Shown here: piece after piece, positions 1-64,000 of the stretch
How positions within the stretch are numbered: the first letter of the stretch is position 1
Layout of the letters: every line of letters starts with the position of its first letter
Source of the DNA: Candidatus Iainarchaeum sp.
GTDB lineage: Archaea > Iainarchaeota > Iainarchaeia > Iainarchaeales > GCA-2688035
NCBI GenBank assembly: GCA_017610175.1
Contig: JAFCCO010000005.1
Span: forward strand, 1 to 64,000
DNA length: 64,000 nucleotides
Direction: 5' to 3'
The notes under the pieces: model-generated
What the model was told of the DNA's origin: nothing
Databases searched by the model: none
What the model saw: the letters and a program-made list of their open reading frames with translations, nothing else
Program-made: the position numbers and the translations under genes

Positions 1-771
1 GAAAATTGCCTAACCTGCGCAAACGACTGCGGAACGTGCCCTGAAGAAAAAACAATTCTCGAACAGGTAATTGAAGAGGCTACAATTGAAGAAATTGAGG
101 AGATTCTCGAAGCAATCGGTGAAACGCAGGCAATCAAAAGTGTTGAAGAAGCGGCTGAAAAAGTAAAACTTGAAAGAACAATAATAGTAAAGCAGGCAGA
201 GGTCTCAACAGGAACAACCGGCTACAAAACAAACATCACAATCAAAGCAAGCAACAAAACAGGAAAAAAACTCAAGAACGTAAAAATACTTGAAGTAATC
301 CCCAAAGCAGTGGCCGAGAGCGCCTCACTAATTAAAAGCGACCTCGAATTCAGAATAATCCAAGAAGATCCGGTAATAGAATTCACAATAGAAGAGATTG
401 GCATCGGCCAAAGCGCAGAGGTTTCATACTTTGTTGAAAAGAAAGTAGAGCAGGCAACACTTGCAGAATGGATTGCCCCAATCCCAGTAGCTGCAAAAGA
501 AGTAATTCCAAAACCCACAACCTGCTCAATTGACTCAGACTGTGATGATCAGGAACCCTGCACAAACGAGTTCTGTTTGAACGGCCAATGCAGCTTCGCA
601 CCGCTTGCGGATGGGACAAATTGTGGATTTGGAATGGAGTGCACTGCTGCCGAATGCATTGAAATTGAACGCGTTCAGATTGTTGCAGAAGAAGATTATA
701 CCGTTATCTACATTGCGCTTGCCGTTCTGTTGGTTCTTGCGGCGGCAGCCTACTACTACAAAAGAATGTAA
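1..771 (+). CDS. C-terminal part of a secreted/surface protein with Cys-rich segment and C-terminal TM helix (5' truncated by window)
   Basis: Frame 1 is open from base 1 (ENCLTCANDCGTCPEE...); Cys-rich CSIDSDCDDQEPCTNEFCLNGQCS; C-terminal hydrophobic helix followed by YYYKRM. Confidence 0.75.
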   Translation, partial: ENCLTCANDCGTCPEEKTILEQVIEEATIEEIEEILEAIGETQAIKSVEEAAEKVKLERTIIVKQAEVSTGTTGYKTNITIKASNKTGKKLKNVKILEVIPKAVAESASLIKSDLEFRIIQEDPVIEFTIEEIGIGQSAEVSYFVEKKVEQATLAEWIAPIPVAAKEVIPKPTTCSIDSDCDDQEPCTNEFCLNGQCSFAPLADGTNCGFGMECTAAECIEIERVQIVAEEDYTVIYIALAVLLVLAAAAYYYKRM

Positions 772-825
772 TCGTTCACATGTCAAATCTTAAAAGGCTT
801 TTCCCCGACTATCTGATGTGATAAC

Positions 826-1650
826 ATGCTTTCGCACGAAATGAAAAACCAGCTTAGGGGCTTTTTGGAAGCCGATTTGGGGCGAAGTGATCTCACCGCC
901 CACATTGTTCCGGGAAAGAAGGTAAGCGCACAGATTATTGTGCGGGAAAAATGTGTTCTTGCAGGGCTTGAAGAGGCAGCGTATCTTTTTGGCCTAAAAG
1001 GAGTAAAGTGCATTAAGAGGCACAAAGACGGTGAAAAGGTTCGGGTCGGGGCGGTTGTTTTAAAACTCAGCGGACTTAACAAAGCAGTATTCGGTGTTGA
1101 GCGCACTGCCTTGAACATTATTTCCAGAATGTCCGCTGTTGCGACTGCCTGTTCTGATGCGCAGAAAATTGCGGGCGAGCGCATTTCAGTTTCACTAACG
1201 CGCAAGACAATGCCTGGATTCAACCTCTTTGACAATAAGGCGGCTGAGGTTGCGGGAATCTGGACCCACAGGATTGACCTCAACAGTTTTGTTTTGCTGA
1301 AAGAGAACAATGTTGCATTATTTGACAAGCCATGCGACGCAGTTCTTGAGGCGCGGGCAGTTTACGGAAACAAAATGATTATTGAAATTGAAACCGAGTC
1401 TGTTGCAGAAGCCCTCAATGCGATAACTGCCAAGCCGGATATAGTGATGCTTGACAATTTTTCTGCCGCAACCGCTAAGTCTGCAATAAAGAAGCTTCGC
1501 GCACGCGGTTTTGCGGGACGCATTGAACTTTCCGGTGGAATAACTTTAAAAAACCTGAAGCGCTTTGCGCAATGCAAGCCCGACCTGATTTCGATGGGTT
1601 CACTAACACAAAGTGTTTCATCAAAGAATTTTTCCCTTGATATTTTGTGA
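826..1650 (+). CDS. nadC: Nicotinate-nucleotide pyrophosphorylase (carboxylating) / quinolinate phosphoribosyltransferase
   Basis: NadC-like motifs: RTALNIISRMSAVAT, TRKTMPGFNLFDNKA, HRIDLNSFVLLKENN, ELSGGI. Confidence 0.85.
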   Translation: MLSHEMKNQLRGFLEADLGRSDLTAHIVPGKKVSAQIIVREKCVLAGLEEAAYLFGLKGVKCIKRHKDGEKVRVGAVVLKLSGLNKAVFGVERTALNIISRMSAVATACSDAQKIAGERISVSLTRKTMPGFNLFDNKAAEVAGIWTHRIDLNSFVLLKENNVALFDKPCDAVLEARAVYGNKMIIEIETESVAEALNAITAKPDIVMLDNFSAATAKSAIKKLRARGFAGRIELSGGITLKNLKRFAQCKPDLISMGSLTQSVSSKNFSLDIL

Positions 1651-1660
1651 GTGTGTTTGA

Positions 1661-2230
1661 ATGAAGATAGCTCTTTTTGGCGGAACGTTTGATCCTGTGC
1701 ACAACGGGCATGTTAGGGCAACGGAGGAAATCATTCGCCAGGGCATTGTGGACGAGGTTTGGTTCATTCCAGTCCAGTGGCATGCGTTTAAGGACAACGT
1801 AAACGTAACATTTCTTGAGCACAGAAAGGCAATGCTTAAAATTGCGGTTCAGGGGAAGGCAGGCATTAAGGTAATTGACCTCAACGAAAATCCCACTTAC
1901 ACGCTTGACACAATTCTCAAGGCAAAGAAAAAGTTTCCGGAGCACGAGTACTTCTGGCTGATGGGTACAAATCTTGTGGAGGAATTCTCGTCCTGGAAAA
2001 ATCCCAAACAGGTTCTAAAAGAGGTTAAGCTGATTCTATTCCCTGTTCCCGGAAACGAGCGGGAACAAAACGATTTGATTGATTCAAGCAACCCAATTCG
2101 GGTTGAGGCAAAAGAGATTGACCTAAGCAGCACGATTGTTCGCGAAAGGCTGCAGAGGGGCGAGTCCGTTGAGGGCCTTGTGGACTCCAAAGTGCTTGAA
2201 TATATTGAGGGCAATAATCTCTACAATTAG
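1661..2230 (+). CDS. nadD: Nicotinate-nucleotide adenylyltransferase, bacterial NadD type
   Basis: N-terminal nucleotidyltransferase signature MKIALFGGTFDPVHNGH; C-terminal SSTIVRERL; adjacent to nadC. Confidence 0.85.
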   Translation: MKIALFGGTFDPVHNGHVRATEEIIRQGIVDEVWFIPVQWHAFKDNVNVTFLEHRKAMLKIAVQGKAGIKVIDLNENPTYTLDTILKAKKKFPEHEYFWLMGTNLVEEFSSWKNPKQVLKEVKLILFPVPGNEREQNDLIDSSNPIRVEAKEIDLSSTIVRERLQRGESVEGLVDSKVLEYIEGNNLYN

Positions 2231-2313
2231 GCGTGGCCTTTAAGGCGTAAGCGTTAAAAACAACAAAACCGTAGATTTTAACAGTAAGTTCTTAACGTTC
2301 AGGTGATTTTAAA

Positions 2314-2586
2314 ATGCCAAGAAAACACGGAGCAAGGGCTGTTGGTGATGCAATTAAGAGGATTGCAAAATCAAAGGGTGTGCCGCACAGTGGAGTTACT
2401 TTGGGACAGGCACAGTCACGCACCTCAGCAAGACAGGTTAGGACGCCCCGGAAATCAGTGCCTGGTGCAAAAGTAAGGCTTCGCCCCAACGAAACGGTTA
2501 AAATGGCTCTCAGGCGAATGGCCAAGATCTCAGGGTCAAATTCCGCTGGCAAAATAGGAAAGGGAACAACGCGAAAGAGGCATTGA
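2314..2586 (+). CDS. Small basic protein of unknown function (90 aa)
   Basis: K/R-rich ORF in an intergenic slot with no competing gene. Confidence 0.6.
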   Translation: MPRKHGARAVGDAIKRIAKSKGVPHSGVTLGQAQSRTSARQVRTPRKSVPGAKVRLRPNETVKMALRRMAKISGSNSAGKIGKGTTRKRH

Positions 2587-2633
2587 ATAAGTCTTTTTAA
2601 GCTTGTCCAGCCAATACTTTACTGGTGTAATTT

Positions 2634-2774
2634 ATGCCGGTTCCGAGGGGCAAGTCAGCAGCGAGGAATCTAAGAAAGGCATCAAAGCCTGTTGCAAGCC
2701 TTCTCAGGCGCAAGATGAAAAGAAAGTCCGGAAAACTCGGTGAAAAGCACAACGGCAAAAAAACGGAGAAGTGA
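2634..2774 (+). CDS. Very small basic protein (46 aa, MPVPRGKSAARNLRKASKPVASLLRRKMKRKSGKLGEKHNGKKTEK)
   Basis: Not in ORF track; ATG 2634 to TGA 2774, stop overlaps the start of ilvE ORF. Confidence 0.5.
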   Translation: MPVPRGKSAARNLRKASKPVASLLRRKMKRKSGKLGEKHNGKKTEK

Positions 2775-3694
2775 TTCTAGTGGAAGAGGTTGAATGGATT
2801 TGGCTTAACGGAGAATTTGTTAAATGGGGTGAGGCAAAGGTTCACGTTTTGACCCACGCACTCCACTATGGTTCGGGTGTGTTTGAGGGAATCCGATGCT
2901 ACGACACGCCAAAGGGCTCAGCTGTTTTCAGGCTCAAGGACCACCTCAAAAGGCTTTTCTATTCGGCAGAGGTCATGGGCCTCAAAATTCCCTACAAGGA
3001 AAAGGAACTTTACGACACTACGCTTGAATTAATCAGAAAAAATAAGGTAAAAGAGGCGTATATTCGCCCGATTGTTTTCTTTGGATACGGCAAAATGGGC
3101 CTGAACCCTGTCGGGGCAAAAGTTGACGTTTCAATTTCACTCTGGCCGTGGGGCGCATACCTTGGAGAGGACGGAATTAAGAACGGCGTTCGCGTAAAGA
3201 TTTCACCATGGGTTAGGCCTCCCACAAACGTTATGCCAACCAACGCAAAGGTTAACGGAAATTATGTTAACAGCATTCTCGCAAAGGTTGACGCAGTCGA
3301 AACAGGTTACGAGGATGCAATTCTTCTTGATTCAAAGGGAAACGTTGCCGAGTGCACGGCAGAAAACCTTTTCATTGTAAAGGACAACGTTCTCATAACA
3401 CCCCCGACTGACAACACACTGAAGGGAATTACCCGCGACAGCATAATGAAGATTGCCCTCGACTTTGACATAAAGGTTGAGGAAAGGTTCTTCAACAAGG
3501 ACAAGCTCTACGCGGCAGACGAGTGTTTTATGACCGGAACAGCTGCAGAGGTCACCCCAATTCGCGAAGTTGACGGCAATGCAATCGGGGAAGGCAAGCC
3601 AGGCCCGATAACCAAGAAAGTGCAAAATAAATACTACAAAGCAATCCACGGAAAAGCCCCTGAATACGAAAAATGGCTTGACTTTGCGGAGTGA
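2771..3694 (+). CDS. ilvE: Branched-chain amino acid aminotransferase
   Basis: HALHYGSGVFEGIRCY; NVAECTAENLFIVKD; PLP fold type IV aminotransferase. Confidence 0.93.
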   Translation: MILVEEVEWIWLNGEFVKWGEAKVHVLTHALHYGSGVFEGIRCYDTPKGSAVFRLKDHLKRLFYSAEVMGLKIPYKEKELYDTTLELIRKNKVKEAYIRPIVFFGYGKMGLNPVGAKVDVSISLWPWGAYLGEDGIKNGVRVKISPWVRPPTNVMPTNAKVNGNYVNSILAKVDAVETGYEDAILLDSKGNVAECTAENLFIVKDNVLITPPTDNTLKGITRDSIMKIALDFDIKVEERFFNKDKLYAADECFMTGTAAEVTPIREVDGNAIGEGKPGPITKKVQNKYYKAIHGKAPEYEKWLDFAE

Positions 3695-3768
3695 ACCAAA
3701 TGCACATTAGAAAAAGGCTCAAGCGATTTTTGGGGTTTGCAAGAAGAATTAAGCGCTGAGAGAAAGCC

Positions 3769-3776
3769 TTTTAAAT
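3769..3776 (+). promoter_or_regulatory. Putative TATA box of the leu/ilv leader-operon
   Basis: AAGCCTTTTAAATCC; about 40 nt upstream of leader ATG 3816, consistent with a short 5' UTR. Confidence 0.55.
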
Positions 3777-3815
3777 CCCTTAAGCACTATAGATAATAGC
3801 AATACAGTGGTATTT

Positions 3816-3902
3816 ATGAAAACAGCAGGTAGTTTTGGAACAAAGTCTACGAATTACTTACTTAGCCTGCTCGTTTTGCTTCTGGTTTTGCTGTTAGGAT
3901 AA
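3816..3902 (+). CDS. Putative leucine/valine-rich leader peptide (28 aa): MKTAGSFGTKSTNYLLSLLVLLLVLLLG
   Basis: Read directly; 10 Leu + 2 Val among the last 14 residues; sits between a TATA-like box and leuA, followed by overlapping hairpins. Confidence 0.75.
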   Translation: MKTAGSFGTKSTNYLLSLLVLLLVLLLG

Positions 3903-3935
3903 GCACTTCCTAGCTAAAGCAAATTTTGGAAGTGC
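3887..3935 (+). promoter_or_regulatory. Putative attenuator: two mutually exclusive hairpins downstream of the Leu leader
   Basis: Hairpin 1: 3887-3892+3893-3899 pairs with 3918-3923+3908-3914 (13 bp, 3-nt bulge, one G-U). Hairpin 2: GCACTTCC 3903-3910 with GGAAGTGC 3928-3935 (8 bp perfect), followed by GGTTTT. They share 3908-3910. Confidence 0.65.
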
Positions 3936-3979
3936 GGTTTTAAAACTGGAGAAGTCATTAGATTCGAGGTGTTTTGGAA

Positions 3980-5497
3980 ATGAGAAAAATAAGAGTTTTT
4001 GATACAACGCTCAGAGATGGGGAGCAGAGCCCTGGTGCGACTCTTACGCATCGCGAGAAAATAATGATTGCAAGGCAGCTTGAAAAGCTTGGTGTTGATG
4101 TAATCGAGGCGGGTTTTCCTATCGCGAGCGATGACGATTTCAAGGCGGTTAAGGAGATTGCGGAAACCGTTAAGGGGCTGAGCGTGTGCGGTCTTGCCCG
4201 CGCAATGCCAAAGGACATTGACAGGGCCTGGGAGGCCATTCAGAACGCCAAAAAACCAAGGATACACACTTTTATGTCGACAAGCGACGTGCATTTAAAG
4301 CACCAATTCAAAAAAACCAGGGATGAGGCCCTTGAAATGAGTGTTGAGGCTGTAAAACTTGCCTGTTCCTACTGTAAGGATGTGGAGTTTTCGCCAATGG
4401 ATGCCACGCGCACCGACCCCAAATTCCTTTTCCAGGTGCTTGAAAAAGTGATTGAAGCCGGTGCGGGGACGGTTAACATTCCTGACACTGTTGGGTATGC
4501 CCAGCCAGTGGAATTCGGCAAGCTCATTAAGAACATTTGCGATAACGTTCCGGGCATTGAGAATGCGGTAGTTAGCGTGCACTGCCACAACGATTTGGGG
4601 CTTGCGGTCGCAAACAGCCTTGAGGCGGTGCGCAACGGCGCCGGCCAGGTTGAGTGCACTGTAAATGGCATTGGCGAGCGTGCAGGAAATGCGTCCCTTG
4701 AAGAAATCGCGATGAACCTGCATACCCGCAGTGAATTTTTTGGGGTCTGCACAAGCATTAACCTTAAGGAAATTTATCCTTCATCGCTGATGGTCAGCAA
4801 CCTTACAGGGATGGCGGTTCAGCGCAACAAGGCAATTGTTGGCAAAAACGCATTTGCGCACGAGGCCGGAATTCACCAGCACGGTGTTCTTGCAAACTCA
4901 CAAACTTATGAGATAATGGACCCTGAGATGATTGGCAATAAAAGCCAGTTTGTGCTCGGCAAGCATTCCGGCAAGCACGCAACAAAGAAGGTTCTCAAGG
5001 ACATGGGTTTTGATCTCTCAGACGACGAGCTCAAACAGGTAACCAACAGGATAAAACAGCTTGCAGACAAGCAGAAAACCGTGCTCGATGAAGACATTGT
5101 TGCAATTGCAGGAGATGTCACACAGCAGCTTAAGAAAGAGGAAAAGCGAATTGTTCTTGAGGAATTTCGCATTGAAACAGGCAACAAGGTAAAGCCCACT
5201 GCAATCCTCAAGCTTATAATCGACGGAAAGAAAGTTGAGGCAAAGGGAACAGGGGTTGGGCCTGTTGACGCAATAACCAACGCACTGCAATCAGTTTCAC
5301 CCACAAAGGTTTCGCTCCACGAATACCACCTCAACGCAATAACAGGCGGAACAGACGCACTTGCGGACGTTGAGGTAAAAATAGTCAACGGGTCGGGAAA
5401 GGTCCACAATGCAGAGGCAATCAATGAGGATGTACTAACGGCAAGCACGAACGCCATCATAAAGGGCATAAACAAGGCGCTTGCCAACAAAAAGTAG
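3980..5497 (+). CDS. leuA: 2-isopropylmalate synthase
   Basis: RVFDTTLRDGEQSPGATL; HCHNDLGLAVANSL; regulatory LeuA dimer domain at C-terminus; GAGGTG upstream of ATG 3980. Confidence 0.93.
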   Translation: MRKIRVFDTTLRDGEQSPGATLTHREKIMIARQLEKLGVDVIEAGFPIASDDDFKAVKEIAETVKGLSVCGLARAMPKDIDRAWEAIQNAKKPRIHTFMSTSDVHLKHQFKKTRDEALEMSVEAVKLACSYCKDVEFSPMDATRTDPKFLFQVLEKVIEAGAGTVNIPDTVGYAQPVEFGKLIKNICDNVPGIENAVVSVHCHNDLGLAVANSLEAVRNGAGQVECTVNGIGERAGNASLEEIAMNLHTRSEFFGVCTSINLKEIYPSSLMVSNLTGMAVQRNKAIVGKNAFAHEAGIHQHGVLANSQTYEIMDPEMIGNKSQFVLGKHSGKHATKKVLKDMGFDLSDDELKQVTNRIKQLADKQKTVLDEDIVAIAGDVTQQLKKEEKRIVLEEFRIETGNKVKPTAILKLIIDGKKVEAKGTGVGPVDAITNALQSVSPTKVSLHEYHLNAITGGTDALADVEVKIVNGSGKVHNAEAINEDVLTASTNAIIKGINKALANKK

Positions 5498-5506
5498 GTG
5501 AATGCA

Positions 5507-7204
5507 ATGCAGGGAAGTGAAGCAATAATAAAAACCCTTATTGAGGAAAAGGCGGAGCACGTGTTCGGTTTTCCGGGCGGAGCGGTAATGCCAATCTACG
5601 ACAAGTTTCTTGACTACGAAGATGAGTTAAGGCACATTCTTGTAAGGCACGAGCAGGCGGCGGCGCACGCAGCAGACGGCTATGCAAAGATTTCGGGAAA
5701 GGCAGGAGTCTGCCTTGCAACCTCCGGGCCAGGGGCAACAAACCTTGTGACCGGCATAATGACCGCTTACATGGATTCGGTTCCGCTCATTGCACTCGCC
5801 GGAAACGTTCCAACTTCGCTTCTTGGAAACGACGCTTTCCAGGAGTCCGACATGATGGGAATCACGATGCCAATTACAAAGCACAATTTCCAAATTCGCG
5901 ACCCGAACACAATCCGCTCAAAGATCAGGAAGGCATTCAAGATTGCACAGCACGGCAGGCCAGGTCCTGTCTATATTGACATTCCAAAGGACTCGCAGGT
6001 AAAGGAGGTAACAAAGGACATTAACAACGTGCTAATTGCAGGATTCAAGCCGGTTCTTAAGGGCCACCCTGTTCAGATAAAAAAGGCGGCCGAAATGATT
6101 CTCAAGGCAGAGTGCCCGGTAATTCTTGCAGGCGGCGGAATTCTTATCTCAAAGGCTTACGCTGAACTTGGCGAGCTTGCGGAGGGAATGAGCATTCCTG
6201 TAACCACCACTTTCATGGGGAAAAGCTGTTTTCCCGAAACACATCCCCTTTGCCTCGGAGTTATTGGGATGCACGGCAGAAAGGTTGCAAACTACGCAAT
6301 CGGAAATGCTGATCTAATAATCAATGTTGGCTGCAGGTTCAGTGACAGGATAACGGGTGACCTCAAGACATTTGCAAGTGGCGCAAAAATAATCCACATA
6401 GACATTGACAGCGCCGAAATAGGCAAGAACGTAAAAATCGACCTTCCGATTGTGGGTGATGCAAAGCAGGTTCTTTCCGAGCTTGTTAAGATCATAAAAT
6501 TAAAGGCCCCGAAGAGCAGGGGGTGGGCTGAAAAAATCAAGAAATTTATCAAGGACTGCGACTGCGCGATTGACGTGAAGGGAAGCCCGCTTGATCCCAG
6601 AAAAATAATGTTCGAGCTCAACAGAATTCTTGGAAAAGAGGACATTCTTTCAACCGGAACCGGGCAGCACCAGATGTTTGCCATGCACTTTGTTAAAAGG
6701 GACGTGCCGCACACGTTCATTTCAAGCGGGGGGGCGGGCACAATGGGATACGGTTTTCCCGCGGCAATTGGCGCAAAGGTTGCAAAGCCGGATGCACAGG
6801 TTTTTGACCTTGATGGGGACGGCTCTTTTGCAATGGTTATTCAGGAGCTTGCAACCTGCAAGGAAGAAAATATAAAGGTTATTCCCGTAATTATGAACAA
6901 CGCATACCTTGGAATGGTCAGGCAGTGGATGGAGCTATTCGTTGACAAAAGATACAGTGGAGTGCACCTCAAAAGGACCCCTGACTTTGCAAAGGTGGCA
7001 GAAGCCTACGGGCTTGAGGGAATAACGGTTGAGCGTGACTCAGAGCTTCGCGAGGCGTTTGAACGCGCTTACAAGGCGGACTCAACGGTCTTAATTGATG
7101 TGATTACACAGGAAGAGGCAAACATCCTCCCAATGTTTTCGGCGGGGGCAAACAATGTTGACATGTTTGGTGGATGCATTCAAAACAAGGGAGAACTGTT
7201 TTAG
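5507..7204 (+). CDS. ilvB: Acetolactate synthase large subunit
   Basis: ThDP enzyme: VFGFPGGAVMPIYD, GPGATNLVTGI, GDGSFAMVIQELAT. Confidence 0.95.
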   Translation: MQGSEAIIKTLIEEKAEHVFGFPGGAVMPIYDKFLDYEDELRHILVRHEQAAAHAADGYAKISGKAGVCLATSGPGATNLVTGIMTAYMDSVPLIALAGNVPTSLLGNDAFQESDMMGITMPITKHNFQIRDPNTIRSKIRKAFKIAQHGRPGPVYIDIPKDSQVKEVTKDINNVLIAGFKPVLKGHPVQIKKAAEMILKAECPVILAGGGILISKAYAELGELAEGMSIPVTTTFMGKSCFPETHPLCLGVIGMHGRKVANYAIGNADLIINVGCRFSDRITGDLKTFASGAKIIHIDIDSAEIGKNVKIDLPIVGDAKQVLSELVKIIKLKAPKSRGWAEKIKKFIKDCDCAIDVKGSPLDPRKIMFELNRILGKEDILSTGTGQHQMFAMHFVKRDVPHTFISSGGAGTMGYGFPAAIGAKVAKPDAQVFDLDGDGSFAMVIQELATCKEENIKVIPVIMNNAYLGMVRQWMELFVDKRYSGVHLKRTPDFAKVAEAYGLEGITVERDSELREAFERAYKADSTVLIDVITQEEANILPMFSAGANNVDMFGGCIQNKGELF

Positions 7205-7217
7205 GGAAGGGGTTTGA

Positions 7218-7730
7218 ATGGATGAATCAAGGGAAATTGGCGGAAAAACAAAGAAACACATAATCGGAATTATGGTTGACGACCACCCGGGCGTAATGTC
7301 AAAGCTTTCCTCGCTTTTCGCAAGGCGCGGATTCAACATTGACAGCATTGTTGTCGGAAAAAGCGCCCACCCAGGAATGGCACACATTGTGATAAGCGTT
7401 GTTGCCAACGACGAAATCATTGAACAGCTTGAAAAACAGGTAAACAAGCTAATTGACGTTGCAAAGATTACAGACCTTGCGCCAGCGCAAAGCGTGATAA
7501 GGGAACACTGCCTTGTGAAAGTGGCCTCAACGGAAAAATCAAGGGAGGACATAATTAACATCGCAAAAATCCACAAGGCAAAGGTCCTTGACATTAACCA
7601 CTCAAGCATAATTGTTGAAATAGTCGGCAGGCCAGCCAAAATAGAAAATTTTATTGAGCTAATGGGAAAGTACGGAATTAAGGAAGTAAGCAGAACAGGA
7701 ATTAATGCCCTGCAAAGGGGAACAAAATAA
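7218..7730 (+). CDS. ilvN: Acetolactate synthase small (regulatory) subunit
   Basis: ACT domain HIIGIMVDDHPGVMSKLSSLFARRGFNIDSI; adjacent to ilvB. Confidence 0.93.
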   Translation: MDESREIGGKTKKHIIGIMVDDHPGVMSKLSSLFARRGFNIDSIVVGKSAHPGMAHIVISVVANDEIIEQLEKQVNKLIDVAKITDLAPAQSVIREHCLVKVASTEKSREDIINIAKIHKAKVLDINHSSIIVEIVGRPAKIENFIELMGKYGIKEVSRTGINALQRGTK

Positions 7731-7795
7731 AAACAGTTATCAGGTAATTCGGTAAGAATTGCCCAACTTCAAATTGCAAACGGAGGGAGTAAAAC

Positions 7796-8779
7796 ATGAA
7801 AATATATCACGAAAACGACGCATCAATCGATGCACTTAAGGACAAAACAATTGCCATAATCGGCTACGGAAACCAGGGAAGGCCTCAGGCACTGTGCCTC
7901 AGGGATTCCGGCTTGAAAGTAATCGTCGGCTCAATAAAGGACGCATCCTTTGACAAGGCCGTTGAAGACGGTTTTGAAACATTTCCAATAGCGGAAGCCG
8001 CGGAAAAAGCGGACCTTGTCCAGATTCTTCTGCCTGACGAGTTCCAGGGAGTGGTTTACGCAAGCGAAATCGCGCCGCACATGAAGGAAGGCAAGATTCT
8101 CTGCTGCTCACACGGCTTTAGCATTGTGTTCAAGGGAATTGTGCCCCCCGAAAACGTTGACGTAATAATGGCAGCACCAAAGAGCCCGGGCAGCGAGGAA
8201 AGAAAGGAATACGTGCGCGGATTCGGAGTGCCGGGCCTCATAGCCGTTTACAAGGACGCAAGCGGAAAGGCAAGGGATTATGCACTTGCATACGCAAAAG
8301 GAATGGGCTACACAAGAGCAGGGGTAATTGAATGCACGTTTCCCCAGGAAACATACTCGGACCTGTTTGGGGAACAGACAGTTCTATGCGGCGGAGTAAC
8401 AGAGCTCATGAGAGCTGGCTTTGAAACACTCACCGAAGCAGGCTACCCGCCTGAAATCGCATACTTTGAATGCATCAACGAGCTCAAGCTCATCGTGGAC
8501 ATGATTTACGAGGGCGGATTCGAATTGATGTGGAAGCGCGTAAGCAACACCGCAGAATACGGCGGAAGGACACGCGGCCCAAAGGTAATTGGCAAGGAAT
8601 CAAAGGAAGCAATGAAGCAGCTTCTCAAAGACATTGAGTCAGGCGCTTTTGCAAAAGAGTGGGTTGACGAGGTCAAAGCAGGAATGCCAAACCTCAACAA
8701 GCTCCGCGAAGAGCAGGCAAAGGAACCGGTCGAAACAATCGGCAAGGAAATCAGAGCCCTCTTTGAAAAAAAGGAATAA
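7796..8779 (+). CDS. ilvC: Ketol-acid reductoisomerase
   Basis: [46 protein letters not shown]. Confidence 0.95.
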
Positions 8780-8786
8780 GCAAAGC

Positions 8787-10415
8787 ATGAAACCGGATGA
8801 AATAAAGCGGCTTCCGGCCGCTGAATCACTGCTTTACGCAGACGGGCTTAAGGAGAACGAGATTGGCAAACCGTTTATTGCGGTTGCCAACTCATTCAAT
8901 GAGATAACACCCGGCCACATCCACCTCAACAAGCTTGTTGAGCACGTAAAGCGCGGAATCCGGGAAGTGGGGGCAATTCCCTTCGAATTCAACACAATTG
9001 GGGTGTGCGACGGCATAGCAATGGGGCACGAAGGAATGAAGTACTCTCTTCCAAGCCGTGAAACCATTGCAGACAGCATTGAAGAAATGGTCAAAGCGCA
9101 CTCTGTGTTTGAGGGAATTGTTTTCATCGCCGCATGTGACAAGAACATTCCTGGACACCTCAAGGCAGCAGCCAGGCTCAATCTTCCATCAGTATTTGTT
9201 TCAGCAGGGCCAATGGCTCCGGGCGAATACGACGGCAAAAAAATCGGGGTAAAGGCCGCTTTTGAGGCAAAGGCACAGGTTGAACTTGGAAAGATTTCAA
9301 AGGAAGAATACAAAAAAATTGTATGCAGCGCGTGCCCGGGTGCGGGAACGTGCTCAGGGCTTTATACAGCAAACAGCATGGCTTGCGTAACCGAAGCATT
9401 AGGGCTTTCGCTCCCAATGTGCGCGACCGCAGCCGCACTCTCCGAGGACAAGAACAAAATTGCATACGAAAGCGGAAAACTCATAGTTAAACTTGTGAAG
9501 CAGGGAATTCTTGCAAGGGACATTATGACCGAGCAGGCTTTTGAAAACGCCCTCCGCCTTGACATGGCAATAGGGGCTTCCACAAACACAATGCTTCACG
9601 TGCCGGACATTGCAAAAGAGGCGGGCTTTGACTTTAGGCTTGAGCGCATTAATGAACTAAGCGAGGAAACCCCAACCCTTGTGAAGCTTGATCCTTCATC
9701 GGAATTCTTCATGTCCGACCTTCATGAGGCGGGAGGAATTCCGGCGGTAATGGCCGAACTCAAACCAAAGGGCCTTATTCAGGACACTGCAACAGTTCAA
9801 GGAAGCCTTTTTGACAGGCTTGCAAACGCTGAACTCAAGGACAATAAGGTTATTCGTGCGATTGAAAATCCTTACGACAAAAGCGGCGGAATTGCAATCC
9901 TGTACGGAAACCTTGCGGAACAAGGCTCTGTAATTAAAACAAGCGGAATCTCCCCAAAATTCCCAAAGGTTTTTGAGGGAAAAGCCGTTGCATTTGATTC
10001 AGAGGATGAGGCAAACGAGTTCATCAACTCGGGAAAGGTTGAGAAGGGCTCAGTTCTTGTAATTAGATACGAGGGGCCTGTTGGAGGCCCGGGAATGCGC
10101 GAAATGCTTTACCCAACGGCGGGAATTTCAGGCCTTGGCCTTGACACCAATGTGGCTCTGCTGACAGACGGGAGATTTTCAGGAGCAACCCACGGCGCTT
10201 CAATCGGGCACATTGCGCCTGAAGCGGCAGTTGGCGGAAACATTGCACTGGTTGAAAACGGGGACGCAATCAAAATTGATTTGGACAAGCGAAGAATAGA
10301 CCTTCTCGTTGATGAGGCGAAGCTTGCAAAAAGGCGTGAAAAATGGGGCAAGGACTTCAGGCTCAAAGAGCTTCCTGAAGGGGTTTTAAAGAATTTCCGA
10401 CAAAGATTTCTATAA
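8787..10415 (+). CDS. ilvD: Dihydroxy-acid dehydratase
   Basis: [50 protein letters not shown] 8787 preferred over longer ORF. Confidence 0.95.
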
Positions 10416-10425
10416 GGTGAATCAA

Positions 10426-11688
10426 ATGAAACAGACAATAACCGAGAAGATTCTTGCCGCACACTGTGGCAGAGACAGCGTAAGCCCAGGCGAGCTCATA
10501 GAGGCAAACGTAGACCTCTGCTTTGCAAACGATATCACAGCCCCAATTTCAATAAAGGCATTCAGGGAAGCGGGCATTAAAGAGGTCTTTGACAAGGAAA
10601 AAGTTCTCCTGATTCCCGACCATTTCACCCCAAACAAGGACATTAAGGCAGCAGAGCAGGTTAAATTGATGCGCGAGTTTGCAAAGGAGCAGGAACTTGC
10701 AAACTTCTTTGATGTGGGCAGGGTTGGAATCGAACACGTTTTCATCCACGAACAGGGTTTCTCCGTTCCAGGGCAGGTAATTGTTGGGGCGGACTCACAC
10801 ACATGCACTTACGGAGCACTCGGAGCATTCTCAACAGGAGTTGGCTCAACAGATGTTGCTGCGGCAATGGCCCTTGGAAAGCTCTGGCTTAAGGTTCCGG
10901 AGTCAATGCAGTTCAATTACACAGGAAAGCTCTCAAAATATGTTTCAGGAAAGGACCTTATTCTCTTCACCATCGGCCAGATGGGGGTGGGCGGTGCGCT
11001 CTACAATGCAATGGAGTTCAGGGGCTCCACAATCAGGTCCCTTTCAATGGACAGCAGGTTCAGCATGTGCAATATGGCAATTGAGGCCGGTGCAAAGAAC
11101 GGAATAATTGAACCGGACGGCCGCACGCTTTCATATGTTAAGCAGCACTCCAAAAAGAAGTTCAAAACCTACAAGTCTGACAAGGGCGCAAACTACAGCG
11201 ACGAGTTTTTCTGGGACGCGTCAGTCATTGAGCCACAGGTGGCGTACCCGCACCTTCCTGAGAACACAAAACCAGTTTCAGAGGCTTCAGGAATTGAAAT
11301 TCAGCAAAGTGTAATTGGAAGCTGCACAAACGGGCGAATTGAGGACATGCGCGTTGCCGCAAAAATATTCAAGGGAAAGAAGCTTGCACCCGGAACAAGG
11401 TGTGTAATCCTTCCGGGTTCACAGGAAGTTTATCTTGATTGCATAAAAAAGGGGTTTGTGGAGATATTTGTCAAGGCAGGCTGTTCCTTTTCAACCCCGA
11501 CCTGCGGGCCATGCCTTGGAGGGCACATGGGTGTTCTTGCGGCTGGAGAAAAGGCAATCAGCACCACAAACAGAAACTTTGTGGGCCGAATGGGCCACGT
11601 AAAGAGCGAAGTTTATCTCTCCAACCCGGCTGTTGCGGCAGCTTCCGCAATTGCGGGAAAGATAGTGCACCCGGAGGAAATAAAATGA
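10426..11688 (+). CDS. leuC: 3-isopropylmalate dehydratase large subunit
   Basis: Aconitase family: [47 protein letters not shown]. Confidence 0.93.
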
Positions 11689-12179
11689 AGCTCAAGGGAA
11701 AAGCATGGTCGTTTAAGGACAACATTGACACAGATGTAATTATTCCCGCAAGGCACCTGGTCACATCAGACCCTGACGAGCTTGCAGGGTATTGTATGGA
11801 GGACATAGATCCGGACTTTGCAAAGAAAATTTCCAAAGGGGACATTATTGTTGCAGGAAAGAATTTTGGATGCGGTTCAAGCAGGGAACACGCCCCTATT
11901 GCAATAAAGCACTTGGGCATTTCATGCGTTATCGCGGAATCTTTTGCAAGAATCTTCTACAGAAACAGCATAAACATGGGCCTTCCAATTTTTGAGTGTC
12001 CCGAAGCCGTTAAGAAAATAAGGGCAGGGGACAAGCTTGAGGTTGATGCCGAAACAGGGATTATCACAAACGTTTCAAAAAACGAAACTTACAAGGCACA
12101 GGCAATGCCTGAGTTCATAAGAAAAATTATAAAACTTGGCGGTCTAATGGAGTACGTAAAGCAGGAAGTGAAAAAATAA
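11685..12179 (+). CDS. leuD: 3-isopropylmalate dehydratase small subunit
   Basis: [36 protein letters not shown] 11685 overlaps leuC stop. Confidence 0.93.
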
Positions 12180-13249
12180 TGGCCAAGAAATTTAAGATAG
12201 CGGTTCTTCCGGGTGACGGAATCGGCGCAGAGATAATGCCTCCCGCAGTTGAGGTTCTCAAAAAAGTTGGCGAAATGTTTTCGGTTGAGTTTGAATTCAC
12301 CGAAGCAAAGATTGGATGGGCTGCTTACCCTGAATTTAAGACATGCCTGCCCAAAGAGACACTTGATGTTTGCAAAAACTCGGACGTAATCCTTTTTGGG
12401 GCAATTGGGGATCCAAAAGCGGACAAGCTTCCGCCGGAGGAAAGGCCTGAGCGGGCGGCGCTTCTCCCCCTTAGAAAGGAGTTTGACCTTTACGCAAACC
12501 TTCGCCCTGCGATGGTGTTCAAATCACTTGCAAATGCATCCCCGCTCAAATCCGAAATAATTGGCGAGGGCTTTGATGTGCTTGTGGTGCGCGAGCTCAC
12601 AAGCGGAATTTACTTTGGAGAACCAAAGCAGCTTTCGGAAAGTGAGGGCTTTGATACCATGCGTTACAAAAAAGAGGAAGTTGAGCGAATTGCAAAGGTT
12701 GCTTTCGAAGCCGCAATGAAGCGTTCAAAAAAAGTGCACAGCATTGACAAGTCCAACGTTCTCCAGTCAATGGTCCTTTGGAGGGAAACTGTCGGAAGCG
12801 TTGCAAAGAATTATCCTAAAGTGGAGCTTGAAAACCTTTACGTTGACAATGCGGCAATGCAGCTTGTCAAAAACCCAAAGCAGTTTGATGTGATTCTTGC
12901 GGGAAACCTGTTTGGGGACATCCTTAGCGACGAGGCCGCAATGCTCACCGGAAGCATTGGCATGCTCCCGTCGGCTTCACTCAACGAATCAGGCTTTGGC
13001 CTTTACGAGCCTGTTCACGGTTCTGCGCCCGATATTGCTGGAAAGAACATTGCAAACCCGATTGCGCAAATTCTTTCAGCCGCAATGTTATGCAAGTACT
13101 CTTTCGGCCTTAACGAGGCGCATGACGCAATCTTTAAGGCGGTTGAATCGGTTCTTGACAAGGGCATTAGAACAGTGGACATAGCTGCGGGCAATGAGTC
13201 TGTTGGAACAAAGGAAATGGGCCAGGCAATTCTCAAAGAATTAGGTTGA
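12179..13249 (+). CDS. leuB: 3-isopropylmalate dehydrogenase
   Basis: VLPGDGIGAEIMP; VRELTSGIYFG; YEPVHGSAPDIAGKNIANP. Confidence 0.94.
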   Translation: MAKKFKIAVLPGDGIGAEIMPPAVEVLKKVGEMFSVEFEFTEAKIGWAAYPEFKTCLPKETLDVCKNSDVILFGAIGDPKADKLPPEERPERAALLPLRKEFDLYANLRPAMVFKSLANASPLKSEIIGEGFDVLVVRELTSGIYFGEPKQLSESEGFDTMRYKKEEVERIAKVAFEAAMKRSKKVHSIDKSNVLQSMVLWRETVGSVAKNYPKVELENLYVDNAAMQLVKNPKQFDVILAGNLFGDILSDEAAMLTGSIGMLPSASLNESGFGLYEPVHGSAPDIAGKNIANPIAQILSAAMLCKYSFGLNEAHDAIFKAVESVLDKGIRTVDIAAGNESVGTKEMGQAILKELG

Positions 13250-14308
13250 TTTTTTAGGCCTTGCCCTTTTAGCAATCTTTTTTCCGCTTCCCTCTGAAAT
13301 ATGTGCCTTTACAAACTTGCGAATCGTCATCTTTCCGCGGGTTGTCTTGAACTTGGTGTTAAAATGTGTGCTGTCAGCTGCACTTCTTTTGTGCGCAAAC
13401 CTCAGCTGCTTTTCGTGGAACACCTGTGGGAAATTTGACTGCCAGCCCGGCTTATGTTTTACTCTGCCTTTTGTGCCCCTTCCTCTTTTTGTCGGGTCAA
13501 AGAGAACAAGTGCGGTTTCGTTTCCAAATGCCTGCTGTGAAATTCTTTTGATTGGGGCCTTTTCCGCTCTTGGAACCTCAAGCGTTTTAGCCCTTCCAAA
13601 TGCCTTTTTGAATCTTTCAAATGATTTTGGGACTTCCCTGTAACTGGCGGCGTCAACAAACAAAACAATCGGGTTTGCCCGCTTCATTATTGAGCTGAAT
13701 CTTCTTCTAACCGCGCGCGGATCTGTAAACCAGTTTGTAAAATATTCCCTTAGCCCAGGTTCCCCAACCGAAGCCATTTTGTAATCGTCAACTGCAAAAA
13801 CAAAGGAGTCAATTTTTCCCTCTTTCAGTGCCTTGCCTGCAACCTTAAGTGCGGCAGCCTCCCTTAATTGCCTGACAACATCCCTGGACACCCTTCCAGT
13901 CCTTGCCTCTTCATTTGCCTTAGTCCACTCGTGCTGTTTCTTTAATTCCTCAACAGCCCACTTTCTCTTCTTTTTTCCAATTACCTGCGCTGAAATTCCC
14001 TCTATCGCAGGCTTGTAGATTGAGCCTGTCCGCGCATTGCATATCACAAGCACAGGCCTTTTGTGGTTCCTGCTCAGCGCATTTGCCGCAAGGTTAACAC
14101 GCCTTGCTTCTACCGCTGAAAATTTTGCCTGGGCCTCAATTTCCCTTAGTTTAAGTGAGGGGTCAGGTACATTGAATTCGTTTGGGTTTAGTTTGCGGTC
14201 ACGCCATATTAGCGTATTTCTTTCCTTTCTGTCTGTAAAAACTAGTCCCGGATTTTTCACTCTTTTTTTTCTCTTTTTGCTTTGCCTCGGTTTTCTCATC
14301 GAACTCAC
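13241..14308 (-). CDS. Basic protein of unknown function (about 350 aa)
   Basis: Long ORF with K/R-rich N-terminus, short overlap with leuB 3' end; no recognisable family. Confidence 0.7.
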   Translation of the reverse strand: MSSMRKPRQSKKRKKRVKNPGLVFTDRKERNTLIWRDRKLNPNEFNVPDPSLKLREIEAQAKFSAVEARRVNLAANALSRNHKRPVLVICNARTGSIYKPAIEGISAQVIGKKKRKWAVEELKKQHEWTKANEEARTGRVSRDVVRQLREAAALKVAGKALKEGKIDSFVFAVDDYKMASVGEPGLREYFTNWFTDPRAVRRRFSSIMKRANPIVLFVDAASYREVPKSFERFKKAFGRAKTLEVPRAEKAPIKRISQQAFGNETALVLFDPTKRGRGTKGRVKHKPGWQSNFPQVFHEKQLRFAHKRSAADSTHFNTKFKTTRGKMTIRKFVKAHISEGSGKKIAKRARPKKST

Positions 14309-15342
14309 TCGATTTTGACGCCTTGGCCCTTTACAGCCTTTCCGATTGCCCAGGCTTCCTCGCCGAGCTCTGTCGCTTTCTTCAGAACTGCGTTTGCATC
14401 GCTTTCACTTACAATCAGAACCATTCCCGAACCCATGTTAAATGTCCTGAACATGTCCTGTTCGGGCACTTCTCCCTTTTCCTGAATCAGCTTGAATATT
14501 TTCTGTGTCCTTAGCTTTTCCTTTTCAATCGCAACACCTATTCCGTCCGGCAAGACTCTTTTGATGTTGTCGAACAAGCCGCCTCCGGTAATATGCGCAA
14601 TTCCTTTCAGCTCAAACTCTTTCATCAATGAATTAACCGTTTTGCTGTAAGCCCTGTGCGGTTCAAGCAATGCTTCCCCGATACTTTGCTCCATTCCGTC
14701 CGGCTTGTCGTTCACATCAAATCCCGCAACCTCAAAGAGCACATTTCTTGCAAGGCTGAATCCGTTTGTGTGAAGCCCCGAACTCTTTAATGAAATCAGT
14801 ACGTTTCCTTCTTCAATCTTTGACCCGTCAACCATTTTGCCCTTTTCCGCAATTCCGGTAATTGCTCCGACAATATCTGTTTCGTTTTCACAGTATACTC
14901 CAGGCATTTCAGCGGTCTCGCCCGCAATCAGTGAAACTCCTGCTTCCTTGCAGGCCCCAGCCATTCCCTTCACAATCTGCTCGATTTTTGCGGGCTCAAG
15001 CTTGCTGCTTGCAACATAGTCCACAAAAAACCAGGGTTCTGCTCCGCAGCATGCGATGTCGTTGCATGAGTGGTTCACAATGTCTTTTCCAACCGAATCC
15101 CATTTGCTCATTTTGGAGGCAACATTTGTTTTTGTTCCCACCCCGTCAATGCTTGTAATCAGAACAGGATTTTCAAACTCCTTTAGCTTTGCCGCATCAA
15201 TGCATCCGCCGAATGCTCCAACGTCAAGCAGCACGTCTTTGGTAAAGGTGCTTTTAACATGTCCCTTAATGCGCTTTACGGCTTCGTTTCCGGCATCAAT
15301 GTCCACTCCCGCATCCTTGTAAGTTACAGCCATTTTAATCAT
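14305..15342 (-). CDS. purM: Phosphoribosylformylglycinamidine cyclo-ligase
   Basis: YKDAGVDIDAGNEAV; ITSIDGVGTK; GETAEMPGVY; HITGGGLFDN. Confidence 0.94.
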   Translation of the reverse strand: MIKMAVTYKDAGVDIDAGNEAVKRIKGHVKSTFTKDVLLDVGAFGGCIDAAKLKEFENPVLITSIDGVGTKTNVASKMSKWDSVGKDIVNHSCNDIACCGAEPWFFVDYVASSKLEPAKIEQIVKGMAGACKEAGVSLIAGETAEMPGVYCENETDIVGAITGIAEKGKMVDGSKIEEGNVLISLKSSGLHTNGFSLARNVLFEVAGFDVNDKPDGMEQSIGEALLEPHRAYSKTVNSLMKEFELKGIAHITGGGLFDNIKRVLPDGIGVAIEKEKLRTQKIFKLIQEKGEVPEQDMFRTFNMGSGMVLIVSESDANAVLKKATELGEEAWAIGKAVKGQGVKIE

Positions 15343-15439
15343 ATGAATTAAAACAGGGAACCTTTAAATTGCTTTTCGCGCCGCTTTATTTCCTACAGAA
15401 GTATTATAAACTTAGGACTGCAAATTATTTGTGATTAGA

Positions 15440-15889
15440 ATGCCTTTTTGGAAAAAGAGAGCAAAACCCGCCGCTGACAAAACTGCAGCCGCTAAAAAGC
15501 CCGCACCCAAACCTGTTGAACCGGCGCCTGTGAAAAAGCGTGCAAAAGTATCTTCAGCTGAAGCGAGTGCTGCTCAACAGAAAAGAAGGGCGGAGAGTAT
15601 AGAGGTTGCAAAGCTTAGTGCAAAAGTGCCTGTTTTTGCGGCAGAATGCAAGAGAATCGGTGTTTCCCCTGCACAGGCATTCCTGAAAGCCCACAATATA
15701 ATTCTTACCGCAAAGGGAAAGGGTTGGGACAAGCTCAGGGCCCAAATTGCCGACAAGCTTGCGGTGGAAATGATTTCTCTTCCCGAGGAAAAAGCGCATA
15801 TGGCCCGCCAAATCGAGGCGCAGATTATTTCGAATTATATTACCCCTCTAATTAAGAAAGGCCTTTTAACCAAGGCAATGCTGGGCTAA
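15440..15889 (+). CDS. Hypothetical protein with Lys/Ala/Pro-rich N-terminus
   Basis: ORF with good coding composition in otherwise empty slot. Confidence 0.6.
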   Translation: MPFWKKRAKPAADKTAAAKKPAPKPVEPAPVKKRAKVSSAEASAAQQKRRAESIEVAKLSAKVPVFAAECKRIGVSPAQAFLKAHNIILTAKGKGWDKLRAQIADKLAVEMISLPEEKAHMARQIEAQIISNYITPLIKKGLLTKAMLG

Positions 15890-15924
15890 ACCGCTTTTTA
15901 AAGCCCCGAACTCTGCGAAAAGTA

Positions 15925-15930
15925 TTTAAA
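15925..15930 (+). promoter_or_regulatory. Putative TATA box of the aromatic leader-operon
   Basis: AAAAGTATTTAAAGAAC; about 25 nt downstream would start transcription close to ATG 15955 (near-leaderless). Confidence 0.55.
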
Positions 15931-15954
15931 GAACCTTGCCCTATAATTCACTAT

Positions 15955-16059
15955 ATGGAATGTGCAAACGCATTTATTGGTGCTGAAACTTTTCTTTTCA
16001 AAGTTTGCGCAGCCGTGGGCAAGTACTTTGCTTATTGGTATTTTTATTTTTTTGAGTAG
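15955..16059 (+). CDS. Putative aromatic-residue-rich leader peptide (34 aa): MECANAFIGAETFLFKVCAAVGKYFAYWYFYFFE
   Basis: Read directly; 9 of 10 residues 24-33 are Phe/Tyr/Trp; immediately precedes the aromatic biosynthesis operon and overlapping hairpins. Confidence 0.8.
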   Translation: MECANAFIGAETFLFKVCAAVGKYFAYWYFYFFE

Positions 16060-16114
16060 GCACCAGGCTACTCTCTGTTTTTAGCTTGGTTGCCAGGACT
16101 AACAAACGGAGAGT
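16060..16114 (+). promoter_or_regulatory. Putative attenuator: two mutually exclusive hairpins after the aromatic leader
   Basis: Hairpin A: GCACCAGGCTA 16060-16070 with TAGCTTGGTTGC 16082-16093 (11 bp, one bulge, one G-U). Hairpin B: 16070-16084 with 16099-16114 (ACTCTCTGTTT/AAACGGAGAGT plus TTAG/CTAA; one bulge, one G-U), with further pairing inside the loop. They share 16070 and 16082-16093. Confidence 0.7.
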
Positions 16115-16163
16115 TCACACTATAAAAATTTGATAGGGAAAAAAAGTTGGAGCGTGAAAAAAA

Positions 16164-16820
16164 ATGGAAATTTGGGTTGACAGTGCGGATATTGGTGAAG
16201 TAAAAAGAGTTCATGAACTTGGAATAGTTGACGGGGCAACAACAAACCCTTCCCTTTTTGCAAAGCAGAAAAGCAAGGATTTCAAGGGGGTTGTGAAGCA
16301 GATTGCTGACATAGTTAACGGGCCGGTTTCGGCAGAGGTTGTCGCAACAGATTTTGAGGGAATGGTGAGGCAGGCTGAAATTGTCTCAAAAATCCACAAA
16401 AACGTTGTAGTGAAAATTCCATGCATTCCTGACGGGCTCAAAGCCGTAAAGTACTGCAGTGACAACGGAATCAAGACAAATTATACCCTGACCTTTTCCG
16501 CAAACCAAATTCTTCTTGCTGCAAAAGCGGGAGCAACCTACACAAATGTATTCATTGGCAGGTTGGATGACGCAGGGCACAGCGGAATGGAGGTTGTAAG
16601 GGAAGCAATGCAGATTCTGAACAACTACAAGTTTGAAACAAAACTAATTGCGGCCTCAACAAGGCACCCTTTGCACATTAAGGAAGCGGCTTTGCTTGGA
16701 TGCCATGTGGCAACAGTTCCGCCCGCATTAATTGAAAAGCTAATAAAGCACCCGCTAACCGACGCAGGGCTCAAGCAGTTCCTTGCAGACTGGGAGAAAT
16801 GCGGCTGCAAAATTGAGTGA
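16164..16820 (+). CDS. tal: Transaldolase / fructose-6-phosphate aldolase (TalC/FSA-like)
   Basis: MEIWVDSADIGEVKR; DGATTNPSLFAKQ; VVKIPCIPDGLKAVK; TNYTLTFSANQ; FIGRLDDAG. Confidence 0.9.
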   Translation: MEIWVDSADIGEVKRVHELGIVDGATTNPSLFAKQKSKDFKGVVKQIADIVNGPVSAEVVATDFEGMVRQAEIVSKIHKNVVVKIPCIPDGLKAVKYCSDNGIKTNYTLTFSANQILLAAKAGATYTNVFIGRLDDAGHSGMEVVREAMQILNNYKFETKLIAASTRHPLHIKEAALLGCHVATVPPALIEKLIKHPLTDAGLKQFLADWEKCGCKIE

Positions 16821-16830
16821 GTGATTTAAA

Positions 16831-17904
16831 ATGGGGCTTGCTGAGAAAAGAAAAAAGATAGATTCAATTGACGAGAAGGTTCTTAACCTGCTTAGCCAGC
16901 GGGCTAAAGTTGCACAGGAAGTTGCAAAGGAAAAGGGCAAGAGCGGGACACAAATTTATGTGCCCGAGCGGGAAAGGTCGCTTCTCGAAAACCTTGTGAA
17001 GAAAAACAAGGGTCCGTTCAGCGGCAAGGCAATTGATTCAATTTACCGCGCAATAATTTCCGAGTGCCGTGCACTGGAAAGTTCAATGAAGGTTTGTTAT
17101 CTTGGCCCTGCAACAACATTCACGCACATGGCTGCGATAAAGAACTTTGGAAACTCAACCGAATTCATTCCAAAGGACAGCATCTCAGACGTATTTCACA
17201 ATGTGGAAAAAGGGGTTGCAGATTACGGTGTTGTCCCGGTTGAAAACAGCACAGAGGGCACAATTAACCACACGCTCGATATGTTCATTGATTCGGAGCT
17301 AAACATTGTGGCAGAAATCGTTCTTGACATAAAGCACTGCCTGCTTTCAAACCACAAGCTTAAGGAGATTAAGAAGGTGTACTCAAGGCCCACGGCCCTT
17401 GCGCAGTGCCGAAACTGGCTTGCGCAGAACCTGCCAAAGGCGGAACTTCTTGAGTCAAGCAGCACCGCAAAGGCAGCGGAATCAGTTACCCTGTACCACA
17501 GCAGTGCGGCAATTTCCTCAGAGCTTGCGGCAAAGGAATTCGGGCTTGACATTCTTGCAAGAAACATTCAGGACAACCCATACAATGCCACAAGGTTCTT
17601 TGTGGTTGGAAAAACCAAGCCAAAGAAGGCAAACAAGAACAAGACAAGCATAATGTTCTCAGTAAAGCACGAGCCCGGCTCACTTTTCAGGGCGCTAAAG
17701 TCTTTTTCGGACGGGAAAGTAAACATGACCAAAATTGAGTCAAGGCCAACCCGCAGGAAAGGCTGGGAAGTCGTGTTCTTCATAGATTTTGAGGGGCACT
17801 TAGAGGATGACACAGCCAAAAAAGTGCTCGCAGACATGCAGAAGAACTGCTTATTTGTAAAAATACTTGGCTCATACCCTATGGAGGTAAGTGTCAGTGA
17901 GTAA
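16831..17904 (+). CDS. pheA: Bifunctional chorismate mutase / prephenate dehydratase (P-protein)
   Basis: N-terminal AroQ-like CM helix; [35 protein letters not shown]-terminal ACT with [19 protein letters not shown]. Confidence 0.93.
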
Positions 17905-18712
17905 AAGCATTGCCGAGCTTGGAGAAATTTCCAAAACGGTTCGCCGTGAAATCCTTAAAATGATTACAAAGGCGGGAAGCGGCCATCCGGGCGGCAGCCT
18001 AAGCTCAACCGATTTGGTTGTAGCGCTTTACTTCTCCAAGATGAAGCACGATTCAGGCAATCCAACAGACCCTGAGAGGGACAAGTTTGTTCTAAGCAAG
18101 GGGCATGCGTGCCCGCTTTTGTACGCGGTGCTTGCGGAGGCGGGATACTTTCCCAAAGAAGAGCTTTCATCGCTTAGAAAACTCGGTTCAATTCTGCAGG
18201 GGCACCCCGACAGGAACAAGGTTCCGGGAATTGAGGCTTCAACAGGAAGCCTTGGCCAGGGGCTAAGCATTGCAAATGGAATAGCGCTTGCCGACAGGCT
18301 TGATAAAAGAAACTCAAGAACCTACTGCCTTCTTGGCTGCGGTGAATCGCAGGAAGGGCAGGTTTGGGAGGCCGCAATGGCTGCGGCACACTACAAGCTT
18401 GATAACCTTTGCGCAATAATTGACAAAAACAACCTGCAAATAGACGGCAAAACATGCGAGGTAATGAACATCGAGCCTGTTGCTGAGAAATGGATGGCCT
18501 TTGGCTGGAATGTTATTGAAATTGACGGCCACAACTTTGGCGAAATACTCAAGGCATTTGATGAGTCCAAAAAAGTCAAGGGAAAGCCCACGATGATTGT
18601 CGCAAAAACCGTTAAGGGAAAGGGCGTTTCGTTCATGGAAAACGTCTGCGGTTTCCACGGGAAGGCATTAACCGAGGAAGAGCTTGCAAAGGCAGTGGAG
18701 GAACTCAAATGA
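17891..18712 (+). CDS. Transketolase, N-terminal subunit
   Basis: ThDP half: [40 protein letters not shown]-like [14 protein letters not shown]. Confidence 0.93.
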
Positions 18713-19653
18713 CCGACGCGATTGCAACAAGGGAAGCCTACGGAAACACTCTTGCGGAACTTGGCGAAAAAAACAGGGCCATTGTTGTGCTCGACGCCGA
18801 CTTGAGCAAGAGCACAAAGTCCGCAACGTTTGCGGCAAAATTCCCCGAACGATTCTTTGATGTGGGGGTGGCCGAGGCGAACATGGTTGGAATTGCGGCA
18901 GGTTTTGCCATTGCGGGAAAAATTCCTTTCGCAAGCAGTTTTGCGGTTTTCGCAACCGGTCGCGTATTTGACCAGATTAGGGTAAGCGTTGCATACAGCA
19001 ACCTAAACGTGAAAATTGTGGGTTCCCACGCCGGCCTTGCGACAGGGGAAGACGGAGCAACACACCAGGCAACAGAGGACATTGCATTAATGCGCTCTCT
19101 TCCAAACATGTCCGTGATTTCACCGGCTGACGGGGTTGAAACAAGGCTTGCGGTTGAATCAATGGCTGCAAACCCAGGTCCTGTTTACCTGCGCACCTCC
19201 CGTTTGAAAACTCCCGCAATATTTGATGAAAGTTACAATTTTAAGATTGGAAAAGGGACAATAATAGGGGACGGTTCGGATGTTTCAATTATTGCAACAG
19301 GAATAATGGTTTCAAAGGCAGTTGAGGCCGCTGAATTGTTAAAGAAAAACGGCATAAGTGCACGCCTGATTAATATGGCAAGCATTAAGCCGCTTGATGA
19401 ACAGCTTGTTCTCAAAGCCGCAAAGGAAACTGCAGGGATTGTTTCCTGCGAAGACCACAGCGTGATTGGGGGGCTTGGCTCTGCAATAGCAGAAACCATT
19501 TCCGAAAAGCATCCTGCAAAACTTCATCGCATAGGCCTTAATGATAAATTCGGTGAGTCGGGAAAACCTGACGAACTTTACAAAAAATTTTCAATGGATG
19601 CGGCTGCAATAGCCGCATCTGCAAAAAATTTGCTGAACAAAACCGGGGAGTGA
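18709..19653 (+). CDS. Transketolase, C-terminal subunit
   Basis: [58 protein letters not shown]. Confidence 0.93.
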
Positions 19654-20672
19654 TGACAATGATTATAGTTCTAGGCAAAAAAGCAGACGACAAAGCAATA
19701 GAGGAACTAACAGAGGAAATTGAAAACAAGGGACTCAAGGTTTTTATCTCAAGGGGGGAGCAGAAGATAATTGTTGGCGCAATGGGTGACGAAAGGCTTC
19801 TCAATATTGATCACCTGAAAGCGCTTCCATTTGTTGAAAAGGTAATGCCGATTACAGCACTCTACAAGCTGGCAAGCCGTGAATTCCACCCAGAGGACAC
19901 AATCATTAAGGTAAACGGCTGTGAAATTGGCGGGGACAACCTCACAATTATTGCAGGGCCCTGTGCAATCGAGAGCGAAAAGCAAATGCTTGAAACAGCG
20001 CACGCAGTAAAAGATGCCGGAGCATCAATTCTTCGCGGTTCGGCATTCAAGCCAAGAACCTCTCCCTACGATTTCCAGGGGCTTGCGGAAGAGGGGCTGA
20101 AAATTCTGAAAAAGGCAAAGGAAGAAACCGGTCTCCCCATTGAAACAGAGGTTATGGACACAAGGCATGTTGAGCTTGTTGCAAAATACGTTGACATTCT
20201 TCGCGTTGGCGCAAGGAACATGCAGAACTTTGACCTTCTTAAGGAAGTTGGGCGAACGAACAAGCCTGTAATTCTCAAAAACGGTGTTGCATCCACCATG
20301 AAGGAATTCCTCATGGCTGCAGAATACATTATGAGCGAGGGAAACGAGAACGTTATTCTCTGCAACAGGGGAATCAGGTGCTATGAACCAGAGCTTCGCT
20401 TTCCGATTCTCAGCGGGCTAACCAACCTAATCAAGCAAAAGACCCACCTCCCGGTAATTGTTGACCCAAGCCACAGCACAGGCAACAAAAGCCTTGTTGT
20501 TCCGGTTTCAAAGGCGGCAATTGCAGAGGGAGCCGACGGAATAATTGTCGAGGTCCACAACTGCCCGGAGGAAGCAAAGTGCGATGCCGCACAGCAGCTT
20601 ACCCCTCCCGAATTCAGGGAAATGATGGTGGAACTGAGAAAAATCGGCGAAGCGGTTGGAAAAAAGCTGTGA
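19650..20672 (+). CDS. aroF: 3-deoxy-7-phosphoheptulonate (DAHP) synthase, type I-beta with N-terminal regulatory domain
   Basis: [40 protein letters not shown]. Confidence 0.93.
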
Positions 20673-20676
20673 TTGC

Positions 20677-21291
20677 ATGAAAGTATATGTTTGCAGGCAC
20701 GGAGAAACAGTGCTTAACAAGAAGAGGTTGAGGCAGGGGATCCTTGATTCGCCCCTGACTGTCCTGGGTGTTAAGCAGGTTGAGGAAATGGCCAGTGCAC
20801 TTTCGGGCATTTCTCCTGCTGCAATTTATTCTTCAGATCTTGGGCGGGCGGTTGCAACCGCCGAGATAATTGCAAAGCCGCACAATCTTAATCCAATTCT
20901 CTTCGACAAAATACGCGAAATAAGCGGAGGTGCTTTGGAGGGACTCAGCTTTGAGCAGTCAAACAGCAAATACTTCAAGGATGTTGAGGCGCGAAACAGG
21001 GACAAGTTCAATGTGCCGTTTCCGGGCGGGGAAAGTTACGCTGATGTGGAAGTTCGTGTAAAGTCTTTTATTGAAATGCTGTATGAAAAGCATTCTGATG
21101 AAGAGGTCATTATTGTTTGCCATCAGGCTGTCGGGCGAATGCTTGCTGTACTGCTTGCAGACTTCCCTGCAGAAACAGTGCTTAAGACGCAGTTTTTGCA
21201 CAATATGGTTTATGAAATAGATTCAACCAAAGAGAATAAGGTAAGTTACTTGCTTGATGGCAAGAAACATGAGGGCTTGCTTTACAGATAG
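20677..21291 (+). CDS. Histidine phosphatase / phosphoglycerate mutase-like protein
   Basis: [42 protein letters not shown]. Confidence 0.85.
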
Positions 21292-21300
21292 GAGATTTGA

Positions 21301-22572
21301 ATGGAGTTGTTGGTAAAAAAATCGGTATTGAACGGCAACATAAGGATTCCCGCCTCAAAGTCACACACCATCCGTGCTGTCATGATTGCATCGCTTGCGA
21401 GCGGAAAGTCAACCCTCCTGAACCCACTTGATTCAATGGATTCAACCGCAAGCGTTAATGCCTGCAGGGCAATGGGTGCAAAAATCGAGCTGGGAAAAAA
21501 CTGGGCTATTGAAGGGTTTGCCGGAAAGCCTAAAACCCCAAAGTCCGACATAGACCTTATGAACTCGGGCACCAGCACAAACATGGTTGCAGGGATCGCC
21601 GCCCACACAACAGGTCCAACCGTTCTCACAGGGGACGAAAGCCTTAGAAGCAGGCCGTTTGCCCCAATTGTTAACGCATTAAATGCATTGGGTGCAAGGG
21701 TTGAAAGTGTTCCGGGGAACGGAAAGCTTCCGCTTAATGTAAGCGGCTTTCTAGAGGGTGGTTTTGTTGAAATTGACGGCCTTAATTCACAGCCGGTTTC
21801 CAGCATTTTAATTAACTCTGCACTTGCCAAAAATGATATGGAGATGCGCGTAACAAATTTCCACGAGCAGTCCTATGTAAGGATGACAATGCAGTGGCTT
21901 GACTGGATGGGCATAAAGTACTGTGAAAAGAAAATGGAAACATTCAATGTAGAGGGCGAACAGCAATTCAATTCCTTTGAACGAAGCATTCCCGCGGACT
22001 TTTCATCGGCAACATTCCCGCTTTGTGCGGCCTCAATAATTTCCGGAAGCGACGTTTTGCTTCAGGGTCTTGATATGGATGACTCGCAGGGGGACAAGGA
22101 CGTTGTTGCAATGCTCCAAAAAATGGGTGCGGAAATTGATGTGAATGAAGATGGAATTAGGGTGCGCGGCTCTGAATTGCATGGAACAGAGCTTGACTTA
22201 GACAACACTCCTGATGCATTGCCGGCTCTTGCGGTAGTTGGCTGCTTTGCAGATGGGGAAACCCGCCTTGTAAATGTTGCACAGGCAAGAATTAAGGAAA
22301 CAGACCGCATTGCTGCTATGGCTACCGAGCTTAAGAAGATGGGTGCGGATGTGGAGGAGCTTGAAGACGGATTGGTTATTAGAAAAAGCAATTTGAAGGG
22401 TGCGGAAGTTGACGGAAAACACGACCATCGTCTGGTAATGGCCCTTTCCATTGCAGGAATGCTTGCGGAGGGCTCAACAACCGTAAAAACAGCCGAATCG
22501 GTTGACGTGACTTTTCCAACCTATCCGAAATTAATGTCTTCTTTGGGTGCAAAGATGGAGCTGGTGAAATGA
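21301..22572 (+). CDS. aroA: 3-phosphoshikimate 1-carboxyvinyltransferase (EPSP synthase)
   Basis: IPASKSHTIRAVMIASLASGKS; NSGTSTNMVAGI; RIKETDRIAAMATEL; DHRLVMALSIAG. Confidence 0.95.
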   Translation: MELLVKKSVLNGNIRIPASKSHTIRAVMIASLASGKSTLLNPLDSMDSTASVNACRAMGAKIELGKNWAIEGFAGKPKTPKSDIDLMNSGTSTNMVAGIAAHTTGPTVLTGDESLRSRPFAPIVNALNALGARVESVPGNGKLPLNVSGFLEGGFVEIDGLNSQPVSSILINSALAKNDMEMRVTNFHEQSYVRMTMQWLDWMGIKYCEKKMETFNVEGEQQFNSFERSIPADFSSATFPLCAASIISGSDVLLQGLDMDDSQGDKDVVAMLQKMGAEIDVNEDGIRVRGSELHGTELDLDNTPDALPALAVVGCFADGETRLVNVAQARIKETDRIAAMATELKKMGADVEELEDGLVIRKSNLKGAEVDGKHDHRLVMALSIAGMLAEGSTTVKTAESVDVTFPTYPKLMSSLGAKMELVK

Positions 22573-23090
22573 AAAACATTGTGATAATGGGTTTTAAGGC
22601 ATGCGGAAAGAGCTGGGTTGGAAGGGACCTTGCCAAAAAGCTTGAAAGGGAATTTATTGACCTGGATGATGTGATTAGGGACCTTTATAAACAGGAATTC
22701 GGGGAACAGCTTTCATGCAGGGAAATTCACCAAAAGCACGGTGCCGAAAAATTCCGTTCCCTTGAAGCAAAAGCGGTTGAGCAGGTTTCCCAAAAAAGCG
22801 ATTGCGTTATTGCTTTGGGGGGCGGAACAATTGCATACTCTGCAAACGTTGACCTGCTTAAGGGTTCGGGAATAATTGTTTACCTTAAGGATAGTGCTGA
22901 GAATTTGCTTGAGCGAATTAAGAAAAGGGGAATTCCCACCTTTCTTGACCCCACTGATTTGGAGGGCTCAATGAAGCGCGAGCTTGCAAGGCGCGAACCG
23001 CTTTACGAAAAATATGCGGACATTATTGTATCCTCCGCTGGGCTAAGTATTGACGGCATTGTTGAAAAAATTATTGGGGCATTGAAATGA
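22569..23090 (+). CDS. aroK: Shikimate kinase, bacterial (P-loop) type
   Basis: IVIMGFKACGKSWVGRDLA; EFIDLDDVI; ALGGGTIA. Confidence 0.88.
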   Translation: MKNIVIMGFKACGKSWVGRDLAKKLEREFIDLDDVIRDLYKQEFGEQLSCREIHQKHGAEKFRSLEAKAVEQVSQKSDCVIALGGGTIAYSANVDLLKGSGIIVYLKDSAENLLERIKKRGIPTFLDPTDLEGSMKRELARREPLYEKYADIIVSSAGLSIDGIVEKIIGALK

Positions 23091-23752
23091 TCGCCGTTCC
23101 AATCACCGCCGAATCCATTGATTCTGCGCTCTCAGACATTGGGCTTGCAAACGAAAAGGCCGACATTATTGAGCTTCGCCTGGATTTTCTTGAGGACGTA
23201 AGTGAATCTGGCCTCAAAGAGCTGTTGGATGCGTGTGAAAAGCCGGCAATAGTCACTTTCAGGGACAAGAATTTTGGGGCGTCAGTTGAGCAGACTGAGC
23301 GGGTTTTCATGCTTAAGAAGGCAATTGATTTTGGGGCGCACTTTGTTGACATTGACTTTGATTCCGAAAAGGATTTTGTTGAGGATGTTGTGGAGCACAA
23401 GCAGGGTGCAAACATTATTTTGTCCCACCACAATTTTGAGGAAACGCCTTCATTGCCTGAGCTTATGAAAGTGCTTAATTCACTGCTTGAAGTGCCAGGA
23501 ATTGATGTTGTGAAGATTGTTACTTTTGCGCAGGACGAGTCCGACAATGACACAGTTCTTGCGCTCATTAAGGTTGTACAAGATGCCGAAAGGCACATTA
23601 TTGCCTTTTGCATGGGCTCAAAAGGTCGAAAAAGCCGCATTGCTTGCGTAAAACTTGGCTCACTGCTTACATTTGCGTCCCTTGGATTGGGCAAGGAAAG
23701 CGCTTCAGGGCAGTTGGCTGTTAATGAAATGAGAAAGGAGCTGGCAAAATGA
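23087..23752 (+). CDS. aroD: 3-dehydroquinate dehydratase, type I
   Basis: IIELRLDFLED; ILSHHNFEETP; overlaps aroK stop. Confidence 0.92.
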   Translation: MIAVPITAESIDSALSDIGLANEKADIIELRLDFLEDVSESGLKELLDACEKPAIVTFRDKNFGASVEQTERVFMLKKAIDFGAHFVDIDFDSEKDFVEDVVEHKQGANIILSHHNFEETPSLPELMKVLNSLLEVPGIDVVKIVTFAQDESDNDTVLALIKVVQDAERHIIAFCMGSKGRKSRIACVKLGSLLTFASLGLGKESASGQLAVNEMRKELAK

Positions 23753-24561
23753 TTACCGCAAAAACAAGGGTTTGCGCCGTTCTTGGGCATCCTGTTGCGC
23801 ACAGCATGAGCCCCGCAATTCACAATGCTGCATTTAATGAGCTTGGGTTGGATTTTGTTTACGTTGCATTCGACGTTGAGGATGTCAGGCCCGCAATTGA
23901 TGCAATGCGTGAAATGGGCATTAAAGGGTATAGTGTGACAATTCCCCACAAGCAGGCGGTTCTCCCATTAATGGACAAAGTGGATTCTCTTGCGGAAAAG
24001 ATTGGTGCGGTTAACACAGTAGTGAATTCGGGTGGCAAGCTTGAAGGATTCAACACGGATGCATTTGCCGCAGCCAGCGCATTGGAAGCAAAAACAAGTT
24101 TGGGTGGTAAGAAAGTTGCCTTGCTTGGTGCAGGCGGTGCGGCGCGCGCAATAGCCTTTGCTCTTTTTGAAAAGGGCTCTCTTGTGACAATTTTGAACCG
24201 CACTGCTTTAAAGGCCGAAGCTCTTTCAAAAGAGGTTGGTTGCGCACACGCTTTTCTGAATGAGATGGCTTCTTTGGATTTTGACATTTTAATCAACGCA
24301 ACCTCGATTGGAATGCATCCAAAAGTTGACGCTTCCCCTGTTGACAAAAGTATTTTAAAGAAGGGAATGCTTGTTTTTGATGTGGTTTACAATCCTGTTG
24401 AAACCCTGCTGTTGAAGCAGGCAAAGCAAGCGGGTTGTGGCACAGTAAGCGGGGTTGAAATGTTTGTTGGGCAGGGCGCCGAGCAATTCAGGCTCTGGAC
24501 CGGCAAAAATGCCCCTGTTGAATTGATGCGCAAAGTTGTGTTAGGGAAGTTGGGCAAATGA
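23749..24561 (+). CDS. aroE: Shikimate dehydrogenase
   Basis: [46 protein letters not shown]. Confidence 0.94.
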
Positions 24562-25625
24562 CCGGAAACGTTTTTGGAGAATCGTTCAAAATAGTGACTT
24601 TTGGCGAGTCCCACGGCACAGCAGTCGGTGTAGTGATTGACGGCGTAAAACCGGGTATTAAAATCAGTGAAAAGGACATTCAAAAGGAACTTGACAGGCG
24701 AAGGCCTGGGCAGAGCAAAGTAAGCACTGCCCGCGAGGAAGAGGACAAGGTTGAGATTCTTAGCGGTGTGTTTGAGGGAAAGACGCTTGGGACACCAATT
24801 TGCCTGCTTGTTTGGAACAAGGGGATGAAATCAAAGGATTATTCTGCGATAAAGGACTTGTTCAGGCCTGGTCAGGCGGACTACACTTATCTGAAAAAGT
24901 TTGGATTTCGCGATTACAGGGGCGGAGGCCGTGCTTCCGGAAGGGAAACTATTGGAAGGGTTGCTGCCGGAGCCGTTGCAAAAAAGCTTCTTGCAAAGAA
25001 CGGCATAAAGGTTATTGCTTACACCCGCGAGATAGCAGGCATTTCTGCGAAACACTTTGTTGAGGCTGAGATTGAGAAGAATCCTGTTAGATGCCCTGAC
25101 AGGGCTGCCGCAAAGAAGATGGCCAGGGCGATTCTTGAGGCAAAATCGGTTGGAAACAGCGTTGGCGGGGTTGTGGAAATTGTTGTAAAGAACGTTCCTG
25201 CCGGTTTGGGCGAGCCTGTTTTTGGAAAGCTTGATGCAGAGCTTGCAAAGGCCTTGATGGGCATTGGCTCAATTAAGGGTGTTGAGATTGGGGTCGGTTT
25301 TGAGGCCGCAAAAATGAAGGGAAGCGAGTGCAATGATGAGATGTATTCAAGGGGCGGGCAGGTTAAGTTCAAGAGCAATAATGCGGGCGGAATCCTGGGG
25401 GGAATCTCCAGTGGCCAGGACATTGTTGCACGCATTGCAGTAAAGCCCACTCCCTCAATTTCACTGCTTCAAAAAACGGTTGACGTGAAAGGGAAGAATA
25501 AAAGCATCCAAACCTTTGGAAGGCACGACCCCTGCATTTGCCCGCGCGTTGTCCCCGTTGCGGAGGCAATGGTTGCGCTTGTTCTGGCTGACGCAATTAT
25601 GGCTCAGGACGCCAAAAAGAACTGA
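24558..25625 (+). CDS. aroC: Chorismate synthase
   Basis: [65 protein letters not shown]. Confidence 0.96.
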
Positions 25626-25692
25626 TTTTTAATTTAGCGCCTTTCGGCTGCACTTTGTTGAAAAAAAAAGAAAAAGAAAGGAAGAAAGAAAA

Positions 25693-25965
25693 TTAGGCAA
25701 AGAGTGCTTCGTCAATTTCCAAATCTTCCAGGTTTGCGTCTTCCTCGGAGTTGAGGAGGTCAACCATTTCGCTGAGCCCTGCTTCAATTATTTCGAGCTC
25801 GTCGACCGATAGGTCGCTTGCGCTTTCCCCGGTTCCAAGTGCTGGAGCAACAAACGCTTCTTCAATCGGTCCCGGTCCGGGCTCTGTTGGTTCAGGCTCT
25901 GGCTGGACACATCCGAGAAGAACCATTGCCGCAAGCAAAGCTATTGCTATTTTTAGCTTGTTCAT
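25693..25965 (-). CDS. Small putative lipoprotein
   Basis: MNKLKIAIALLAAMVLLGCVQPEPEP signal + lipobox-like LLGC; acidic tail. Confidence 0.7.
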   Translation of the reverse strand: MNKLKIAIALLAAMVLLGCVQPEPEPTEPGPGPIEEAFVAPALGTGESASDLSVDELEIIEAGLSEMVDLLNSEEDANLEDLEIDEALFA

Positions 25966-27638
25966 TCGTCCTCACCTCCTTCATCTTCTTCGCCTGTTTC
26001 CTCAATTAATTCGTCCTCCTCGCTTGTCAGGTCGATTTCGCTTGCCGGATCCAAAAGTTTTTCCTCGTCAAGTTCCGGGATTTCAATTACCGGCACTTCT
26101 TCACCTGCCTGCATTTTTCTGTATGCGAGAACGATTCTTTTGAGGACATGCGCTGCACGCAACAGTCTTGCGTTCACTGCTTTTGCAATTCTGTGCGTTT
26201 CTTTGACAACTGCGTCGACGTCTGCAGCACTATCTGCCTCTGCGTATTTTTGTTTCAGTTCTTCGTGCTTTTCCTTTGCGCGGTCTATGTCTTCCTTTAG
26301 CTTGGCAAGTGCTTCCTCAATTCTTGAGGTGTCCCTGCCATTTTCCTTTGCTTTTTCAGCCAGTGCAAGGAGCTTGTTGTATGCGTTCTCTGTGTTCTTT
26401 ATTACCGCTCCGAGCTTGTTGTCAAAGGCACGTCCTACGCGCTTCTTTACTGCCTTTTGCACGGTTTTCCAGTGGTTTTCCACTGCCTTTGCTGCCGCTA
26501 TTACGTCTTCCCTTGTTGCATCCTCTACTTCAAGGTCTGCTCTTATTTCCTTCAACCTTAAAACATAGTTGTCGATGTTTTCAGGTGCGTTTTCACTTTC
26601 TGTCAGTGTGTTAAGGTGTTCGAGGATTGTGTCAATTCTGTCAAGGAGAACCGCTATTGCCTTGTCTTTGAGTTCGTCCCTGATTTCCTCTTTTTCCGCG
26701 TTTGTTTCCGCAGCCCTTAGCCTGTCCCTTATTTCCAGCATGTCTTCTTTGTTTTCTTTGAAGTTCTCTTTTGCGTCCTTGTAGTTTTCCCTTGTCATCA
26801 AATACCTTTCTTTTTTCTCAAGGTAGTCTTGCTTTACCTTGTTGTATTTCCTGAGCTGGGTTGCCGCAATTTGCTTGACTTTAATCTTGCTAAACTTTGC
26901 AAGCTCCTTTATTTTTGCCGGCGGGAGGGCTGATATTTTTTCAAGCTCTTCCTCATTGAGTTCGCTGAGGGCCTCTATTTCTTTCTCTTCAAGCTCCTCA
27001 AGGTTTCTCATATTTGTTCTTGGGATTTTGGAAAGCCTTTCAATTTTTTCCTTTGAAAGCGCCTTAAGCTTTTCGAGGACTGAAGCCTTTACGCTTGTCA
27101 GTCTCCAAAGCTGTTCCCTTGAAAGCTCTATTAGCTTGTCAAATTGTGTTTTGTTAAGGTCTTCCAATTTCTTGATTTTGTCGGCTTTGATTGAAAGTAC
27201 CTTTTCAAGCTGTGCCTTGTCAAGGGCTGCCAAAGTCTTTACTTGCCTTTCACCAAGCTCCTTTATTTTTTGGAACTGCCTGCTTTCCAGTTCTCCGAAT
27301 CTCTTTATTTGTGCCTCTCCAAGTTGTTTGAACTTGTCGAGGTCTGTTGCATCAAGCCTTTCAAATTGCTTGAATTCTCTGTGTTCCAGAACCTCAAACC
27401 TTTGCCTTACGGTTTCCGGAAGCTTTTCAAATCTTTCTTGGATGGTTGCAATTAGCCTTCTTTCTGCGAGTGGCTTTCGCACAGCAGTCACCGCGTCGGG
27501 CACAACAACCTGGGCAATAATTCTTGGATCCCTGTCTGTCGGGGTTCCGTAACTTGTTGGCTCAACACTGTCCTGCGCTACAGCCATGCTTACAAATAGA
27601 AGGGCAAGCAACACGGTTGCGATCGCAAGTTTCTTCAT
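25962..27638 (-). CDS. Secreted alpha-helical/coiled-coil protein with tandem 11-residue repeats
   Basis: Signal peptide MKKLAIATVLLALLFVSMAVAQ; 17 contiguous 11-residue units at residues 73-259; long Lys/Glu helices; acidic C-terminus. Confidence 0.8.
   Translation of the reverse strand: MKKLAIATVLLALLFVSMAVAQDSVEPTSYGTPTDRDPRIIAQVVVPDAVTAVRKPLAERRLIATIQERFEKLPETVRQRFEVLEHREFKQFERLDATDLDKFKQLGEAQIKRFGELESRQFQKIKELGERQVKTLAALDKAQLEKVLSIKADKIKKLEDLNKTQFDKLIELSREQLWRLTSVKASVLEKLKALSKEKIERLSKIPRTNMRNLEELEEKEIEALSELNEEELEKISALPPAKIKELAKFSKIKVKQIAATQLRKYNKVKQDYLEKKERYLMTRENYKDAKENFKENKEDMLEIRDRLRAAETNAEKEEIRDELKDKAIAVLLDRIDTILEHLNTLTESENAPENIDNYVLRLKEIRADLEVEDATREDVIAAAKAVENHWKTVQKAVKKRVGRAFDNKLGAVIKNTENAYNKLLALAEKAKENGRDTSRIEEALAKLKEDIDRAKEKHEELKQKYAEADSAADVDAVVKETHRIAKAVNARLLRAAHVLKRIVLAYRKMQAGEEVPVIEIPELDEEKLLDPASEIDLTSEEDELIEETGEEDEGGEDE
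26862..27422 (-). repeat. 17 tandem 33-bp coding units (11-aa repeats)
   Basis: LPETVRQRFEV LEHREFKQFER LDATDLDKFKQ LGEAQIKRFGE LESRQFQKIKE ... LPPAKIKELAK FSKIKVKQIAA; hydrophobic at positions 1, 6, 9. Confidence 0.75.
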
Positions 27639-27752
27639 TTAATTAACCTCCTTAATAATTCTTCTTTGCGAAGAAAAGAATCTGTTATTTATAGGGCTTA
27701 AGTACAATAAAAGGTTTTTCCCTGTTTTTAGGAGGGGTTGAAGCAGCTTTGT

Positions 27753-28871
27753 TCAGCGGTTTTCTTTTATTGCCTGCTTGACCGTTTCTTCGAGAACCTT
27801 GATTCCATATTTTCCGTCAACTTTCTTCATTTCGCCTATTGTTGCGGGAAGCGCAAACTCTGCCTTTCCAAGTCTTGCCTTTTTATCCAAGCGAATTAGC
27901 CTTAGAATCTCTTCGGTTTCCATTTTCTTTGGGACAAGCGTGCTTAATCCCATTCCCTTGAAAATTTTCTGCTGCCTTTCAACGTCTTCTTTTGGTAAAA
28001 AGTTCATTTTGTGCGCAATCTTTGCCTCGGTAATGAGCCCTATTGCAACGCATTCGCCGTGCTTTAGCTTAAAGTCTGACATTTTTTCAATTGCGTGCCC
28101 GATTGTGTGGCCGTAGTTAAGAATTTTTCTGATTCCATTCTCCCGCTCGTCCTCTTCAACAACTTTTGTTTTGATTTTGCAGTTCCATTCAAGAAGCTCA
28201 ATCATTGTTTCAGTGTAGGTTTCGCCTTTTCGTTCCATTATTGTGTTCTGGTTCTTTTCAAAGAATTCAAGAAATGCCCTGTCTGCGATAATTCCGTGCT
28301 TTACGAGCTCAACCATTCCCGCCCTGTATTCCATTTCAGGAAGTGTGTCAAGTGTTGCAATGTCTATGTACACTTTGCTTGGCTGGTGAAACGTCCCAAT
28401 CAGGTTTTTTCCTGCCGGCACATCAATTGCGGTCTTTCCCCCGACACTGCTGTCTGCCTGTGCGACAATGCTTGTTGCAACCTGGACAATTGGAATTCCG
28501 CGCATGTAGGTTGCGGCAATAAATCCCCCAAGGTCTCCGCACACTCCGCCCCCAATTGCAATGAGCGCCGAGTCCCTTCCGTATCCCTGTTCAAAAAGCA
28601 TGTCCTCTATCTCCGCTTTTGTCTGCCTTGACTTGCTTTTTTCGCCTGCATTAAACACAAGTAGTGAAACATCAAGCCCCTGTTTTTGCATTTCCCCAAG
28701 AAGTTTTTTTCCGTGGTTTTTCTCCACGTTTGAATCCGAAAGAATTACATACCTGTTTGCAAGATTCATTTTTTTCAAATCGGTTGCAATTTGCAAAAAG
28801 AGGTCTCTTCCCACCACAATGTCGTATGACTTGTTTTCCATTTTTTCGAGGTTTACCCTTATAGTTCTCAT
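27753..28871 (-). CDS. aroB: 3-dehydroquinate synthase (canonical AroB)
   Basis: GGGVCGDLGGFIAATYMRGIP; TSIVAQADSSVGGKTAID; NYGHTIGHAIE; HGECVAIGL. Confidence 0.95.
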   Translation of the reverse strand: MRTIRVNLEKMENKSYDIVVGRDLFLQIATDLKKMNLANRYVILSDSNVEKNHGKKLLGEMQKQGLDVSLLVFNAGEKSKSRQTKAEIEDMLFEQGYGRDSALIAIGGGVCGDLGGFIAATYMRGIPIVQVATSIVAQADSSVGGKTAIDVPAGKNLIGTFHQPSKVYIDIATLDTLPEMEYRAGMVELVKHGIIADRAFLEFFEKNQNTIMERKGETYTETMIELLEWNCKIKTKVVEEDERENGIRKILNYGHTIGHAIEKMSDFKLKHGECVAIGLITEAKIAHKMNFLPKEDVERQQKIFKGMGLSTLVPKKMETEEILRLIRLDKKARLGKAEFALPATIGEMKKVDGKYGIKVLEETVKQAIKENR

Positions 28872-28953
28872 TGCATTAATCAAAACACGAAATAATTAAA
28901 AGCAACTGCTTCCGAAAGAATAAAATAGGGCTTTGTCCCTTCTTTTTAGTGAA

Positions 28954-29907
28954 ATGCCTTCGAATAAAAGCGCTTTGGGTAGCGGTCCTGCCAGGGCCAA
29001 ACCATGTATTCAGGTTGAAAATGTTTTCAAGAGCTATGACGACCTGCAGGCGGTGGACGGCCTTGATTTTGTTGTGAACTGCGGTGAAATCTTTGGCCTG
29101 CTTGGGCCAAACGGTGCGGGAAAAACATCCACCATTCGAATGATGTTGCAGATGATTACTCCGGACGGGGGAAATGTCAAGATTTTTGGGCAGCCGTTTT
29201 CTGAGAAAGCAAAGGAGTTCATTGGATACCTTCCCGAGGAACGCGGGCTTTACGAAAGGCTTACAGTTCGCGAAAACCTTGAGTACATTTCTTCATTGAA
29301 GGGGGCCGACCCCGAAATGGCTGACAAAAAAATCGTGAACCTTCTTCACAAAGTTGGCTTGCTTGATTTTATGGACAAAAGGGTTTCCATTTTAAGCAAG
29401 GGAATGAAGCAGCTTGTTCAGCTTGTTGCAACCCTGGCCCACAACCCAAAGCTTTTGGTTCTTGACGAGCCGTTTTCCGGGCTTGACCCTGCAAACCGTG
29501 AGCTTGTGAAGAAGATAATTCTTGAGGAAAGAAAAAAGGGCAAGACAATAATTTTAAGCACGCATTTGATGGAGGAGGTTGAGGCGCTCTGTGACCGCAT
29601 TCTTGTTGTCAGCAAAGGCAGGAGAATTCTTTACGGGGACGTTGCGGAGATTAAGGCCCGTTATGCGCGCCACAGCATTTACGTTGAGTTTGACGGCAAG
29701 TTTCCAAAGCTTGAGGGTGTGGACAGGCAGGACCTGAAAACAACCTCTGTTGAGCTGTTCCTGCGGGTTGACACCGACCCTCAAAACATTTTCAGGCAGC
29801 TTGCCAAAAGCACCGCAAAGATAAGGCGTTTTGATGTGAGGGAAATGAGTCTGGACCAGATTTTTGTGCAACTTGTGGAGGCTGAGAAAAAATGGGAAAA
29901 ATTCTGA
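28954..29907 (+). CDS. ABC transporter ATP-binding protein (ABC-2 type exporter)
   Basis: Walker A GPNGAGKTS; LSKGMKQLVQL; Walker B LLVLDEPFSGLDP. Confidence 0.92.
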   Translation: MPSNKSALGSGPARAKPCIQVENVFKSYDDLQAVDGLDFVVNCGEIFGLLGPNGAGKTSTIRMMLQMITPDGGNVKIFGQPFSEKAKEFIGYLPEERGLYERLTVRENLEYISSLKGADPEMADKKIVNLLHKVGLLDFMDKRVSILSKGMKQLVQLVATLAHNPKLLVLDEPFSGLDPANRELVKKIILEERKKGKTIILSTHLMEEVEALCDRILVVSKGRRILYGDVAEIKARYARHSIYVEFDGKFPKLEGVDRQDLKTTSVELFLRVDTDPQNIFRQLAKSTAKIRRFDVREMSLDQIFVQLVEAEKKWEKF

Positions 29908-30773
29908 CCGTTGCGGCCCACGAGTTTGGGGTTAATTTTTCAAGGCGGCAGTACATGTTTTTTGCATTTGTCCTTCCGGCTCTTGTTGCATTGCTTTCAA
30001 TTTTTACTTCTGTGGCCGCTCCGCCTGTCTTCTTTGAGATGGTTGGCAACATAAGCGCACAGCACTGGCTTTTCCTTGTGCCGTCGGTTATTGCAATTAT
30101 TTTCAGCCTTTCAATTTTCCTTTCGGCAAATTATATGCTGCAGGGAATTGCCATTGAAAAGGAAAACAGGATAATGGAAGTTTTGCTTTCCTCAATTTCA
30201 TTCCAGCAGCTTTTGGTCGGCAAGGTCCTTGGCCTTGGTTTGCTTGGGCTTATTCAGCTTTCCACCTGGACCCTCACGGGCTTTATCATGCTTTTCTTTT
30301 CAACCCCTGCCCTTGCAAGCTTTGCTTTCCAGTCAGTCTTTTCGATTGAAACAATTCTTCTGTACCTGATATTCTTTATACTTGGCTATCTCCTTTATGC
30401 GACAATTCTTGCGGCAATCGGGGCCGTAATGGAGACAAGGGGTGAGGCACAGCAAATCGGCTCGCTCTTAACGGTCTTTGCGTGGCTTCCAGTTTCAAAC
30501 ACAATGTTTTTGCAGACTTATGTGGGAAGTGTTCTTTCAGGAATTCTTACGGTAATCCCTTTCACCGCACCTGTTGCTGTAATGATAAAGATTTTTACCG
30601 GAACCCTTACAATTTATGAGGCGGTTTTGAGCATAACTATTCTTGTAATAACAATTGCTGTAATTGTAATAATCACCTCCAGTATTTTCAGGGTTGAATC
30701 AATTCTCTACGGCAAAAGGCTTTCATTAAAGCAGCTTCTTCGGGTCATTGCAAAAAACCCAAAACTTCGCTGA
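29892..30773 (+). CDS. ABC-2 type permease
   Basis: Six or so TM segments; NatB-like EKENRIMEVLLSSISFQQLLVGKVLGL; overlaps ATPase gene. Confidence 0.85.
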   Translation: MGKILTVAAHEFGVNFSRRQYMFFAFVLPALVALLSIFTSVAAPPVFFEMVGNISAQHWLFLVPSVIAIIFSLSIFLSANYMLQGIAIEKENRIMEVLLSSISFQQLLVGKVLGLGLLGLIQLSTWTLTGFIMLFFSTPALASFAFQSVFSIETILLYLIFFILGYLLYATILAAIGAVMETRGEAQQIGSLLTVFAWLPVSNTMFLQTYVGSVLSGILTVIPFTAPVAVMIKIFTGTLTIYEAVLSITILVITIAVIVIITSSIFRVESILYGKRLSLKQLLRVIAKNPKLR

Positions 30774-30845
30774 ATTATTTGGCAAAATTTGCCCAGTTTT
30801 GTTTAAACGCAAGCTTTTTATATAACCGCGACTTTAGATTATACT

Positions 30846-31652
30846 ATGGGGCATTCCATAGTTGCGCTGACATTTGTGCTGGCGATTCTGATTGAAATGG
30901 CTTTGCCTTTGCTTTTGGGCCTTTGGGCAAAGAAGAAATTTGGCATTTCCTGGAAAGTGTTTTTCCTGGGTGCGTTCTTTTTTTCAATCACGCAGCTTTT
31001 CCGCATCCCCGTGCTGTGGCTTATTCAGCCCGGAATTCAGGCTTTTATTACCTCGTTTTCGCTTGGAACAATGCTGTATGCTGCTGGTTATGCCCTGCTG
31101 CTTGGATTGATGGTTGGCTTGTTTGAGGAGCCGGTCCGTTACCTTGTTTTTACAAGGGTTTTCCAGTGCAAAAAAGTCAAGTGCTCCCGCGAGAATGCAA
31201 TAATGTTTGGATTGGGTTGGGGTGGATTGCAGAGCATGCTGATTGCAGTAACCCTTATTTTTACGCTTTTTTCATACATCAGTGCAGTGCCTCTCACCAA
31301 TCATGACATGTTTGAAATAAGGCGTGATTACGGCAACAACATGTCTGATGCAGAGGTTGATGAAATAAAGGAAATGAAGGAACGCCTTTACAACACAGAG
31401 TCTGCTGACATAATTTTAAATGTTTTTGCCACAATTATGAATTTTGTGATGCAGGTTGTGTTCTGCGTACTGGTTTGCTTGTTTGTTTCAACAGGCAGAA
31501 AGGCTTACTTTGCGGCTGCATTTATGCTGCACTGGTTCTTTGAGTTCTGTTCCATTTTTATAATGACTGCGTTTGGCTTTTGTGTTTGTTGTGGGCTGAT
31601 GCTGGTGATTGCTGCCGCGAGCGTTGTGTTTGTCTGGAAAAAGATTAAGTAG
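30846..31652 (+). CDS. Multi-TM membrane protein, YhfC-like
   Basis: EEPVRYLVFTRVF, HWFFEF and TM pattern; archaeal TATA-like TTTATATAA upstream. Confidence 0.6.
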   Translation: MGHSIVALTFVLAILIEMALPLLLGLWAKKKFGISWKVFFLGAFFFSITQLFRIPVLWLIQPGIQAFITSFSLGTMLYAAGYALLLGLMVGLFEEPVRYLVFTRVFQCKKVKCSRENAIMFGLGWGGLQSMLIAVTLIFTLFSYISAVPLTNHDMFEIRRDYGNNMSDAEVDEIKEMKERLYNTESADIILNVFATIMNFVMQVVFCVLVCLFVSTGRKAYFAAAFMLHWFFEFCSIFIMTAFGFCVCCGLMLVIAAASVVFVWKKIK

Positions 31653-32544
31653 TCAGTTCCAGCCCTGTTTTTTGGTTTAATCCAAACAGTAGGTTCAGGT
31701 TCTCCACTGCCTGTGATGCCGCGCCCTTCATCAAATTGTCCAATGCCGAAACAATTGTAACGTTCTTTCCGTGAACCTCAAACCCTCCAACCAAACAGTT
31801 GGGTGTTTTTAACACCTGCTTTGTGGCCGGAGCGCTTTCACAAACACAGGTAAAGCTTCCCTTATAAAATTCCTCAAATTTTTCTTTAACTTCGGCCTGG
31901 CTCATTTCGCTTTTCAGCTTGATGTGTGCTGTGCACATTAGCCCGCGAAAAGCATTGACCACATGCGGCGTAAAGCAAAGTTCTGCATTCAGCACGTGCT
32001 GCATTTCATTCAAATGGTAGTGCTTAGCTATGTTGTATGCAATAATATTTTCCTCAAAATCGTATTTTGGGTTCTTTCCACCCCCGGAGTACCCGCTTAT
32101 TCCGTCAAACACAGCATAATCAATTTCTTCCTTTAAGGGATAGCTTGCAAGAATGCATGCTGTGGCATAGCATCCTGGGTTTGCTACAAGCTTTGCTTCT
32201 GCAATCTCATCTTTGAACGCTTCAGGCAGGCCGTATGTGTGGGTCAGGCGATGGTCCGCGCTCAAATCAATGACTTTGCATTTTAGTTTTTTTGCAATCG
32301 GCTTTGCTTTTCCGTGCGGGACCGCCAGAAAAACAACATCCATTTGATTCATTTCGGCCGTGTCCGGCTTGCTGAATTCGAGACCGCATTCAATCCCCTG
32401 AAATTTGTCTGAAACCTTTTTTCCGGCAAGCGAACCGCTTGTTGCCATTCCAAGCTCTACATTTTTGTGCTTTGCCAGAATATTTAGCAGGTTTTCCCCA
32501 ACATAGCCGGAAGCCCCTACGATTCCTGCTTTAATCATTTTCAA
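31645..32544 (-). CDS. argC: N-acetyl-gamma-glutamyl-phosphate reductase
   Basis: GIVGASGYVGENLLNIL; ANPGCYATACILASYPL; SGYSGGGK. Confidence 0.92.
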   Translation of the reverse strand: MKMIKAGIVGASGYVGENLLNILAKHKNVELGMATSGSLAGKKVSDKFQGIECGLEFSKPDTAEMNQMDVVFLAVPHGKAKPIAKKLKCKVIDLSADHRLTHTYGLPEAFKDEIAEAKLVANPGCYATACILASYPLKEEIDYAVFDGISGYSGGGKNPKYDFEENIIAYNIAKHYHLNEMQHVLNAELCFTPHVVNAFRGLMCTAHIKLKSEMSQAEVKEKFEEFYKGSFTCVCESAPATKQVLKTPNCLVGGFEVHGKNVTIVSALDNLMKGAASQAVENLNLLFGLNQKTGLELTT

Positions 32545-33646
32545 GGATCCCTTTAATTATTTTTGTGCCCTGCAGAATTTCTTTCCCCCCAATTGAAAGC
32601 GGAGGCAGGAAGCGCAGCAAATTTCCATGCATTGGATTCACCAAAGCGCCTTTTTTGGCGCATTCTTTTGCAACCGAATTTGCGTCCCCCTCTATTTTGG
32701 CGGCAAGCATTAGCCCCTTGCCCCTTACTTCCTTAATTTTTCCAATCTTTTCCAGCTCTGCCACGAAAAGTTCGCCTTTTTTTCCAACTCCCGGCATTAG
32801 TTCCTCTATTATTTCAATTGTTTTGAGTGCAACAGCGCAGCACACGCTGTTTCCGCCAAAGGTTGAACCGTGGTCTCCTTTCTCAAAGTCAATTCCGTTT
32901 CCTGAGATTACCGCCCCCATTGGCAGGCCGTTTGCAATCCCCTTTGCAATCGCAACTATGTTGGGCTTTACGCTTTCGTGCTGGAAGCAGAAGAATTTTC
33001 CTGTTCGCCCGTTCCCGCTTTGAATTTCATCCAGTACCAAAAGGGCTTCATTTTCCTTGCATATTTTTTCAACCTGCTTCAAATAGCCCTTTGGCGGCAC
33101 AATTATTCCCGCCTCTCCCTGGATTGGCTCAAGCAAAACCGCGGCCGTTTCCTTTCCAATCTTTTCAGCCAGCGCGTTCGCATTTCCAAATTCCACGTGT
33201 TCAAATCCTGGGACAAGCGGCTTGAATTTTTCCTTGTACTTTGGATTCCATGTTGCGGAAAGCGCGCCCAATGTTCTTCCGTGGAATCCGTTTTTCATCG
33301 CAATTATTTTTTGCTTGCCTGTGTGTTTCTTCGCAAGCTTTATTGCCCCCTCCACTGCCTCTGTTCCTGAGTTGCAGAAAAATACTTTCTCCAGCCCTGA
33401 AAGTGATGCAAGTTTTTCAGCAAGCTTTACCTCGTGCTCTGAGTGAAAGTAGTTGCTTGGGTTGATTATCTTGCTTGCCTGGCTTGCAACAGTTTTTACA
33501 ATTTCTGCGTTTCCGTGGCCGACCGAACAGGTTGCTATTCCTCCAATCAGGTCAAGGTATTTTTTTCCGCTTGAATCAAACACATTGCAGCCCTTTCCGT
33601 ATTCAAGGGTGATTTCCTTTGCATAGCAGTTCATCAGGTTGTTCAT
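32531..33646 (-). CDS. argD: Acetylornithine aminotransferase
   Basis: FCNSGTEAVEGAIKLAKKHTG; LVLDEIQSGNGRTGKFF; HGSTFGGN. Confidence 0.92.
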   Translation of the reverse strand: MNNLMNCYAKEITLEYGKGCNVFDSSGKKYLDLIGGIATCSVGHGNAEIVKTVASQASKIINPSNYFHSEHEVKLAEKLASLSGLEKVFFCNSGTEAVEGAIKLAKKHTGKQKIIAMKNGFHGRTLGALSATWNPKYKEKFKPLVPGFEHVEFGNANALAEKIGKETAAVLLEPIQGEAGIIVPPKGYLKQVEKICKENEALLVLDEIQSGNGRTGKFFCFQHESVKPNIVAIAKGIANGLPMGAVISGNGIDFEKGDHGSTFGGNSVCCAVALKTIEIIEELMPGVGKKGELFVAELEKIGKIKEVRGKGLMLAAKIEGDANSVAKECAKKGALVNPMHGNLLRFLPPLSIGGKEILQGTKIIKGILEND

Positions 33647-34893
33647 TTTTTCACCTGCAGTGTTTCCTTCAATGCCGCCGCGCATTCAACTGCGCCAAGC
33701 ACTTTTTTTTCACCAATCCCTTTCCAGTAAATGTTCCACTCTTCCTTTTTCATCATTCCGTCGCATTTCTCGGCATAAAACTTGTTCACTTCGTTTTCGG
33801 TTTTTGCTCTCCAAACAAAGCTTTTGTATTTTTTTTCAAGCTCGTCCCAAAGGCTTGTTCCAAGCCCTGTTCCCTGGCAGTGTTTTGCGACCGCAAATTT
33901 GTCAAGGTAGTTTAGGCCGTTTAGTTCCTTTATTACCGCAACACCCTCAAACCCTGTGTGAAAAAGCACTTCCTTAATTCCTGAATCAAAGTACCCGTCC
34001 ACCAGCTTTTTTCCAAACGAGTTTTCAATCAGCTGCTCAAGCTTCTTCTTTTCTTCCCCGCCTGCATTTGCGGTTGATTTGATTTCATAATTTTTGATGA
34101 ATGTTCCGCTTCCCTTAATTGTGAAGATTTCTTTGAGAAGATTTTCTGCGGAGGTGATAACCACTGCGCAGTCTGTTCCGCTTTCCAAAAATTCTTTCAC
34201 TTCCTTTATCTTGACAAGCATTCCACCTGAAACAAAATCAGGTGCTTCATTTGGGTGTGTGTTTAGGAATGGCAGTATTTCCCCTTTTTCATCCAGTATC
34301 CCGCCCGTTTCAGTAAGCAGGATAAACTTTTTTGCCTCAATTGCCTTCACCAGTTCTTTTGCCGCGGTGTCTGCGTTAATGTTTACTTTTCCGCATTCTG
34401 CTTTTCCAATCGGGCTGATTATGGGTGTTGCGTTTTTTGCAAAAACATTCTCAATCTTGTTGAGCTCAACTTGTTCTATTTTTCCCACGCGCCCGTATTT
34501 TTCAAGTGCCTTGCATTTGAATACAGGGCCGACTTTCTCAGCCTTTCCGCCCTTAAGGCATATTTTTTCCGCAAGTGTTCCTGCAATTTCCGCAAACACG
34601 CTTTCAATGACTTTCATGTCCTCTGCACTGGTTACTCTTATCCCATCAATTTTGTTTGCGCCTCCAAGTGCCTTGTTTAGCATTGGGCCTGCACCGTGAA
34701 CTATTGCGGGAAAGATTCCCATCTTGTTCAGGAATGCAATGTCCTCTGCGATAAGGTCAATGTGCGCTTTAAGTGTTTTCCCCCCGGCCTTTACAACTGC
34801 AAACTTGTCCTTTGGCATGTTTTTGTAAAGTTTCAGGAAAAGCTTGAATTCTTTTGTGCCTGTTTTTTCCATGAATTTGACTATTGTTTCCAT
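33643..34893 (-). CDS. argB: Bifunctional acetylglutamate kinase / N-acetyltransferase (NAGS/K-type fusion)
   Basis: Kinase half: VVKAGGKTLK, VHGAGPMLNK, NINADTAAKELVKAI, ETGGILDEKG; C-terminal NAT half: GLGTSLWDELEKKYKSFVWRAKTENEVNKFYAEKCDGMMKKEEWNIYWKGI; GGTGG ribosome site before ATG 34893. Confidence 0.82.
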   Translation of the reverse strand: METIVKFMEKTGTKEFKLFLKLYKNMPKDKFAVVKAGGKTLKAHIDLIAEDIAFLNKMGIFPAIVHGAGPMLNKALGGANKIDGIRVTSAEDMKVIESVFAEIAGTLAEKICLKGGKAEKVGPVFKCKALEKYGRVGKIEQVELNKIENVFAKNATPIISPIGKAECGKVNINADTAAKELVKAIEAKKFILLTETGGILDEKGEILPFLNTHPNEAPDFVSGGMLVKIKEVKEFLESGTDCAVVITSAENLLKEIFTIKGSGTFIKNYEIKSTANAGGEEKKKLEQLIENSFGKKLVDGYFDSGIKEVLFHTGFEGVAVIKELNGLNYLDKFAVAKHCQGTGLGTSLWDELEKKYKSFVWRAKTENEVNKFYAEKCDGMMKKEEWNIYWKGIGEKKVLGAVECAAALKETLQVKK

Positions 34894-34948
34894 TAAGCCC
34901 ACCTTTTTTCTCTACATAAGTGCTGTTCTGCAGCTTTAAATGCCTTAC

Positions 34949-34994
34949 GACCGAAATGGAACAAATTATACTTATTTGTCTGAAATGAAACAAA
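34949..34994. promoter_or_regulatory. Putative operator: two direct copies of a 17-bp motif GWCYGAAATGRAACAAA between divergent promoters
   Basis: GACCGAAATGGAACAAA 34949-34965 and GTCTGAAATGAAACAAA 34978-34994 (14/17 identical); each lies next to a TATA-like box (TTTAAA 34935-34940 minus; TTTTATT about 34998 plus). Confidence 0.55.
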
Positions 34995-35034
34995 GGCTTT
35001 TATTTGTTGCCCTGCATTACTTTTTTGATTCAAA

Positions 35035-35658
35035 ATGCCTTCAACAGCCGAACTCACCGAAAAGTTCATTTCAGAGCATCCCGCAATCAAGGACTGCCTC
35101 AAAAAGGGTCTGATTAATTACTCGGCCCTCTCCCGCTTTATTGCGGCTGAGTTGCCTAAAGGAACATCATCAGAAGCCGTTGCAATTGCCGCAATTCGTT
35201 TCCGTGACGGCATCAAGGACGAAAAGCGCGACCGTGAAATAAGCTCTCTTTTTCGCAGAAGCAATCTTGAGGTCAAGAACAATATCATGCGCTTTACAAT
35301 TGCCAAGCACATTTACCCCGACTCGCTTATCGATATCGAGCGCGAGGTCAAAAAGCACCGCTGGCTTTTCTTTGCAATTGAGGGAACCGAGACAATCACC
35401 TTGCTTGTCCAAAAGCAGTCCGCTCCCCTGATTCAGAAACGCCTTAAGTCATTTATTGTAAGCACAAAGAAAGACCTTTCATTAATCACCTTCACAAGCA
35501 CCGGCATTCAGGAAACCGAGGGGGCTGTTGCTTACCTCACAGGCCTCTTTTTCGAGAACGGAATTAATATTGAGGAATTCATGTCCTGCTATGATGACAC
35601 GCTGATTGTAATCAAGTCATCCAATGTGCCGCGTGCAATGACCTTCCTTAGCTTTTAG
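35035..35658 (+). CDS. ACT-domain protein with helical N-terminal domain; possible regulator
   Basis: N-terminal GLINYSALSRFIAAEL and C-terminal ACT-like LSLITFTSTGIQETEGAVAYLTGLFFENGINIEEFMSCYDDTLIVI. Confidence 0.6.
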   Translation: MPSTAELTEKFISEHPAIKDCLKKGLINYSALSRFIAAELPKGTSSEAVAIAAIRFRDGIKDEKRDREISSLFRRSNLEVKNNIMRFTIAKHIYPDSLIDIEREVKKHRWLFFAIEGTETITLLVQKQSAPLIQKRLKSFIVSTKKDLSLITFTSTGIQETEGAVAYLTGLFFENGINIEEFMSCYDDTLIVIKSSNVPRAMTFLSF

Positions 35659-36008
35659 GCAACGATTTTTGCAACAACACCTGCTGAAACCAGCAGAACC
35701 AGAATTATTGCAAAGTGATGAGCCCTCAAATAGAACTCAACCCTGTATTCCATATTGTGCAGCCACAAAGCAAAGTTTCTTAGCGCAAGCACAAAGTTAA
35801 TTGCCGGCCCGAAAACGTAGAGAAAAACCGTAAGCATGAATGAGGCGTAAACAATTCCCTCGTATGCAACCCTGTTGTCGGTTCTTACAACCTCTGCGGG
35901 GAGGTATTCTGCGAGAACCACAAGCATTAGGTATGTTCGCAAAGTAAAGGTGTCGACCTTTTCACCCCACCATCTTCCTAAACTATGCTTTACGCTGCGC
36001 TCTAACAT
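35655..36008 (-). CDS. Small membrane protein of unknown function
   Basis: Several hydrophobic segments; convergent with preceding gene. Confidence 0.6.
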   Translation of the reverse strand: MLERSVKHSLGRWWGEKVDTFTLRTYLMLVVLAEYLPAEVVRTDNRVAYEGIVYASFMLTVFLYVFGPAINFVLALRNFALWLHNMEYRVEFYLRAHHFAIILVLLVSAGVVAKIVA

Positions 36009-36157
36009 TCCTTTTCACCACTCCAAAAATATTTTTTTCCCAAAAATCAGCAAATTTCTGTTGGGAGTATCTTTGAAAGAAAAAAAGGTTTAAATAGCTT
36101 TGCCAACGTTTTGCCATTTGCCCCAAGTTTTTTATTCTGCAGTGCCCTATTTATAAC

Positions 36158-36814
36158 ATGGTGAGAATAGCATCGTTGGGTGTTGCTCCGGGTTTGCCGA
36201 CTTCAAGCAAGTGGAAATCAGCCCTCTTTGACCCGTCCACCGTGCTGCTTCTTTTCTCAAACCTTTCAACAATTTTCTTTGCGGTAACCCTTGGCTGGAG
36301 CCTCTTAACACTAATGTGGATTTACTGGATTCAAAGCGTAATTATTGGAATATTCAACTTCTTCAGAATTCTTTCACTCAAGGATTTTTCAACCAAGGGC
36401 TTTTACATTGGCGGGCGCCCTGTTTCATCAACAGCCTCATCAAAGGTAATAACTGCAGTATTCTTTGCATTCCACTATGGTTTCTTCCACTTTGGCTACA
36501 TGATTTTTTTACTTGCATTCAGTTTTGCGGGTTCCGAGATTGGGCTTGGGGCATTCAACTTTTCCGACATGGGTTACGTGGCGTTTGTTGCGGCACTCTT
36601 TTTTGCAAACCACCTGTTTTCGTTTTTGCACAATCTTTCCCGCGACCAGAAAAAACAGAACATCGGGCGGTTAATGATGTTTCCGTACTTTCGCATTGTC
36701 CCAATGCATCTTACAATAATTTTTGGATTGATGCTTGGCCCGGCAGCAATAATTCTGTTCCTTTTGCTGAAGACGGGTTCAGACCTTGGGATGCACCTTG
36801 TTGAGCACTCCTAA
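36158..36814 (+). CDS. Multi-TM membrane protein (DUF6498-like)
   Basis: LTLMWIYWIQSVIIGIFNFFRIL; FFAFHYGFFHFGYMIFLLAF. Confidence 0.6.
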   Translation: MVRIASLGVAPGLPTSSKWKSALFDPSTVLLLFSNLSTIFFAVTLGWSLLTLMWIYWIQSVIIGIFNFFRILSLKDFSTKGFYIGGRPVSSTASSKVITAVFFAFHYGFFHFGYMIFLLAFSFAGSEIGLGAFNFSDMGYVAFVAALFFANHLFSFLHNLSRDQKKQNIGRLMMFPYFRIVPMHLTIIFGLMLGPAAIILFLLLKTGSDLGMHLVEHS

Positions 36815-37464
36815 TTGCCTTTTATGGGAAACACTATGTTCAAATAGCTTGCGCGAATTGTGTGGTCCATATGGTTGAACTTGTCAATTTCTTTTCCGAG
36901 CAATTCGTTTACAATTAGTGTATTGTAAAGGTTTGCCGCCGCAAGAAGCTCACGCCTTCTTGGCGCAAGTGACAGGGGCACTGTTTTGATTCCCGCCTTG
37001 CCCTGGTTCTCAAGGGTTCTTGTAATGTCAGCCAACTCCTCCCCAATTTTTTTCCTTCTGCTTTTTTTCGCATTGCCCATAAGCAAGTCGGTGTAATCCA
37101 GAAGCTGTTTCTTCAAATCCATGAATACCTTGGCGGCTTCAGTGGTTTCAACCCGCCTGTTTGAATTTGTTAGCCTCAGAAGCTTTTTGACCCTGATTCT
37201 TTTTGCAAGAAGCTGCTTGAGCCTTTTTTTGGTCAGCGTATTGAGGCTAAGCGAGTCCACAATAAGGCCGTTCATTTCAATAATCATTGACGCCCTTGAG
37301 GGTTTTTTCTTGGTTTTCACAATCCGCTCTGCCGCATGGCCCCTAAGCGCCCTAATTAGTGGGCTGGGCCCAAAGTAAGTGGTTTGGCTGCGCACTTCGG
37401 TTACGGGGATTTTTCTTGGCGTGCCGCCCCTGCCCCCGCTTTTTCCCGGCTTCTTTGGTTTCAT
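36811..37464 (-). CDS. Basic protein of unknown function
   Basis: K/R-rich ORF, convergent overlap with neighbour. Confidence 0.6.
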   Translation of the reverse strand: MKPKKPGKSGGRGGTPRKIPVTEVRSQTTYFGPSPLIRALRGHAAERIVKTKKKPSRASMIIEMNGLIVDSLSLNTLTKKRLKQLLAKRIRVKKLLRLTNSNRRVETTEAAKVFMDLKKQLLDYTDLLMGNAKKSRRKKIGEELADITRTLENQGKAGIKTVPLSLAPRRRELLAAANLYNTLIVNELLGKEIDKFNHMDHTIRASYLNIVFPIKGN

Positions 37465-37559
37465 TCAATCTCCAAATAAGTTCTTGTGTTTTGGGTAATT
37501 TATTTGTTTCGCATTCCTTTTCGCAACTCTTTTTAAGCACTTAAGCCATTCTTTTTTTC

Positions 37560-37922
37560 ATGGCTGACTTCTTTGAGCACTCAAAGGCCTATGCTATGAG
37601 GCCGATGCAGATTCTTTCCGAACTTGAAACCGGCCTGAACGGCTGGCGCAGAATTCATCACGACGTTTCAGACAACTTAACAGTTCTCGTTTACCTAACC
37701 GGGATGTTTAGCGGGGCAGGATTCCTTGGCCTGTTTTCACACGGGGCAAGAAAGTCCCTTGTTTTAATCAAAATTGAAAAGCTTGACGACGAGCACTCAC
37801 GCGTTTACTCTGTTGCAGGCGGAACCGAAACACTTTGGGGCTTTGACTTTGGCAGGCACAGAAGAAACGTAATGCACGTTTTCAACACCCTTGATTCAAG
37901 ACGCGGCTATTCAGGGATTTAA
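37560..37922 (+). CDS. Hypothetical protein (120 aa)
   Basis: ORF with archaeal-like upstream region; no recognised family. Confidence 0.6.
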   Translation: MADFFEHSKAYAMRPMQILSELETGLNGWRRIHHDVSDNLTVLVYLTGMFSGAGFLGLFSHGARKSLVLIKIEKLDDEHSRVYSVAGGTETLWGFDFGRHRRNVMHVFNTLDSRRGYSGI

Positions 37923-37954
37923 CTTCTTTTTGCATCCCGATTCATTTGATTGAA

Positions 37955-38389
37955 ATGGATTTTAAAATTCGCCCAGCAACCGAGCAGGATCTTGCAGACT
38001 GTGCCCAAATTCTTTTGGACGAGTTTGGGAAGTTTGACAGGGAGTGGACCGCTGAAAAAGCAAACGAAGTGATTGGGGATCTTTTTGAGCGAAACAGGGG
38101 GCTGAATTTCTGCCTTGAACTTGACGGCAGAATAATTGGTGTTCTTTTCTGTTACGCCCACAAATATGTTAAGGGCAAGTATTTGAGGGTAATGGAATTT
38201 GCAGTTTCCTCCGAGTTTCAGGGCAAAGGGTTTGGCCTCAGGGCACTTGAGTTTATTGAAGAGTTTGCAAGGAAAAACGATTTCGTTGCCCTCACACTTG
38301 ACTCCCACGCAAAGCGACCTGCACTCAACTTCTACAAAAAGTTCGGCTTCAAGGAAACCGGATGGGTTTGCCTGGAAAAGGAACTCTAG
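37955..38389 (+). CDS. GNAT-family N-acetyltransferase
   Basis: IRPATEQDLADC; VSSEFQGKGFGLRALEFIEEFAR; LDSHAKRPALNFYKKFGFKETG. Confidence 0.88.
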   Translation: MDFKIRPATEQDLADCAQILLDEFGKFDREWTAEKANEVIGDLFERNRGLNFCLELDGRIIGVLFCYAHKYVKGKYLRVMEFAVSSEFQGKGFGLRALEFIEEFARKNDFVALTLDSHAKRPALNFYKKFGFKETGWVCLEKEL

Positions 38390-38465
38390 CGTTGCTCCCG
38401 GGCAGGCAGTCTGAAATTCAATTTCAGCCAAATGATTTAAATTGATTGGCTGCCAATTAATTATT

Positions 38466-38843
38466 ATGGCTGAAAGCATTCCTGATGAAATTACTCCCCT
38501 TAAGGGGATTAGGGAGAAGGATGTTCCAGTGGCAAAAATTAATGCATGCCTTGCGGATATTGAGCCAGGCTGCACTAATTTGAGCGCATTTGCAAGGCTT
38601 GGGGGCCTTTTTGGGTATCCTCTTGCGGCAAAGGCATATGAGCACGCTTACAGCCTTACCCAGCATGTGAATAATTACTTTCGCAACAACAGGCACTTTG
38701 AAAGGTTTAACGCAAACCAGTTGGGCCACGTTGTTTTTTTTGTTTCAAGAATAAACCGTTTTGAGGGTGAGGCCCCCACTGCAAAGGAGTTCGCTTTCCT
38801 CAACGAGCTTGTTACCGCGATGAAGAAAAAAATCGGGCAGTAA
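38466..38843 (+). CDS. Hypothetical protein
   Basis: ORF (ATG 38466) with coding composition, no recognised family. Confidence 0.55.
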   Translation: MAESIPDEITPLKGIREKDVPVAKINACLADIEPGCTNLSAFARLGGLFGYPLAAKAYEHAYSLTQHVNNYFRNNRHFERFNANQLGHVVFFVSRINRFEGEAPTAKEFAFLNELVTAMKKKIGQ

Positions 38844-38884
38844 TTGGCGGTTTGTTAATAATATTTCCGTTTCTCTTTCTTTGT

Positions 38885-39430
38885 ATGGTTCTTGTTCTTG
38901 AAGAAAAAGTCAAGTCCGATTTTCAGGGGACAATAATTGACATTGAAACAATTGGGGACTTTAACCGAAATTTTTCTGATTCAAGGCAGTATGCGCAGAT
39001 TGCCCCGGTCATTTTTGGATTCATTGACTGCAATGGATTGAAAATTTATTGCGCCAGAAGCATTCCCTCCGTTGAAAAGCTTCGCTCGAAAACAAGGGAC
39101 CTTTTGTTGGCGCTTGAGAAACCGTTTTATGCATTCAACTCCCACTTTGAGAAAGGGGTTCTGTTTCACAATTTGGGTGAAAGGGTTGAGTTTGAGCGCG
39201 AGCTCAACAGCAAAAAGTTTGAGGCAAAGAAGCGTGCCGTTAAAGAGCTTGATATCCAGCAGTACGATGACCCGTTCAACGACAACGGCTTGCTCTGCAA
39301 GTACGCGTGGGAGAAAGGGAATTTGGGTGACGCTATGGCCCACAACCGCGCATGTCTCCTGAAGGAAAAGGACATTTTGCTCAAGCGCGGTTTTAGGGAG
39401 CCCGAACCGCTTGAACTTGTTGGCAAGTAA
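38885..39430 (+). CDS. Putative DEDD-type 3'-5' exonuclease-like protein
   Basis: IIDIETIG (DxE), AFNSHFEKGVL and AMAHNRACLLKEKDI resemble Exo I/II/III motifs. Confidence 0.5.
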   Translation: MVLVLEEKVKSDFQGTIIDIETIGDFNRNFSDSRQYAQIAPVIFGFIDCNGLKIYCARSIPSVEKLRSKTRDLLLALEKPFYAFNSHFEKGVLFHNLGERVEFERELNSKKFEAKKRAVKELDIQQYDDPFNDNGLLCKYAWEKGNLGDAMAHNRACLLKEKDILLKRGFREPEPLELVGK

Positions 39431-39474
39431 TTCTTTGCAAATACTTTTTAATCTGATTTCAATCTAGTTCTGCC

Positions 39475-40173
39475 ATGACTTCACTTAGGGCTGAGCTGAA
39501 AAAGTTTGCCGACCCAAAAAAGGCAAAGGTTCTCCAGGGCTTTTTTAAAACAGGGCCCGGCCAGTACGGTGAGGGAGACGTTTTTCTCGGGCTAAAGGTC
39601 GGGGACACAAGATTGGTTGCAAAAAAGTTTACCTCAATGCCGCTTGAAGAGGTTAAGAGTCTGCTTGAGTCAAAGATTCATGAGGAAAGGCTTGCCGCAC
39701 TGCTTGTGCTGGTTGAAAAATTCGGCAAGGCAGGCAATTCCGGGCGAAAGCAAATCTTTGACTTCTACCTTGCAAACGCAAAGAACGTTAACAACTGGGA
39801 TTTGGTTGATTTGTCGGCCCCAAAGATTTCAGGGGAATTCCTGCTTGACAGGGACAGGGCAGTGCTCTTTAGGCTCGTCAGGTCTGAGAATTTGTGGAAG
39901 AAGAGAATCGCAGTCCTTTCAACATTCACTTTCATCAGGAACAACGATTTTGATGACGCGCTTGCAATTTCGGAAATTTTGCTAAACGATTCACACGATT
40001 TGATTCACAAGGCAGTTGGCTGGATGTTAAGGGAGGTTGGAAAGCGCAATTTGGCTGTTGAAGAGGGTTTTTTGAAAAGGCATTACAAGGGCATGCCGCG
40101 AACAATGCTGCGTTATGCAATTGAGCGGTTTCCTGAGGGGAAGAGAAAGGCATATCTGGCGGGAATTGTCTGA
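39475..40173 (+). CDS. DNA alkylation repair protein, AlkD-like HEAT-repeat family
   Basis: LQGFFKTGPGQYGEGDVFLGLKVGDTRLVAKKF; AVGWMLREVGKRN; MPRTMLRYAIERF. Confidence 0.88.
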   Translation: MTSLRAELKKFADPKKAKVLQGFFKTGPGQYGEGDVFLGLKVGDTRLVAKKFTSMPLEEVKSLLESKIHEERLAALLVLVEKFGKAGNSGRKQIFDFYLANAKNVNNWDLVDLSAPKISGEFLLDRDRAVLFRLVRSENLWKKRIAVLSTFTFIRNNDFDDALAISEILLNDSHDLIHKAVGWMLREVGKRNLAVEEGFLKRHYKGMPRTMLRYAIERFPEGKRKAYLAGIV

Positions 40174-40210
40174 ATGCAAATTGTTTTTGTGTGCCGTGCC
40201 CGGTTGCCTG

Positions 40211-40426
40211 TTATCCCTTTGCTTTAAGTTCACGCATTTTTTTGCTTATTTTTCTGAATCGTTCGCGATATTCTTTAAGTTTTGGTTTAAGTTGTGCAGG
40301 TCGTCCCCATCGGGACACTTTCGCACCAGCCATTGCCTTGCGCAGGGCAGTGATGTTTTCCAAAACCTTTTTCTTTTCACTCTGGAGGCGTGACAGCCTG
40401 CATTTTGAAAAAAATCTTATCGGCAT
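40211..40426 (-). CDS. Small basic coiled-coil hypothetical protein
   Basis: MPIRFFSKCRLSRLQSEKKKVLENITALRKAM...; K/R-rich. Confidence 0.45.
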   Translation of the reverse strand: MPIRFFSKCRLSRLQSEKKKVLENITALRKAMAGAKVSRWGRPAQLKPKLKEYRERFRKISKKMRELKAKG

Positions 40427-40526
40427 TTTGAATCACATCAATATTGTGTATTTTTCTGGTTTATAACCTTGAGTTTGCCTGCGAAACAATAAAATACAAC
40501 CTTGCCCCTTACATAATTGGTTTTAA

Positions 40527-40874
40527 ATGGCTGACATTTCTTTTGACGGCAGGGTTTTCAGGATTGTGAAAAGTAGGGGGGAGAATGCGATGCTTTCCGA
40601 GGGCTCCCTTTTTTACTTTAGGCAGGATGGCAGCAGGGTTGTTGCCGATTATTTTGGGGGAGAAGTTGCCCGCGGACACCTTGAGGGTGAGTTTGAGGAC
40701 GGCAAACTGAAGCATGTTTACATTCAGTACAACCGCCTTGGGAAAAGGTTTTCTGGCAAGGCTGCCGTGGAAATTAAGGAAAAGGAAAATGGCAGGCTTG
40801 AGCTGATTGATGACTGGGAGTGGGACTCCGGCGGAAAGGGGTCCAGTGTAATGGAAGAGGTTTCTGCGAAATAA
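40527..40874 (+). CDS. Hypothetical protein (n-acetylglutamate-synthase-like beta fold possible)
   Basis: SLFYFRQDGSRVVADYFGGEVARGHLEGEFEDGKL; family assignment uncertain. Confidence 0.55.
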   Translation: MADISFDGRVFRIVKSRGENAMLSEGSLFYFRQDGSRVVADYFGGEVARGHLEGEFEDGKLKHVYIQYNRLGKRFSGKAAVEIKEKENGRLELIDDWEWDSGGKGSSVMEEVSAK

Positions 40875-41005
40875 TTATTAATTCAAAAATACATTAGTTG
40901 TTTTGAAAATGATAGTACCACAATCGGGGGCCGGGCAAGGCTGTTGCGGCTTTTTTCCTTCTTTTTTCTGGCTTAATGGCACTTACTGCGCGGAGGTGAT
41001 GTTAG

Positions 41006-41200
41006 TTGCTTGATAATCATACATACAATCTGATGGCACAGCTTGTTGAGGAAAACAAAAGCCTTTGGAGAATGAAGGAAAAGTATAAGCAGGATGCCGG
41101 CAAATGTCCTGAGTGCTCTGCCCTTTGGGAAAGGCTTGTAAAGGAAAAGGAAGAGCAGGCCAGGCTTCTGGAGGAAATGCTTAAAATGCACCAGAAATAA
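41006..41200 (+). CDS. Small coiled-coil protein (64 aa)
   Basis: Full ribosome-binding site GGAGGTGA at 40992-40999 ahead of TTG 41006; CPECSALWERLVKEKEEQ. Confidence 0.65.
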   Translation: MLDNHTYNLMAQLVEENKSLWRMKEKYKQDAGKCPECSALWERLVKEKEEQARLLEEMLKMHQK

Positions 41201-41247
41201 TTGCATGATGCAAATGCTTAAATTTGACAAAAACAGTAGTGTTGCTT

Positions 41248-41757
41248 ATGCTTAACAAGTTCCAAAAAGTTGATTCCCTTGTTTCAGGCGCTTCAATGCC
41301 TGAGACTCCCGCAGACATTGCTGCACTGCACAAAGAGGGAATAAGGGCCATTGTCTCGCTTGAATCCATGCCCTATGACGTATTGCAGGCTGCAAAGAAG
41401 GAGGGGATTAAGGTAATGGAGCTTCCGCTTGACGAGTACATGCCTCCCTCAAAAAAGGAGGTTCACAAGTTCCTTCGCTTTGTGAACGCAAATGTAAGCC
41501 GGAAGAGAAAGGTTTTTGTGCACTGCTTTCACGGGGTGGGAAGAACAAGGGAAATGCTTGCGTTCTATTTGGTTGGAAAGGGAATTTCTCCGCTTCAGGC
41601 ACACTCAATGGTTGGGGGGGTTGAAACGCTTTTCCAGAAAGAGTTTTTGTTGAAGTACGGTGAAAGGCTTCAGGCTGCAATTAAGAGGGCTAAGGCAAGA
41701 AAGAAGGCTGTGAAAAAGCCAAAAGCTGTGCCGAAAAAAAGGGCAAGGAGGAAGTGA
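41248..41757 (+). CDS. Dual-specificity/tyrosine protein phosphatase
   Basis: CX5R signature VHCFHGVGRTRE; K/R-rich tail. Confidence 0.85.
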   Translation: MLNKFQKVDSLVSGASMPETPADIAALHKEGIRAIVSLESMPYDVLQAAKKEGIKVMELPLDEYMPPSKKEVHKFLRFVNANVSRKRKVFVHCFHGVGRTREMLAFYLVGKGISPLQAHSMVGGVETLFQKEFLLKYGERLQAAIKRAKARKKAVKKPKAVPKKRARRK

Positions 41758-42314
41758 TTGCTTTGAATGTGCTTGGTTTGCTTGACAGGAAGAAAACCGC
41801 TTTTGTGCTGGTGGATTTGCAGGAGGCGTTTCGTTCGGAGACATGCGATTTTGAAGGGGTTGTTGCGAACTCAACTATTTTGGTTAAGGCTTCGCAGATT
41901 TTGGGGATTCCGCTAATTGTTACAGAGCAGTATTCCAAAGGATTGGGAAAAACAATTCCCGAGATTGAATTGCCGAATGGAATTAAGCCGATTGCAAAAA
42001 CAAGCTTCAGCTGCCTTGGCTGTGCTGAATTTGCACAGGCTTTGAAGAAAACAGGCGCAAAGAGTGTTGTTCTCTTTGGAATCGAATCCCACATCTGCAT
42101 TCTCACCACTGCGCTTGATGCCTTAAAGGGTGGGCTTGAGGTCCACGTTGCGGCAGACGCTGTTTCGGCAAGAACGGTTATCAATCACGGGCTGGGCTTA
42201 GAGCGAATGCGACAATCAGGGGTTTTCATTGCATCAACTGAAACTGTTTTGTTCCAGCTGATGAAGGATGCGAAAATTGAGGAATTCAAGCAGGTTAGCG
42301 AACTTGTGAAGTAG
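41754..42314 (+). CDS. Isochorismatase-family cysteine hydrolase
   Basis: AFVLVDLQEAF; VLFGIESHICILTTALDAL. Confidence 0.88.
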   Translation: MIALNVLGLLDRKKTAFVLVDLQEAFRSETCDFEGVVANSTILVKASQILGIPLIVTEQYSKGLGKTIPEIELPNGIKPIAKTSFSCLGCAEFAQALKKTGAKSVVLFGIESHICILTTALDALKGGLEVHVAADAVSARTVINHGLGLERMRQSGVFIASTETVLFQLMKDAKIEEFKQVSELVK

Positions 42315-42363
42315 GTTTTGCTCAATAGTCAGTTTAATATTCAACTTTGCGCATACTCTTTGC

Positions 42364-42780
42364 ATGGATTTGATTCTGCAGCTGAAGGATGAGCACAGGC
42401 GCATTCTGAGAATTTTTGAAACAATCCGTGAGATTGTTGGCTCTGACAGGCTTGGTGCAGCAGATTTGGCGGCCTACTTTAGGGAACTTAAGGAAGTGCT
42501 TTCCTCGCACCTGGATGTTGAAAACAAGCTTTTGTATCCAAGGTTTGAGACTGCTAAACCGCCTGAGTTGAAGAAAATGGGTAAGGTCTTTTCATCCGAA
42601 ATGGTTAAGATTGCTGATGATGTCAGGGCGTTCTTTGATGAATACCAGGACAAGGAACTTTCTCTTCTCGGAAAAAGCAATAAATTCAGGAACGCGCTTT
42701 TGGAAATCTTTAACAAGGTCAACAAGAGAATAAGGGTTGAGGAAGACATTCTGTTTCCTGCATACGAGCGCTATTTTTAG
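42364..42780 (+). CDS. Hemerythrin-like HHE-domain protein
   Basis: DEHRRILRIFETI; HLDVENKLLYPRF; RVEEDILFPAYERY. Confidence 0.75.
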   Translation: MDLILQLKDEHRRILRIFETIREIVGSDRLGAADLAAYFRELKEVLSSHLDVENKLLYPRFETAKPPELKKMGKVFSSEMVKIADDVRAFFDEYQDKELSLLGKSNKFRNALLEIFNKVNKRIRVEEDILFPAYERYF

Positions 42781-42877
42781 CGGTTTTCTCCCTGTTTGCG
42801 TTGCGGGGATACAAATAAATACTTCCTTAAACAATCTAATTAGTTAGGTCGGGGGACTAAGTTTGGAGGAAAACACC

Positions 42878-42964
42878 ATGGACAAATGCTCTAAATGCGG
42901 CATGGAAGTTGAGAAAGTCTGCCCAAAGTGCGGCGGATGCGACAACTGCTGCAGCTGCGAATAA
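42878..42964 (+). CDS. Cys-rich microprotein (28 aa, 8 Cys): MDKCSKCGMEVEKVCPKCGGCDNCCSCE
   Basis: Not in ORF track; strong GGAGGA site 42865-42870 ahead of ATG 42878; CxxC pairs. Confidence 0.7.
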   Translation: MDKCSKCGMEVEKVCPKCGGCDNCCSCE

Positions 42965-43074
42965 ATGCACATTAGGCGTATTTCGCATTACGCGACTTTT
43001 ATTTTGCTTTTTTTTTAATAGCGGAAGCCCACTCTCTGCTGCCATTTAAATACATTCCTGTTTCTTTCTTTTTT

Positions 43075-45054
43075 ATGCCTGAGAGATTTGAGCAATTTTT
43101 TCCATACCCTGAATTCAAGCCAATGCAGCTTGAGGTAATGGAGTTTGTTTTTGATGTTGTTTCAAGGGAAAAAATTGGGCTGATTGAGGCATACTGCGGT
43201 TTTGGAAAGACAATTGCAACTCTTGCACCTGTTTTTGAGTCCGGCAAGAAGGTACTGCTTCTTTCACCAAGCCATATTGCAAGAAATGCGGGTGTTGGCG
43301 AGGCACTCAAAATCAACAAGGTAAACGGGAAAAAAATCAGGATTGCGGACCTGCGGGGAAAGCAGTTGATGTGCTCCAAGTTTAATTCCGAAAACTTTTC
43401 ACATGAGGCATGCAACAACTCAAAGCGGTTCAAAAAAGACTGCGAATTCTTCAACCGCACTTTTGCAAAGGACGCAAAGAATCTTTCGTCCCATGCAAGG
43501 AAAACGGTGCACATTATTGAGGATTTTGAATCCTTGAGCCCAACCGAATTTTTTGAAAAAGGGGACATTGGCACAGAACCTAATTTTTTTCAGCGCGTTC
43601 ACGAACTGTGCGAGGAAAAGGGATTTTGTTCCTATGAAATAATGCGCGAAATGGTTAGGGATGCGGATCTTGTGATTCTTGACTACTTCTGGTGCTTTAC
43701 AGGAATTTTTCACGTGCTAAAGCAGCTTATTGACCCCAAGGACTTTGTGCTCTTGGTCGATGAAGCGGACATGCTGGTAAACAGGCTCTATGATAACTTC
43801 CATGTTCAAATTGGATTAACCGGTTTGCAGAGGCTTACAGCACAGGCCAACAGGATTCTCGACGAGTACGCCGCAATGGCGGAAGAAGGTGAGGAATTTG
43901 AGCAGGAGTTAAACGAAACCGATGCGCAGTTTCTTGCGGAGTTCTCAGAGTACACTGAGGAAATTCTTCGCATTTTCAAGACAGAGGAGGCAATCTCTCC
44001 ACACAAAATAATTGATTACTATGTAAAGGGATTCAGGACAAGGTCGAAGGCGGCAGGGCTTAGGGGCACAATTGACTTCAATGGGATTGTTGAAAATTTG
44101 GAGTTAATTGTTGACGCTGTTGAAAGCGGGGACAATGCAAAAAGGGCAGGTTCAAAGCCGCACGAATTCCTAAAGCACCTTGATGCAATAAAAGATTTAG
44201 ACGTTTACCTTACGTTCATTTCGGCAGAGAGGAATGCAATAATGATTAAGCCGTTTGAAATAAGCAATATAATTCTTGGAAATGGCCTCTCCCCAAACGA
44301 TACCTTGAAGCAGTTTCACTCGGCACTCCTTTTCTCCGCAACAATTGGCGATGAAACACTTTTCATGGAGGAGCTTGGTTTATCCAAGGCTGACACGGCG
44401 GTTTTCAAGATTCCGTGCATGCCTCACCAAAACCTCACTGTGCTTATAGACACTGAACTTGACACAACCTACAAGAGAAGAAGCGAGAACACTCCCAAGT
44501 ACGTTAAAAAAATCAATGCAATGCTTGACCTGGAGCCCTCGCTGCTTGTAAGCTGCTGCAACAACTTTGAGGCCGAGCAAATGGCTGCCGCAATTCCCGC
44601 GCTTGAGAATGCGGCGGAAGCGGAAAACCTTTTGCCCAGCCAAAGTTATGTGTTGAATATTCGCACAAGGCATGCGCGAAGCACCAACAAGGCAAGTTCT
44701 GTTAAGTCCTGCATTGTTGTTGGCCTGCCCCTCCCCGATTACTCTGACTTTTATTTTAAGAAGCGAAAGGAGTTTCTTGAAAACAAGTATGGAAAACAGC
44801 ACGCGGGCATGCTGCTGAACAGGAAGGCAATTGATACTGCTGTGCAGCTTACGGGGAGAATTACCAGGAACCTTGAAAGCCAGAGGGCAATAGTGCTGGC
44901 AGACCGAAGATATGACCGTGACTTTTTCCTCGGAAGCTTTTACAGGGATTCTTTGCCAGCTTACCTTAAGCCTTTCACAAAAACAGTGAGAAACACTGCT
45001 GAACTTAAGGGTGAGCTTGCTTCTTTTTGGCGCAATCATAAATATAATAAGTAA
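43075..45054 (+). CDS. XPD/Rad3-family (SF2) Fe-S DNA helicase
   Basis: YCGFGKTIATLAPVFESGKKVLLLSPSH; Cys cluster; VLLVDEADML; SALLFSATIGD; QLTGRITRN. Confidence 0.85.
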   Translation: MPERFEQFFPYPEFKPMQLEVMEFVFDVVSREKIGLIEAYCGFGKTIATLAPVFESGKKVLLLSPSHIARNAGVGEALKINKVNGKKIRIADLRGKQLMCSKFNSENFSHEACNNSKRFKKDCEFFNRTFAKDAKNLSSHARKTVHIIEDFESLSPTEFFEKGDIGTEPNFFQRVHELCEEKGFCSYEIMREMVRDADLVILDYFWCFTGIFHVLKQLIDPKDFVLLVDEADMLVNRLYDNFHVQIGLTGLQRLTAQANRILDEYAAMAEEGEEFEQELNETDAQFLAEFSEYTEEILRIFKTEEAISPHKIIDYYVKGFRTRSKAAGLRGTIDFNGIVENLELIVDAVESGDNAKRAGSKPHEFLKHLDAIKDLDVYLTFISAERNAIMIKPFEISNIILGNGLSPNDTLKQFHSALLFSATIGDETLFMEELGLSKADTAVFKIPCMPHQNLTVLIDTELDTTYKRRSENTPKYVKKINAMLDLEPSLLVSCCNNFEAEQMAAAIPALENAAEAENLLPSQSYVLNIRTRHARSTNKASSVKSCIVVGLPLPDYSDFYFKKRKEFLENKYGKQHAGMLLNRKAIDTAVQLTGRITRNLESQRAIVLADRRYDRDFFLGSFYRDSLPAYLKPFTKTVRNTAELKGELASFWRNHKYNK

Positions 45055-45089
45055 TAAATAGTAATTTGCACTATACTTGACTGATTTGA

Positions 45090-45653
45090 ATGTCTGCAAA
45101 AAAGCTTAGCGTTTTAGATATTGTGAAGTCAAGAAGAACAACTTACGAATTTAGTGCCAAAAAGATTGGAGCCGTGGATCTAAAGAATATTCTTGAGGCT
45201 GCGCGATGGGCTCCAAGTCCGTTCAATAGCCAACCGTGGAAATTCATTGTTGTAAAAGACAAAAAGCGCATTGAAAAACTGGTTAACATTTCGCACTACG
45301 GTAACTTTCACACTGACCCGCCTGTGCTTGTCGTTGCGGTTCTTGAAAAAATGTATGACCACCAAAAAGGGATGTTAAAGGGAGCGGCAAAAGAATTTGT
45401 TCTATCCCACAAATATTTTACAATTGCTTCACCCCTAATTACAATGACTTATGCCGCAAAGTCTTTGGGGATAGACTCCTGCATTCTTTCACTTATTGTT
45501 GATAAGGCAAACAGGATTCTTAGTGTTCCGAAAGGAAAGGAAGCAATTCTTGCTCTTGGATTGGGTTGTGAGGAAAAGAACGCGTACCACAAGAAAAGAG
45601 AAAGGCTTAACTTTAGCGAGATTGTTCGCAAGGAAAAATATGGGAAGAGATAA
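45090..45653 (+). CDS. Nitroreductase-family protein
   Basis: VKSRRTTYEFSAKKIGAVDLKNILEAARWAPSPFNSQPWKFIVVKD. Confidence 0.88.
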   Translation: MSAKKLSVLDIVKSRRTTYEFSAKKIGAVDLKNILEAARWAPSPFNSQPWKFIVVKDKKRIEKLVNISHYGNFHTDPPVLVVAVLEKMYDHQKGMLKGAAKEFVLSHKYFTIASPLITMTYAAKSLGIDSCILSLIVDKANRILSVPKGKEAILALGLGCEEKNAYHKKRERLNFSEIVRKEKYGKR

Positions 45654-45655
45654 AT

Positions 45656-46210
45656 GTGGTTACTGTCGGGACAAGAGAACTTATTCAAACTGAATTGAAA
45701 GACAGCACTAGTAGTGATGTTATTTTGTTCAATCTGAGTCCAGAACACTATCGAGTCTCTGATGCCGCGGTTTTAGAACACCTAACAAAGCACCTTAAAA
45801 CAAAGGTCATTTACATTTCACTTAATCGTTCGTATACGAAATTGAACGCTGAATTCAAAGATAGCGGCGTTGACATTTCAATGGTTTATTTTATTGGTTT
45901 GAATGGCAAGGGACATGCTTCTAAGTTAAAGAACTTGTCGCCGGTGAGACCTCCGTTTTCGCTTACAAAGATTGGGATTGAGTTATCAAAAATACTTGAA
46001 AGCGGGCAGTACGAATTTCTCATGCTTGATTCAGTTTCCGCATTAACGGTTTACAACCCGCCTGCGTTGGTGAAAAAGTTTATGCATTATTTGGTGAGCC
46101 GGCTTAGAACGGTTGATGTTGGAGGTGGCATTTTGATGCTTCAGGGTGACGAATCTGAAAGCATAAAGTCCTACCTTTCTTCACTGTGCGACAAGACAAT
46201 TAAACTTTAA
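45656..46210 (+). CDS. RecA/KaiC-fold-like protein lacking an obvious Walker A
   Basis: YEFLMLDSVSALTVYNPPALVKKFMHYLVSRLRTVDVGGGILML resembles the Walker B half of archaeal RecA-like proteins. Confidence 0.55.
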   Translation: MVTVGTRELIQTELKDSTSSDVILFNLSPEHYRVSDAAVLEHLTKHLKTKVIYISLNRSYTKLNAEFKDSGVDISMVYFIGLNGKGHASKLKNLSPVRPPFSLTKIGIELSKILESGQYEFLMLDSVSALTVYNPPALVKKFMHYLVSRLRTVDVGGGILMLQGDESESIKSYLSSLCDKTIKL

Positions 46211-46340
46211 GTTCTCGTTCTCGTTTTCCTTTAATTATAATACATATGTGCAGTGCAAGCACCACAACAAACGGGCCCAATAGAATTGCGTGAAGCTGGA
46301 ATGCAAGCGTCTTTGTAAAAATTCCCGGTCTCGGATCCAA
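46200..46340 (-). CDS. Candidate small membrane protein (46 aa): MDPRPGIFTKTLAFQLHAILLGPFVVVLALHICIIIKGKRERELKV
   Basis: Manual reverse-strand reading, TTG start; one TM helix followed by a basic tail; TATA-like AATTTTAATAA upstream. Confidence 0.35.
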   Translation of the reverse strand: MDPRPGIFTKTLAFQLHAILLGPFVVVLALHICIIIKGKRERELKV

Positions 46341-46492
46341 ATTCTTGCATGCCTTATTAACGAAGGCGTAACTGCCTTATTAAAATTTCATTTCCGAAAT
46401 TTTGCGTAATTAAGGGTAGTGTTTTAAAGCAAACCCTTACTAATTATATTTGTTCTGGTGAGGGCAAATTCCATGTATTGGAGCTATTTTAC

Positions 46493-48031
46493 GTGAGCGG
46501 AGAAGTTAAAGAGGAATGCGCGTTAGCGGCTGTTTCCCTATCCAAAAAACTAGACAGCTATCCAAAGGGGGCTGCAGCGTTCTATTTGTACAAGATGCTG
46601 CTCCAACAGCAGCACCGTGGGCAGCTCAGTGCGGGCATTACAACCTATAAAAAGGACAGAAAGCAGGTAATTGACACCTACAAAAAGCTTGGAAAGGTTG
46701 ACAACGCATTCAAAACATTTAGAAAGGAAAAATTTTACGGCATCCTGAACAAGTACGCGGGGTCCATTGGAATTGGGCATTTGCGCTATTCAACCTGTGG
46801 TGCCGACGATGTTGGGTTTGCGCAGCCGTTTGAAAGGCATCACGGACGGCGCTGGAAATGGTTTTCATTCGCGTTCAACGGCAATATCGCAAATTATGCT
46901 TCCCTTAAGAAAGAGCTTGCCGATTCCGATTACCATCTCATAAGGGACGTTGATACCGAAGCCCTAATGCACCACATGAGCAAGCAAATGATTGGCTCTG
47001 AAAAAAAGGGCATTGAAGATGTTTTTGCCAATCTGGCTCAGATTATTGACGGCGCTTACTCACTGGTTTACATGAATGCGGATGGGGAACTTGCGGTGAT
47101 TCGCGATCCGGTCGGCTTTAAGCCGTTGTGTTATGCTGAAAAAGACGGGGATTTCTTTGCGGCCTCTGAAAGCGTTGCATTCAACGGGGATGGCTCAATG
47201 AAAGTGCACGATGTGCAGCCGGGCGAGGTTGTTCTTGTTTCAGATGGAAACGTTGAAAAGAAGCGCTTTGCAAAATGCGAGAAAAAGGCGCACTGCATAT
47301 TTGAATGGGTTTATTTTGCAAACCCCCGCTCAATAATAGACGGCCAAGGGGTTTATGAGGCAAGGCAGAATCTTGGAATCGCGCTTGCAAAGCACGAGTC
47401 CCAGAAAATGGACAAGGATTTCATTGTTGTTCCAGTTCCAGACACCGCCAAGCCAAGTGGGGACGCACTTGCTTTTGAGCTAGGGGTTCCGTCCAAAGAG
47501 GGAATAATGCGAAACAGGTATATTGGAAGGACATTTATTGAGTCGGACAGCCGTGCGGAAAAGGTAAAGGAAAAATACTCGATTATTAAGTCAATTGTTG
47601 AGGGGAAGAAGATTCTGTTGGTTGAGGACACCATTGTTCGCGGCACAACAACAAAGAATCTTATTGAACGCCTTAAAAAATATGGCAAGGCAAAGGAAAT
47701 CCATCTCAGGGTTGCCTGCCCACCAATTCTTGCACCATGCTTTTACGGCATAGATATGTCAACCATAAACGAGCTTATTGCTCCGGGTTATGTTAAGGAT
47801 ATTGCAGAGGGAATTACTGAGGAAGAAAGTGCAAAGTTTGCAAAAGACTACGGGGTTGAATCACTCATTTACCTGCCAAAAGATGAGCTTGCAAAAGCAA
47901 TTGGCTTGCCCAAAAACGAGCTTTGCATGGGCTGCCTTAATGCAAATTATCCAACCCCTGAGGGCAAAAGGCTTTACGGCTCCGCGCTGGAAAACTCCAA
48001 AAGCGGTTCAAAGAAAAGAACCTATGAATAA
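46493..48031 (+). CDS. purF: Amidophosphoribosyltransferase
   Basis: GTG 46493 after GGAG; Ntn Cys in EECALAAV; HRGQLSAGI, GIGHLRYSTCG, LVEDTIVRGTTTKNLIERL, CMGCLNANYPTPEG. Confidence 0.9.
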   Translation: MSGEVKEECALAAVSLSKKLDSYPKGAAAFYLYKMLLQQQHRGQLSAGITTYKKDRKQVIDTYKKLGKVDNAFKTFRKEKFYGILNKYAGSIGIGHLRYSTCGADDVGFAQPFERHHGRRWKWFSFAFNGNIANYASLKKELADSDYHLIRDVDTEALMHHMSKQMIGSEKKGIEDVFANLAQIIDGAYSLVYMNADGELAVIRDPVGFKPLCYAEKDGDFFAASESVAFNGDGSMKVHDVQPGEVVLVSDGNVEKKRFAKCEKKAHCIFEWVYFANPRSIIDGQGVYEARQNLGIALAKHESQKMDKDFIVVPVPDTAKPSGDALAFELGVPSKEGIMRNRYIGRTFIESDSRAEKVKEKYSIIKSIVEGKKILLVEDTIVRGTTTKNLIERLKKYGKAKEIHLRVACPPILAPCFYGIDMSTINELIAPGYVKDIAEGITEEESAKFAKDYGVESLIYLPKDELAKAIGLPKNELCMGCLNANYPTPEGKRLYGSALENSKSGSKKRTYE

Positions 48032-48054
48032 GCCTGCTTCAAAATAGAACTGTA

Positions 48055-51000
48055 TTAAGTTTCGACATATTCTGCCCAGTGCTTCACTTCAAGCGATTCA
48101 AGCGGCTTTTTGGAGAGCGCGTGCACAAGCATCTTTGCAAGCTGCTTGTTTGTCACAAGCGGAACCGAAAAGTCCACCGCATTTCTTCTCAGGTCGTACT
48201 CTGCCTCAAGGGCCTCTTTGTCATATTCGTCGGGAATGGCAATTACGAGGTCAAGCTTTCCGGCCCTGAAAAAGTCCAGTGTGTTTGGCTTTTTGTTTTC
48301 CTGGATTTTGTAGAGCACCTTTGACTTTATTCCCTGTTCTTTGAGGAACTTGGCTGTGCTGTCCGTTGCATACAGCTCAAAGCCGGTTTTTTGCAGGATT
48401 TCAATTTCGTCAAGCAAATCAAACCTGTTTTCGTCCCCACTAACGCTTACAAGCACATTCTTTTTGGGGAGCTTAAAGCCCGTTGCAATAAGCGCTTTTA
48501 AGAATGCATCATCTGCGTCTGTTCCAATGCATGCAACTTCCCCTGTTGAAGACATTTCAACCCCAAGCAAGGGGTCCGCTCCCTTAAGCCTGCTAAATGA
48601 GAACTGTGGGGCCTTAACTCCCACATAATCAAGGTCGAGGGCTGACTTTTCAATTTTTGGAACCGCCTTGCCCATTATTGCCCTTGTTGCCAATTCCACA
48701 AAATTTATTCCCGAGACCTTTGAAACAAATGGGAATGATCTTGATGCCCTGAGGTTCAGTTCAATAACTTTTATTTCATTGTCTTTTGCAATGAACTGCA
48801 TATTAAACGGCCCCGTGATTTTGAGTTCGCGGCACAGCTTGTATGCCACTTCCTTGATTCTTCGCACTGTTTCAAGGTATGTTTTTTGGGGCGGGAACAC
48901 CATTGTTGCATCCCCTGAGTGGACTCCCGCATTTTCAACGTGTTCATTTATTGCGTAGACCACTATTTCGCCGCCGCTTCCAACCGCGTCAATTTCAATT
49001 TCCCTTGCGTTGCTGATAAACTTGCTTATTACAACCGGGTATTCTGATGAAAGCGATGTTGCCTTGTCAAGGTAATCGTGCAAATCCTTTTCGTTGAATG
49101 CAACACTCATTGCGGCGCCGCTTAGCACATAGCTTGGCCTTACAAGAACCGGGAAGCCAACTTTTTCAGCAAAGGCAATTGCCTGTTTTTTGCTTGTTAA
49201 CTCCCTCCAGTCCGGCTGGTCTATTCCAAGTGAATCGCACAATGATGAAAAAATGTGCCTGTTTTCCGCCCTGTCGATGTTTTCAGGTGATGTCCCAAGC
49301 ACTTTTACCTTGTTTTTGTGCAGCTTTATTGCAAGGTTGTTTGGGATTTGCCCGCCCATGCTTACAAGTGTTCCAATCGGATTTTCCATTTCGTAAATGT
49401 CGAGAACCCTTTCAAGCGAAAGTTCCTCAAAGTAAAGCCTGTCGCACACGTCATAATCCGTTGAAACCGTTTCGGGGTTAAAATTTATCATCACGGTTTT
49501 GTAGTCCATTCCCTTAAGCGTGTTGTTTGCGGTTACGCCGCACCAGTCGAATTCAACGCTTGAGCCGATGCTGTATGAGCCTGAGCCAAGCAGCAGAACC
49601 TGGTTTTCATTTCCAAACTCAACGTCGTTCTCCACCCCGTTGTATGTCATGTACAGGTAGTTTGTTTGTGCGGGGAATTCTGCGGCCAGTGTGTCAATTT
49701 GCTTCACAACTGGAAGCACATTAAGCTCTTTTCTTTTTGCCCTTACCTTTAGTTCGTCTTCCTCTTTTGTGATTATCGCAATTTGCTTGTCTGAGAAACC
49801 GGCTTTCTTTGCTTCACGCATTAGTTCCTCTGAAATTTCCTCAAGTTTTTGCTCTGCAATCTCCTCCTCTATTTCCACAACTTCTTTGAGCTTGTGCAGG
49901 AACCATTTGTCAACCTTTGAAAGCTTGTGGATGTTGTCAACTGAATACCCTTTCTTTAGCCCCTCTATCAGTGCAAAGATTCTTTTGTCGGTGGGGTGCT
50001 CAATGCTGTGCGCAATTTTTCTCACCTGCGTTTTGTTTCCAACCAGTCCGTACATTCCAATGTTAAGCATCCTGATTGCTTTCTGCATTGCTTCCTTAAA
50101 GTTTCGCCCGATTGCCATTACTTCCCCGACAGATTTCATTTCCGTTCCCAGTGTATAGCTTACTTTTTGGAACTTCTGCAAATCCCATCTTGGAATTTTT
50201 ACAACACAGTAGTCGAGTGCGGGCTCAAAGCAGGCCTTGGTTTTCTTTGTAATCTTGTTTTCAAGCTCAATGAGTGAGTATCCGAGCGCAAGCTTTGCCG
50301 CTATGAATGCAAGCGGGTAACCTGTTGCCTTTGAGGCAAGTGCCGAACTCCGGCTTAATCGTGCGTTAACCTCAATTACTCTGTAGTCGTCGCTGTCAGG
50401 GCTTAGCGCAAACTGAATGTTGCACTCCCCCACAATTCCAAAGTGCCTTATTACTCTGATTGAAATTTCCCTTAGCTTGTGGTATTCGTGGTTGGAGAGT
50501 GTTTGGGACGGTGCCACAACAATGCTTTCGCCTGTGTGAATCCCAAGGGGGTCAAAGTTTTCCATGTTGCACACTGTAATACAATTTCCCACCGAATCCC
50601 TTACCACTTCGTATTCAACTTCTTTCCAGCCTGCAAGTGATTCCTCCACAAGAATTTGCGGCGCGTAAGTAAACACCTTTTCCGTTAGCTTTTTCAGCTG
50701 CGCCTCGGTCTTTACAACACCGCTTCCTTTTCCGCCGAGGGCGTAGGCTGCCCGCACCATGATGGGGTAACCAATTTTCTTTGCGGCCTTAAGCGCCGCC
50801 TTTGCATTTGTTACCGGGATGCTTTTTGGAACCCTCACATCAAGGGAATCAAGTGCGTTGTTGAATTTTTCCCGGTCCTCGGTTTCAATTATCGCTTCAA
50901 CCTGTGTTCCAAGCACTTTCAAATCGTGTTTTTTCAGAACCCCTTTCTCAAACAGCTTAACTCCGCAATTAAGCGCTGTTTGCCCTCCGAATGCAAGAAG

Positions 51001-51252
51001 CAGCCCCTGCGGTTTTTCCTTTTTAATCACTTTTTCAACAAAGTATGCGTTGACCGGCAGAAAGTAAATCTTGTCCGCAAGCCCTTTGGATGTCTGCATT
51101 GTTGCAATGTTCGGGTTTACTAGAACAACTTCAATTCCCTCTTCCTTCATTGCCTTAATGCACTGTGAGCCCGAGTAATCAAACTCGCCGGCCTCCCCGA
51201 TTTTTAGCGCACCACTTCCGAGAACAAGCACTTTTTTGATTTTAGAGGTCAT
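48055..51252 (-). CDS. carB: Carbamoyl-phosphate synthase large subunit
   Basis: VLVLGSGALKIGEAGEFDYSGSQ; two ATP-grasp halves; MGS-like C-terminus. Confidence 0.96.
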   Translation of the reverse strand: MTSKIKKVLVLGSGALKIGEAGEFDYSGSQCIKAMKEEGIEVVLVNPNIATMQTSKGLADKIYFLPVNAYFVEKVIKKEKPQGLLLAFGGQTALNCGVKLFEKGVLKKHDLKVLGTQVEAIIETEDREKFNNALDSLDVRVPKSIPVTNAKAALKAAKKIGYPIMVRAAYALGGKGSGVVKTEAQLKKLTEKVFTYAPQILVEESLAGWKEVEYEVVRDSVGNCITVCNMENFDPLGIHTGESIVVAPSQTLSNHEYHKLREISIRVIRHFGIVGECNIQFALSPDSDDYRVIEVNARLSRSSALASKATGYPLAFIAAKLALGYSLIELENKITKKTKACFEPALDYCVVKIPRWDLQKFQKVSYTLGTEMKSVGEVMAIGRNFKEAMQKAIRMLNIGMYGLVGNKTQVRKIAHSIEHPTDKRIFALIEGLKKGYSVDNIHKLSKVDKWFLHKLKEVVEIEEEIAEQKLEEISEELMREAKKAGFSDKQIAIITKEEDELKVRAKRKELNVLPVVKQIDTLAAEFPAQTNYLYMTYNGVENDVEFGNENQVLLLGSGSYSIGSSVEFDWCGVTANNTLKGMDYKTVMINFNPETVSTDYDVCDRLYFEELSLERVLDIYEMENPIGTLVSMGGQIPNNLAIKLHKNKVKVLGTSPENIDRAENRHIFSSLCDSLGIDQPDWRELTSKKQAIAFAEKVGFPVLVRPSYVLSGAAMSVAFNEKDLHDYLDKATSLSSEYPVVISKFISNAREIEIDAVGSGGEIVVYAINEHVENAGVHSGDATMVFPPQKTYLETVRRIKEVAYKLCRELKITGPFNMQFIAKDNEIKVIELNLRASRSFPFVSKVSGINFVELATRAIMGKAVPKIEKSALDLDYVGVKAPQFSFSRLKGADPLLGVEMSSTGEVACIGTDADDAFLKALIATGFKLPKKNVLVSVSGDENRFDLLDEIEILQKTGFELYATDSTAKFLKEQGIKSKVLYKIQENKKPNTLDFFRAGKLDLVIAIPDEYDKEALEAEYDLRRNAVDFSVPLVTNKQLAKMLVHALSKKPLESLEVKHWAEYVET

Positions 51253-52349
51253 TTCTCTGCCCCCTTTGCAATTTTCACAAACTCATCAAACAAGAAATCT
51301 GTGTCAACCGGCCCGGGTGTTGCCTCAGGGTGGAACTGCAAGCTCATGAACGGCTTCCCCTTGTGCCTGATTCCCTCGTTTGTTCCGTCATTTAAATTTG
51401 TAAACCACGGTTTCCATCCGTCTGGAATGCTTTTTTCATCAACCGCAAACCCGTGGTTCTGTGAAGTGATAAAGCATTTCTTCGTGCCCTCCAGAACGCA
51501 TGGCTGGTTTTGGCTCCTGTGCCCGTACTTGAGCTTGAACGTGTCCGCGCCGGCTGCAAGCGCGAGAATTTGGTTTCCAAGGCAAATTCCAAATGTTGGA
51601 ATTTCCTTTTCCATCGCTTTGCGCAGTGATTCAATTGTTGCTGTGCACTGCTTTGGGTCTCCCGGGCCGTTGCTTACAAAAACCGCGTCAAACTTGTGCT
51701 TGCCGTCAAATATATTATAATCCCACGGGAACCTTATCACTGTGCAGCCTCTTGCAAGCAGGCTTCTGACAATGTTGTTTTTTACCCCGCAGTCAAGCAG
51801 TGCAATCGATGGCCCGGAACCACCAGACTTATACATAATTGGCTGTTTGCAACTAACTTCTCCAGCCAGATTTCGCTCATTCGGGTCCGAAAGCTCAATT
51901 TCTTCCCCCTCAAATTCAATTTTTCCAAGCATTACCCCTTTTTCCCTCAGCTTTTTGGTGAGCATTCTTGTGTCAATCCCTGTAAGCCCGGGAATTCCTT
52001 CCTCTTTTAGCCATGCGGCAAGTGACCTTTCCGACTGCCAGTGACTGTGCTCAAAGCTGTAGTCTGACACAATTAGTGCGGTAATTTGCACAGTTTTGGA
52101 CTCAAAATTCTTTTCGATGCCAAACTTGTCCTCTTCACTTTTTGGAACCCCATAGTTTCCAATCAGGGGGTATGTAAGCGTTAAAATTTGGCCCCTGTAT
52201 GATGGGTCTGTCAGACTTTCAGGGTAACCAACCATCCCTGTGTTGAAAACGACTTCTCCTGCCACGGATTTTTCAGCACCGAAGGAAATCCCTTCAAAGA
52301 CGGAGCCGTCCTCCAAAATCAGTTTTGCTTTTTTGGGTATTTTTCGCAA
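51249..52349 (-). CDS. carA: Carbamoyl-phosphate synthase small subunit
   Basis: NTGMVGYPESLTDPSYRGQILTLTYPLIGNYG; FGICLGNQILALAAGA; overlaps carB. Confidence 0.96.
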   Translation of the reverse strand: MRKIPKKAKLILEDGSVFEGISFGAEKSVAGEVVFNTGMVGYPESLTDPSYRGQILTLTYPLIGNYGVPKSEEDKFGIEKNFESKTVQITALIVSDYSFEHSHWQSERSLAAWLKEEGIPGLTGIDTRMLTKKLREKGVMLGKIEFEGEEIELSDPNERNLAGEVSCKQPIMYKSGGSGPSIALLDCGVKNNIVRSLLARGCTVIRFPWDYNIFDGKHKFDAVFVSNGPGDPKQCTATIESLRKAMEKEIPTFGICLGNQILALAAGADTFKLKYGHRSQNQPCVLEGTKKCFITSQNHGFAVDEKSIPDGWKPWFTNLNDGTNEGIRHKGKPFMSLQFHPEATPGPVDTDFLFDEFVKIAKGAEK

Positions 52350-52446
52350 CCGTTTGACCCGTTATTAACAAAAGAGCCACTTTCTTTTAAATCTATCGCG
52401 GGAAAAATCCAAAAAGCATTTAAGCAACCTAAAACATTTATTAATT

Positions 52447-52821
52447 ATGGCTGTGCCTAAGGGAAAATATGTTCCGGTTGGAAGACGCGGGCGCGGAAAG
52501 AAGCCAATTTCGGTTGGTTCCCGCAAAAAAGCAATCTCTAGACGGAGGGCCACTCCTAAACAGAAGGCAACCTCTTTGCTTCGCTCTTTTTCCAAATCCA
52601 AGGCATCAACTGAACTTAGGGGCCTGATAAAGACTTATAAGATGGAAATTGGGGGCAGCAGGAAGGGTTCTGCAAAATACAAGTGGATTCGCAAAAGGCT
52701 GATTACTGCCAAGGCAACTTTTTGGGACGGCCTTATTGCTTTTGCAAAAATTAAGGATGCTTCAAAGGTGGTTATTGCAGAACTTGAGGCAAGGAAAAAA
52801 GTTGATATTAGAAAACTCTAA
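52447..52821 (+). CDS. Small basic protein of unknown function
   Basis: MAVPKGKYVPVGRRGRGKKPISVGSRKK...; ATG after TATA-like box. Confidence 0.6.
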   Translation: MAVPKGKYVPVGRRGRGKKPISVGSRKKAISRRRATPKQKATSLLRSFSKSKASTELRGLIKTYKMEIGGSRKGSAKYKWIRKRLITAKATFWDGLIAFAKIKDASKVVIAELEARKKVDIRKL

Positions 52822-52870
52822 TCCCCTAATCCGCGCGCTTTTTATTGTTTTTCAGCCTTTTATTTGCTTT

Positions 52871-55003
52871 ATGTGCGGAATAGCCGGATTCTTTAACTGC
52901 AAAGATGCTCCTGTAAAAGCAGTGGATGCACTTTCTGAAATGCGCAACCGTGGAATTGACGGTGCAGGCATAGCCTTTGGTAAGCAAGCGCGCTTTGCTT
53001 CGTTCCCCAAACTTCTGAAGCAGGAAAAAGATTCAACCGCTGTTTTGGGGCACGTTCTGCACAGCGTTGTTGGAAGCGTTGCCCAGCCGCTGAAGGGAAA
53101 GGGTTTTCTTGCGGCAAACTGTGAAATTTACAACTGGAAAGAGCTTGCTGCAAAGCACAGAATTAAGGCAAGAAACGATGCCGGGCTTGTGCTAAAGCTT
53201 ATTGAGAAAAGCAAGGGCGTTGAATCTGTTCTAAAAGAGCTTGACGGGGTTTGGGCATTTGCTTACTGGAACGGAAACAGGGTTGTGCTCAGTCGGGACA
53301 TTCTTGGAGTAAAGCCGCTTTGGTATTCGCTTAGCAATGGTTTCTGCTTTGCCTCCGAAAAAAAGGCCTTGGAGAAGGCGGGCTGTTTGGGGATTGAGGA
53401 GCTTGACCCAAGGCATGTGCTTGAATTTGATTTAAAGAACGGAAAGGCAAAATTTGTAAAGAGAAAATTCTTTTCGGCTAAAAAGAGCGCTGTGAATTTT
53501 GAGCGAAGCGTTGAATCGCTTAAGCGGCTTTTGCAGGACGCGGTTGCAAAGCGCGTTCCCGAAAAGAAATTCGGTCTGCTGTTTAGTGGGGGAATAGATT
53601 CTGTTCTGCTTGCAACAGTTTTCAAGGAGATGGGTTATTCTTTCACCTGCTTCTTTGCATATGTTAAAGGTTTTGGGGAGCCGGCAGACCTAAAGTTTGC
53701 GCGCCGTGCCGCAAAAACCCTTGGGCTCGAGCTTGAGGAAATTGCCGTAAAGAAAAGCGACCTGCCCAAATTGATTTCAGAGGTTGTTTTGCTTATTGAA
53801 TCAAGCAATCCTGTAAAGGTTGGAGTTGCTCTTCCCCTGTATGCCGCGTGCAGGAAGGCAAAGCGCCGCGGCATTAAGGTAATTTTTTCAGGCCTTGGTG
53901 CGGACGAACTGTTCTGCGGCTACGCCCGCTTTAGGGAATCGAACAATGTGCAGCTTGATTCAATCAATTTGCTGATGCAAATGCACGAAAACGACCTTTA
54001 CCGCGATGACGTTCTCTCAATGAACAACAGCCTTGAGTTAAGGCTTGCGTTTCTCGATCTTAATGTAATAAAGTTTGCCCTTCCGCTTGCAAAGAAATTT
54101 AAGCTATCCTCCAAGCAGAATAAAATAATTCTTCGCGAGGCCGCGCGTTCGCTTGGAGTCCCCAACGAATTTGCTTCGCGAAAGAAGAAGGCCGCCCAGT
54201 ACGGGAGCAATTTTGACAAGGGAATCGGAAAGCTTGCAAAGAAATCCGGTATGAGAAAGGCTGAGTTTCTTGCCGGCTTTGCGCCAAAGAAGAACCTTAA
54301 GCTTGCCGCGCTTTTTTCGGGCGGGAAGGATTCCTGCCTTGCACTCTGGATAATGCAGAGGCAGAACTATGATGTAAGCTGCCTTGTTTCGGTTTTTCCA
54401 AAGAATCCCGACTCTTACATGTACCACCAGCCCAATGCGCGGGTTGTTGCCCTGCAGTCAAAGGCCCTTGGGATTCCATTGCTTAAGAAAACGACAAAGG
54501 GTGTTAAGGAAAAGGAATTGTCTGCACTCAAGTCTGTGTTACTGGATGCAAAAAAGAAGTTTGGAATTCAGGGTGTTGTTTCAGGGGCGCTTTTCAGCAA
54601 TTACCAGCGCGAGCGAATCCAAAAAATATGCCTTGCACTCGGATTAAAGCTTTTCTCCCCCCTGTGGCATAAAAAGCAGGGGCAGGAAGTGCGCGAGCTT
54701 GTCAACAACGGTTTTGTTTTTGTGATGTCAAAGATTGCGGGCTATGGCCTCAGCAAAGAATGGCTTGGAAAGCCGATTGGGGCAAAGGAAATTGTGGAGC
54801 TTGACAGGCTGAACCAAAGAATTGGGTTTAATGTTGCGGGCGAGGGCGGAGAGTACGAATCCCTTGTTCTTGATGCCCCGAATTTTTCAAAGCGAATAGT
54901 TCTTGGTAAGTTGGCAACTAAAATGGGGAATGAGTTTACCGGTTCCCTTGTGATAAAAAAGGTTTCACTCAAGGGCAAACGCTTTAATAGTGGGAAGGAC
55001 TAA
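52871..55003 (+). CDS. Asparagine synthetase (glutamine-hydrolysing)-like protein fused to Dph6/diphthine-ammonia ligase-like ATP pyrophosphatase
   Basis: MCGIAGFFN (GATase II Cys2), LLFSGGIDSVLLATVF and GLGADELFCGY (AsnB), then ALFSGGKDSCLALWIMQRQ, VSGALFSNYQRERIQKIC, NVAGEGGEYESLVLDAPNF (Dph6/DUF71). Confidence 0.85.
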   Translation: MCGIAGFFNCKDAPVKAVDALSEMRNRGIDGAGIAFGKQARFASFPKLLKQEKDSTAVLGHVLHSVVGSVAQPLKGKGFLAANCEIYNWKELAAKHRIKARNDAGLVLKLIEKSKGVESVLKELDGVWAFAYWNGNRVVLSRDILGVKPLWYSLSNGFCFASEKKALEKAGCLGIEELDPRHVLEFDLKNGKAKFVKRKFFSAKKSAVNFERSVESLKRLLQDAVAKRVPEKKFGLLFSGGIDSVLLATVFKEMGYSFTCFFAYVKGFGEPADLKFARRAAKTLGLELEEIAVKKSDLPKLISEVVLLIESSNPVKVGVALPLYAACRKAKRRGIKVIFSGLGADELFCGYARFRESNNVQLDSINLLMQMHENDLYRDDVLSMNNSLELRLAFLDLNVIKFALPLAKKFKLSSKQNKIILREAARSLGVPNEFASRKKKAAQYGSNFDKGIGKLAKKSGMRKAEFLAGFAPKKNLKLAALFSGGKDSCLALWIMQRQNYDVSCLVSVFPKNPDSYMYHQPNARVVALQSKALGIPLLKKTTKGVKEKELSALKSVLLDAKKKFGIQGVVSGALFSNYQRERIQKICLALGLKLFSPLWHKKQGQEVRELVNNGFVFVMSKIAGYGLSKEWLGKPIGAKEIVELDRLNQRIGFNVAGEGGEYESLVLDAPNFSKRIVLGKLATKMGNEFTGSLVIKKVSLKGKRFNSGKD

Positions 55004-55018
55004 AATTAAGCTGATAAC

Positions 55019-55243
55019 ATGCGCCGCAAGAAAACCATCAGGGAATTGACTGTTTCAGAGATTAGAAGGGAAAGGGACAGCATTGAAAAGAATCTTTTGG
55101 CCGGAGACGTTATGGGTGTACAGAGTGAGCGCGAAAAGCTTGTTAACAGGCACAGGGACCTTTCGGAAGAAATTGTTAGGCGTGTTCGCGGTGGAAAGCA
55201 CTCTTTGCTTAAAAGAATTGCGAAAAAGATTTCAGGAAAATAA
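55019..55243 (+). CDS. Small charged hypothetical protein (74 aa)
   Basis: MRRKKTIRELTVSEIRRERDSIEKNLLAGDVMG...; between two assigned genes. Confidence 0.55.
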   Translation: MRRKKTIRELTVSEIRRERDSIEKNLLAGDVMGVQSEREKLVNRHRDLSEEIVRRVRGGKHSLLKRIAKKISGK

Positions 55244-55244
55244 T

Positions 55245-56516
55245 TCAGCGGTTCAGCGCCTTTTGCCCGATGTCTTTTCTGTACTGCGCACCTTCGAACG
55301 AAATCTTTTCAACTGCCTTGTATGCGTTGCCAATGCTTTCATTAATTGTCGCCCCAAGTGAGGTAACCCCTAGAACGCGTCCTCCGGCAGTTACAACTTT
55401 TCCGTCTGCATTGCTTGTTCCTGCGTGGAAAACAACTGTTTCAGGCAATGAGTTTGCCTCTTCAAGCCCTGCTATTTCCTTCCCTTTCTCATATTTTTCA
55501 GGATAACCGCCTGAAGCCATTACTACACAGCAGGCGGCCTTCTTGCTCCATTTTACTTCCTGCTCTGCAAGTGTTCCGTCCATGCAGGCCTGCAGAATTG
55601 GGGCAAGGTCTGATTCAAGCCTCATAAGCAGTGCCTGTGTTTCAGGGTCTCCGAAGCGGCAGTTGAACTCAACAACTTTTGGACCGTCCTTTGTAATCAT
55701 CAGTCCGCAGTACAAAATTCCCTTGTATTTCCTGCCCTCTTTCTTCATGGCTTCAACGGTTGGTTTCATGATTGTTTCAAGAACTTTCTTTTCAACTTCA
55801 TCCGTCACAACAGGCGCCGGGCTGTATGCACCCATCCCGCCTGTGTTCGGGCCCTTGTCCCCGTCAAAAACCGGTTTGTGGTCCTGGCTTGAAACCATTG
55901 GCTTGATTGTTTTTCCGTCTGTGAAAACAAGGTAGCTTGCTTCCTCCCCAATAAGCTTTTCCTCAAGGATTACCTGGCTTCCTGCTTCCCCAAATGCCTT
56001 GTCAACCATTACCTGTTTAATTGCGGCTTCTGCCTCATCCATTGTGTCGCACACAATTACTCCCTTTCCTGCGGCAAGGCCGTCTGCCTTCACGACAATC
56101 GGCGCTCCCTTCTCCTGCAGGTATCCAAGGGCCTCCTCTGCAGTGGTAAATGAGGCAAATTCAGCGTTTGGAATTCCGTATTTTTGCAGGAGTTCCCTCA
56201 TAAAAATCTTGCTTCCCTCAATAATTGCGGCCTTCTTGCTTGGCCCGAACACATTCAGCCCCTTCTCCTGAAAGAAGTCAACAATCCCTTCAACCAGCGG
56301 GTCCTCCGGCCCAACAACAGTTAGGTCAATTTCGTTTTCCTTTACAAATGCCGCAATCCCGTCAAATGAATTGTCTTCCAAAACAACGTTTTCCGCGACA
56401 TCTGCAGTTCCCGCATTTCCGGGAATGCAGTACACTTTCTTAACATTGCTGCTTTGGGCTATTTTCCAGCAAATGGTGTGTTCCCTTCCGCCTTTTCCAA
56501 TTACCGCAACTTTCAT
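55245..56516 (-). CDS. purD: Phosphoribosylamine--glycine ligase
   Basis: KVAVIGKGGREHTICWKIAQS; VVGPEDPLVEGIVD; NTGGMGAYSPAPV; VVEFNCRFGDPETQ. Confidence 0.95.
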   Translation of the reverse strand: MKVAVIGKGGREHTICWKIAQSSNVKKVYCIPGNAGTADVAENVVLEDNSFDGIAAFVKENEIDLTVVGPEDPLVEGIVDFFQEKGLNVFGPSKKAAIIEGSKIFMRELLQKYGIPNAEFASFTTAEEALGYLQEKGAPIVVKADGLAAGKGVIVCDTMDEAEAAIKQVMVDKAFGEAGSQVILEEKLIGEEASYLVFTDGKTIKPMVSSQDHKPVFDGDKGPNTGGMGAYSPAPVVTDEVEKKVLETIMKPTVEAMKKEGRKYKGILYCGLMITKDGPKVVEFNCRFGDPETQALLMRLESDLAPILQACMDGTLAEQEVKWSKKAACCVVMASGGYPEKYEKGKEIAGLEEANSLPETVVFHAGTSNADGKVVTAGGRVLGVTSLGATINESIGNAYKAVEKISFEGAQYRKDIGQKALNR

Positions 56517-56583
56517 AAGCCCCACCTCGGAATCTTGGAAGCTAAAAGTTCTTTTAATGCTTTTCCTGCCCCCATTTTTGTAG

Positions 56584-57231
56584 ATGAAGGTTCTTGTGTT
56601 TGATTTTGACGGATTGCTTGTTGACTCGCTTCAGATTCACTACAATGTAAAGTGTGAAATTTTCGGGCAGTTTGGGGTCAAGCCGACCATTGAGGAATTC
56701 AAGAAAATCTGGATTTCCCCCGTGCACGGCGAAAGCGGAAACCCTTATTTTGTAAAGCTCAAGGGGCTTGATGCAAGTGTTGGCGAATTAAAAAAACAAC
56801 AACAGGAACTTTATGCAAAGTGCTTTGCAAATGAGGCAAAGCTGATGCCCAGCGTTCTGGAGGTTATTTCTTTTGCAAAGGAAAACAATGTTCCTCTGGT
56901 GCTTGTTTCCTCGAATTACAGATACAATGTTGAAAGCGCCCTTTTGCGGTTTGAATTAATGGACGATTTTGGCTTCACGGTTTGCTCTGAAGACTGCTCT
57001 GAGAACAAGCCAAGCCCAATCCCCTACCTTCTTGCCGCAGAGAAGGCAAAAATTAATCCATCTGAAATGGTTGTCTTAGAGGATTCGGTTGCGGGCGTTA
57101 AAAGCGCAAAGGCAGCGGGCTGCAAATGCATTGCAATTCCAAATCGCTTCACCAAAGGCGGGGATTTTTCAGATGCGGACTTTGTTGTGGAAAATCTTCT
57201 TGAAGCCAAAAAGATTATTCGCACTTTATGA
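56584..57231 (+). CDS. HAD-superfamily hydrolase (phosphoglycolate phosphatase/beta-phosphoglucomutase-like)
   Basis: VLVFDFDGLLVDSLQIHY; LVSSNYRYNVESALLRF; VVLEDSVAGVKSAKAAG. Confidence 0.88.
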   Translation: MKVLVFDFDGLLVDSLQIHYNVKCEIFGQFGVKPTIEEFKKIWISPVHGESGNPYFVKLKGLDASVGELKKQQQELYAKCFANEAKLMPSVLEVISFAKENNVPLVLVSSNYRYNVESALLRFELMDDFGFTVCSEDCSENKPSPIPYLLAAEKAKINPSEMVVLEDSVAGVKSAKAAGCKCIAIPNRFTKGGDFSDADFVVENLLEAKKIIRTL

Positions 57232-57775
57232 CGCGTTCCTCTGTAATCACAAAATCCATTTTTGCGTCGTGGCTTTGTTTTGGGAGTTGCTTGTCAATGT
57301 TCTGTTCAAAACAAAGGCCTATTGCAATTGTTTTTCTCGGGGCCTTTCTTAGGAGCCGGTCGTAGAAGCCGCCGCCGTATCCAATCCTGTAGCCTTCGGC
57401 GTCGAAGGCAATTCCGGGCACGATTATAACATCAATTTCCCCGACAGGGCATGACTTTGTTTCTTTTGGCTCAATCAAACCGCTTTCCTTTTCCTCAAGT
57501 TCTTCGATTGAATTAATTTTGCTGACCGTAATTGTTTTGTCCTTGAAGGAGGTTACGGGAACGCAAACCTGTTTTCCATTTTGAATTCCTTTCTCAACCA
57601 TTTCCTTTGTTGAAACCTCGTTTCCAAAGCTTGCGTAAAAAAGAACGGCCTTTGCCTGCTTAAATTCAGGCATTGAAAAGAGCTTTTCTGTTATGCTTAG
57701 GCTCTTTTTTTCAATTTTCTGAGCTGAAAGCGAGTTTCTAAGCTGCAAATGCTTCATTCTGACAAGGTCTTTCAT
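57215..57775 (-). CDS. 5-formyltetrahydrofolate cyclo-ligase
   Basis: VIIVPGIAFDAEGYRIGYGGGFYDRLL. Confidence 0.9.
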   Translation of the reverse strand: MKDLVRMKHLQLRNSLSAQKIEKKSLSITEKLFSMPEFKQAKAVLFYASFGNEVSTKEMVEKGIQNGKQVCVPVTSFKDKTITVSKINSIEELEEKESGLIEPKETKSCPVGEIDVIIVPGIAFDAEGYRIGYGGGFYDRLLRKAPRKTIAIGLCFEQNIDKQLPKQSHDAKMDFVITEERVIKCE

Positions 57776-57827
57776 AACAGCAAAGGGGTGGGAATTGAAT
57801 TAAAAAACCTTGCCCTTTTCAATTTAA

Positions 57828-60794
57828 TTGGTGGATCGGTTGGAAACAAGAATTGAAGTATTCTACCAGAAAAATGACGCAAGGGCTCAGATCAGGTTGG
57901 AGTCAATCCACTCCATGGGTTTTTCGGCTGTTTCTTCACTAAAACTTGCTGATGTTTACACTTTTTCTTCCCCCGGGCTTGAGGAATCTGATTTGCAGAA
58001 GTGCGGTGAACTTTTATCAAACCCTGTTCTGCAGAATTTCATTGCAGGAAAGCCTTTTGTGCCGTCTGAATTTGATTATGCAATTGAAATCGGTTTTTTG
58101 CCCGGCGTAACCGACAATGTTGGAAATACTGCGGCTGAAACAATTCATGACTTTTTTGGGGAGAAGGCTAACGGAACAAGGGTCTTTAACTCACAGGTTC
58201 TGTTTTTGAAGGGAAACATTTCAGAAGAGGATGCGGAAACGATTGCAAACAATCTTGCAAATTCCCTAATTGAAAGAATTCAAATTAAATCCCGCGCCGA
58301 ATTTGAGAAAGACGGCGGAATGGGGGTTGTTGTCCCGCTTGTGAAGCTGGATGAAACACCTAAAGCCGGTGAAGTAAGCCTTGACCTCTCCGACGAAAAG
58401 CTTGTGGAGCTTGGAAAAAGGGGGATTGAAAATGAGGACGGAACAAGGCGCGGTCCACTGGCACTTGACCTTGATTCCCTGAATGTCATTAAGAATTATT
58501 TTGGCGAACTGGAAAGGAGTCCAACCGATATAGAGCTTGAGTCGCTTGCGCAGACCTGGAGTGAGCACTGCAAGCACACCATTTTTGCTGCAGAGCTTGA
58601 TGAAATCAAGGACGGCTTGTACAAGGGCAGAATTAAGGCCGCAACAAACCAGATCCGCAAGGAAATGGGTGAAAACGACCTTTGTGCATCGGTTTTTTCA
58701 GACAATTCAGGGGCGGTTTTTTTCAATGATGAATTTCTTGTGAGTGACAAGGTTGAAACACACAACAGCCCGTCCGCTTTGGACCCGTTTGGCGGGGCCA
58801 TAACCGGAATTGTGGGTGTAAACCGTGACGCAATGGGTTTTGGAATGGCCGCAAAGCCTGCGGTGAACAGGTACGGCTTTTGTTTTGCAGACCCCAAGGA
58901 CAAGAAGCTTTTGTACCGTGCAAAAAACGCACAGAATCCAATTCTTTCTCCTGAGCGAATGATGCTTGGGGTAATTGACGGCGTAAATGTTGGCGGGAAC
59001 TGTTCGGGAATTCCAACACCCCAGGGCTTTATGTACTTTGATGAGCGGTACAAGGGAAAGCCGCTTGTGTTTGTTGGAACAGTTGGATTGATTCCGCGAA
59101 AGGTAAACGGGAAAAATTCCGTTGAAAAGGCGGCGAAACCGGGTGATGCGGTAATAATGGTCGGAAACCGTGTCGGGAAAGATGGGGTTCACGGCGCAAC
59201 GTTTTCCTCTGAAGCACTGTCTGAAGGAAGTCCTGCAACGGCGGTTCAGATTGGCGACCCGATTACCCAGAAAAAGATGTCCGATGCGATTGTTAAAGAG
59301 GCAAGGGACCTTGGGTTGTACAACAGCATTACCGACAACGGGGCCGGCGGTTTAAGCTGCTCTGTTGCTGAAATGGCAAAGGAGTGCGACGGATGCATTG
59401 TTGACCTTGAAAAGGTTCCGTTGAAGTATCCCGGAATGCAGCCGTGGGAAATTTGGGTTTCGGAAAGCCAGGAGAGAATGACTCTTTCTGTTCCGCAGGA
59501 AAAGGTAAAGCAATTCATTGACTTGATGGATTCGCGCGGTGTTGAGGCAACGGTAATAGGTGAATTCACCGATTCGGGAAAGTGTGTGGTTAGGTTCAAT
59601 GGCAAAACAATTGTGGAGCTTGACCAGGATTTCCTGCATGACGGCCTGCCCAAAAAGATTCTTCGCACAAAAGAGTTTGCCCGCGAGCTTAAAGATGCCT
59701 CGGTTGAAATGCCAAGTGACTACAATGCAGAGCTTGAGGCAATGCTTTTAAGGCTCAACATCTGCAGCAAGGAATTTGTTTCCTCGCAGTATGATTACGA
59801 GGTGCAGGCGTCCTCAGTGCTAAAGCCACTGCAGGGAAAGGGGAATGTAAATGCAGATGCAAGCGTTGTAAGGCCTGTTCTTGATTCAGGGAAAGGGGTT
59901 TCGCTTTCGCAGGCACTCTACCCCAAATATGGTGATATTTCAATTTATGACATGGCCGCCAGTGCAATAGATTCCGCAATAAAGAACCTTGTTGCGGTTG
60001 GAACGAAAATTGAAAAGATTGCATTGCTTGACAACTTCTGCTGGTGCTCAAGTGACGAGCCCGAAAGGCTTGGCCAGCTCAAGCAGGCGGTTCAGGCCTG
60101 CTTTGATTACGCGGTAACCTATAAGGTTCCTTTTGTTTCGGGAAAGGACAGCATGTTCAACGATTTTAAGGGGTTTGATGAAAACAGCAATCCTGTAAAG
60201 GTATCTGTTCCGCCAACACTTCTCATTTCCTCATTTGGGATCATGGAAAATATTGAGAACGCGGTTTCAATGGACGCAAAAATTGCGGGCGATTTAATTT
60301 ACGTTTTGGGGATAACCAAGAACGAGCTTGGTGCTTCGGAATACTTTGCTTCAAAGGGCGAGATTGGAAAGAACGTTCCAAAGGTTGATGCAAAAAAGGC
60401 AATTGCGCTTTACAATGCATTGCTTGAAGCGATTGAGCAGGGGATTGTTGCGTCAGCCCAGCCTGTCGGCTTGGGCGGATTCGGAGTTGCCCTTGCAAAG
60501 AAGTGCATTGCAGGAGGGCTTGGTGCAAAGGTTGAATTGGGTAAGGTTCCATCTGAGGGGATTGACAGGAATGATTTCCTGCTTTTCTCCGAATCGCAGA
60601 GCAGAATAATTGTAACAGTTGCGCCAGAGAATGCGGAGCAGTTTGAGAAATTGCTTGAGGGAAACGACTTTGCAAGAGTTGGGGAAATTACTGGGGGCAA
60701 CCTTGAATTAATCGGATTGAACGGCGAAAAGATTGTTGATTCAAAAATTGAGGCTCTTAACGAGGCTTACAGAAAAACTTTGAGGGGATACTGA
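57828..60794 (+). CDS. purL: Phosphoribosylformylglycinamidine synthase, PurL with fused N-terminal PurS-like region
   Basis: ESLAQTWSEHCKHTIFAAE; VETHNSPSALDPFGGAITGIVGVNRD; TDNGAGGLSCSVAEMAKE; N-terminal IEVFYQKNDARAQ... PurS-like. Confidence 0.93.
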   Translation: MVDRLETRIEVFYQKNDARAQIRLESIHSMGFSAVSSLKLADVYTFSSPGLEESDLQKCGELLSNPVLQNFIAGKPFVPSEFDYAIEIGFLPGVTDNVGNTAAETIHDFFGEKANGTRVFNSQVLFLKGNISEEDAETIANNLANSLIERIQIKSRAEFEKDGGMGVVVPLVKLDETPKAGEVSLDLSDEKLVELGKRGIENEDGTRRGPLALDLDSLNVIKNYFGELERSPTDIELESLAQTWSEHCKHTIFAAELDEIKDGLYKGRIKAATNQIRKEMGENDLCASVFSDNSGAVFFNDEFLVSDKVETHNSPSALDPFGGAITGIVGVNRDAMGFGMAAKPAVNRYGFCFADPKDKKLLYRAKNAQNPILSPERMMLGVIDGVNVGGNCSGIPTPQGFMYFDERYKGKPLVFVGTVGLIPRKVNGKNSVEKAAKPGDAVIMVGNRVGKDGVHGATFSSEALSEGSPATAVQIGDPITQKKMSDAIVKEARDLGLYNSITDNGAGGLSCSVAEMAKECDGCIVDLEKVPLKYPGMQPWEIWVSESQERMTLSVPQEKVKQFIDLMDSRGVEATVIGEFTDSGKCVVRFNGKTIVELDQDFLHDGLPKKILRTKEFARELKDASVEMPSDYNAELEAMLLRLNICSKEFVSSQYDYEVQASSVLKPLQGKGNVNADASVVRPVLDSGKGVSLSQALYPKYGDISIYDMAASAIDSAIKNLVAVGTKIEKIALLDNFCWCSSDEPERLGQLKQAVQACFDYAVTYKVPFVSGKDSMFNDFKGFDENSNPVKVSVPPTLLISSFGIMENIENAVSMDAKIAGDLIYVLGITKNELGASEYFASKGEIGKNVPKVDAKKAIALYNALLEAIEQGIVASAQPVGLGGFGVALAKKCIAGGLGAKVELGKVPSEGIDRNDFLLFSESQSRIIVTVAPENAEQFEKLLEGNDFARVGEITGGNLELIGLNGEKIVDSKIEALNEAYRKTLRGY

Positions 60795-61603
60795 TGGTTA
60801 AGGCACTTGTTTTAACGGGATACGGGGTCAATTGCGATGACGAGACGGCTTTTGCGTTCAGGAAATCAGGGGCGGAGGCAAGCATTGTTCACGTAAACGA
60901 TTTGATTGCAAAACCATCCATGCTCAAGGACTTTGGAATACTGGTTTTTCCGGGCGGGTTCTCTTACGGGGATGACTCGGGTTCCGGAAACGCTTTGGCA
61001 AACAAAATCAGGAACAAGCTCTGGGAACCGCTTATGGAGTTTGTTGATTCAAAAAAGCTTGTGATTGGAATTTGCAACGGATTTCAGGTAATATCAAACC
61101 TCGGGCTCTTGCCTGGGTTTGAGGGAAAGTACGGTGAGAGAACTGTTGCGCTTGCGCACAACGATTCAGCCCGCTATGAATGCAGGTGGGTTTCGTTGAA
61201 GGGCTTTTCAAAGAAATGCGTTTTTACCAGGGGAATTGATGAAATCAGGCTGCCTGTTGCGCACGGAGAGGGAAAGTTTACGGCAAGCGACGAGGTTTTT
61301 GCAAAGCTTGTTGAAAATGACCAGATTGTTTTCAGGTATGCGGAGGGAAATGATGTTGCAAAAGGCGAGTTCCCTTTCAACCCAAACGGTTCAATGGATG
61401 ATGTTGCGGGAATCTGTGATTTAAGCGGAAGGATTCTTGGGCTGATGCCGCATCCTGAGCGAAACATTTTCTTTACACAGCAGGCTGATTGGCCACTGCA
61501 GAAGGAAATTCTTAAGCGAAGCAAAAAGCCCTTGCCTAAAGAGAGTGCCGGTTTGAAAATTTTCAGGAATGCCGTGGACTTCGCCAAAGAGAACGGGCTT
61601 TAA
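60794..61603 (+). CDS. purQ: Phosphoribosylformylglycinamidine synthase, glutaminase subunit
   Basis: ALVLTGYGVNCDDETAFAF; FPGGFSYGDD; VIGICNGFQVISNLGLLPG; MPHPERN. Confidence 0.93.
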   Translation: MVKALVLTGYGVNCDDETAFAFRKSGAEASIVHVNDLIAKPSMLKDFGILVFPGGFSYGDDSGSGNALANKIRNKLWEPLMEFVDSKKLVIGICNGFQVISNLGLLPGFEGKYGERTVALAHNDSARYECRWVSLKGFSKKCVFTRGIDEIRLPVAHGEGKFTASDEVFAKLVENDQIVFRYAEGNDVAKGEFPFNPNGSMDDVAGICDLSGRILGLMPHPERNIFFTQQADWPLQKEILKRSKKPLPKESAGLKIFRNAVDFAKENGL

Positions 61604-61890
61604 TTTTGCCCGCGTTCTGCTTTTCGGATGGCAAGCATTAATTTTTTTGTTCCAAAGATAAGCTGCCTTGCCTGCTCTCCTGTTATTGTGTGGCTAAGCT
61701 GCGTTCCAACTCTGAATCTTTCCGCAATCTGCACTGCTTTGGGGTGATTTTTTGCAAGCAGTGGATTTTTGCCAACTGCGGAAGCAATTTTTTCAGCCTT
61801 TGAAACCGCGTCGCTAATCAGCAGCTTGGTTTCCTGTTGTTTGCTTCTGGTTGGAAGAATGCCCCTGAGTCTTCGTTGCCGGCGAGCCAT
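61600..61890 (-). CDS. Small basic protein of unknown function
   Basis: MARRQRRLRGILPTRSKQQETKLLISDAVSKAEKIAS...; convergent with purQ. Confidence 0.55.
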   Translation of the reverse strand: MARRQRRLRGILPTRSKQQETKLLISDAVSKAEKIASAVGKNPLLAKNHPKAVQIAERFRVGTQLSHTITGEQARQLIFGTKKLMLAIRKAERGQN

Positions 61891-61916
61891 CCATTAAACT
61901 GGGTTCAGAAAAATAG

Positions 61917-61958
61917 AAAAAGGGCAGGGTCACAAGATTTCAACCCTGCTGCCTTTTT
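61917..61958. terminator. Hairpin with A/T-run flanks (bidirectional terminator-like)
   Basis: AAAAAGGGCAGGGT ... ACCCTGCTGCCTTTTT. Confidence 0.5.
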
Positions 61959-62144
61959 CCTGTTGTTTGGGTTTTGCGAGGTTACTTATACAATCGATTA
62001 AAACTTATTGAAACTGTTTAAACTATTTAGACAGTTAGTGCTTATAAAGCTTTCTTCACCCCCCTTTCGGCTGTCCTGCCTTCCTCTTTAAAGAAAACAT
62101 TTAATTGCAGAAAGCCCTTTGTTTATTGGGTTTTTTGCTTGAAA

Positions 62145-64000
62145 ATGAAAGGATTTGCCATCTCGGTTGACTCACTTCTTGCCATGCTTCTTATACTTGC
62201 TTTTTTGGGTGTAATTGGCCTCGGGATTCAGGAACAGGGCCCTGGTTTTTTGCCTCAAACAAGCCTTAAGCAGATTGCGGACGATACTTTTATTGCATTG
62301 GACAATTCCGGGCTAATTGCCGAAAGGCTTGCGGATGCGGAGCTTCGCCTTGACCTAATTTACAATCCAACCGAACCAACGGCGCTTGGAATTTATGACC
62401 ACGCCAAAGCACTGCTTCCCGATGAAACAGAACTCAAAGTTGTTGTAAGGGAATTCAGGCCAAAGGCAGACCTTGGCGGGCCGCAGGGCTGCAGGGCAAA
62501 GTATGGTAATTATTTGCAGGGAAGCGGGACCCTTGAAAATGTTTTTGGCGAATGCTTCGGGACCGAATATGCGTCAATTGAATATCCCGCAACAGCCGTT
62601 CCATCCGATCGTGAGATTGTCCATGGGAAAAGGATTGCAATGCTGCGCCAGCCAAAAGGGGATGAAGGGGGGAACGAATGCATTCTCCCGGCTGAGGCAA
62701 GGTTAAAGGAAGCAAATTCGGATTCAGTAACTGCTTTGCTGCAGGGCCTTGAGGCGGACATTGAAACCTCTGTTGAGGTTGATCCGTCGGACAGCATTGA
62801 CTGCGACCAAAGCGCACAAGTAACTTTGAAAGCAAGGAATGCTTCGCGTGACCCCATTGTGATTGTGCTTGCGGTTGACGAAAGCGGGAGCATGGAAACA
62901 TATGACATAAGCCAGGGGGAAATTGCTTCAAACCCTCCGCAGTTGGGTGGCGGAACATGCGGCGGCCTCCAATGTGAAAGTGGAACATGCAGTAATTTTA
63001 CAAACTGGCAGCTTATTGGAACGTTTGATGTTAACCAGGAAATGATTGATACACTTCCCCCCGGCGGGGACTTTCGGTTTTACGCAAGCAGCCATATAAC
63101 TAGTGGGTGCGGGAGCGTTCCGAGAATAAAGATTGAGACTCCTGCTGGGGACATTAATTATCCAAGCAATGAGGGCACTGGTGGAAGTTTTGGGCTGGAT
63201 AAATCAACTTTTGCTTCAAGACTGGGGACTTGGAAAATATATGCCTGGAGCGATTCCCCTGTGACATTTTATACCTGGCTGAGAATGGATTTTGGCTCAT
63301 ACCAAACTATCCAAAGCGGAACACTTTCAGGAATTGGAACTGCAAACGGCAGCGGTTCGGAGTGCTCAAACTATGGGGGCTATGAAAATATTGGCGAGTT
63401 TGTAATGGATGACAATTGGACCTACTCTGTTTATGGGCGGTTCAATTATGCGGGTTACACCGGAAAGTGCGATTACCAAAGCGTGATTGTAAAGGATCCA
63501 AGCGGGGACTGGTTTAATCCGCAATTTATCAGCTGTCCCAAACCAAATGATTCATGGTGTGTTAGTTCCCGCGGTTCACAGGAAGAGGGCACTTACGAAA
63601 TCTGGGCCTGGAGCGATGAGGCAATTGCATTCAATGCACAATATTATTTCTATAAGAGAATCAGTCCGTTAATTCCAAGCCAAACAGTTTCTGGGGGGAC
63701 CTGTGGCGGAGCAAGCTGTGCCGGCGGATTTGTTGCGTGCGGGGACTATGGTAATTTTCAGGAACTTGGCTCGTTTACAATTCCTGCGGAGGACCATTTG
63801 AGGGGGGTGCATTTGCAGCTGGACAACTCAAGCTATGGCAAATGCAATGGCTCAAGAATGACCCTTTACCAGGGCGCAAACGATTTCAATGCATATTATT
63901 ACACTGGTTGCAGGAACTATCGGTGCGAAATATGCCTGAACGATACAGGGGATTCCTGCATAAACCCGTATGACGGGGTCTACTCTGAAAACGTTCCTGT
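62145..64000 (+). CDS. Membrane-anchored von Willebrand factor A-domain protein with Cys-rich beta inserts (3' truncated by window)
   Basis: Frame read from ATG 62145: MKGFAISVDSLLAMLLILAFLGVIGL anchor; MIDAS DESGSM; frame open to the window end. Confidence 0.8.
   Translation, partial: MKGFAISVDSLLAMLLILAFLGVIGLGIQEQGPGFLPQTSLKQIADDTFIALDNSGLIAERLADAELRLDLIYNPTEPTALGIYDHAKALLPDETELKVVVREFRPKADLGGPQGCRAKYGNYLQGSGTLENVFGECFGTEYASIEYPATAVPSDREIVHGKRIAMLRQPKGDEGGNECILPAEARLKEANSDSVTALLQGLEADIETSVEVDPSDSIDCDQSAQVTLKARNASRDPIVIVLAVDESGSMETYDISQGEIASNPPQLGGGTCGGLQCESGTCSNFTNWQLIGTFDVNQEMIDTLPPGGDFRFYASSHITSGCGSVPRIKIETPAGDINYPSNEGTGGSFGLDKSTFASRLGTWKIYAWSDSPVTFYTWLRMDFGSYQTIQSGTLSGIGTANGSGSECSNYGGYENIGEFVMDDNWTYSVYGRFNYAGYTGKCDYQSVIVKDPSGDWFNPQFISCPKPNDSWCVSSRGSQEEGTYEIWAWSDEAIAFNAQYYFYKRISPLIPSQTVSGGTCGGASCAGGFVACGDYGNFQELGSFTIPAEDHLRGVHLQLDNSSYGKCNGSRMTLYQGANDFNAYYYTGCRNYRCEICLNDTGDSCINPYDGVYSENVP

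What the first reader, a model, noticed from the sequence alone, without database searches (positions are those of the whole stretch)
3816..3902. Leucine-rich leader peptide directly upstream of leuA in an apparent archaeon
Seen in sequence: an unlisted 28-aa ORF, MKTAGSFGTKSTNYLLSLLVLLLVLLLG, ends TAA at 3902, 77 nt before leuA ATG. Residues 15-27 are Leu or Val except one Ser, using five Leu codon types (TTA, CTT, CTG, CTC, TTG). It lies behind its own TATA-like box (3769-3776) and ahead of eight contiguous Leu/Ile/Val genes. Established: in Bacteria, leuL/ilvL/ivbL leader peptides sense charged tRNA by ribosome stalling. Inference: this is a leucine-sensing leader. I know of no experimentally characterised archaeal leader-peptide attenuator, but I could not search the literature.
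Basis: partly seen in the sequence, partly recalled or inferred. Interest (0 to 1): 0.93.

Follow-up and report, generated by a model that had tools for sequence, protein, structure and literature searches.

The report
Archaeal leucine-sensing leader peptide before leuA
A tiny leucine-rich peptide gene, followed at once by an RNA hairpin, stands at the front of the leucine operon in this archaeon and in 23 related genomes from two archaeal phyla, which points to a bacterial-style switch that senses an amino acid by trying to translate it, a kind of control for which no archaeal example was known.

Summary
It is not chance. All 18 Diapherotrites-order genomes whose leuA start is on the contig carry such an ORF at the start of the leu/ilv unit, and so do six genomes of a second phylum (NCBI label 'Nanohalarchaeota'). 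Only the cognate residues are conserved (Leu 96% at codon -3, 83% at -2); the Leu codons themselves vary and avoid those the host genes prefer. A TATA-like box lies 28-52 nt upstream in 20 of 23. A hairpin whose 5' arm starts at the stop codon covaries between families (0 of 20,000 arm swaps as good). The same window holds a second such leader, rich in Phe/Tyr, before the aromatic operon (15955-16059), conserved in ten genomes. Best reading: ribosome-mediated attenuation, in which charged tRNA-Leu decides whether the ribosome reaches the stop and masks the hairpin. The readout (early termination, perhaps at U-rich RNA with aCPSF1/FttA, or leuA translation) is inferred, not shown. A 2021 paper states that no attenuation mechanism is known in archaea. 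A new variant of a known kind, in a domain where none was documented.

The parts
3769..3776 (+). TATA-like promoter box TTTTAAAT; predicts a start of transcription near 3799
   Evidence: TATA-like boxes 28-52 nt before the leader ATG in 20 of 23 leaders
3806..3811 (+). AGTGGT, Shine-Dalgarno-like (GTGA/GGTGA in relatives) just before the leader ATG
3816..3902 (+). leader ORF, 28 aa, MKTAGSFGTKSTNYLLSLLVLLLVLLLG*
   Evidence: same architecture in 23 other genomes
3858..3896 (+). control codons: Leu/Val run (10 Leu, 2 Val, 1 Ser)
3893..3914 (+). H1, possible competing hairpin GTTAGGA (3893-3899)/TCCTAGC (3908-3914) spanning the stop codon; suggestive only
   Evidence: six of seven f1 leaders, compensatory change in L014; P 0.016-0.03 over all families
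3903..3935 (+). H2, post-stop hairpin GCACTTCC (3903-3910)/GGAAGTGC (3928-3935)
   Evidence: covariation P < 5e-5
3924..3941 (+). short U-tracts in the H2 loop (3924-3927) and just after H2 (3938-3941)
   Evidence: positional enrichment over the set, rotation P = 0.017
3950..3961 (+). conserved AGAAGTCATTAG motif, role unknown
   Evidence: also in L003, L004, L011, L012, L018
3980..5497 (+). leuA, 2-isopropylmalate synthase, first gene downstream; SD-like GAGGTG at 3966-3971
5507..13249 (+). ilvB, ilvN, ilvC, ilvD, leuC, leuD, leuB, rest of the operon
15955..16059 (+). second leader of the same kind, MECANAFIGAETFLFKVCAAVGKYFAYWYFYFFE*, before the aromatic operon (16164 onwards)
16060..16114 (+). 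its post-stop hairpin H2 (16060-16070/16082-16094) and alternative H3 (16070-16084/16099-16114)

Best explanation
It is a ribosome-mediated attenuator that senses leucine. Transcription starts just upstream of a short ORF; a ribosome loads at once and enters a run of about 6-10 Leu codons that ends at the stop codon. If charged tRNA-Leu is plentiful the ribosome reaches the stop, and its leading edge (about 9 nt past the stop, assuming a bacterial-type footprint) covers the 5' arm of hairpin H2, which begins at the stop. If tRNA-Leu is uncharged the ribosome halts at or before codon -3, the last position that leaves H2 whole, and H2 folds. My preferred logic is that H2 is the ON state (antiterminator-like, the counterpart of segments 2:3 of E. 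coli trpL) and that masking H2 lets an alternative fold form or leaves U-rich RNA exposed, where archaeal RNA polymerase with aCPSF1/FttA stops early. Shown: the ORF, its cognate-codon conservation, H2 and its position. Predicted from sequence: the promoter. Inferred: stalling, direction of the switch, termination as readout. I put about 0.45 on this particular wiring; the stated confidence is for the general claim of a leucine-sensing leader-peptide attenuator.
For: Leader in 18 of 18 Diapherotrites-order genomes with an intact leuA start (G027 is cut by a contig end), including G023, where leuA is internal and the leader sits at the operon's start, plus six genomes of a second phylum. Leu 96% and 83% at codons -3 and -2; Ile and Phe rare, so not merely hydrophobic. 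Leu codons in frame 0/+1/+2: 6.9/1.6/0.6 of 13. Position-2 invariance in f1. CTT+CTC are 23% of leader Leu codons against 50% in neighbouring genes (Fisher P about 1e-12). H2: mean fold z -1.56 against -0.10 for 12 ordinary stops, arm-swap P < 5e-5, best of 105 window pairs, 5' arm at -3..+7 of the stop. Ten Phe/Tyr leaders with the same layout, H2 P = 0.00045 over seven lineages. Alternative H3 in the f1 aromatic leaders is the best of 24 permutations.
Against: No transcription or translation data. A U-run of four or more right after H2 in only 37% of leaders (19% expected), so H2 is not a consistent intrinsic terminator. H3 is not supported across all families (P 0.16-0.46), and I found no clear H3 in the window's own Leu leader. 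A few H2 hairpins are weak or oddly placed (L016, L145, L021). In Streptomyces, changing similar Leu codons reportedly did not alter regulation (cited in PMC1262725), so a Leu-rich leader need not be a working attenuator.
Confidence: 0.86

Rival explanations
1. Same leucine-sensing leader, opposite wiring: H2 is the OFF hairpin (terminator or pause hairpin). A ribosome held on the last Leu codons masks it, or H1 (last Leu codons paired with the post-stop region) displaces it when the ribosome is held further upstream.
For: H1 in six of seven f1 leaders with a compensatory change in L014, P 0.016-0.03 over all; U-runs in or directly after H2 in some (L014, L021, L143, L142).
Against: A ribosome held on most Leu codons leaves H2 free, so starvation would favour an OFF hairpin; H1 does not survive correction for 105 tests; U-runs after H2 are missing in most.
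Confidence: 0.25
2. Leucine-sensing leader that acts on translation of leuA rather than on transcription: folds set by the leader ribosome hide or free the leuA ribosome-binding site.
For: With the ribosome placed on the stop codon the window's RNA folds so that part of GAGGTG is paired; in G023 the 3' arm of H2 itself carries an SD-like GGTGG just before the next ATG.
Against: Leader stop to leuA distance varies from 77 to 228 nt; pairing of the Leu run or of the H2 loop with the 40 nt before leuA is no better than between unrelated genomes (P 0.13 and 0.64).
Confidence: 0.2
3. A small hydrophobic membrane protein or signal-like peptide unrelated to leucine sensing.
For: The run is hydrophobic and in some genomes nearly long enough to span a membrane.
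Against: Length 18-36 aa with no other conserved residues, Leu not Ile/Phe, run pinned to the stop codon, always at the leu/ilv unit's start, and Phe/Tyr runs in the equivalent ORF of the aromatic operon.
Confidence: 0.03
4. Chance ORF, or contamination of the archaeal bins by a bacterial contig.
For: leuA is of the bacterial type by NCBIfam and the genomes are metagenome assemblies.
Against: Shuffled upstream regions almost never reach this Leu content; 24 assemblies agree; TATA-like boxes at archaeal spacing; of 76 bacterial leuA loci only two reach six Leu in the last 13 residues of an upstream ORF.
Confidence: 0.02

Closest known systems
Bacterial leuL/ilvL/ivbL/pheL/trpL leader-peptide attenuators
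   Same: short ORF with a run of cognate codons ahead of the biosynthetic operon; RNA element beginning just after the leader stop, as segment 2 of trpL does (own knowledge); cognate amino acid follows the pathway
   Different: archaeal host and promoter; Leu run reaches right up to the stop; no consistent intrinsic terminator; no match to any Rfam family at curated cut-offs
LEU element upstream of leuA in Actinobacteria (Seliverstov et al. 2005, PMC1262725)
   Same: leader ORF with a Leu run immediately upstream of leuA and a compact RNA structure without an obvious terminator
   Different: there the Leu codons pair with the leuA Shine-Dalgarno box; here such pairing is not supported (P = 0.13), and the conserved structure is a hairpin starting at the stop codon
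aCPSF1/FttA-dependent early termination in archaea (PMC8448881, PMC11616081, PMC8116511)
   Same: candidate machinery for the readout: ends transcription of RNA that no ribosome protects, helped by U-tracts
   Different: no link to an amino-acid-sensing leader is described in the passages read

Membership tests
Ribosome-mediated (leader-peptide) attenuator | short upstream ORF with cognate codons matching the operon's product, conserved as peptide | tested here: met
   24 leaders, Leu conserved, codons variable; Phe/Tyr leaders before the aromatic operon
Ribosome-mediated (leader-peptide) attenuator | ORF lies in the same transcript as the operon, downstream of its promoter | tested here: inconclusive
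   TATA-like box 28-52 nt upstream in 20 of 23; no transcript data
Ribosome-mediated (leader-peptide) attenuator | structured RNA placed so that the ribosome's position decides its folding | tested here: met
   H2 starts at -3..+7 of the stop and covaries
Ribosome-mediated (leader-peptide) attenuator | two mutually exclusive structures | tested here: inconclusive
   H1 suggestive; H3 supported in f1 aromatic leaders, not across all
Ribosome-mediated (leader-peptide) attenuator | stalling on uncharged cognate tRNA changes operon expression | not testable with these tools
   needs experiment
Bacterial intrinsic-terminator attenuator (classical leuL/trpL form) | G+C-rich hairpin followed by a U-run before the first gene | tested here: not met
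   U-run of 4 or more after H2 in 37% of leaders, 19% expected
Rfam leader families and T-box | covariance-model match | tested here: not met
   no family at gathering score anywhere in the window
Actinobacterial LEU element | Leu codon run pairs with the leuA Shine-Dalgarno region | tested here: not met
   Leu run x 40 nt before leuA, P = 0.13

The most novel reading that the evidence does not exclude
These archaea use a set of leader-peptide switches (Leu, Phe/Tyr, Trp) read out by the archaeal termination machinery (aCPSF1/FttA and U-rich RNA) rather than by bacterial intrinsic terminators, and the Trp one adds a +1 frameshift at its Trp codon. That would be an attenuation system built on archaeal parts.
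Probability: 0.35. Interest if true: 0.97.

Novelty: new variant of a known kind. Interest (0 to 1): 0.93.

Why it matters
Blombach et al. [quoted passage not shown] A conserved leader-peptide system in two archaeal phyla makes that gap directly testable. It would show that coupling of ribosome and RNA polymerase is used for regulation in archaea, and would offer a natural substrate for testing whether aCPSF1/FttA ends transcription when the leading ribosome lets go. It also suggests how genomes of about 1.2 Mb can sense amino acids without a dedicated regulator.

Tried and rejected
Rfam scan of the window: nothing at curated cut-offs. His leaders near hisG: none convincing in 24 loci. A first scan for classical Trp leaders near trpE gave no clear hit; closer reading gave the odd Trp case listed under noticed items. 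Leu leaders in a third archaeal phylum (245 genomes, 16 with leuA): none convincing among the loci that could be read. Five leuA-like loci of other archaea (L019, L020, L022, L024, L025): none. H2 as an intrinsic terminator: weak. H3 as a universal partner: not supported. Pairing of Leu codons with the leuA ribosome-binding site: not supported. In G106 I saw no leader before leuB-leuA, and in G095:C43 and G097:C55 leuA is internal and the operon start is off the contig, so these could not be judged. The ilvC search was not followed up.

Full report
What is there. The ORF is exactly as described. Ahead of it lie a TATA-like box (3769-3776) and an SD-like AGTGGT; after it come a hairpin (H2, 3903-3935), a conserved AGAAGTCATTAG and leuA at 3980, first of eight Leu/Ile/Val genes. 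The window is part of G000, 1.24 Mb in 34 contigs.

Is it conserved? I fetched leuA from all 75 held genomes of the order and then from the phylum. Eighteen genomes have a leuA whose start is on the contig. Seventeen have a short ORF with a C-terminal Leu run upstream of leuA. The apparent exception, G023, has leuA inside an operon, and its leader (MQAGKNSPQKITFSQNKRLISSLSLLNLLLLK*) sits at the operon's start. A second phylum, whose public records are labelled 'Nanohalarchaeota', gave six more, e.g. MFQKKVENMISNLKSETSLANLVLLLL* and MQEGLNNQSVTSLDLSLVLSASALLL*. In a third phylum I saw none, and only two of 76 bacterial leuA loci reach the same criterion; one of them, a Solirubrobacter, belongs to the Actinobacteria, where such leaders are known (PMC1262725).

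Is the peptide, not the DNA, conserved? In the last 13 residues Leu makes up 53%, Val 11%, Ile and Phe 2% each; Leu is at position -3 in 96% and -2 in 83%. In six f1 genomes codon position 2 never differs over the last ten codons while positions 1 and 3 differ in 49% and 43% of comparisons; 45 of 70 Leu/Leu pairs use different codons. Leader Leu codons avoid CTT/CTC, which make up half of the Leu codons in neighbouring genes. Use of less common codons is typical of attenuators (own knowledge).

The hairpin. In nearly all leaders a hairpin starts at the stop codon. Its two arms differ between families but fit each other: swapping arms between families never did as well in 20,000 trials, and this pair of positions was the best of 105 tested. 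Twelve ordinary stop codons of the window show on average no such structure. The most conserved Leu codon, -3, is the last at which a ribosome with a bacterial-type footprint would leave the hairpin whole; on the stop codon it would cover the 5' arm. This geometry resembles E. coli trpL, where segment 2 begins just after the stop (own knowledge).

A second and a third case. While checking the neighbourhood I found another leader in the same window, MECANAFIGAETFLFKVCAAVGKYFAYWYFYFFE* (15955-16059), before the aromatic operon. Ten genomes of the order carry such Phe/Tyr leaders with a post-stop hairpin, covarying with P = 0.00045 over seven lineages. A scan of the window blind to amino-acid composition ranks this leader first and the Leu leader among the next few. 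This argues strongly against the 'hydrophobic small protein' explanation. Upstream of tRNA-Trp and trpE eight genomes have a stranger Trp arrangement, described under noticed items.

How it probably works. See Best explanation. The general claim (leucine sensing by a leader ribosome) rests on comparative evidence; the switch direction and the readout do not. H2 lacks a regular U-run behind it, U-rich stretches lie in and around its loop, and an alternative fold H3 is clear only in the f1 aromatic leaders and visible in three Leu leaders (L011, L012, L018). Archaeal FttA contacts RNA about 20-36 nt behind the polymerase's 3' end (PMC11616081) and is thought to compete with a coupled ribosome (PMC8116511), which fits but does not prove the preferred wiring.

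What is known. Blombach et al. 2021 state that no attenuation or antitermination mechanism is known in archaea (PMC8448881). My searches of open-access papers found no archaeal amino-acid leader peptide; subscription papers are not covered. The nearest described element is the actinobacterial LEU element, which differs in its pairing.

Noticed in passing
15955-16059 and downstream to 25625: A Phe/Tyr-rich leader peptide with post-stop hairpin before an aromatic operon (transaldolase-like gene, pheA, transketolase N and C parts, DAHP synthase, aro genes); same design as the Leu leader, in ten genomes (L263-L267, L271, L273, L275-L277).
   Followed up: partly
L201, L202, L209 (G000 itself), L210, L211, L220, L222, L223, upstream of tRNA-Trp and, where seen, trpE: A mini-ORF M..(D/S)xLW.. 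contains conserved CTT-TGG-C; the +1 frame from there is open for 31-37 codons and ends in WxW(xW) just before a stop in all eight, in six of them with no start codon of its own. It looks like a +1 frameshift at a hungry Trp codon (compare RF2 CUU-UGA-C), then a Trp-codon run, then tRNA-Trp. A guide-RNA (C/D box) reading is not excluded.
   Followed up: partly
upstream of trpE in L180, L181, L184, L186, L187, L189: A tRNA-Trp gene lies directly upstream of trpE, apparently inside the trp transcription unit; in L177, L192 and L196 the tRNA sequence looks interrupted, perhaps by an intron.
   Followed up: no
3950-3961; also L003, L004, L011, L012, L018: Conserved AGAAGTC(A/T/C)TTAG about 47-60 nt after the leader stop; a pairing partner (GACTTCT in the H2 loop) is clear only in family f15.
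   Followed up: partly
L014-L018, L021: In these genomes the leuA match covers only the catalytic part and the reading frame is about 400 aa, as if the allosteric domain were missing; the leader is still present.
   Followed up: no
L144, 4858-5223 of the reverse complement: A 121-aa ORF with weak resemblance to a winged-helix regulator (Pfam E = 0.086, below cut-off) lies between the Leu leader and ilvE-leuA in G023.
   Followed up: no

Follow-up and report, generated by a model that had tools for sequence, protein, structure and literature searches.

We postulate that the leader of the leu/ilv operon in this archaeal genome is a ribosome-sensing, leucine-responsive attenuator, and to this full explanation we assign a probability of roughly 0.6. 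The narrower proposal that the leader senses leucine is very probable, and comparison among loci strongly supports an attenuation-type leader. The stretch of DNA analysed (64,000 nucleotides, hereafter the window) belongs to a genome of 1.24 Mb, in which FttA (TIGR03675) and the archaeal Dph6 serve as archaeal markers and which we suspect to be of a DPANN lineage such as Iainarchaeota. The features of the leader and of the operon are the following:

3770-3775, + strand: TATA box TTTAAA of a leader-specific promoter, 46 nt 5' of the leader ATG and conserved in relatives
3816-3902, + strand: leader ORF MKTAGSFGTKSTNYLLSLLVLLLVLLLG with its stop codon (TAA, 3900-3902), 28 codons, 10 Leu among the final 14
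3887-3899, + strand: 5' arm of predicted hairpin H1, formed by the last leader codons
3903-3910, + strand: 5' arm of predicted hairpin H2, GCACTTCC, its first base directly after the stop codon
3908-3923, + strand: 3' arm of H1, pairing with 3887-3899
3924-3927, + strand: first U-tract (UUUU), adjoining H1 and within the H2 loop, a candidate U-tract/FttA termination site
3928-3935, + strand: 3' arm of H2, GGAAGTGC, pairing with 3903-3910
3938-3941, + strand: second U-tract (UUUU), 3' of H2, kept mainly in the own family
3950-3961, + strand: element AGAAGTCATTAG, conserved in the alignment of leaders, about 15 nt 3' of H2
3966-3971, + strand: Shine-Dalgarno sequence GAGGTG of leuA, as read from the sequence
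3980-5497, + strand: leuA, 2-isopropylmalate synthase (NF002086, 719 bits; TIGR00973, 673 bits; both above cut-off)
5498-7204, + strand: ilvB, acetolactate synthase large subunit (TIGR00118, above cut-off)
7218-7730, + strand: ilvN, acetolactate synthase small subunit (TIGR00119, above cut-off)
7796-8779, + strand: ilvC, ketol-acid reductoisomerase (TIGR00465, above cut-off)

The gene ilvE lies 5' of the leader, and 3' of it the operon runs in the order leuA-ilvBN-ilvC-ilvD-leuCDB; leuA, ilvB, ilvN, ilvC and ilvE were named by NCBIfam, and ilvD, leuC, leuD and leuB by inspection.

In the mechanism that we propose, scarcity of Leu-tRNA would stall the ribosome in the Leu cluster, some 4-9 codons before the stop, where it would mask the 5' arm of H1 and leave that of H2 free. 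H2 would then fold with the U-tract in its loop, and transcription would proceed into leuA. With ample leucine the ribosome would reach the stop codon and cover the 5' arm of H2, so that H2 could not form and the exposed U-tract or U-tracts would direct archaeal termination (U-tract plus FttA/aCPSF1), the OFF state. If the leader were not translated at all, H1, which is transcribed first, would block H2, again giving OFF.

The leader ORF, whose peptide ends in LLSLLVLLLVLLLG, is exceptional in its own genome, being the single Leu-dense mini-ORF (at least 7 Leu in the final 12 residues) among 1932 scanned in own-genome DNA, while 0.05 such ORFs would be expected per 64 kb strand of resampled DNA. 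A Leu-cluster ORF stands 5' of leuA in 17 of the 18 usable loci (leuA orthologues with readable upstream DNA) of one archaeal phylum, here a single class, and in the same 17/18 the arrangement is TATA box, Leu-rich ORF, stop, hairpin and then leuA; in the exception, L012, leuA is found immediately 3' of ilvE. Every leader found has its Leu cluster near the stop, and apart from this cluster the peptides are alike in little, as exemplified by MKQTEILGAKSLICLETLLVLLLVLLG, MSSKYAYKTVSKDFAKPKTVLEKLLLLLR and MYSGRQTIGTSSTLVLGLVLLLK. All 16 leaders inspected carry a TATA-like hexamer (5-6 matches of 6) at 28-52 nt 5' of their start, and a GTGA-type Shine-Dalgarno sequence is present in many. Versions of the 3950-3961 element resembling AGAAGTCNTTAG are present in several families of relatives. 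No Leu leader was seen 5' of leuA homologues from bacteria, whose identity reaches 55%, or of one Micrarchaeota leuA where upstream sequence was present, so there is no sign that the leader travelled with leuA from these bacteria.

Both hairpins were recovered by folding at the coordinates given by the first-pass annotation, H1 (13 bp with a 3-nt bulge) in the minimum free energy structure of 3880-3945 (-16.5 kcal/mol, z -1.3) and H2 (8 bp) in that of 3796-3985. Because positions 3908-3910 are common to both stems and the 3' arm of H1 occupies the loop of H2, the two are mutually exclusive, as that annotation had also held. Single-sequence folds in the window are close to shuffled controls (z -0.6 for the whole leader); the evidence beyond chance is comparative. 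Pooled over 17 orthologous leaders, which are related and thus not fully independent samples in this or in the permutation statistics, folding z scores gave Stouffer values of -9.1 for H2 and, for H1, -5.7 against shuffled sequences and -6.4 against synonymous codons. When the arms of H2 were swapped among loci, own arms paired at -15.1 kcal/mol vs -9.0 for swapped arms, and none of 20,000 permutations reached the observed value; the count was again 0/20,000 in a set thinned to 15 loci, and likewise in the 9 loci that do not belong to the own family. For H1, 160 of 20,000 permutations did so (p about 0.008), and this stem is weak or absent in L006, L009, L014, L015 and L042. The predicted pairing of H2 thus represents covariation beyond what base composition explains, and H1 is less well supported than H2 by these alignments. 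Covariation had been put forward in the first-pass annotation as the check on both stems; by arm swap it is strong for H2 and weak for H1, which leaves the switch standing. A sliding hairpin detector placed the minimum of the mean profile at offset 0 from the stop codon (-13.4, vs an average of -4.4), with one locus, L014, shifted so that the 5' arm of H2 lies within the last leader codons.

A tract of at least four U occurs at +10 to +36 from the stop, between H1 and the 3' arm of H2, in 13 of 17 loci, the window having 4 nt and L009, L011, L013 and L015 fewer than four; at +37 to +63, 3' of H2, such a tract occurs in 8/17. The U-run after H2 is not conserved and is missing from L006, L010, L011, L014, L015 and L042. 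Archaeal terminators are U-tracts for which a hairpin is not required, and aCPSF1 (FttA) binds U4 tracts (PMC8716108); counting from the 3' end of the RNA, FttA has a preference for U at -23 and for a U-rich stretch at -30 to -36 (PMC11616081), a region that in this leader can take in the 3' arm of H2. The host encodes FttA (832 bits to TIGR03675, above cut-off). Since the 3' arm of H2 (3928-3935) sits between the U4 tracts 3924-3927 and 3938-3941, folding of H2 would involve the very region read by FttA. A bacterial-type 3:4 terminator was not detected when the 3' arm of H2 was paired with the 46 nt downstream, 18,358 of 20,000 swaps being equally good. Termination of transcription within the leader is what these sequences suggest, and we put about even odds on an exposed U-tract, used by U-tract/FttA termination, as the OFF mechanism. 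One weakness is that the 3' arm of H2 is made after the first U-tract, leaving H2 powerless against purely intrinsic termination there, so that the model calls for either the second tract or a factor that, like FttA, comes into play once the first tract has emerged.

It is also conceivable, though unlikely, that the leader controls the translation or stability of leuA mRNA rather than transcription, the position of the ribosome exposing or protecting an RNase/FttA site or the leuA start. In its favour, FttA/aCPSF1 has endonuclease activity, and the role of H2 could simply be to protect the mRNA; in the window, moreover, a pairing partner is predicted for the Shine-Dalgarno region of leuA. Against this, H2 lies 30 nt 5' of that Shine-Dalgarno sequence in the window, and the spacing between the leader's stop codon and leuA ranges from 77 to 228 nt across loci, which counts against a fixed, direct occlusion of the leuA start.

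As to which stem belongs to which state in the attenuator, we computed pair probabilities in 17 loci with the RNA masked as far as 12 nt beyond the point where the A-site codon begins, a footprint that is an assumption taken from bacteria. With the ribosome at the stop, the probability of H2 was about 0 in 17/17 loci, and it peaked, at a mean of 0.75-0.87, when the ribosome stood 4-9 codons 5' of the stop, inside the Leu cluster. For the window, H1 is the dominant stem in ribosome-free RNA (0.98), and placing the A-site at 27 to 15 nt 5' of the end of the stop codon makes H2 dominant (0.92-1.00). According to this thermodynamic masking calculation, the choice of stem would follow ribosome position. 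If starvation must raise expression, H2 is probably the starvation (ON) structure.

The first-pass annotation had assigned the states the other way round, with H2 as the OFF terminator and H1 as an antiterminator that an early stall in the Leu run would allow to form, a polarity that we consider quite improbable. In most of the own family H2 is indeed short and perfectly paired, with GGUUUU next to it on the 3' side, and the part of that proposal in which an early stall frees 3887 onwards for H1 is reproduced in the window (probability of H1 0.98 with the A-site at -45 to -39). A late stall, however, masks H1, because the Leu codons, in particular the late ones, overlap its 5' arm. The further claim, that on reaching the stop codon the ribosome would cover about 3887-3910 and favour H2, is not supported, since 3903-3910 is the 5' arm of H2 itself, and H2 is lost at that position in every locus calculated. 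In addition, the six loci named above have no U-run after H2, and archaeal terminators can do without the hairpin that this polarity supplies. The masking results suggest that the earlier polarity is probably inverted; what survives of the original switch is the conserved Leu leader, the exclusive stems and their covariation, and its assignment of states is not supported. A weakness of our own model is that H1 would stay available if the ribosome stalled at the first of the Leu codons.

A separate leuA promoter with TTTTAAAA at 3938-3945 as its TATA box, the leader being then an independent small transcript, is very improbable: this stretch looks like an archaeal TATA box and lies 35-42 nt 5' of leuA, but it is not conserved, relatives having TTTTGAAAA, TTTTTGGAAA or none, and the internal promoter was rejected on this ground. 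Very improbable too is a functional hydrophobic micropeptide with incidental hairpins, for although the C-terminal half of the peptide is rich in Leu and Val and would be compatible with a membrane, the peptides share little outside the Leu cluster, H2 shows covariation and a fixed position relative to the stop codon, and a Phe/Tyr/Trp counterpart precedes an aromatic operon.

That counterpart lies in the window 5' of an operon that comprises, by inspection, a transaldolase-like gene, pheA, transketolase, DAHP synthase and aroA:

15955-16059, + strand: second leader ORF MECANAFIGAETFLFKVCAAVGKYFAYWYFYFFE with its stop codon, 5' of the aromatic operon, C-terminal part KYFAYWYFYFFE
16070-16114, + strand: predicted aromatic-leader hairpin, ACTCTCTGTTT (16070-16080) with AAACGGAGAGT (16104-16114)

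The hairpin has a folding z of -3.1, with 1 of 200 shuffles as good, and absorbs part of a U5 tract (16078-16082); a competing pairing joins GAGTAG (16054-16059) to CTACTC (16068-16073). Leaders rich in Phe, Tyr and Trp were found near pheA in nine relatives (L052-L055, L059, L061, L063-L065). Covariation of the stem was not significant by arm swap (943/20,000 and 3,804/20,000), and for this reason we count only the leader ORF as conserved there.

Elsewhere in the same genome (contig C33, L081:9117-9353), a Trp-rich ORF (..PWLWAWFTP and stop) followed by a tRNA-Trp gene lies directly 5' of trpE. A tRNA-Trp gene precedes trpE in several relatives, and similar Trp-rich ORFs occur in L085, L093 and L094, the ends in relatives being ..FWVWVWRCS, ..CFWAWRLP and ..YAWHWL, each before a stop. 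The tRNA-Trp gene is followed by a U-tract/A-tract inverted repeat, AATTTTTTCTTTTCAAAAAAGAAAAAAATT (L081:9270-9300), and similar repeats follow tRNA genes in L089 and L096. A paralogue of LeuA has (R)-citramalate synthase CimA as its best NCBIfam match, below cut-off; 5' of its gene lies a conserved short ORF of the form M..RRD(L/G)(R/Q)IL with a single Ile (L046, L018, L020, L021, L026-L030), which could be a different kind of leader. For hisG, the own genome gave a below-cut-off match only.

Somewhat short of even odds, it may be supposed that the whole phylum regulates several amino-acid operons (leu/ilv, aromatic, trp and perhaps cimA) by ribosome-sensing leaders without a terminator hairpin, in which a stall-dependent hairpin would hide the U-tract from the CPSF73-like FttA. 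If the mechanism holds, it would represent regulatory coupling of transcription and translation in archaea, and a natural switch that makes U-tract/FttA termination depend on where the ribosome sits, a link that the FttA structure paper left as a hypothesis (PMC11616081). The arrangement also offers a search recipe for other archaea, namely a Leu, Phe/Tyr/Trp or Trp cluster abutting a stop codon, with a hairpin beginning at the next base.

Leader-peptide attenuation is a textbook bacterial mechanism. Like the trp, leu, his and ilv attenuators of E. coli, the archaeal leader has alternative stems and a short ORF whose control codons specify the end product; these codons overlap the first stem, and the second would be free only on a stall. 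In bacterial terms H1 would be the 1:2 stem and H2 the 2:3 antiterminator, with a hairpin-free U-tract in place of the 3:4 terminator. Unlike those attenuators, it stands in an archaeal host, its control codons run nearly to the stop, and instead of a 3:4 hairpin plus poly-U it has a U-tract inside the antiterminator-like hairpin. It would work like a bacterial attenuator but has no terminator hairpin, and so is not a plain member of that class; an Rfam scan of the window gave no match at gathering score to Leu_leader or other leader families.

The actinobacterial leuA LEU element and ilvB leaders likewise place a Leu-run peptide directly 5' of leuA, join the codon run to an RNA stem and are missing some attenuator parts (PMC1262725). 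In the LEU element, which is a pseudoknot, the base stem joins the Leu codons to the Shine-Dalgarno box of leuA (PMC1262725); the archaeal leaders lack this base stem, their last codons pairing with bases just 3' of the stop, with the leuA start 77-228 nt away. The three-hairpin attenuator of Corynebacterium ilvBNC also serves a branched-chain operon with overlapping, exclusive hairpins, which act as terminator, antiterminator and anti-antiterminator (PMC11857589), but its terminator hairpin is experimentally supported and none was found at the archaeal leader.

For archaea, the open-access literature on leader-peptide attenuation gave bacterial examples only, and uORFs have been noted in archaeal 5'-UTRs without an attenuator role (PMC4983044, PMC11456600). 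The closest archaeal likeness is U-tract/FttA (aCPSF1) termination, which has in common with this leader an FttA encoded in the host and may also share the use of U4 tracts, although in the papers found it is described for transcript 3' ends and general termination and not for amino-acid-responsive leaders (PMC8716108, PMC11616081). If our reading is true, the leu/ilv leader would be an archaeal solution to attenuation, in which translation is coupled to a terminator of the archaeal/eukaryal type.

Follow-up and report, generated by a model that had tools for sequence, protein, structure and literature searches.

A putative ribosome-mediated attenuator at an aromatic amino acid operon of an archaeon

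The region upstream of an archaeal operon for aromatic amino acid biosynthesis encodes a short peptide rich in Phe, Tyr and Trp, and its stop codon is followed by overlapping hairpins. Leader-peptide attenuation is a textbook mechanism in bacteria. Two features of attenuators are present here, a pathway-matched short open reading frame and mutually exclusive helices, and from its sequence the leader is judged to be one that operates like an attenuator. Pathway-matched leader peptides with switchable hairpins recur across many families of one archaeal phylum. These findings suggest that archaea may possess an attenuation switch that senses the ribosome, a type hitherto known from bacteria alone. 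It is quite probable that the operon is subject to leader-peptide attenuation. The complete account is proposed with moderate confidence, on evidence that is comparative throughout. It has a ribosome-mediated attenuator sensing the charging of Phe, Tyr and Trp tRNAs, a hairpin (A) that is the ON conformer, and termination by way of a U-tract and/or FttA.

The DNA analyzed, termed the window, is a 64-kb stretch of a 1.24-Mb genome. The features discussed are listed below.

15922–15931, + strand: archaeal TATA box GTATTTAAAG, from sequence, with a BRE-like CGAAAA just before it
15955–16059, + strand: leader open reading frame MECANAFIGAETFLFKVCAAVGKYFAYWYFYFFE with its stop codon; homologues are found in the equivalent position
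16054–16073, + strand: helix 0 (strands 1:2), GAGTAG at 16054–16059 (last codon and stop) with CTACTC at 16068–16073
16060–16093, + strand: hairpin A (strands 2:3), arms 16060–16070 and 16082–16093, from RNAfold and pairing in four genomes
16070–16114, + strand: hairpin B (strands 3:4), arms 16070–16084 and 16099–16114 plus inner pairs, from RNAfold and covariation
16078–16082, + strand: U-tract UUUUU in the loop of A, a candidate archaeal termination signal
16112–16128, + strand: conserved block AGT-N4-ACTA-N2-AAA, from alignment, possibly a small AGU/ACU tetraloop hairpin
16149–16157, + strand: Shine-Dalgarno sequence of tal, GGAGCGTGA, from sequence, outside A and B
16164–25625, + strand: the putatively controlled operon, with a tal-type aldolase first, for the shikimate pathway and erythrose-4-phosphate supply

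Two of its genes, for aCPSF1/FttA and an archaeal Dph6, mark the host as an archaeon. In the genome, aCPSF1/FttA scores 832 bits, above the family cut-off, and Dph6 is encoded within the window. The latter locus (52736–55003) is an asparagine synthase fused to the archaeal diphthine-ammonia ligase (Dph6). Bacterial contamination as the source of the leaders was considered and ruled out, since leaders share contigs with FttA and the window carries the archaeal Dph6. On one contig (G057:C2), FttA is accompanied by both a leu and an aro leader, and on another (G070:C3) by an aro leader.

The order of genes in the operon is tal, chorismate mutase/prephenate dehydratase (pheA), transketolase N and transketolase C (tkt, split into two genes), DAHP synthase (aroF), a phosphatase-like gene, aroA, aroK, aroD, aroE and aroC. 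The genes overlap or almost abut; aroD and aroE were identified by position and sequence. The shikimate kinase matches the NCBIfam AroK/AroL models with scores under their cut-offs, and because of this match the operon or its regulation might be of bacterial origin.

The TATA box places the predicted transcript start a few bases before the leader ATG. The sequence CGAAARGTATTTAAA is kept at the equivalent place in three other genomes, L003, L004 and L080. The leader open reading frame ends with a TAG codon (16057–16059), and nine of its last 11 codons are aromatic. The leader homologues (MQCAGVLREETVFDTISAAVGSYFAYWYFV, MQCASVFREEGFFGKISAAVGSYFAYWYFA and MSCANVFLSEEKDIFSRICTAIADYSAFWYFYFFE) are found in the equivalent position with synonymous codon changes, and the codons of the YFAYWYF segment vary synonymously across genera. 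L003 and L004 are two genomes of a second genus, with tal 69%–72% identical and a leader core of SAAVGSYFAYWYF; L080 is a genome of a third genus, where the leader (core ADYSAFWYFYFFE) is situated before pheA. Both of these genera belong to the same family as the host. On this comparison of sequences, the leader open reading frame is selected as a peptide. A YFAYWYF pattern search over the order gave these three as the only exact homologues, and matches with mismatches were mostly open reading frames out of context. Within the leader, a further ATG in a different frame opens an eight-residue open reading frame (15960–15986), MCKRIYWC, with Tyr and Trp close to its end.

Folding of the post-stop RNA with RNAfold returned both hairpins described in the initial annotation of this DNA, A right after the leader stop codon and B with inner pairing. 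The 5′ arm of A opens at the first base past the stop. As had been noted, the two hairpins overlap: bases 16070 and 16082–16084 are common to both, and A and B therefore cannot coexist. When the first 12 post-stop bases are masked, which mimics a ribosome at the stop, B has a free energy of −18.4 kcal/mol (z = −3.8 vs. dinucleotide shuffles). The 75 nt past the stop give −22.8 kcal/mol (z = −3.8). Hairpin A alone is energetically unexceptional in the window sequence (z = −1.5), and support for A therefore comes from conservation. The initial annotation found no U-run past B, and inspection of the sequence and a terminator scan of the leader region agree with this. As B is without a U-run behind it and pairs the U-tract itself, it is no ordinary terminator. 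An intrinsic terminator of the bacterial kind, i.e. a 3:4 hairpin with a U-run, is thus absent from the window leader. Rfam covariance models gave no match in the window at gathering score.

Helix 0 and the U-tract at 16078–16082 were both absent from the initial annotation. The terminator scan shows helix 0 as GAGTAG-GCACCAGG-CTACTC, followed by TCTGTTTTTA; its p value against shuffled post-stop sequence is 8/300. Helix 0 with the U-tract is the sole terminator-like match in the region. Helix 0 competes with A, and helix 0, A and B together give the strand order 1:2, 2:3, 3:4 of classical attenuators. The U-tract sits between strands 2 and 3 rather than past 3:4.

Pairing was assessed with an alignment of four post-stop regions (the window, L003, L004 and L080) from three genera. 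In A, 92.9% of cells are paired and changes are one-sided only. In B, 93.9% of cells are paired and three pairs have both sides changed, i.e. are doubly compensated; the covariation score of B was attained in 5 of 500 shuffles. The covariation that the initial annotation had proposed to look for in homologous leaders is thus found in B. Shifting A or B by 1–3 columns abolishes pairing. With n = 4 sequences, the support for A and B is to be regarded as good but not final. A choice between A and B by ribosome position, as first put forward in the annotation, gains support in these four genomes from the conserved leader peptide, the position-conserved A and the compensatory changes in B. The leu hairpins were left out of the pair counts because MAFFT misaligned their arms.

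The relatives sampled cover the phylum, with one class and 87 species. Scans across the order, covering the regions before leuA, tal and the DAHP synthase gene, show aromatic leaders before aro operons in 12 genomes from eight families (e.g. MKTNSLPKTELFNSFFSEAAAWFFNFFFFY and MDSAEIQAIHSVNAFWPAGATIFFSYYFYG). A close leuA is present in 18 genomes, and it has a Leu/Val leader before it in essentially all of them. Open reading frames whose last 12 residues include at least six F, Y or W lie before only 11 of 519 open reading frames, and 10 of these 11 are aro-pathway genes. Those whose last 12 residues include at least eight L, V or I precede 13 of 21 leuA-type open reading frames, compared with 1 of 498 others. 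Two independent operons of the window have a leader whose amino acid fits their pathway.

The post-stop hairpin begins 0–3 nt past the stop in most leaders; over 30 leaders its mean z is −1.56, and the combined p value for its position is 5.6e-6. The U-tracts in the loop of A exceed those of shuffles in length (p = 2.6e-8, 30 leaders) and end mostly 17–30 nt past the stop; most leaders have tracts of 3–7 U. The likeness to the topology of the leuA leader, drawn in the initial annotation, extends to A and often to a stop-spanning 1:2 helix. It does not extend to B. No conserved B is found in leu leaders (mean z = +0.27 with the first 12 nt masked), and on this value B was rejected as a feature that leu leaders generally share. 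Among the relatives as a whole, B is not general either.

The leuA operon leader of the window (3800–3980, L054) is MKTAGSFGTKSTNYLLSLLVLLLVLLLG, followed by its stop codon. A helix, GTTAGG/CCTAGC, spans that stop codon, and the post-stop hairpin is GCACTTCC/GGAAGTGC. This layout is widespread in the order. A short conserved block, possibly a small hairpin, follows the hairpins and precedes the first gene. It reads AGT-N4-ACTA in aro leaders, as opposed to AGTCNTTAG in leu leaders, where it is found ~18 nt past hairpin A.

In the proposed mechanism, scarce aromatic tRNAs would cause the ribosome to stall early in YFAYWYF(YFF), and the post-stop bases would be free. Hairpin A would fold once its 3′ arm emerges and would block helix 0 and B. 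The U-tract would be closed in the loop of A, and transcription would run on into tal-pheA-tkt-aro. With plentiful aromatics, the ribosome at the stop would cover ~12 nt past the stop, including the 5′ arm of A. Without A, the U-rich stretch would stay open and B would later lock A out. Transcription would then end within the leader, via U-tract intrinsic termination or FttA/aCPSF1. A stalled ribosome would leave A free and a ribosome at the stop would block it; A is therefore, by physiological logic, taken as the ON form. The geometry of the leader suggests that ribosome position sets the choice of helix. Premature transcription termination at the U-tracts is considered the somewhat more probable readout.

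About 64% of the hungry codons in the 30 leaders are far enough upstream to leave A wholly free, if the leading edge of the ribosome is taken to lie 17 nt from the first A-site base. In two leaders (L009 and L084) most aromatic codons are near the stop, and A would be partly covered by a ribosome stalled there.

U4-tracts are a binding and termination signal for aCPSF1; for both aCPSF1 and archaeal polymerase, U-tracts serve without a hairpin (PMC8716108). FttA requires single-stranded U-rich RNA ~30–36 nt behind the 3′ end at the polymerase (PMC11616081). A U-tract near +20 would put the polymerase near +55, a stage at which A but not B has its 3′ arm exposed; thus a contest between A and FttA would be possible. 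If B merely locks A out, its strong conservation in the family is partly unexplained. Both a U-tract and an FttA gene are present here, and L003 and L004 have a loop U-tract of just 3 nt (U3).

A different reading is that helix 0 and the U-tract form a single terminator. A ribosome stalled at the last hungry codons would cover strand 1 and prevent termination, and A would be a follow-up structure only. The position of helix 0 as the sole terminator-like match in the leader favors this, as does the extension of hungry codons right to the stop; a like design, with hungry codons overlapping the terminator, is predicted for Actinobacteria ilvB (PMC1262725). In addition, stop-spanning helices over all leaders exceed shuffles (p = 7e-5), and they are perfect or near perfect in L066, L067, L097, L101 and most leu leaders of the family. 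However, helix 0 is weak or missing in seven leaders (L003, L004, L008, L058, L061, L065 and L084), whereas A is nearly universal, and under strong starvation ribosomes would already halt at the earliest hungry codons, which would keep strand 1 uncovered. A single terminator appears unlikely. The absence of a U-run behind B is also compatible with translational control, in which A or B would alter ribosome access to the tal start, by occlusion or by blocking re-initiation from the leader stop. The start of tal is 104 nt past the leader stop, and this alternative is known for Actinobacteria leuA elements (PMC1262725). The initial annotation had likewise allowed for an effect on tal translation, but the accessibility predicted for the Shine-Dalgarno sequence does not depend systematically on which of the two positions the ribosome occupies (means 0.56 and 0.53, p = 0.17). 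Occlusion of the Shine-Dalgarno sequence was dropped as a general mechanism, as one conformer hiding the first-gene start was not borne out by these values. Moreover, A and B finish 35–56 nt short of the Shine-Dalgarno sequence, and the distance from leader to first gene varies from ~77 to 190 nt. Control of translation is rather doubtful.

That A and B act on RNA stability or bind a regulatory protein, with the leader peptide a by-product, is improbable. It could give a role to the conserved block past B (16112–16128), which is otherwise unexplained, but would leave unaccounted for the pathway-matched codons in two operons and many families. Chance, i.e. AT-rich aromatic codons with a fortuitous hairpin, is scarcely credible: the modest z-score of A alone in the window sequence would fit, but conservation in other genera, covariation and the leader controls contradict it.

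Ribosome-mediated attenuation, the preferred reading, has parallels in known systems. Enterobacterial trpL, pheL and leuL (four-strand model) display pathway-matched hungry codons, then 1:2, 2:3 and 3:4 helices, with a biosynthetic operon downstream. The present leader differs in its archaeal host and promoter and in being near-leaderless; further, 3:4 is without a U-run, the U-tract is between strands 2 and 3, and A is placed exactly past the stop. Actinobacteria ilvB leaders and leuA LEU elements share hungry codons up to the stop and a stop-spanning helix, and each of these variants, as well as the present leader, is without some classical attenuator parts (PMC1262725). Unlike the Actinobacteria elements, which belong to another domain of life, no pseudoknot or pairing between codon run and Shine-Dalgarno sequence was found here. 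The likeness to archaeal U-tract/FttA (aCPSF1) termination consists of the U-tracts in most leaders and the FttA encoded in the genome. FttA termination is known at gene ends, and a regulated, ribosome-controlled use is not described in PMC8716108 or PMC11616081.

According to a 2021 study, no archaeal transcription attenuation or antitermination was known (PMC8448881). Full-text literature searches, with subscription journals mostly outside their coverage, gave no report of either in archaea since then. If the proposal is true, archaea couple leader translation to operon transcription, and the leader would represent the first archaeal case of attenuation or antitermination. The regulatory role of transcription-translation coupling and of FttA, long open, would become directly testable. 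A broader proposal can be put forward tentatively, at a little under an even chance. It states that the phylum runs its amino acid operons (aromatic, branched-chain, perhaps tryptophan) by ribosome-dependent attenuation, a first in Archaea, with the post-stop hairpin as an antiterminator that would hide the U-tract from polymerase release or FttA/aCPSF1.

No His-rich leader was found at hisG loci. In one genome (G072), an aromatic-rich short open reading frame, MTIFTPPTLYYSLFYFFWFTFHLC, is present upstream of an Lrp/AsnC-like regulator gene (L045); this may be due to chance. Upstream of trpE, a short open reading frame that ends in GDSLWLQ before its stop codon is found in the host's own genome (L121, 1110–1410, on contig C33) and at L116, L122, L115, L125 and L128. 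Its variants are MTSKGDSLWLQ, MQGDSLWLQ, MQGDSLWLR and MPSDSLWVRE. It is possibly a Trp-sensing leader of a different design. A tRNA-Trp gene is also present upstream of trpE at L115, L116, L121, L122 and L124, and at the first four of these it follows the GDSLWLQ open reading frame.
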